From a virus, in IMG/VR virus record IMGVR_UViG_3300009008_000282, positions 1 through 21,732 of that record: DNA of 21,732 bases, one strand, 5' to 3'. Both the position numbers and the translations under genes were made by a program. Below are positions 1 through 21,732 of the stretch, piece by piece (positions within the stretch are counted from its first letter, which is position 1; each line of letters starts with the position of its first letter). Below the pieces are notes generated by a model that was given only the letters and a program-made list of their open reading frames with translations, did no database searches and was not told the DNA's origin.

Positions 1-192
1 ACTATCTGCACCAAAACTTAATACTGCAGCATCAGATAACAATTTAAGATCATCACCAATAACTGCATCTGCGGCTACTGACAAACCACCATCAGTTTGT
101 AATGAGCCATCAGTTGTACTTGTTGCAGCAGTAGTGTCGTCTGTAATTATTCTGCCTGAAACTGTTAATAGTCCAGCAGAAGATAATGACAT
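1..192 (-). CDS. Tail-fibre-like structural protein, N-terminal part (cut by window edge)
   Basis: The first 64 residues of a gene that runs off the left edge. It begins MSLSSAGLLTVSGRI and reads without a stop to the edge. The segment LKLLSDAAVLSFGADS near the end closely matches two internal repeats of the preceding gene (DAAVLAFGEDQDV and DGAVVALGDDGDV), so the two are paralogous neighbours. Proteins with such repeats are common as fibre or virion proteins in marine T4-like phages; the specific role here is inferred. The start lies 3 nt after the stop of the upstream gene with no clear Shine-Dalgarno sequence, so translation is probably coupled. Confidence 0.7.
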   Translation of the reverse strand, partial: MSLSSAGLLTVSGRIITDDTTAATSTTDGSLQTDGGLSVAADAVIGDDLKLLSDAAVLSFGADS

Positions 193-195
193 TTT

Positions 196-1158
196 TTATG
201 CGGCTGCTTCTGAAGCGGCAGTTTTAAACGATAATTTTGTTGCGTTATTAGAAGCAGAGAAATCACCTTCTGAAACAGCGGCGATACCAGCAGCAGTTAA
301 AATTGCATCTGTACCTGTGCCTTCATTTGGTGCTCTAAAGTCTACTGCACCTAGAATGTTGCCTGAGGCAATATCTGCATCAGACGTTTCTAAGGTTAAT
401 GTCATACCTGTATTGGCAGTTGATGCTTGTTTAATATTAAGACCTGTATCAGCAACGTGAGTCATTGTAACGTCTTGATCTTCGCCAAAGGCTAATACTG
501 CAGCATCTCCGAGATAAGCGTCAGACCACGTTACTGATGTACTACCAAGAGCATCGGTGTTAGTTGTATCAGATATGATACCACCACCTGTTGTTAATGT
601 GCCTGTAATTGTTGCTGCACCGGAAATGTTTGCGGCAGCATTAATATCTACTGTAGTACAGTTTAAATTAATATCTGTTGTAGCAGCAATGTCTAAATCA
701 GCAGCACTTGAAGCTGCGATGTATTGACTTGAATCATTAAACTGAATCTGTGAAGTACCGTTAAGTAATACTCCAGTATCAGCAACGTGAGTTAATGTAA
801 CATCCCCATCATCTCCCAATGCGACTACTGCGCCATCGGCAAGAAATAAATCTGAAAATTGTAACGAACTTGTTCCTAAATATGCACCATCTTGTGCATC
901 GGGTGCGAATCCTGTTGTTGCCGTAATGACCGTACCTTGTAGAGTTCCTGAGACTGCAATGTTGGTATCCATCTTTGCAGACGTTACATTACCATTAAGA
1001 ATTTTTGCCGTAGTGATAGCATCATCCGCAATTTCCGCGGCCACGATAGTACCATCTGCAATCTTAGCAGCGGTTACGGCTCCATCTGCAATTTTTGTTG
1101 TAGTTACAGCATCGTCGAGCAATTGCCCTACGGCTTCTTTTCCTATATAACCAGACAT
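196..1158 (-). CDS. Repeat-rich tail-fibre-like virion protein (320 aa)
   Basis: A low-complexity beta-type structural protein. Residues 15-64 are five consecutive 10-residue repeats (pattern D-G-A-V-T-A-A-K-I-A), which suggest a trimeric coiled or helical stalk. Two longer repeats follow at about 97-133 and 207-242, each with a DxxVxAxGxDxDVTxTHVADTG signature. The C-terminus (about 295-320, SEGDFSASNNATKLSF) resembles the conserved end regions of marine phage fibre-like proteins. These traits suit a fibre or appendage subunit; the receptor is unknown. AGGGAG lies about 11 nt before the ATG. The gene follows the 110-aa gene by 18 nt and is followed at 3 nt by a paralogous gene, so all three probably share the late promoter at 1551-1558. 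Confidence 0.7.
   Translation of the reverse strand: MSGYIGKEAVGQLLDDAVTTTKIADGAVTAAKIADGTIVAAEIADDAITTAKILNGNVTSAKMDTNIAVSGTLQGTVITATTGFAPDAQDGAYLGTSSLQFSDLFLADGAVVALGDDGDVTLTHVADTGVLLNGTSQIQFNDSSQYIAASSAADLDIAATTDINLNCTTVDINAAANISGAATITGTLTTGGGIISDTTNTDALGSTSVTWSDAYLGDAAVLAFGEDQDVTMTHVADTGLNIKQASTANTGMTLTLETSDADIASGNILGAVDFRAPNEGTGTDAILTAAGIAAVSEGDFSASNNATKLSFKTAASEAAA
967..1116 (-). repeat. Five tandem 10-residue coding repeats in the fibre-like protein
   Basis: Residues 15-64 of the 320-aa protein fall into five 10-residue units: DDAVTTTKIA, DGAVTAAKIA, DGTIVAAEIA, DDAITTAKIL and NGNVTSAKMD. Hydrophobic and Lys/Glu positions recur strictly every 10 residues. Units of this kind are typical of elongated trimeric phage fibre stalks; that structural reading is an inference. 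Confidence 0.75.
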
Positions 1159-1176
1159 TTTATCTTATTCTCCCTA

Positions 1177-1509
1177 TTATACATCTTCCAGTACGGAAGC
1201 AATCGCATCAACAGCAGACCCAGCGGACGCCTGCACTTTAACTGCATCTTGTGCCATAAGAACAATTTTCTGTCCTTCCACAACTTTAAGAGTGCCGCCT
1301 GCTGGTATGGGAAGATCATTCCCTAAGGTACTTGCCGTATCTGAATTTGAATTATCGGTTACCGTTACATCTACTGTAACATCTGACGATGTTTTATTAG
1401 ACAAATCCAATTCTAGTAAAATTGAAGTCTTACTAGCAGGTGTAGTATATACTGTTGTTGCAGAGCTGTTTGACACTGAATTTGCAAAAGCGTTTTTAAA
1501 ATCTGCCAT
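1177..1509 (-). CDS. Small virion-type structural protein (110 aa)
   Basis: No function can be assigned with certainty. The protein is Thr/Ser/Val/Asp-rich and predicted beta. A central stretch of alternating hydrophobic residues (ILLELDLSNKT, VTVDVTVTDNS) is followed by LPIPAGGTLKVVEGQKIVL, the layout of small jelly-roll or Ig-like virion proteins encoded near fibre genes in marine phages. There is no signal peptide or membrane segment. A late promoter TATAAATA lies 42 nt before the ATG, with AGGAA about 9 nt before the start, so this gene probably begins a late transcription unit that continues into the two fibre-like genes. It could be a head or tail decoration protein instead. Confidence 0.6.
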   Translation of the reverse strand: MADFKNAFANSVSNSSATTVYTTPASKTSILLELDLSNKTSSDVTVDVTVTDNSNSDTASTLGNDLPIPAGGTLKVVEGQKIVLMAQDAVKVQASAGSAVDAIASVLEDV

Positions 1510-1550
1510 TTTCTGAAATTCCTATAATAATTTTGTTATTTTGTTGTTTA

Positions 1551-1558
1551 TATTTATA
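1551..1558 (-). promoter_or_regulatory. T4-type late promoter (TATAAATA)
   Basis: A perfect match to the T4-family late promoter octamer on the minus strand. It sits in the 55-nt gap before the 110-aa gene, 42 nt from its ATG. That spacing leaves room for a leader containing the AGGAA ribosome binding site. It probably drives the 110-aa gene and the two fibre-like genes after it. Confidence 0.7.
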
Positions 1559-1564
1559 CAAAAA

Positions 1565-1756
1565 CTATCCTAAAGCAATCGCCATAGTTAATGTTTTTGC
1601 ATCTAAAGCGTTTAAAGTTTCAACGACATCCGTAGGAGCTGTAGACGCAATACCAGAATTCAATGTGGCGAAATCGCCCATATCTGTGGCTAGTTCATTA
1701 AATTCTACTCGCCATTCCTCAAATGTCATTGTTGCTGGTGCGTTTCTATCTGCCAT
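1565..1756 (-). CDS. Small virion-associated hypothetical protein (63 aa)
   Basis: A 63-residue protein beginning MADRNAPATMTFEEWRVEFN and ending in an Ala/Leu-rich stretch containing STAPTDVVETLNALD. The latter resembles short segments at the start of tail-fibre proteins in marine phages, but I do not recognise a family. The ATG overlaps the end of the upstream coiled-coil gene by 11 nt in another frame, with AGGG about 6 nt before the start, so the two are translationally linked. Its position between a large baseplate protein and fibre-like genes suggests a virion or assembly role; this is inferred from context only. Confidence 0.55.
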   Translation of the reverse strand: MADRNAPATMTFEEWRVEFNELATDMGDFATLNSGIASTAPTDVVETLNALDAKTLTMAIALG

Positions 1757-1985
1757 CTTCTGTGCCCTTTGTTAATAAAATTTTTACTAATTCCTTTAAT
1801 TCCTTTACTTCTTCTTTTAAACTATTTATCTGATTAACAGATTCGTTTAAAAGTACCTTCCTTTCTTCGGCCTCCTTATGTCTTTTAATCGCAGCTTCAT
1901 AAGCACTTAAATTTGTGTTTATGATTGCAGTTGATTTGACATCTCTTACTAAATCTTTATATCCTTCTACTTGTTTTAATTCCAT
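1746..1985 (-). CDS. Small coiled-coil protein (79 aa)
   Basis: A short, highly charged protein. Residues 1-27 (MELKQVEGYKDLVRDVKSTA and following) resemble the N-termini of small proteins encoded beside tail genes in T4-like marine phages. Residues about 33-72 form a strong predicted coiled coil, with Leu/Val/Ile at heptad positions through VNQINSLKEEVKELKELVK. Function is unknown; such proteins can be assembly chaperones or minor tail components. The ATG shares its A with the TAA stop of the 2280-aa gene (TAATG), so translation is coupled to the large structural gene. Confidence 0.6.
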   Translation of the reverse strand: MELKQVEGYKDLVRDVKSTAIINTNLSAYEAAIKRHKEAEERKVLLNESVNQINSLKEEVKELKELVKILLTKGTEDGR

Positions 1986-4900
1986 TATGTTGCCAATGCT
2001 ATTGCTCTAAAATCTTTGATTATAGGTGGTCGTGCAGAGTTTGTTCCCTGCATAATAACCTTAATGGAAAATCCAACAAAATCTTGCAGATTACTTACAG
2101 TATATTGATACTCTTTAAAATCAAGACTATGCTTTGATGTTGGTACTGTCTCGTCTGGAGATCCATCTGAGTTAAAAAATGTCCAACCTATATCATCAAA
2201 ATCTTCTGTAGCATCTGCACGAATAATCTTATACATACATTCTATTCTAGATTCATCTTGTGCAGCTCCATCTAAAATAACTTTTATTGCAGTAGCCGCA
2301 CTGGCTAATGTTACCTTTTTAGTCATGTAAATTGCAGCGTTCTGATCTCCAGTTGGTGATGTTGGTGCCTTATAAGTTGTCAAGGCTCCTATATCTGAAG
2401 ATGAAGATATTGAATTGACCCTATTACCTACAGCAATTAGTGCTTGTGTGGAGACATCTATAACAGGTGATAGATTACTTTTAGTCGATGTTAGATAATT
2501 TGTTATTCTAATTGATTTATCACCTGATAATTCATTTGTTTCATTAATCTGTGAACATACAATATGTGGTAATGTAAATTCTACATTTTGATTTATCGGA
2601 ACATTAAATGCATTAGCATCTGTAGTTCTAGTAAACGAATCTTGCAATGCCGATGTTGTGTTTACACTCCTACCAGTTGTAGTCTGTGCCTTTGTTGTTA
2701 TATTAGTTCCTACAGGAACAATATTGGATACCTGAAGATGCATCAGATCCATCATAATATTTCTAGAACATCTTACAGCAGAACCACCGCCTTGTAGCGT
2801 ACTCGTTGCATTAGTAGAACAAGTAATAATAAAATGATCCAATTCAATACCAGAAACTGCGGTATGTGTTTTGTTAATTTCTGTCAACGGTATACCACCC
2901 AACATATACAATGCAACAACACTAGCATTTTCATGCGTAGCCGCAGTTGTCGCGGAAGTACCGTCACTGGCTCCCCTTGTGCATCCTGTCAAATCATTAG
3001 TTGATTTACCTGTATAGGTAATAATCTCATCATCAATTTTAATTGTTCCCGCTGATGGGAAGTTAGATGCATCTGTAATTGATATTGTTGTATCACTAGT
3101 AGTAAGCACTTCATTCAGTGTTGTGTTTACAACATCTGAAATCACCCCACTAATAACAACATTGTTATCTGTATCATACATACCATGGTTACGATATTTA
3201 ACTTTAATCGTAGCGGTACTGACCTTTGTCTGTATTGGATGTTGTGTAAGTAATCCAATATGACCTGACGATGCGGTTCCTTCTTCATTCACTACTGTAT
3301 AAGTTGAAGTTTTCGTTGTATCAAAATCTGCACGATACATTGTAAATTTCAAATCTTCATACTGGGAAGGAGACCAAGTTGAAGCATTTTGAGATTTAAA
3401 TAAAGTTCCTAAATGGGGTTGTTCTGAAATGGCCCTAGCTCCACCAGTATCTATTTCACCCATTCTTGAAATCCAAACTTTAGTTTCATCTGACTGTCCA
3501 GAAATTACTAAAGCATATTCATCTGTGTCATTAACATACACAGGAGATGGAAATTCAAATGTCGTTGGTGTAGTTGCATCGGATGTTGTTATAATATCTT
3601 CAGCATCTTTTATCACTGTACTAAAGGGCAATCTCACTTGTGTAGGATAACCATTCTGTACAGTTCTAATATCTACGGTAACTGGTCTGCTTGTTTCTTT
3701 TGAAAAAAAGTAAAGGTCTACTTTCGTCAAAAATTCTCCGCCGTCACTTCCAACTTTAAAAGTTTGTGCCAACGGATCGGGACGAGGAACATTACGAATA
3801 TGGTCATCTCGTTCTGATCCAGCTACATCTCGACGGGCTGACATTCCTCCCTCAGTTGTAACAGGATCTACTACAAGTACAGCATTTCGTGTAGCCAAAA
3901 TTTCTTCTGCTACAGTTTCTAAAGTACCTCTAGCTTCATAAATGTGTTCAGCAGCAGTATTAACAATACCGGCTGTTCTAATATCTGTAGAACTATCAGT
4001 TAATCTAAAAACTCTTTTTCCTACTTTAAATCGTAACGTAGATGTATTAGGTATTTGGAATGTTCCAACAACAGTACCTACTGCATCTGTAATTAAGGGC
4101 ATAGAATTAACTGCACCACTTACAGCAGCATCATCAGCGTGTTCTGAAGGTTCTACTAGGGCTGTATAATTTGCAGCGCCTGAATTTCTTGTAACACCAG
4201 TGAATGTTGTAGACGTTACTCCAGTATATGTCATCTGTTCACTACCTATCAAAATAGTTCCTGATGTAGGAAATCCTGTAGTAGAATCTACTGTTACAGT
4301 TGTTGCTGTTTTTGAAAGAGCACCGTTCAATTGTGTACTTTGAGCACTAGAACCTGATGGTGCACAATAAGCATTAACATCAGTTCCATCAAAGAAAACA
4401 TATACTCTAGTATTAGGTTTCAAACATCTTCCTGTGAACACAACATCTGGTCCTGGATTTGTACCAGTAACACTATCTCTGATCCATGGAATAATTTCTG
4501 TATTAAGAACTTTATCACCTAAACTTCTGCGATCAATTTGTTCAACTAATCTGGTTGTAGTAATTGTTCTAGACTGTTCCACTCTAACTGTTGCAATACT
4601 TCTTCGTCGGATTTGATTACCTCTCCTAAACTCTCCACTTATCCAACGGCGGCCTGCATCAACTGTTGTGCCTCCAACAACATCTTCCCAAGCACCAAAA
4701 ACTGTTCCAAAAGTTTCTCCATCTTGAATAGTACCATCAGCCCTGGCTTCACGCAACATCTGTTCGTAATTGCCTTCTACGTCAATAACTATCTCAGGCA
4801 TTCTTGTAGTATCAACCCAAATATCTTGCTCTGGATCTAGAGTAAGTTCTCCTATCCATGTTGTGACTAAAAATGGATTAATACTTTCTACTCTACTGGA

Positions 4901-7900
4901 GTATGGATTCTGCATTGTACCTACATGAGTGTACGGTAGTAAAATCAAATCACCTTTCTTGATATAACTATCAGCTGTTCTTTGAGCTTCTGTAGTATTT
5001 TCTTCAATCAGTTTTACGTTTTCAGTATGAACTTCTGGTCGCAAATGACCGAAACGAGGATCAACAGAGACTTGATAATCGTCATGGTGACTATCCCCAA
5101 CTCTATGACCTGAAAAATTATCTACAATAAATCCTGACTTAAATCTATTAAGTCCATTAGCATCTAATATTTCAAAAGAAGCAGTATCCTTTTCTAATAA
5201 TCCTAGTGTAGTGTAATATTCTACATTAGCCAATCTAGTTTCTAGTCTACCAATATCCCGCATTGTATATCGTTTATTATCTACTGGTGTGATAATGACA
5301 TCATTATCATCATAGGTATAAGCGTGCATATGTATCGTAGCCAACTTCATAGCTTCTCTATCATTCAAACCAGGATATTGTGGCTGTTCGTGCGATACAC
5401 CTTCAATGACTTCAAAATTACCTTGACTATCTACAAATAACAAATCTCTACGAGGTAGATAAAATGTATAATCTACTCTTATCGTATCATCTGGAATAAT
5501 CAAATCACCTATAGAAGAACCTGTACCTTCAAATACTCTTGTATTGAAAGAAAATGGTGCTGTACTAGATCCGCTGTTATCTGCAACACGGGGACGAAAA
5601 TCTAATGAATCTCTTAATTCATAAAACCCCTTAGGTGCCAAAGTTTCTGGATCAACCTTTGTTGCGCTGTAATCTGGAATATCTTCATAATCTACTTGGT
5701 TTGTATATGAATCTACACTGAAATAATCTCCAGTTCCTGAATGTGCAAAATAATCGAATACAACAGTTAATTGTCCTGTCGGAGTTAATGCAGTAGGTTT
5801 TCTTACCAATCTTGAAATATCATAAAACGAATCTCGTTGACCTGTATCTAATGAAAAACTGGATGTAATATCTGAAGATCCCGCAGCAACAGCTCCAATA
5901 TTTGCAGTATTTCCTGACGTACCGCCAGTTATCGTATCACTAGTATTAAATGTTCCTGAGGTTACTACATATGTCAATGTAGTTGCAGTAGTATTATCAA
6001 TGACAACACCTTTAGCGGCAGAATTACTTCCTGTAATTGTTTCTCCTGCTGTAAAGGCTCCTGTTCGATTTGCAATTGTAAGTGTCGGTATAGAAGGTGC
6101 AGCAGTTATTGCAGTAGATTCATATACAGCTCTTAATTTATATGCATCAGCATATGTCAACCCAATCTCATTATCTCCTACTCTTGCACCATAAATGTCA
6201 CTAGTATAACTACTAGTTGAAGCATCTTTTGCAATCGTCACGGTTTTACACTTGTTAGCAGTTTTTGCTTTATGTGTAGCAACAGTTCTTAATACTGTCG
6301 CTATTAATTTTATTTGTGCCGAATCTTTAATATTTGTAGTATCTGTTACTGTCAGAGTATTCGTTCCTTCACCACCTAGAATACTAGCACTCAGCGGTAC
6401 AATATCTCCTTGGGCTGCTGCACCACCAGTTCCACTGGCAGTCATAATTGTACAAGTATATCCTACATCAGAATATGCAGCAAATGTTTCATTTGCACCT
6501 GACGTAAATGTTACAACACTTGATCCGTTAGTAGTTCCTACAAATGTTCGGCGTACTGAATATGTTGTATCAGAGTTGTTACTACTATCTAATAAAGTTT
6601 TAACATCATTTTTAGGAAGTTTATAAACTAAAAGAGTTTCTTCCTGTTCAGTTAATTTTGTTCTATTTCTTATAACATTGGCTGTTGTTATAGCATCTGT
6701 ACTTGGAGCAGCAGTAAAGGAAATATATGTTGAAGCAACATACATCACAACTCTATTCTGTGTGGCACCTGCGGCCCCTGTTGGAATTGTTACAGCATCT
6801 CCAACAACAACTTCAGAGGTATCGTAGCCTGAAATTCCTATAAGGTGATCTAAAAGTTCTACTTGTGTATTATCTGAATGTGATGCCGCTGTTGAACCAT
6901 TAAATCCTCTTGTTACTGTTAAGGTGTTAGATGAAATTGCTGAAATCTTCATCTGTTCAGACCCTACCAAAATAACCTGACCTACAGCAAACTCAGTTCC
7001 ATCATCAACATCGACTCCTGTTTCAGAACTATCCAATGCCTCTGCCAGAAGGGAAGTTGCATTTGTCGTTCCTGTTTCAGTCTTATATGTTCCAGATAAA
7101 GTTTTAGTTGTACCTACTACCGTATCAGCAGTATAATCTTTACCAGACCCAGCGGTCTGTGTCATAAAGATTTGTTTTACATCACGATCAAATTGTTTTA
7201 AATTTATAGTTGATATTGTAGGATTGCCGCTTATAGTATCTGTACCATCACTACTGGTTATTTCTTCCCCAACAACAAACGCCCCAGCTGTCTGCATTAG
7301 AATAAGGTCTGTTCCGGTACTTACTGCAGCAAATAAAACTCCAGTTGCACCACTTGTTACACCAGTAACTTTAACATTGGCTGTAAGACTTACATTACCA
7401 CTCATGGTAATTAAAGTAAACATATTCACATCAAAAAGATAATGTTTATATTTTGATGTTGTATTAGAACTAGAGGCTCCTACAGTTCCACTGCTGTATT
7501 CAAATCCTCTAGATCGAGCTTGACCAACTAGTGTTCCAGAAGCAGTACCTCTTGTTGCAGTCGCAGTATCGTAAAGTTTAACTAACTTAAAATCATCAAC
7601 AGTAGATAGACCCTGGGCTCCATCGGTAACATCTGGAGAACCAAAGACTTTTGTAACTTCTACATAGTTTCCTAAACTAAAAGGTATTGTATCGTTATTT
7701 TTAGAATCTGTATCTCTTGCTTTATTTGTTGCAACATATGTTGGAGAAATAGTTTCTATTTCTTTACCTCTAATATATCCTTTACCAGAACTTATAACAT
7801 ATGCAAGTTTAGATGCACTACCACTTTGAGCTGTAGTATAGATACCTCTATTCGCTCCATCATTAAGATGTTCTCTAGCATCTATATGCCATGGATTTAC

Positions 7901-8827
7901 AACATAATCTCCAGACTCATCATGTGTACGTCTAGCAATCATATCATTCACCACACTGTATTCAGTATGTCTGAGATGTTTATGTACTACTCCATCTTCC
8001 ACTCTTAACAACTCAATAAAATCTGTGTCATCTGTTGCCGTAAGAGATTTCTTAGCAAGAGTTAATGTTAATTTTAAACGATGTGAACCTTTGGCTGCAT
8101 AGTTTGTAGAACCAGTAGCATTGTCTAAAAGTTGATTATCACTTTCAGGTGTAACTAGAGTTTCTGTTACAGTCCAACCTACACGGTAAGACGGAGTATT
8201 TGTATAGTTATCTAATACTAATGTCTGTGCAGTATTTCTAACAAACATTCCGCGAACAAAATAAACGCCTTCTGCAACATGAACAGCGGCTCCTGTAGCA
8301 GTAGCTCCTGTAGCCTGTAATTGGGCTATTGGATTTCCTGCTGCATTGGGAGAACCTGCCCCCGAAATAGTTGCATCAGCATCAAGCGTTTCATCATCGC
8401 TAAAAACTTGTGTTACGCTATCAGTTGTAGCAGAACCAGTATACTTTACAAATAACGTATCTGGGTCTGTACCATCTGTCACAACATAATTAACAACTTT
8501 GGCTGTTACACCAGAAGTATTGCCTGTAATATTCGTTCCTACAAATTCAGAAAGATATGTATTAGTTGCTACACTATTATATGATGATTGTAACTTTACA
8601 GCATAATACTTGCTATCATAAGATATATTTCCCGGAATAACAATCGTTCCTTCCTTAAATAAATGGTTACCAAATCTTTCAATTTGGTTCTGAAGGATCG
8701 ACTGTAATTGGGTTAACTCTCTGGCTTGTACTGCAAGGCCAGGTCTAAATAAAACCTTATGAAACTGATCTGCTTCATCAAAATCATCGTAGTACGGCGT
8801 AACATTTAAGTCCGTCTTTTGTGCCAT
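1985..8827 (-). CDS. Giant DUF4815-type baseplate/fibre structural protein (2280 aa)
   Basis: A very large virion protein. Its N-terminus (residues about 5-70, LNVTPYYDDFDE, FHKVLFRPGLAVQARELTQL, NQIERFGNHLF) is characteristic of the DUF4815 family of phage tail structural proteins. Between about 90 and 980 lie beta-rich inserts with repeated ITGNTSG and GEEITSSDG motifs. A conserved core at about 1000-1480 contains an arginine-rich patch (RRGNQIRRRS, about 1401-1410). A second conserved region at about 1685-1835 begins DPLAQTFKVGSDGG. Three copies of a GTILIxxExxTYTG module occur (about 593-657, 1499-1566, 1903-1971). It lies directly after gp8, the place of gp9/gp10 in T4, so it may connect baseplate and fibres; this is inferred from synteny. 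AGGA lies about 8 nt before the ATG. No stop or frameshift interrupts it. Confidence 0.85.
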   Translation of the reverse strand: MAQKTDLNVTPYYDDFDEADQFHKVLFRPGLAVQARELTQLQSILQNQIERFGNHLFKEGTIVIPGNISYDSKYYAVKLQSSYNSVATNTYLSEFVGTNITGNTSGVTAKVVNYVVTDGTDPDTLFVKYTGSATTDSVTQVFSDDETLDADATISGAGSPNAAGNPIAQLQATGATATGAAVHVAEGVYFVRGMFVRNTAQTLVLDNYTNTPSYRVGWTVTETLVTPESDNQLLDNATGSTNYAAKGSHRLKLTLTLAKKSLTATDDTDFIELLRVEDGVVHKHLRHTEYSVVNDMIARRTHDESGDYVVNPWHIDAREHLNDGANRGIYTTAQSGSASKLAYVISSGKGYIRGKEIETISPTYVATNKARDTDSKNNDTIPFSLGNYVEVTKVFGSPDVTDGAQGLSTVDDFKLVKLYDTATATRGTASGTLVGQARSRGFEYSSGTVGASSSNTTSKYKHYLFDVNMFTLITMSGNVSLTANVKVTGVTSGATGVLFAAVSTGTDLILMQTAGAFVVGEEITSSDGTDTISGNPTISTINLKQFDRDVKQIFMTQTAGSGKDYTADTVVGTTKTLSGTYKTETGTTNATSLLAEALDSSETGVDVDDGTEFAVGQVILVGSEQMKISAISSNTLTVTRGFNGSTAASHSDNTQVELLDHLIGISGYDTSEVVVGDAVTIPTGAAGATQNRVVMYVASTYISFTAAPSTDAITTANVIRNRTKLTEQEETLLVYKLPKNDVKTLLDSSNNSDTTYSVRRTFVGTTNGSSVVTFTSGANETFAAYSDVGYTCTIMTASGTGGAAAQGDIVPLSASILGGEGTNTLTVTDTTNIKDSAQIKLIATVLRTVATHKAKTANKCKTVTIAKDASTSSYTSDIYGARVGDNEIGLTYADAYKLRAVYESTAITAAPSIPTLTIANRTGAFTAGETITGSNSAAKGVVIDNTTATTLTYVVTSGTFNTSDTITGGTSGNTANIGAVAAGSSDITSSFSLDTGQRDSFYDISRLVRKPTALTPTGQLTVVFDYFAHSGTGDYFSVDSYTNQVDYEDIPDYSATKVDPETLAPKGFYELRDSLDFRPRVADNSGSSTAPFSFNTRVFEGTGSSIGDLIIPDDTIRVDYTFYLPRRDLLFVDSQGNFEVIEGVSHEQPQYPGLNDREAMKLATIHMHAYTYDDNDVIITPVDNKRYTMRDIGRLETRLANVEYYTTLGLLEKDTASFEILDANGLNRFKSGFIVDNFSGHRVGDSHHDDYQVSVDPRFGHLRPEVHTENVKLIEENTTEAQRTADSYIKKGDLILLPYTHVGTMQNPYSSRVESINPFLVTTWIGELTLDPEQDIWVDTTRMPEIVIDVEGNYEQMLREARADGTIQDGETFGTVFGAWEDVVGGTTVDAGRRWISGEFRRGNQIRRRSIATVRVEQSRTITTTRLVEQIDRRSLGDKVLNTEIIPWIRDSVTGTNPGPDVVFTGRCLKPNTRVYVFFDGTDVNAYCAPSGSSAQSTQLNGALSKTATTVTVDSTTGFPTSGTILIGSEQMTYTGVTSTTFTGVTRNSGAANYTALVEPSEHADDAAVSGAVNSMPLITDAVGTVVGTFQIPNTSTLRFKVGKRVFRLTDSSTDIRTAGIVNTAAEHIYEARGTLETVAEEILATRNAVLVVDPVTTEGGMSARRDVAGSERDDHIRNVPRPDPLAQTFKVGSDGGEFLTKVDLYFFSKETSRPVTVDIRTVQNGYPTQVRLPFSTVIKDAEDIITTSDATTPTTFEFPSPVYVNDTDEYALVISGQSDETKVWISRMGEIDTGGARAISEQPHLGTLFKSQNASTWSPSQYEDLKFTMYRADFDTTKTSTYTVVNEEGTASSGHIGLLTQHPIQTKVSTATIKVKYRNHGMYDTDNNVVISGVISDVVNTTLNEVLTTSDTTISITDASNFPSAGTIKIDDEIITYTGKSTNDLTGCTRGASDGTSATTAATHENASVVALYMLGGIPLTEINKTHTAVSGIELDHFIITCSTNATSTLQGGGSAVRCSRNIMMDLMHLQVSNIVPVGTNITTKAQTTTGRSVNTTSALQDSFTRTTDANAFNVPINQNVEFTLPHIVCSQINETNELSGDKSIRITNYLTSTKSNLSPVIDVSTQALIAVGNRVNSISSSSDIGALTTYKAPTSPTGDQNAAIYMTKKVTLASAATAIKVILDGAAQDESRIECMYKIIRADATEDFDDIGWTFFNSDGSPDETVPTSKHSLDFKEYQYTVSNLQDFVGFSIKVIMQGTNSARPPIIKDFRAIALAT
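2915..3121 (-). repeat. GTILI/TYTGKST module, copy in 2280-aa protein (residues 1903-1971)
   Basis: A beta-rich module of about 68 residues with core motifs SDTTISITDASNFPSAGTI, IITYTGKST, LTGCTRG and AATH. It is the copy closest to the one in the 1361-aa baseplate protein (10455-10658), sharing YTGKST-N-LTGCTRG. Confidence 0.7.
4130..4333 (-). repeat. GTILI/TYTG module, copy in 2280-aa protein (residues 1499-1566)
   Basis: A diverged copy of the same module with TTVTVDSTTGFPTSGTILI, EQMTYTGVTS, FTGVTRN and EHADDAAV. The order and spacing of the motifs are retained. Confidence 0.65.
6857..7051 (-). repeat. GTILI/TYTG module, most diverged copy in 2280-aa protein (residues 593-657)
   Basis: It has the same plan: an alternating Val/Asp strand (GVDVDDGTEFAVGQVILVG), SEQMKISAIS, LTVTRGFNGSTAASHSDNT. 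The YTG core has become ISA, but the SEQM, TRG and ASH positions align with the other copies. Confidence 0.6.
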
Positions 8828-8846
8828 ATTATTTTCCTACGACCAA

Positions 8847-10229
8847 TTAGAATTCAATTACTAGTTTAATATTTTCTGTTTGATCGCTTGCCCTTACGAT
8901 TGGTGCTCTGTTTTCTACATACATAATATCACCTGAATGATAAGCAATTTCTGGGTTATTTGCGGCCGACATAGTACCGGTAGCGGAACTCGTTGTGCCT
9001 GTAACCACTTCTGTACCTGCAAAGACAGTAAGATTCTTATCACTATCTATCCCACCCCATTCAGTTTGGATATACTTCAAGACTCTATTAGTAGAATCCC
9101 ATGCAACAACCTCACCCTTCGCACCTGTTGTACCGCCTGTAATAATTTCATCTACTACAAACGTACCTGGTGTTGGAGATGCAGCAAACGTAACACTCTT
9201 AAGTGCACCTAATGTAGATGCAGTTGAAACAGTTGTTGTGCCGTAGTTGTAAGGATTGCGAACTAATGCAACTCTACGAAAATCGTTATCTACGATAAAG
9301 TCTCCAGAACCTTCTGAACCTGATAATGATGTATTCATCATCACATAAAAGGCTCCAAGTTCTTTAAGTGCATCGTTACCGTGACCTTCTTTAGGTCCTA
9401 CAATTGGTGTAACAACAGCAGATGTGCTGGGGCTACCAATACTAGAAACTGAATCAACATCAATATATGCGTGTGTGTAACCTGTTCCATTTGCCGTAAC
9501 TGTTGCACTACTAACTGCATTACCTGATACAACAAGTGTTACTGTACCACTAGAACCATCACCTCGAATAGGTACACCAGTATATGTACCATTGGTGTAT
9601 CCTGCACCAGCAGTATCAATAAATGCGTGACGAATTTCTCCATCTACTGCCGCGGCCGATACTGTAGAATCTGTTGCTACAGGCATAAAGTCTGTAGACA
9701 GAAAGTTCTGTACCTGTGATGTTGTCATGGTGTACATATATTTCCACACATAACCATCACCAGTTGAAAACTCGGTGTTACTTGTACTTGAAGGTTCATT
9801 GCCTGCTGTCACAGCTGTTGCACCGTCATTGTTCATACATTTGTACACTTTATAATCAGATGTCATCACATAAAATGATGCATCCCAAAGTGTGTTTTTA
9901 CTACCATAGGCCTGATTGGTCGATGAATAGTCATGCCGATATTTGGCATAGGTGTCGCCTGCTGTCCAATTTATTCTTGGTACTACATATGAAACGTCTG
10001 TAGAAGCCACTTTTTTAGCTGCAAGAGCATCACGCCAGTACATATATTCATCATCAATATTATCTACTGGTGTAGGTACAGAGGTATCTGTACCTCCGCC
10101 CGTTGCCGTACTAAAAGGCTGTGGCCTACCCACGAATAAGTAATAGGTGGACGGAGCAGCTTCACTAAAAGACTCATAAAACTGTTCAGCGTTATGAATC
10201 CGAAACTTATTAGTTATAATTGCAGCCAT
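8847..10229 (-). CDS. 8: Baseplate wedge protein gp8
   Basis: gp8 is a subunit of the T4 baseplate wedge, where it joins gp7 and gp10. Seen here: the N-terminus MAAIITNKFRIHNAEQFYES, then YYLFVGRPQPFS, a VPRINW segment (about 83-88), YRHDYS, and GDGYVWKYMY (about 157-166). All are hallmark positions of T4-like gp8. T4 gp8 has 334 residues; this one has 460. The extra length lies mainly in the C-terminal half, with two GYT-type repeats (about 203-254) and two EIITGGTTGAKG-like modules (about 353-373 and 402-422) like those of the neighbouring large proteins. The gene starts 72 nt after the 1361-aa gene, behind two late promoters, with AGGAG about 11 nt before the ATG. The 2280-aa gene follows after 19 nt. 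Confidence 0.9.
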   Translation of the reverse strand: MAAIITNKFRIHNAEQFYESFSEAAPSTYYLFVGRPQPFSTATGGGTDTSVPTPVDNIDDEYMYWRDALAAKKVASTDVSYVVPRINWTAGDTYAKYRHDYSSTNQAYGSKNTLWDASFYVMTSDYKVYKCMNNDGATAVTAGNEPSSTSNTEFSTGDGYVWKYMYTMTTSQVQNFLSTDFMPVATDSTVSAAAVDGEIRHAFIDTAGAGYTNGTYTGVPIRGDGSSGTVTLVVSGNAVSSATVTANGTGYTHAYIDVDSVSSIGSPSTSAVVTPIVGPKEGHGNDALKELGAFYVMMNTSLSGSEGSGDFIVDNDFRRVALVRNPYNYGTTTVSTASTLGALKSVTFAASPTPGTFVVDEIITGGTTGAKGEVVAWDSTNRVLKYIQTEWGGIDSDKNLTVFAGTEVVTGTTSSATGTMSAANNPEIAYHSGDIMYVENRAPIVRASDQTENIKLVIEF

Positions 10230-10260
10230 TGTTCGTTTTTCTCCTACTAATTGTTTATAT

Positions 10261-10268
10261 TATTTATA
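10261..10268 (-). promoter_or_regulatory. 8: T4-type late promoter (TATAAATA), gp8-proximal
   Basis: A perfect late-promoter octamer 31 nt before the gp8 ATG. The implied leader of about 25 nt contains the AGGAG site. It is the nearer of two identical octamers in the 72-nt gap after the 1361-aa gene. Confidence 0.7.
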
Positions 10269-10288
10269 AAGATTTTATAATCTTCTTA

Positions 10289-10296
10289 TATTTATA
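10289..10296 (-). promoter_or_regulatory. 8: T4-type late promoter (TATAAATA), gp8-distal
   Basis: A second perfect octamer, 28 nt upstream of the proximal one and only 5 nt after the stop of the 1361-aa gene. A 6-bp inverted repeat (AAGATT/AATCTT, loop of 4, 10269-10284) lies between the two. Only one of the pair may be active; the sequence cannot decide. Confidence 0.6.
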
Positions 10297-10301
10297 ACAC
10301 A

Positions 10302-13300
10302 TTAAGACCGAAGTTCTATAGTTATTTCAGCGGGCACTGGAATATGTCCTCTAGCTTTAGGATTACTAATAACATCACTTAACAAAACGCCAGCAACGTC
10401 TTGAATTCTGTAAGCGTTATTTGTCCCATGAGCTGAAGCTATAAATCTCATTATCTTAACACCCGACCCATCAGCATGAGTCGCAGCTGTTGTATTATTT
10501 ATTCCCCTGGTACAGCCGGTCAAGTTGTGTGTAGACTTGCCCGTGTAACTGATTTGTTCATCTTCTATCAGAATCGTTCCTGAAGATGGAAAAATTGCAC
10601 CGTTAGTTACTGTAATCGTTGTGTCAGAAGCACTTAATGTGCCGCCTTCATTTAATGTTGTTCTTTCTCTGGCTTCTAGGAATCCAAGAGTTCCTCTATA
10701 AGCTCTCCAACCATCGCCTATGATATATGATTGTCCTGTTGAGGTCGTTGCAGATTCTAGTAGCACATCTCCAGTGCCGGAATCTGTTGCTGTTTCTAAT
10801 TCCATTTTAAGGACTGAGGCTTCATCTAAATGGTGATCTCTATACAAAGATACATTCTGCCACATTGGTCCATGATTAGAATAACCATCTAGATAATCTT
10901 TAGTTGTGGCTATAGTGTTTTGTTGTTCTAATGCCTTAGGTGTATATGTGTAATAATCTTTATGCAAGTTTACATGAATCACAGTCTGTATTGCAGGCTG
11001 AGTTATGGCCGCTCTTGTTACTGATGCATCATATGTAAGGTTGACATCTATCACTGGTCTACTAGATGGTACAGCCGATGTTTCAGATATAAAGAAATCA
11101 GAATCAGCAGCCGTGCTATCTTCATCTATAAAATACCCACCACCATCTTCTTGAGTAATTCTATTGTGTCTTGCTATAGATGCGGACTCTCTAAGGTTGA
11201 CATCTACAACTACATTGCGGGCTGCCACCATATTTGCAAAGACAACCCCAAGTTTTTCAACATCAAGGTCTTCCACTTCCGTGTGCAATGTAACTTCAGC
11301 AGATTTTGTAAGACCTATAATAAGTTTAAACTCACTATGAAATTGTGGACCGGGACTTATTGGAAGTATGGGATCATGTTCTCTCCATATTCTTCCTGGT
11401 GTTCGTGGGCTAGAAGCTGTGAGAGGATTTCCTAGACCATCTATAATTTGTTCTATACTTTGGTTGGGTGAATAGTCAAAGGCCCGACCCGGATCTTTTT
11501 CTAGAAATACTCTGTGTGGACTTTCTATAGTATTTTCTTCTTGTGTAAAGTATACTGGATTTAAAGTTGGGCGAGCACTACCTACTGTAATAACAATTGT
11601 AGAATCTTCAGCCAACAATTCACCGACTTCATTTTCTAAAGTAAATCTATACTGATCTGACCATTCAAAATCTTCACTAATAATCCTATCGTTATAGGAT
11701 GCGGCCTCTGTTTCTCCCAACATATATCCAGAGTTATCTTCATCAAGAAAATATCCACTGTCATCTTCTTGTCTTATCCATTCATTCCATGGACCATCTC
11801 GTTCCATAGATATTTGTGCATCATGTTCTGGAGAAGAAACGTCTACAGTAATCTCTGGCCACAATGTTACATCACGATCTCCAGAGAAATTTGTTGCAGG
11901 ATAATCTACCTCATAACCTATACCCGTTGTAGGTGTAGTGTTTAAAGTTTGTGAACTAGTTGATACCTGGTTGGGTGTCATATAATCTGTAGCCCATGTG
12001 GGACGCACAGAATCATCACCACCAAGGCGCCTTGGTAGTTTCGTTGCAAAAATGGTCTCAAACAGACTGAGTAATTCAGGTGTAAATTTCTCTCTTGCAG
12101 CTTCAAGTAGATCATCAGCAGGTGCTGTTGTCTTGATCTTCATATCTAAAACTTCAGCAGCACCACCACCTATATTGACTTGACCAAAAAGTGCAAACCC
12201 AGCGGGATGTACAGCAGCCTGTACTTCATTTCTCCAATCTACAATAGATTTCTGCAATTTAATTACATAAGAAAACTGCTGATAATAATAACTGTCTTGG
12301 ATTCTCTTTGAATCTTCAGATATGAACCCATCTTGTCCAGTATATATTCCAGGAGATACGTTTAAAGCTCCTGTCGTTACACCTATTGATGTAGTATCAA
12401 AAGACTCAATGACAGCTGTTACACCTGAACTGGCACCTGTAATAGTTTCACCAATTGTAAAGGTTCCTGTTCCTGGATATATGTTTACAACATTTGTATT
12501 ACTATTAGAAGCCTTAAAAGTTCCTGTAGCACCACTTGTATTACCAGTTACAGTTTCATCAACAGTAAATGATCCTAAACTTGTACATAGGAAGTTATTA
12601 CGAATAGTTGCCGTTACTGTATCAGTATAATGTATACCAGGAGCTCCAATTTGTATTTCTTCAATTTTACCTACATTAACACCTTTAGCTAGAATCGCAC
12701 CCCCACTTCTAGACCCAGTTGTTGGTAGAGATAAATTGGGTAAACTAGTATAGTTCTCTCCTATAGAGGTAACTCGCACATCGGTAATCGGACCTGTAGT
12801 TCCTTCTTGTACAATTTTATCTCCACTATAACCATCTGCATATACAGTCTCAGATTCTAAAACAATATGGTCAGTAGATACCATACCATAATCTTCTTCT
12901 TGAGTAAAATATAATGGTGTAGAATCTTCTGTTATAAGTTCTCCAACTTCAGCCTCTAAAGTAAATCTAAACTGTTCTGTCAACGACCCTGTTTCTGGTG
13001 CAAACCCACCATTGACAACAGACACTACAGCCGTAAGACCTGAACCATTTGTATCTGTATTGACTACAGTAATAACATCATCTATTGCATAATTTGTTCC
13101 TTCAGTATCTACAACAATTTCAGAAATTGTTCCGGGTGTTACTTTTCCTACAGTGTAAATACCTTCTTGACCATTTGTAGATGTTAGAACAATAGGATCA
13201 GTTGTTGCATAATATTGTCCAGAATTAGTTACGGTCGTATCTGTTAAAATCTTAATAATGTTAGCTGTAATTGATATGTTTGCATTATCTTTATCTACAG

Positions 13301-14387
13301 CAGTAATAGGTTGACCGGCTATAAATGTTCCAACAATAGTATCTCTAGACAAGTATAGCTCTGAAATAGTTTCGTCACCAAAACGATATTTCACAACAAA
13401 TTCGACTACAGCAGTTGCTTCACTTATTGTGGAGTATCCACCGGATACATATGCACCTGCACCTAAAATTGTGTTATCAACTACAGCTGCCTGAGTAATT
13501 GTTTGTCCTTCTAATCCAAACGTATCAACTCCTTCAGAAGTATTTTCCCGTAAAAGTTTTGCCCCATCTTCAAGTTCTAGATAAATATTATCAGAGGCAA
13601 TATCTTCCATTGCAATACGATCATTCTGTACCACACGCAGAACATAATTACTTCCCCATTTACCATCAGATACACGAAGCATATCTTCAGCTGGATAATA
13701 AAGTTCAGCCGTATCATCTAAAAGAATTCTAAAAAATAATTCGTGTGCCTTTTTCGTTCCTTTAACTCTATAAAGGTCTTTAATGTTCTTTAATAACTTT
13801 CTCTTGTTTACTCCTGTAGCCAGAGACTTTGGAATAGACTTTAAAAATTGGGATTTAAATTGGTCAAAAAAAGTATCTACTGTATCATCTACATCTGCAT
13901 ACTCCATTAAGTCTGTAATATTTTCTACTGGGTTTGCTCGATAAGATTTTATAACAGCATTTGCACCAGAAGTTCCACCAGAAATTTCTTCACCTATGAT
14001 AAATTTGTTTTGTGTAGATATAAACAGTCTTGAACCAGAATTAATATCTTCTACACGAATTGTTGCCGTTGCTTTAGAAGTATCACCAGTAATAATCTCA
14101 CCATTTACAAAAACTCCACGATCTGAAGTCTCTTGAATTATACGTCCAGTACCAGTAGTCTCTGCATCTGTTTTAATACTAGCAGTTTCTTGTACTATAA
14201 ATTGATCTGTTCCTTCTTCTAAAAGAATCTGATCTACAGCACCAATTGATTCTAATACCAATTCAGCACTTTCTAAAAATTCATAATATTTTTCTACAAA
14301 GGATATTATGCCTGCGCTATCATCCCGAACATACTCCGGGAATAATTCAGCGATCCTCGTAGAGGTCTTTTTAGTCAGTGTAGCCAT
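10302..14387 (-). CDS. gp7-position baseplate wedge protein (1361 aa)
   Basis: A large structural protein between gp6 and gp8, where T4 has gp7 (1032 aa), the wedge organiser. The assignment to gp7 rests on synteny and size rather than clear motifs. The N-terminal part is family-like for marine T4-type phages: ELFPEYVRDDSAGIISFVEK (about 14-33), FDQFKSQFLKSIPKSL (174-189), NKRKLLKNIKDLYRVKGTKK (194-213) and YYPAEDMLRVSDGKWG (230-245). Inserted modules include GEIITGDTSKA-type motifs (about 96-145 and 605-662), two copies of an FTLEXEVGELXXEDS repeat (about 471-499 and 912-940), acidic GYFLDED repeats (about 872-892 and 1078-1091) and one GTILI/YTGKST module (1244-1311). The ATG shares one base with the gp6 stop (TAATG) and has no SD, so translation is probably coupled. 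Confidence 0.8.
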   Translation of the reverse strand: MATLTKKTSTRIAELFPEYVRDDSAGIISFVEKYYEFLESAELVLESIGAVDQILLEEGTDQFIVQETASIKTDAETTGTGRIIQETSDRGVFVNGEIITGDTSKATATIRVEDINSGSRLFISTQNKFIIGEEISGGTSGANAVIKSYRANPVENITDLMEYADVDDTVDTFFDQFKSQFLKSIPKSLATGVNKRKLLKNIKDLYRVKGTKKAHELFFRILLDDTAELYYPAEDMLRVSDGKWGSNYVLRVVQNDRIAMEDIASDNIYLELEDGAKLLRENTSEGVDTFGLEGQTITQAAVVDNTILGAGAYVSGGYSTISEATAVVEFVVKYRFGDETISELYLSRDTIVGTFIAGQPITAVDKDNANISITANIIKILTDTTVTNSGQYYATTDPIVLTSTNGQEGIYTVGKVTPGTISEIVVDTEGTNYAIDDVITVVNTDTNGSGLTAVVSVVNGGFAPETGSLTEQFRFTLEAEVGELITEDSTPLYFTQEEDYGMVSTDHIVLESETVYADGYSGDKIVQEGTTGPITDVRVTSIGENYTSLPNLSLPTTGSRSGGAILAKGVNVGKIEEIQIGAPGIHYTDTVTATIRNNFLCTSLGSFTVDETVTGNTSGATGTFKASNSNTNVVNIYPGTGTFTIGETITGASSGVTAVIESFDTTSIGVTTGALNVSPGIYTGQDGFISEDSKRIQDSYYYQQFSYVIKLQKSIVDWRNEVQAAVHPAGFALFGQVNIGGGAAEVLDMKIKTTAPADDLLEAAREKFTPELLSLFETIFATKLPRRLGGDDSVRPTWATDYMTPNQVSTSSQTLNTTPTTGIGYEVDYPATNFSGDRDVTLWPEITVDVSSPEHDAQISMERDGPWNEWIRQEDDSGYFLDEDNSGYMLGETEAASYNDRIISEDFEWSDQYRFTLENEVGELLAEDSTIVITVGSARPTLNPVYFTQEENTIESPHRVFLEKDPGRAFDYSPNQSIEQIIDGLGNPLTASSPRTPGRIWREHDPILPISPGPQFHSEFKLIIGLTKSAEVTLHTEVEDLDVEKLGVVFANMVAARNVVVDVNLRESASIARHNRITQEDGGGYFIDEDSTAADSDFFISETSAVPSSRPVIDVNLTYDASVTRAAITQPAIQTVIHVNLHKDYYTYTPKALEQQNTIATTKDYLDGYSNHGPMWQNVSLYRDHHLDEASVLKMELETATDSGTGDVLLESATTSTGQSYIIGDGWRAYRGTLGFLEARERTTLNEGGTLSASDTTITVTNGAIFPSSGTILIEDEQISYTGKSTHNLTGCTRGINNTTAATHADGSGVKIMRFIASAHGTNNAYRIQDVAGVLLSDVISNPKARGHIPVPAEITIELRS
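10455..10658 (-). repeat. GTILI/TYTGKST module, copy in the gp7-position protein (residues 1244-1311)
   Basis: It carries SDTTITVTNGAIFPSSGTIL, EQISYTGKST, LTGCTRG and AATHADGS, very close in sequence and order to the copy at 2915-3121 in a different gene. It lies near the C-terminus of its protein. Confidence 0.7.
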
Positions 14388-16225
14388 TAATTATAAGATG
14401 ATGTTGTTGTGTATGATACTCCAGCATTAGATGAGCCTTGGGCTATTGTATCTGATATTCCTGTTACTGATAAATTTGTAGCATCTATTTCTAAAACCTG
14501 ATTGCGAACAGGAACAATATCATTTGAATTGGGAATAACGGTTATTGTTATTGTACCATCAGAATTAGTTGCTGAAGCAATATTAAAAGAACTCAACACA
14601 ATTTCTCCTGTGCTGTAATTAATTGTACCTATATTAGCAGTTTCATATGTCTTGGTTGTTCCTACAAAATAATATGTCCTTATATTTCCTTCGCCATCAT
14701 CATCTAGGAAATGTTCTCCATTACTATTGCCTGTGATAGTGAACCCTGTAGACTCTACGTTTTTTGCACCTGCATCAGGATCTAATAATGCATTATTAAA
14801 TGCAACAGTATATTTTGTAGCAGCTGCTAATGAAGGAGTAATATTTTGGCTAATTTTTAATGTTGTGATATTAGATAAAATTGCAGTATCAGCATCATCA
14901 ATAGTTCTTTGAAATTTACTGTATCTAAACAAACCTTCAAATTTTTCTAATTCGTCATCACTAAAAGAATTGATTGCTGTTGTTACTAAAGTTACCAATG
15001 CTGTGTTCGATTTAGTAGTCACAGATGGATTATATTTAAAATTTACAACAGGTATAATTTTAATTGTTATTGGATCAACAAACTCTGGAGTAATACTAGC
15101 CACAGTATAATCTGCCAATAATGTTTTAATAGACTCTTTTGTTTTGGCTGTTAAATTATTTCCTGAAGGTGTTTTAATACTAATGTAAACCTTACCATAT
15201 ACAGCAGGGTCTGCATACTCCCCACCCCAAACTGCAATAGAAGATATATTAGAATACAATGTTGGTACAAGAGCCTTATAGTCGTTAGCTGTTACAGCTC
15301 TATTTTGTGCAGCATAATTAAACGGAGCATTATGTTGTATTGATCCAATATTTTCTGCATCTGCACCACCTGATGCTGCACTAGTTGTAACTATAGTAAT
15401 ATCAGTAAATGTTCCTATAGCACCTGAAGAAGTAAAAGTAGTGGCGCCGTTTGCTGCATCTTTATTGGTTACAACATATTTTATAGAAATGATATTACCA
15501 TCTACAAGGGCTTTACCTAAAACCCCATCTCCGAAATAAATTTCCCATTCACCATTTGTTGTTTCTTGAGTAAAATATACTGTTGATGTGCTAGTAACAT
15601 CTACAAGATTATTTGCCTTAGTATAGGTGGTGGTTGTAGAGTCTGATGAACTGTTTTGTACTGTTACTAATAGAGTAGAAATATCTACATTATTATTTGT
15701 AAGAATAAACTTTTGGTCTGCATCTGAAATATTCACAGTATATTTTGTTTCGGTCCACGTTCCTTCATAAAGTTTTAATCCTGAAAAGGTGTAAGTATCC
15801 GATGCTTGAATTGTTGTATCTGCAATATTTACAAATTGATAAGAAACACCTCCCGCAGAAGCATTAAATACATGACCGGCATATAAAGTTAGACTGGCGG
15901 TGTTTGCATCATTAACAGTAATATCAACTGTTGCAGATGGTGCCCTAACTGATACTGGAGTATAACCCATGGCTTTTGCATGAGATACAACAGAGTTTCT
16001 TTTTACGGCAGTATCTAAGAACATTTCATTTGCAGCCATGTTTGCCATGAAAGCATTATAGTGTGTATTATAAGCTAACGTGTCTAACAAAACTGAAAGA
16101 CCTGATCCTTCAAAATCATAATCTGTAAATTCAGACTGCCCTTTCAAATATATTTTTAGATTATCTTTGATTGTATCAAAATCTAAATCTGTAATTTCTA
16201 ATTTACCTTGTGTGTTGACTGCCAT
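14387..16225 (-). CDS. 6: Baseplate wedge protein gp6 (baseplate J-like)
   Basis: gp6 forms the continuous ring that links the baseplate wedges around the hub in T4-type tails. This protein has 612 residues against 660 in T4. The N-terminal region is diagnostic: DFDTIKDNLKIYLKGQSEF (about 15-33), SGLSVLLDTLAYNTHYNAFM (41-60) and DTAVKRNSVVSHAKAMGYTP (71-90). A baseplate-J-type core follows with PFNYAAQNRAVTANDYKALV and VWGGEYADPAVYGKVYISIK. The C-terminal part has a beta-rich YYFVGTTKTYETANIGTINY segment. It overlaps the gp25 stop by one base (TAATG) with AGGA upstream, and the next gene overlaps its own stop in the same way, so gp25, gp6 and the 1361-aa gene are tightly coupled. Confidence 0.93.
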   Translation of the reverse strand: MAVNTQGKLEITDLDFDTIKDNLKIYLKGQSEFTDYDFEGSGLSVLLDTLAYNTHYNAFMANMAANEMFLDTAVKRNSVVSHAKAMGYTPVSVRAPSATVDITVNDANTASLTLYAGHVFNASAGGVSYQFVNIADTTIQASDTYTFSGLKLYEGTWTETKYTVNISDADQKFILTNNNVDISTLLVTVQNSSSDSTTTTYTKANNLVDVTSTSTVYFTQETTNGEWEIYFGDGVLGKALVDGNIISIKYVVTNKDAANGATTFTSSGAIGTFTDITIVTTSAASGGADAENIGSIQHNAPFNYAAQNRAVTANDYKALVPTLYSNISSIAVWGGEYADPAVYGKVYISIKTPSGNNLTAKTKESIKTLLADYTVASITPEFVDPITIKIIPVVNFKYNPSVTTKSNTALVTLVTTAINSFSDDELEKFEGLFRYSKFQRTIDDADTAILSNITTLKISQNITPSLAAATKYTVAFNNALLDPDAGAKNVESTGFTITGNSNGEHFLDDDGEGNIRTYYFVGTTKTYETANIGTINYSTGEIVLSSFNIASATNSDGTITITVIPNSNDIVPVRNQVLEIDATNLSVTGISDTIAQGSSNAGVSYTTTSSYN

Positions 16226-16683
16226 TATCGTATCCTATTAAGGAAGACTTCCACTTCCTCTATTACGTTTGGTACATTTACCAAAGAAAATTGTACCATT
16301 ATTCTTAATCGGTTTGTATCTAAATCCTGAGCTGTTGCATTATTAACAATAACTTTCTCTACCATCACTCTAGGTTCATATCTTCTTATAACGTGGGTAA
16401 TAGCACTTTCTAATTCTATTTCCGCTATTGGTGTAAAATTTTCAAATAAAGAACCTTTAACACCACCTCCGATTTCTGGATGAAATAGTCTTTCACCTTT
16501 ATTTGTTAATACTAGATTACGAACACTTCTCTTTATCGCTTGCACATCTGTAACCTTACTAACATCGGCTGTTAGAGGGTGTTTAGTAAAGAAAAGATTT
16601 AAATCTTTATATATGTAAGTGCTTCTAGCACTCTCGTTATGTGATTGGGCATCATCAAAGCCCGTGTTTACTGTTAAAGGCAT
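16225..16683 (-). CDS. 25: Baseplate wedge protein gp25 (GPW/gp25 family)
   Basis: gp25 is the conserved sheath-initiating subunit at the inner edge of the baseplate, contacting gp6 and the sheath. The protein has 152 residues (T4: 132). It shows YKDLNLFFTKHPLTADV (about 25-41), VRNLVLTNKGERLFHPEIGG (about 54-73), GSLFEN, and the family's EPR motif in RYEPRV (about 112-117). Despite the old 'lysozyme-like' label, this family has no established enzymatic role in the mature tail. A late promoter ends only 6 nt before the ATG, and no Shine-Dalgarno sequence is visible. The gene starts 28 nt after the PAAR gene and overlaps gp6 by one base. Confidence 0.95.
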   Translation of the reverse strand: MPLTVNTGFDDAQSHNESARSTYIYKDLNLFFTKHPLTADVSKVTDVQAIKRSVRNLVLTNKGERLFHPEIGGGVKGSLFENFTPIAEIELESAITHVIRRYEPRVMVEKVIVNNATAQDLDTNRLRIMVQFSLVNVPNVIEEVEVFLNRIR

Positions 16684-16689
16684 TTCATA

Positions 16690-16697
16690 TATTTATA
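16690..16697 (-). promoter_or_regulatory. 25: T4-type late promoter (TATAAATA) abutting gp25
   Basis: A perfect late-promoter octamer in the 28-nt gap between the PAAR gene and gp25, followed by TATGAA and then the ATG. With T4-like geometry (initiation about 6 nt past the octamer) the transcript would have a leader of about one base. Confidence 0.65.
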
Positions 16698-16711
16698 AGA
16701 CTTTTACTTAT

Positions 16712-17377
16712 TTATCCTTGTCGAACCGCAGCATTTATATTTGTAATTGTTCCTGTACCACCAGCACCAGCAACAACCAAAGTTGCAGTACCATAATCTG
16801 CACCTTTTTTAGATAAACGATATGTTCCTCTATTACCGTTAGTAAATCCTGAAAAAGAAGCAGTCTCACCATTGACTGAAACAGTTGCTTGAGTAAACCT
16901 TGATGGTAATAACATTACAAGATGAGTGCCATTGTGGGAAATTGGTTTCCAAACTGTACCGTGTCCAAAAGCTAAAACATTACCACTACTATTACTGGCA
17001 AAACTAAAATCACTATTACTTCCACCTGATCCAGTTGGTGGATCATCCTTATGAAAATCAGGATCCGATCCATCATAACCAGCACCTTCTTCATCTCCTA
17101 CAAATACATTCTCTGAGCCTTCATCTGTAGACGGTGCACAATGAGGTGGTAGAGGACAAAGTCCATCAGCTAAAGCCTCATCGGGACTATTGTTAATAAC
17201 TAGTCTATCATTAATGAATACATTTAAGCTGCCAGAAACTAAATTTCCATTACCATGTGAATTGGGATCTTCATCTACAGCCCATAGTTCATCATTGACC
17301 CATACATTTTCTTGTCCCTCTACAACAGTAGTAGCTCCACAAACTCTTAACTGTCCATTACAGTGTGCACCCGGCAT
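16712..17377 (-). CDS. PAAR-type spike tip protein with C-terminal extension (221 aa)
   Basis: PAAR proteins cap the membrane-piercing spike of contractile tails (T4 gp5.4) and are stabilised by a metal ion. Residues 1-98 show the PAAR pattern: MPGAHCNGQLRVCGATTVVE, ENVWVNDELWAVDED, LNVFINDRLVINN and CPLPPHCAPSTDEGSENVFV. Candidate metal ligands are H5, C6, C13, H41, C74, H79 and C80. Residues about 100-125 are a Gly/Ser/Asp linker. Residues about 130-221 form an extra beta-rich domain (FGHGTVWKPISHNGTHLVML, GNRGTYRLSKKGADYG) absent from T4 gp5.4, which is much shorter. It follows gp5 by one base, with AGGAAATAAA before the ATG, as expected for a protein that sits on the gp5 needle. Confidence 0.85.
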   Translation of the reverse strand: MPGAHCNGQLRVCGATTVVEGQENVWVNDELWAVDEDPNSHGNGNLVSGSLNVFINDRLVINNSPDEALADGLCPLPPHCAPSTDEGSENVFVGDEEGAGYDGSDPDFHKDDPPTGSGGSNSDFSFASNSSGNVLAFGHGTVWKPISHNGTHLVMLLPSRFTQATVSVNGETASFSGFTNGNRGTYRLSKKGADYGTATLVVAGAGGTGTITNINAAVRQG

Positions 17378-17378
17378 T

Positions 17379-19643
17379 TTATTTCCTCAGCTTTCTTATG
17401 TTATCACCAGTCTTTTCGTCTATACCCAATCCTTTTCCTTGACCTGTTGTATAAGTTAATACATCTGGTGTATATGCAATATGTCGTTTACCTTTCTCAC
17501 CTGCAGCTCCATATCCTTGTCCTATACCGAGAACATCACTTTGATTGCCTTTATTAGATGCTAAGAAACAATCCGGAGGAGATTTTTTCTCATGTTCAGA
17601 ATTGAAATATATTCCTGTGGCCGTATCTATTATAGCACTGGACTCTGAACCAGCCTCTCTAGTGATCCAGCCGTCGTGAACTTTCATAGAAATCCTATGA
17701 TGAGCATTTAAATCTATTCTACCATGACTAGCGTTATCTAATGATTCTACCTCTGGTGATGGTACAAAAAATTCCATTGTCCCAGCTGTCATACTAATTC
17801 TTGATGGAGATTCTGCATTTCGTGAACCTGCACTGTGTTTCCAAGTTTTATCAGATTCTTTAGTACATTCTCCTTCGATGTTAATATGACCACCAGCCAC
17901 CATATTAATATCTCCATCAGCTCTAAAATTTAAATTGCGTTTAGAATAAACTTCTATATCTCCACCAGAGGCAACCTTCATTCTCCACTTGGACGTCAAA
18001 CTCATTTTTTCATTAGCAGCAATTAAAACATCATTATCTCCTGTCCATATAACATGACCCTTCACATATAGATAATCATCATGTACACTTATGTTATAGC
18101 GGTCGCCCTTTACATAATCTACTTTAGTTCCTTCTTGATCTACTTCATAGTAAGTCCCTGCTCTGTGATATTCATGGATACGTTCTGCACCAGGCGTGTC
18201 ATCAAATTCCTTTACATGACCTGACTCAGATTCGTAAACATGATTGTATGGATACTCTGCAGCATATCTGCTAGATGGTTGATTCCAATATCCTACATAC
18301 TTACCATCATCATCGTAGCCGGCCACACTATTTAAATCTTCACCACCAATATTGATCTGTCGCTCTCTAGAATTTGCTTTACTCGCCAACATCGGATGCG
18401 GATCAACCAACATAGTACCTCCCCGGATGTACTCTCCTAATGGAGTTTGACTCGGAGCTGCAATTTTAATTATGCCAGATGTTGCACCTAGAGTTGCACC
18501 TGTTAAAGTAAACGTCTGACCATTCAAAGCTTCCATACCAACAATACCTGCAAGCTGTACTTTGTCACCTTCACCAATATTCGGTTTAACTTTATAACTG
18601 AGGGCTATAGTAGTTGCTGTGCCATTAATATTAGTAATCGTTGCACCGCCTTGGGCTAATCTATTAGTATCATTTCTAGGTAATATAATCTTTTCCGAAC
18701 TAGAGAGATCATCAAAAAATTTACCATCTTTTTTAGAACCATAAACACCATCTTCAAATAGACCTCTTATATATGTTGTTTGTACTGTTGTTAATCCAGA
18801 TTTTAAAATTGTTTCTAATCTGGGATAAGGCATCCTATCAGCATCCGCCTTTTCTTTGATTAATGGCCAAAATGGACCATTAGTTGTATCCCGTGTATCG
18901 TCATCTTCTAGATATCCTGTACTAATAATCTTACCAGCCTTATCCTCAGGACTGGTTTTGTTTTGCGTGTGATGGAATTTCCATTCTGTTGTTTTTGAAC
19001 CGTCACCATAATTCTCACCAGAATCTTTTTGTGTAGGTATAGTTAATCGTCTAGTAGTTCCAAATGTATCATACAATCCTTGTGAATGAGCACTAATTGT
19101 TGCAGTCTGTGTTTTTAATGCGGCCGCCCCCTCTATTTCAATGTAACTTAATATTTTTAAATCTTCTTCTGAAGGTTTGGCTGTTACTGTTCCACCAGAA
19201 CCTGATCCTACATGAGTAGTTGTATCAGGCTCATATGGAAGATCACCACTTACAGTTGTCGGATCATAAAACCCAAACTGATTATCTGTTCCTCTAGCAG
19301 AACCGTGAGCATTCATTTGTGTAGCTACTCTAGTATTCTTACCAGGTAACGTGCCCATTATAACAGGCTCTTGCATTGCATCTGGATCTCTAAAGAAACC
19401 TACGATCCAAGACCCTTCAACTATACCAATTGGAGAGTCTCCTATTCCAGCCATAGCATTACTACCCACAGGTTGCATAACCTCAGCCCAGGGCAAATCA
19501 TCTGTTTTTATTTTTTCTTTATCTTCGGTGTGATAACCTAAAGCACGAACCCTTACTCGACCGAGTTTTTCTGGATCATGTCTATCTTCAACTACACCAA
19601 CAAACCAAACGAAACCATCTCTACCTAAAAATCCTGTATTCAT
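17379..19643 (-). CDS. 5: Baseplate hub/central spike protein gp5 (VgrG-like, no lysozyme domain seen)
   Basis: gp5 forms the trimeric cell-puncturing needle at the tail tip. The N-terminus is an OB-fold: LGRDGFVWFVGVVEDR (about 6-21), LGRVRVRALGYH, LPWAEVMQPV, GSWIVGFFRD and PVIMGTLPG (to about 101). The conserved C-terminal spike region begins at about 465 (NHVYESESGHVKEFDDTPGA) and runs into needle-type beta repeats (about 500-590: GDRYNISVHDDYLYVKG, RNLNFRADGDINMVAGGHIN). T4 gp5 has 575 residues with an internal lysozyme; here the 360-residue middle shows no lysozyme signature. Residues about 334-395 instead resemble the FCCH-like beta fold seen in phage proteins (GMEALNGQTFTLTG). A late promoter ends 5 nt before the ATG and no SD is visible. 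Confidence 0.88.
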   Translation of the reverse strand: MNTGFLGRDGFVWFVGVVEDRHDPEKLGRVRVRALGYHTEDKEKIKTDDLPWAEVMQPVGSNAMAGIGDSPIGIVEGSWIVGFFRDPDAMQEPVIMGTLPGKNTRVATQMNAHGSARGTDNQFGFYDPTTVSGDLPYEPDTTTHVGSGSGGTVTAKPSEEDLKILSYIEIEGAAALKTQTATISAHSQGLYDTFGTTRRLTIPTQKDSGENYGDGSKTTEWKFHHTQNKTSPEDKAGKIISTGYLEDDDTRDTTNGPFWPLIKEKADADRMPYPRLETILKSGLTTVQTTYIRGLFEDGVYGSKKDGKFFDDLSSSEKIILPRNDTNRLAQGGATITNINGTATTIALSYKVKPNIGEGDKVQLAGIVGMEALNGQTFTLTGATLGATSGIIKIAAPSQTPLGEYIRGGTMLVDPHPMLASKANSRERQINIGGEDLNSVAGYDDDGKYVGYWNQPSSRYAAEYPYNHVYESESGHVKEFDDTPGAERIHEYHRAGTYYEVDQEGTKVDYVKGDRYNISVHDDYLYVKGHVIWTGDNDVLIAANEKMSLTSKWRMKVASGGDIEVYSKRNLNFRADGDINMVAGGHINIEGECTKESDKTWKHSAGSRNAESPSRISMTAGTMEFFVPSPEVESLDNASHGRIDLNAHHRISMKVHDGWITREAGSESSAIIDTATGIYFNSEHEKKSPPDCFLASNKGNQSDVLGIGQGYGAAGEKGKRHIAYTPDVLTYTTGQGKGLGIDEKTGDNIRKLRK

Positions 19644-19648
19644 ACATA

Positions 19649-19656
19649 TATTTATA
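19649..19656 (-). promoter_or_regulatory. 5: T4-type late promoter (TATAAATA) abutting gp5
   Basis: A perfect octamer followed by TATGT and the gp5 ATG. With T4-like geometry, initiation falls at or beside the A of the ATG. It lies just after the terminator at 19681-19707, so it restarts transcription for the tail operon. Confidence 0.65.
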
Positions 19657-19680
19657 TAGATAAACTAATTTTGTATTCAT

Positions 19681-19707
19681 AAAAAAACCCCTGCCGGAGC
19701 AGGGGTT
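19681..19707 (-). terminator. Strong intrinsic terminator ending the right-hand gene block
   Basis: On the minus strand, AACCCCTGC pairs perfectly with GCAGGGGTT around a 4-nt loop (TCCG), and a run of T residues follows directly. The plus strand lacks a T-run after the hairpin, so the terminator acts on leftward transcription. It separates the small accessory genes and the structured non-coding stretch from the late gp5 transcript. Confidence 0.9.
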
Positions 19708-19710
19708 CTT

Positions 19711-19890
19711 AAACAGCTTTACGGGCTGTTGCCTCAGTTGGTATCGGCAGAGCAGTGCTATCTAGATCACTTTTGATGCCTGAATTTAGTCGAGGACTTT
19801 TCTATAATATTGCCTACCGTTTGTAGGACTTTTCTCTCAAGTTATTGCGATTCACACCGACCGACAGATCGCAAGTCTGCCGGACCATCA
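19711..19890 (-). ncRNA. Candidate structured non-coding RNA ending at the terminator
   Basis: A gene-free stretch with many paired segments, unlike the other gaps in the window. Seen directly: a 6-bp hairpin AACAGC/GCTGTT (19712-19717 with 19725-19730); a long-range pairing CGGCAGA/TCTGCCG (19745-19751 with 19876-19882), flanked by GGT/ACC; a 7-bp stem TTGCGAT/ATCGCAA (19845-19851 with 19868-19874); a 5-bp hairpin CCTAC/GTAGG (19813-19817 with 19823-19827); and two short 4-bp stems. An 11-nt direct repeat AGGACTTTTCT occurs at 19793-19803 and 19825-19835. The strand is inferred from the terminator that follows on the minus strand. No known RNA family was recognised and no clear promoter is visible, so it could also be a processed 3' UTR of the upstream gene. 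Confidence 0.45.
19793..19835. repeat. 11-nt direct repeat AGGACTTTTCT, two copies 32 nt apart
   Basis: Exact copies lie at 19793-19803 and 19825-19835 in the non-coding stretch. Each is adjacent to a small hairpin: AGTC-gag-GACT with the first copy and CCTAC/GTAGG with the second. This suggests a duplicated structural or protein-binding element. Confidence 0.6.
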
Positions 19891-19916
19891 GTATCGTTTC
19901 ATTTTTCAACCTTCTT

Positions 19917-20339
19917 CTATTCTGTTAATCTCCAATGACCTGCATAATCTCTGCAAGCCACTCCCCATGCCAACTCATAACGTCCACCAATGTTTACTTC
20001 CATCTGAAACTCTCGGCATAGTTCTCCACGATAATTTCGGAACTCATGTACTACAGGATACCTATGTCCATTATGATAATGATATCCATATCGTCTATCA
20101 TAATTATGGTAATGATCTAAATGATAGTGTCCCCAATTCGGAGAATGTGAATATGTATTTGGTGATGACCCTATAGTTCCGTGTGCATGATTATGACTGT
20201 GACTATGACCTGTGATGGGGAAATGCATTTGAATACTCCAATGTACATTTCCTGCATTAACATCAAAAGGCATTACAAGTCCCAGCATCAATACAATGCC
20301 GACAGCATACAAATACAATTTCTCTATATCAACTTTCAT
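19917..20339 (-). CDS. Secreted histidine-rich protein with 17 kDa surface-antigen-like C-terminus
   Basis: A 140-residue protein with a signal peptide: charged MKVDIEK, then hydrophobic LYLYAVGIVLMLGLVMPF, and a probable signal peptidase I site after A29 (VNA-GN). There is no lipobox cysteine. Residues 33-98 hold 16 histidines, many alternating (GHSHSHNHAHG, HYHLDHYHNY, YGYHYHNGH), which suggests metal binding. Residues about 104-138 (RGELCREFQ, VNIGGRYE, ACRDYAGHWRL) match the conserved C-terminal motif of the 17 kDa surface-antigen family of bacterial outer-membrane proteins, including its two cysteines (C108, C129). The chosen ATG overlaps the upstream TGA (ATGA) with GGGGA before it; an ATG 12 nt earlier is possible. 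The role is unknown; cell-envelope modification or superinfection exclusion are guesses. Confidence 0.75.
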   Translation of the reverse strand: MKVDIEKLYLYAVGIVLMLGLVMPFDVNAGNVHWSIQMHFPITGHSHSHNHAHGTIGSSPNTYSHSPNWGHYHLDHYHNYDRRYGYHYHNGHRYPVVHEFRNYRGELCREFQMEVNIGGRYELAWGVACRDYAGHWRLTE

Positions 20340-20704
20340 TTTATTCCCCATGATTCTTTTAATGTCTTAATAACAGTTTCAAAATTTCCTGTGTAAGAAG
20401 CTTTTCCTAAATTTAAAATTCTAAGAGTTAAAGCTACATTATTAAATGTATATCCAATAGTATTATCTAATCTATCAACAGAAATTGCTAATGGGTGTTT
20501 GGATATAGAATTGTAACTCTCATCTAAACTAATCCCAGACCAATAACACTTACCATCTTGATCTGAAAATTTTTGAATTAGATCATCAGGTGTTAATTCA
20601 ATTTTCTTTACTGTAAGACCTTGACCTTTATTTTTTCTAGCAGCATTTCTATCCTGACCAAATTTAATATTGGCCATTAATTTTTTAGCTGTTTCTTCTT
20701 TCAT
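20336..20704 (-). CDS. HNH-like endonuclease family protein (altered catalytic position)
   Basis: A 122-residue protein whose C-terminal two thirds resemble small phage HNH/His-Me-finger proteins: GKCYWSGISL (51-60), then ISVDRLDNTIGYTFNNVALT (74-93) and a closing RILNLGK. In canonical HNH nucleases the segment equivalent to SVDRLD carries the catalytic histidine (D-H-I/L); here it is arginine. Activity is therefore uncertain, though this DRxD variant is common in phage relatives. The N-terminus is Lys/Arg-rich (AARKNKGQG), consistent with nucleic-acid binding. The gene starts 8 nt after the upstream stop and ends in an ATGA overlap with the His-rich gene. It may be a free-standing homing-type nuclease or a DNA-processing factor. 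Confidence 0.6.
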   Translation of the reverse strand: MKEETAKKLMANIKFGQDRNAARKNKGQGLTVKKIELTPDDLIQKFSDQDGKCYWSGISLDESYNSISKHPLAISVDRLDNTIGYTFNNVALTLRILNLGKASYTGNFETVIKTLKESWGIK

Positions 20705-20712
20705 CTGTATTA

Positions 20713-20901
20713 TTACTTTCCATAATACTTATCTACTTGTAAAAAATCATTCAAATATTTTTCAGCTAATGCAAGGCTATTCAAAGCTTCCTGTAAACTA
20801 AACTTTTCAACTTCTTTTACAAACTTACCTTTATCTAAACGAGTCTTTACATCTGTTTGTAAATCACGAACTTTGTCTACATATTGTTGTCTATTACTCA
20901 A
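20713..20901 (-). CDS. Small helical protein of unknown function (62 aa, probable TTG start)
   Basis: Not recognised. The body is charged and mostly alpha-helical: NRQQYVDKVRDLQTDVKTRL, KFVKEVEKFSLQEALNSL, ALAEKYLNDFLQVDKYYGK. No membrane segment is visible. I prefer the TTG at 20901 because AGAGGA lies 9 nt upstream and the 8-nt overlap with the preceding stop (TTGAGTAA) mirrors the ATGGTTAA overlap of the previous gene pair. ATG codons upstream (20928, 20934, 20943, 20973) would give longer forms but have no good ribosome binding site and overlap the upstream gene by 35-80 nt. Confidence 0.5.
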   Translation of the reverse strand: MSNRQQYVDKVRDLQTDVKTRLDKGKFVKEVEKFSLQEALNSLALAEKYLNDFLQVDKYYGK

Positions 20902-21187
20902 AATGTGCTTTCCTCTTAATGTGTTCATTGCCATTGCCACCATTTTTTTGGTCGCCCATATGTACATCTTCAACAGCTACCCAAACCTCAAACATACTTT
21001 CCACATCACGAATTAGAAACTTTGTTTCAGTTTCATTTCTCGCCACTACATTACCCTTGCGATACAACTTCTCATATTTTGCAATAGGTAAATCTGCCAC
21101 TGAATACAACCCACCAAGTCTCCCGAACTCGTCTACTGGAAATTCTGCTTCATAATAACATCTATACTTATCCATTTCTTTAACCAT
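20894..21187 (-). CDS. Hypothetical protein (97 aa)
   Basis: No family recognised. It begins MVKEMDKYRCYYEAEFPVDE and contains FLIRDVESMFEVWVAVEDVH, which reads as a small mixed alpha/beta fold. The tail is polar and basic (QKNGGNGNEHIKRKAHFE). The start at 21187 is supported by AAGGAG 7 nt upstream and an 8-nt overlap with the stop of the metallopeptidase-like gene; an earlier in-frame ATG at 21208 has no such support. It belongs to the tightly packed run of small genes upstream of the structured non-coding stretch, so co-expression with its neighbours is likely. Confidence 0.55.
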   Translation of the reverse strand: MVKEMDKYRCYYEAEFPVDEFGRLGGLYSVADLPIAKYEKLYRKGNVVARNETETKFLIRDVESMFEVWVAVEDVHMGDQKNGGNGNEHIKRKAHFE

Positions 21188-21638
21188 AATACCACTCCTT
21201 AAATTCATTATACAATGGCTTTTCTAACCGATAAGCTTCACGTTCCCAAGGCTGTTTGCTGTAAGGTAGTCGACCAAACGATTTAGTCTTCCACTGTACT
21301 CTATTAGGTTCAAAATCCCATAGTTCTTTTCTAACAAACTGTTTAAGATGGACCATTTCATGTGCTAACCAAATGAGTATCTGATTGAAAGGATGTTTCA
21401 TAGAGGTATCCAATTCTATCATAAATTCTCTAGGTCGATTAAGGTCATCATCAATAATCTGACAAAATCCATATGCCTGTTCTTTCTGTTTCAAGTCTTT
21501 GGTTAATTTAATCTCAAGCAGAATGTTTCTTGACATTCTTTTACCAAGCAATTTGTTACAATAAAACTCTGCAGCACATCCCAATGATCGAAACAATTTT
21601 AAATTATGACTTCTATAACCTTCAATTGTTATTATCAT
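21180..21638 (-). CDS. Putative HExxH zinc metallopeptidase (SprT-like)
   Basis: A 152-residue protein with a clear zinc-peptidase helix, LIWLAHEMVHLKQF, in which HEMVH spans about 93-97. A downstream PWEREAY segment (about 130-136) could supply the third ligand (Glu), the layout of SprT-like and related gluzincin domains in phages. There is no signal peptide, so it would act in the cytoplasm; the substrate is unknown. The start at 21638 is preferred because AAGGAA lies about 7 nt upstream; an upstream in-frame ATG at 21668 would overlap the previous gene further. It overlaps the upstream gene by 17 nt and the downstream gene by 8 nt. Confidence 0.65.
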   Translation of the reverse strand: MIITIEGYRSHNLKLFRSLGCAAEFYCNKLLGKRMSRNILLEIKLTKDLKQKEQAYGFCQIIDDDLNRPREFMIELDTSMKHPFNQILIWLAHEMVHLKQFVRKELWDFEPNRVQWKTKSFGRLPYSKQPWEREAYRLEKPLYNEFKEWYYG

Positions 21639-21732
21639 TAGGCAATTCCTTAAATACGTACCGAACAATATATTCAGTACCTTCCATGAATTTACGAGCT
21701 TCGTTAATGTCTGTGAAAGTTTTTATTACAGT
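21622..21732 (-). CDS. Hypothetical protein, C-terminal 36 residues (cut by window edge)
   Basis: An open frame enters from the right edge and ends in TGA at 21622-21624. The readable end is TVIKTFTDINEARKFMEGTE followed by YIVRYVFKELPNDNNN. It overlaps the metallopeptidase-like start by 17 nt, and the AAGGAA of that gene lies inside this coding sequence. The product is not identifiable from this fragment. Confidence 0.5.
   Translation of the reverse strand, partial: TVIKTFTDINEARKFMEGTEYIVRYVFKELPNDNNN

Follow-up and report, generated by a model that had tools for sequence, protein, structure and literature searches.

A candidate family of structured RNAs with exchangeable cores in uncultivated marine T4-like myoviruses

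T4-like phages count among the most abundant viruses in the sea, and we know of few RNAs in them other than tRNAs. What, then, occupies a 273-nt gap (19644-19916) between two minus-strand reading frames of an IMG/VR virus record, whose 21,732 bases (hereafter the window) carry T4-type baseplate genes (gp6, gp25, gp5 and others) on the minus strand? The preliminary description had called this gap the only sizeable gene-free stretch, and it is the largest in the window. Judged by sequence comparison, the minus strand from 19918 to 19681 is a member of an undescribed structured-RNA family of uncultivated marine T4-like myoviruses.

Several features noticed beforehand could be assigned to defined structures. 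Positions 19711-19890 are rich in G+C, as had been claimed (45.6% against 37.0% window-wide, with only 1.5% of 180-nt windows equally rich). The long-range 7-bp pairing, TTGCGAT/ATCGCAA, turned out to join the hairpin loop at 19869-19875 to 19845-19851 and thus to form a pseudoknot, and the 11-nt direct repeat AGAAAAGTCCT at 19825-19835 and 19793-19803 corresponds to the 5' arms of P0 and P1, two helices that resemble each other. The hairpin AACAGC...GCTGTT (19712-19730) is present, as is the terminator on the minus strand (19681-19707). The proposed limits, 19711-19890, placed the element but not its ends: it starts some 20 nt further upstream, at a Shine-Dalgarno (SD)-like match and mini-ORF, and it stops at the terminator. 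Folding of the whole region beat chance only modestly (z = -1.96, 3/100 shuffles equally good), so the case for a structured RNA rests on conservation and covariation. Minimum free energy folding of full elements was likewise uninformative for P1 and the core, both of which are thermodynamically weak in single-sequence folds.

Searches with the neighbouring proteins and with patterns derived from the gap yielded a family of about 35 contigs (L numbers below). A full copy comprises, in order, the SD, the mini-ORF, the pseudoknot (present in some copies, the window's among them), P0, a core that P1 closes, the terminator, the motif TATAAATA, and gp5 or an AsnRS-like gene. In the window these features and their neighbours are:

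19917-20351, minus strand: upstream accessory gene, 144 aa, without a PHROG or Pfam match
19910-19918, minus strand: SD-like AGAAGAAGG, overlapping the end of the upstream gene
19888-19902, minus strand: mini-ORF ATGAAACGATACTGA (MKRY*); relatives have MKRE, MKREQY, MKRERY, MKYE, VKREK and others
19876-19883, minus strand: 5' arm of the pseudoknot stem, CCGGCAGA, covarying
19869-19875, minus strand: pseudoknot loop CTTGCGA, pairing with 19845-19851
19861-19868, minus strand: 3' arm of the pseudoknot stem, TCTGTCGG, covarying with the 5' arm
19845-19851, minus strand: second pseudoknot strand ATCGCAA, with covariation read by hand
19813-19827, minus strand: hairpin P0, CCTAC-AAACG-GTAGG, in the context AAAGTCCTAC..GTAGGCAATAT (model R2)
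19792-19795, minus strand: P1 5' arm CCTC, pairing with GAGG
19775-19780, minus strand: P2 5' arm GGCATC (GGcATC/GATaCC in the window)
19746-19774, minus strand: type-2 core AAAAGTGATCTAGATAGCACTGCTCTGCC, with a hairpin of AGTG (19768-19771) and CACT (19754-19757)
19740-19745, minus strand: P2 3' arm GATACC; GATaCT, with a G-U pair, in L127 and L138
19732-19735, minus strand: P1 3' arm GAGG; CCTC/GAGG in the window, CCTT/AAGG in L127, L138 and L120
19712-19730, minus strand: optional hairpin AACAGC-CCGTAAA-GCTGTT, retained in L127 and missing from L138
19681-19707, minus strand: intrinsic terminator AACCCCTGCTCCGGCAGGGGTTTTTTT; homologues also have a hairpin and T-run
19649-19656, minus strand: T4-type late promoter motif TATAAATA, 3' of the RNA and 5' of gp5
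17379-19643, minus strand: gp5, baseplate hub/tail lysozyme (PHROG 430, E = 5e-79), the downstream gene

A 5'-domain HMM built without the window matched it at 19915-19790 with E = 8.7e-27, the next window match having E = 0.79, and for pseudoknot-bearing copies it cleanly split family from non-family loci. One copy was found per record scanned, the records being contig fragments. The element was always in sense orientation, co-directional with and right after the upstream gene and ahead of a terminator, and the unit from SD to terminator occurred in several upstream contexts. The RNA lies directly 5' of gp5 in L007, L009, L019, L120, L127 and L138; in L008, L018 and L034 the RNA is followed in turn by a gene for an AsnRS-like class-II synthetase, a tRNA with anticodon GTT, and gp5; and it also precedes the AsnRS-like gene in L022, part of L038-L061, L073/L074 and others. 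A minus-strand ORF sits between the RNA and gp5 in L118 and L121, and a single copy came from a marine MAG contig (L167).

The 5' edge of the unit is marked by translation signals. An SD-like match followed by an ORF of 3-9 codons was present in 22 of 23 homologues, and both were retained despite differing upstream genes; L019 has a tRNA in that position. As read from the sequences, the mini-ORF stop falls 3-4 nt 5' of the pseudoknot stem in most copies that carry the pseudoknot. At this edge we could assign no conserved promoter, and TATAAT is limited to some type-1 copies. We rejected a reading of the mini-ORF as a toxic minigene of the lambda bar type, as the codons before the stop vary among copies. 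At the other end, the late promoter motif lies downstream of the RNA in all 23 homologues checked, in keeping with the proposal of a structured phage RNA that ends at its terminator where late tail transcription begins. With its own terminator and a separate late promoter, read-through transcription aside, the RNA is more than just a 5' UTR for gp5 or the synthetase gene.

Is the structure under selection? The preliminary description had suggested looking for covarying base pairs in homologous gaps; such gaps were found, and their base pairs covary. The H-type pseudoknot of the window was not matched by any of 300 dinucleotide shuffles. It is carried also by L007, L118-L121, L127, L138, L019/L022, L073, L120 and L059, with stem variants CCGGCAG/CTGTCGG, CTGGCAG/CTGTCAG, CTGGCAG/CTGCCAG, CGTAAGG/CTTTACG and CTAGTGGGA/TCCCATTAG, and with loop pairings TTGCGA/TCGCAA, TTGTGA/TCGCAA, GCGA/TCGC and GCGA/TTGC. 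The P0 hairpin, also written AAAGTCCTAC..GTAGGC across the family, has compensatory arm versions in relatives (CCTAC/GTAGG, CCTGC/GCAGG and CCAAC/GTTGG), and six copies have a second hairpin, P0b, of 6-4-6 geometry, whose five different arms are always complementary. In type-1 cores, described below, both P1 (CCAAC/GTTGG, CTAAC/GTTAG, AAAC/GTTT) and P2 (AAGT/ACTT, AGGT/ACCT, AGGA/TCCT) covary, with a covariation score reached by none of 500 shuffles. Helices read by hand, P0b, the pseudoknot and P2 among them, were picked as paired, and tool-counted covariation uses MAFFT alignments, in one of which (A4) five rows have P0 misaligned. Compensatory changes of the kind expected of a structured non-coding RNA gene thus occur at conserved helices among the homologues. 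The structure is well supported by these compensatory mutations, and the gap element is very probably a real structured RNA.

At least three kinds of core are found in the family. Type 1 was recognized at 21 loci with E <= 2e-16 using model R1, a count that includes the set from which R1 was built; its invariants are AAGGCTCTG...CCGATATCCTCT, and its loops have 3, 4 or 5 nt between identical flanks. R1 found no match in the window, whose core is therefore of another type. This type 2 shares TGAYCnnGATARCAC with L120, L040 and L051. Four sequences underlie the description of the window's own core. The third type, carried by L118, L119, L121 and L136, consists of ATTATGTAATGATGAGCC.CGGGCCAACTACATAAT within a P1 of CCTAC/GTAGG or CTTAC/GTGAG. 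A search for antisense targets of the core invariants found, outside the element, chance-level sites only in the sequences searched. We also noted in L040, L051 and L039 a long structured stretch, TTTGACGGCCTTTGATAGAATGATTCTAGACC...GAGTTAAACTGAGGC, common to all three and lying between the type-2 core and the terminator.

The distribution of these cores does not follow that of their surroundings. Relative to its near twin L007, the window is 95.9% identical in the upstream gene, 95.2% in gp5 and 86.8% in the scaffold; in contrast, the cores are only 66% identical, against a shuffled control mean of 64%. Conversely, the window shares a core (90.8%) and a scaffold (89%) with L127 and L138, while its gp5 has just 51% amino-acid identity to that of L127. 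As the identity of the core is at odds with that of the flanks, the core has moved independently of them. At the level of sequence identity these comparisons demonstrate that the scaffold stays while the core is replaced, that is, that cores are exchanged.

Some neighbours of the element are of interest in themselves. Histidine-rich small proteins are encoded directly 5' of the RNA in several phages (window 19917-20351; L118:1765-2277; L121:378-884). The accessory block of the window contains an Endonuclease VII/HNH-like gene (20336-20704; PHROG 3322, E = 1.5e-20), which adjoins the exchanged RNA cassette and is a possible agent of local recombination. A class-II (D,K,N) synthetase-like gene of about 283 aa is followed by a tRNA in L008:1381-2328, L018:5218-6069, L034:5317-6284, L140 and L141, and homologues of the synthetase, annotated as 'tRNA ligase', occur in cultured P-SSM2 and P-SSM7. 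The tRNA carries the anticodon GTT (Asn), but its variable arm is long and its body resembles that of tRNA-Leu; together with the synthetase-like protein it could constitute a private Asn-decoding or charging pair. Inside the AsnRS-like reading frame, near its 5' end, is a hairpin that resembles a terminator, GACC..GGTC or the like with 8-9 T after it (L018 about 6010, minus strand; L008 about 1420, plus strand; also P-SSM2 and P-SSM7). It is kept in 13/13 loci checked, with a stem that varies in places, and may possibly serve intragenic termination or transcriptional slippage. Finally, L008:1027-1150, between tRNA-Asp and the RNA element, is a gene-free, apparently structured stretch (GTTGCATC...GAGGCACCGCAAC) with no Rfam match.

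The initial impression that the gap matches no known family was confirmed. Rfam 15 gave nothing in the window at the gathering threshold and only tRNAs in homologous loci; sub-threshold matches were at chance level, the best being istR with 26 bits of the 45 required. Neither ARAGORN nor Rfam detected a one- or two-piece tmRNA. Five BLAST queries taken from the window and its relatives gave no credible match to the element among 50,697 phage records, and covariance models R1 and R2 had no significant match in four cultured Kyanoviridae (P-SSM2, P-SSM7, Melnitz-3, Mosig). The literature, as far as it was covered, describes other marine phage RNAs and not this one. RNA C and RNA D of T4 (species 1 and 2) resemble it in setting, being small stable RNAs near tRNA genes of a T4-type myovirus; unlike the gap RNA, they sit within the tRNA cluster, and they matched neither R1 nor R2 (best 5.2 and 2.8 bits) nor the scaffold HMM. 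The manA, wcaG, PhotoRC-II, CfrI and glutamine riboswitch motifs are likewise structured RNAs of cyanophages or marine T4-like phages, found mainly by comparative genomics (PMC2864571, PMC9964418, PMC9004378), but manA and wcaG belong to the 5' UTRs of metabolic genes; the gap RNA, by contrast, is terminated before a late promoter. The permuted two-piece tmRNA of Melnitz-like phages, which are related marine myoviruses, is likewise structured and includes a short reading frame (PMC9004378); in contrast to it, the mini-ORF of the gap RNA comes with an SD and a start codon of its own. By these comparisons the gap RNA belongs to a new structured RNA family.

What might such an RNA do? Both a small RNA and a structured 3' UTR, the two options named in the preliminary description, are compatible with the sequence evidence. 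If the RNA served as a structured 3' UTR or insulator of the upstream accessory operon, guarding mRNA 3' ends and halting early transcription without any function in trans, its invariable position right after a co-directional gene, its terminator and the late promoter beyond would be expected. A terminator alone would suffice for that purpose, however, and conservation begins at a new SD and mini-ORF whatever lies upstream, even a tRNA; moreover, the pseudoknot and the invariant unpaired bases of the core exceed the needs of insulation. We regard this account as rather unlikely. A similarly doubtful standing falls to a cis-acting leader or attenuator, in which read-through of the terminator into gp5 or the AsnRS-like gene would depend on whether the mini-ORF is translated or on a ligand that the core binds. 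Such a device could well have its SD and mini-ORF, a pseudoknot within a few nucleotides, structured domains and a terminator in just this order, and many type-1 copies do lie directly 5' of the AsnRS-like gene. Yet the promoter that follows the terminator in every copy checked means that the RNA is bypassed when the downstream gene is transcribed late, the downstream genes vary (with the intervening minus-strand ORF in L118 and L121), and the mini-ORF codons fit no amino acid of a downstream pathway. P1, moreover, shares no bases with the arms of the terminator, and we saw no conserved antiterminator or alternative pairing with the terminator, in single-sequence folds that place P1 poorly.

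Processive antitermination, in which an RNA acts on its own transcribing polymerase, would suit the tandem hairpins P0, P0b and P1 transcribed just ahead of the terminator. HK022 put RNA, likewise a phage RNA of hairpins beside terminators, provides a precedent (PMC9378689). Set against put by description, the gap RNA stops at its terminator; a strong terminator ends each copy and would need overcoming, and the exchangeable cores are left unexplained, which makes this mechanism improbable. Core exchange is itself recombination at the locus, as a DNA-level element (a cruciform, or a replication or recombination site) might produce, but the G-U pairs retained in helices (GCGA/UUGC, UUGUGA/UCGCAA and that of P2) and the constant sense orientation ahead of a terminator render a DNA element very improbable. 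Scarcely any credence is due to a short or decayed protein gene. The window does have a frame ending in ...STALPIPTEATARKAV* near 19711-19795; that frame, however, is opened by a stop and has no start codon, L127 has a stop in the same frame, and L138 is without its 3' part. Indels in type-1 cores that are not multiples of three shift the frame, and the loops of 3, 4 and 5 nt between identical flanks rule out coding; we thus rejected this reading.

The comparison shows homology of the copies, the pseudoknot, helices P0, P1 and P2, the 5' SD and mini-ORF, the terminators, the late promoter and replacement of the core. Our preferred reading, held with roughly even confidence, is that the minus strand yields a separate structured RNA, about 200-250 nt long and with termination of its own, because a discrete RNA acting in trans accounts best for independent termination, a strict scaffold and core exchange. 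Its transcription would accompany or follow that of the upstream accessory genes and end at the RNA's own terminator just before the gp5 late promoter; we infer that the RNA would accumulate as a stable small RNA during infection. The scaffold of pseudoknot and P0 might provide stability or bind a protein, and the exchangeable core might bind a target in host or phage and in this way confer specificity. On this reading the gap RNA would be a small RNA, probably trans-acting, with a swappable specificity core.

The mini-ORF points to involvement of the ribosome, which would suit a cis-acting leader equally. A ribosome halted on it would overlap the pseudoknot stem and could control folding or release; the closeness of the mini-ORF to the pseudoknot suggests that folding is gated by translation, and leaves room for attenuation too. 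More speculatively, a fixed scaffold with interchangeable cores, recombined between co-circulating marine phages, might serve in conflict as a decoy, guide or inhibitor gated by a ribosome on the minigene, a proposal we advance only tentatively; equally tentative is its setting, whether between phage and host or between phages. With a mini-ORF, pseudoknot, hairpins, terminator and late promoter, the family is well defined, and covariance models are ready for use on marine metatranscriptomes, in which existing data allow the existence and timing of the transcript to be checked. Exchange of the core as a cassette suggests that selection acts on specificity.
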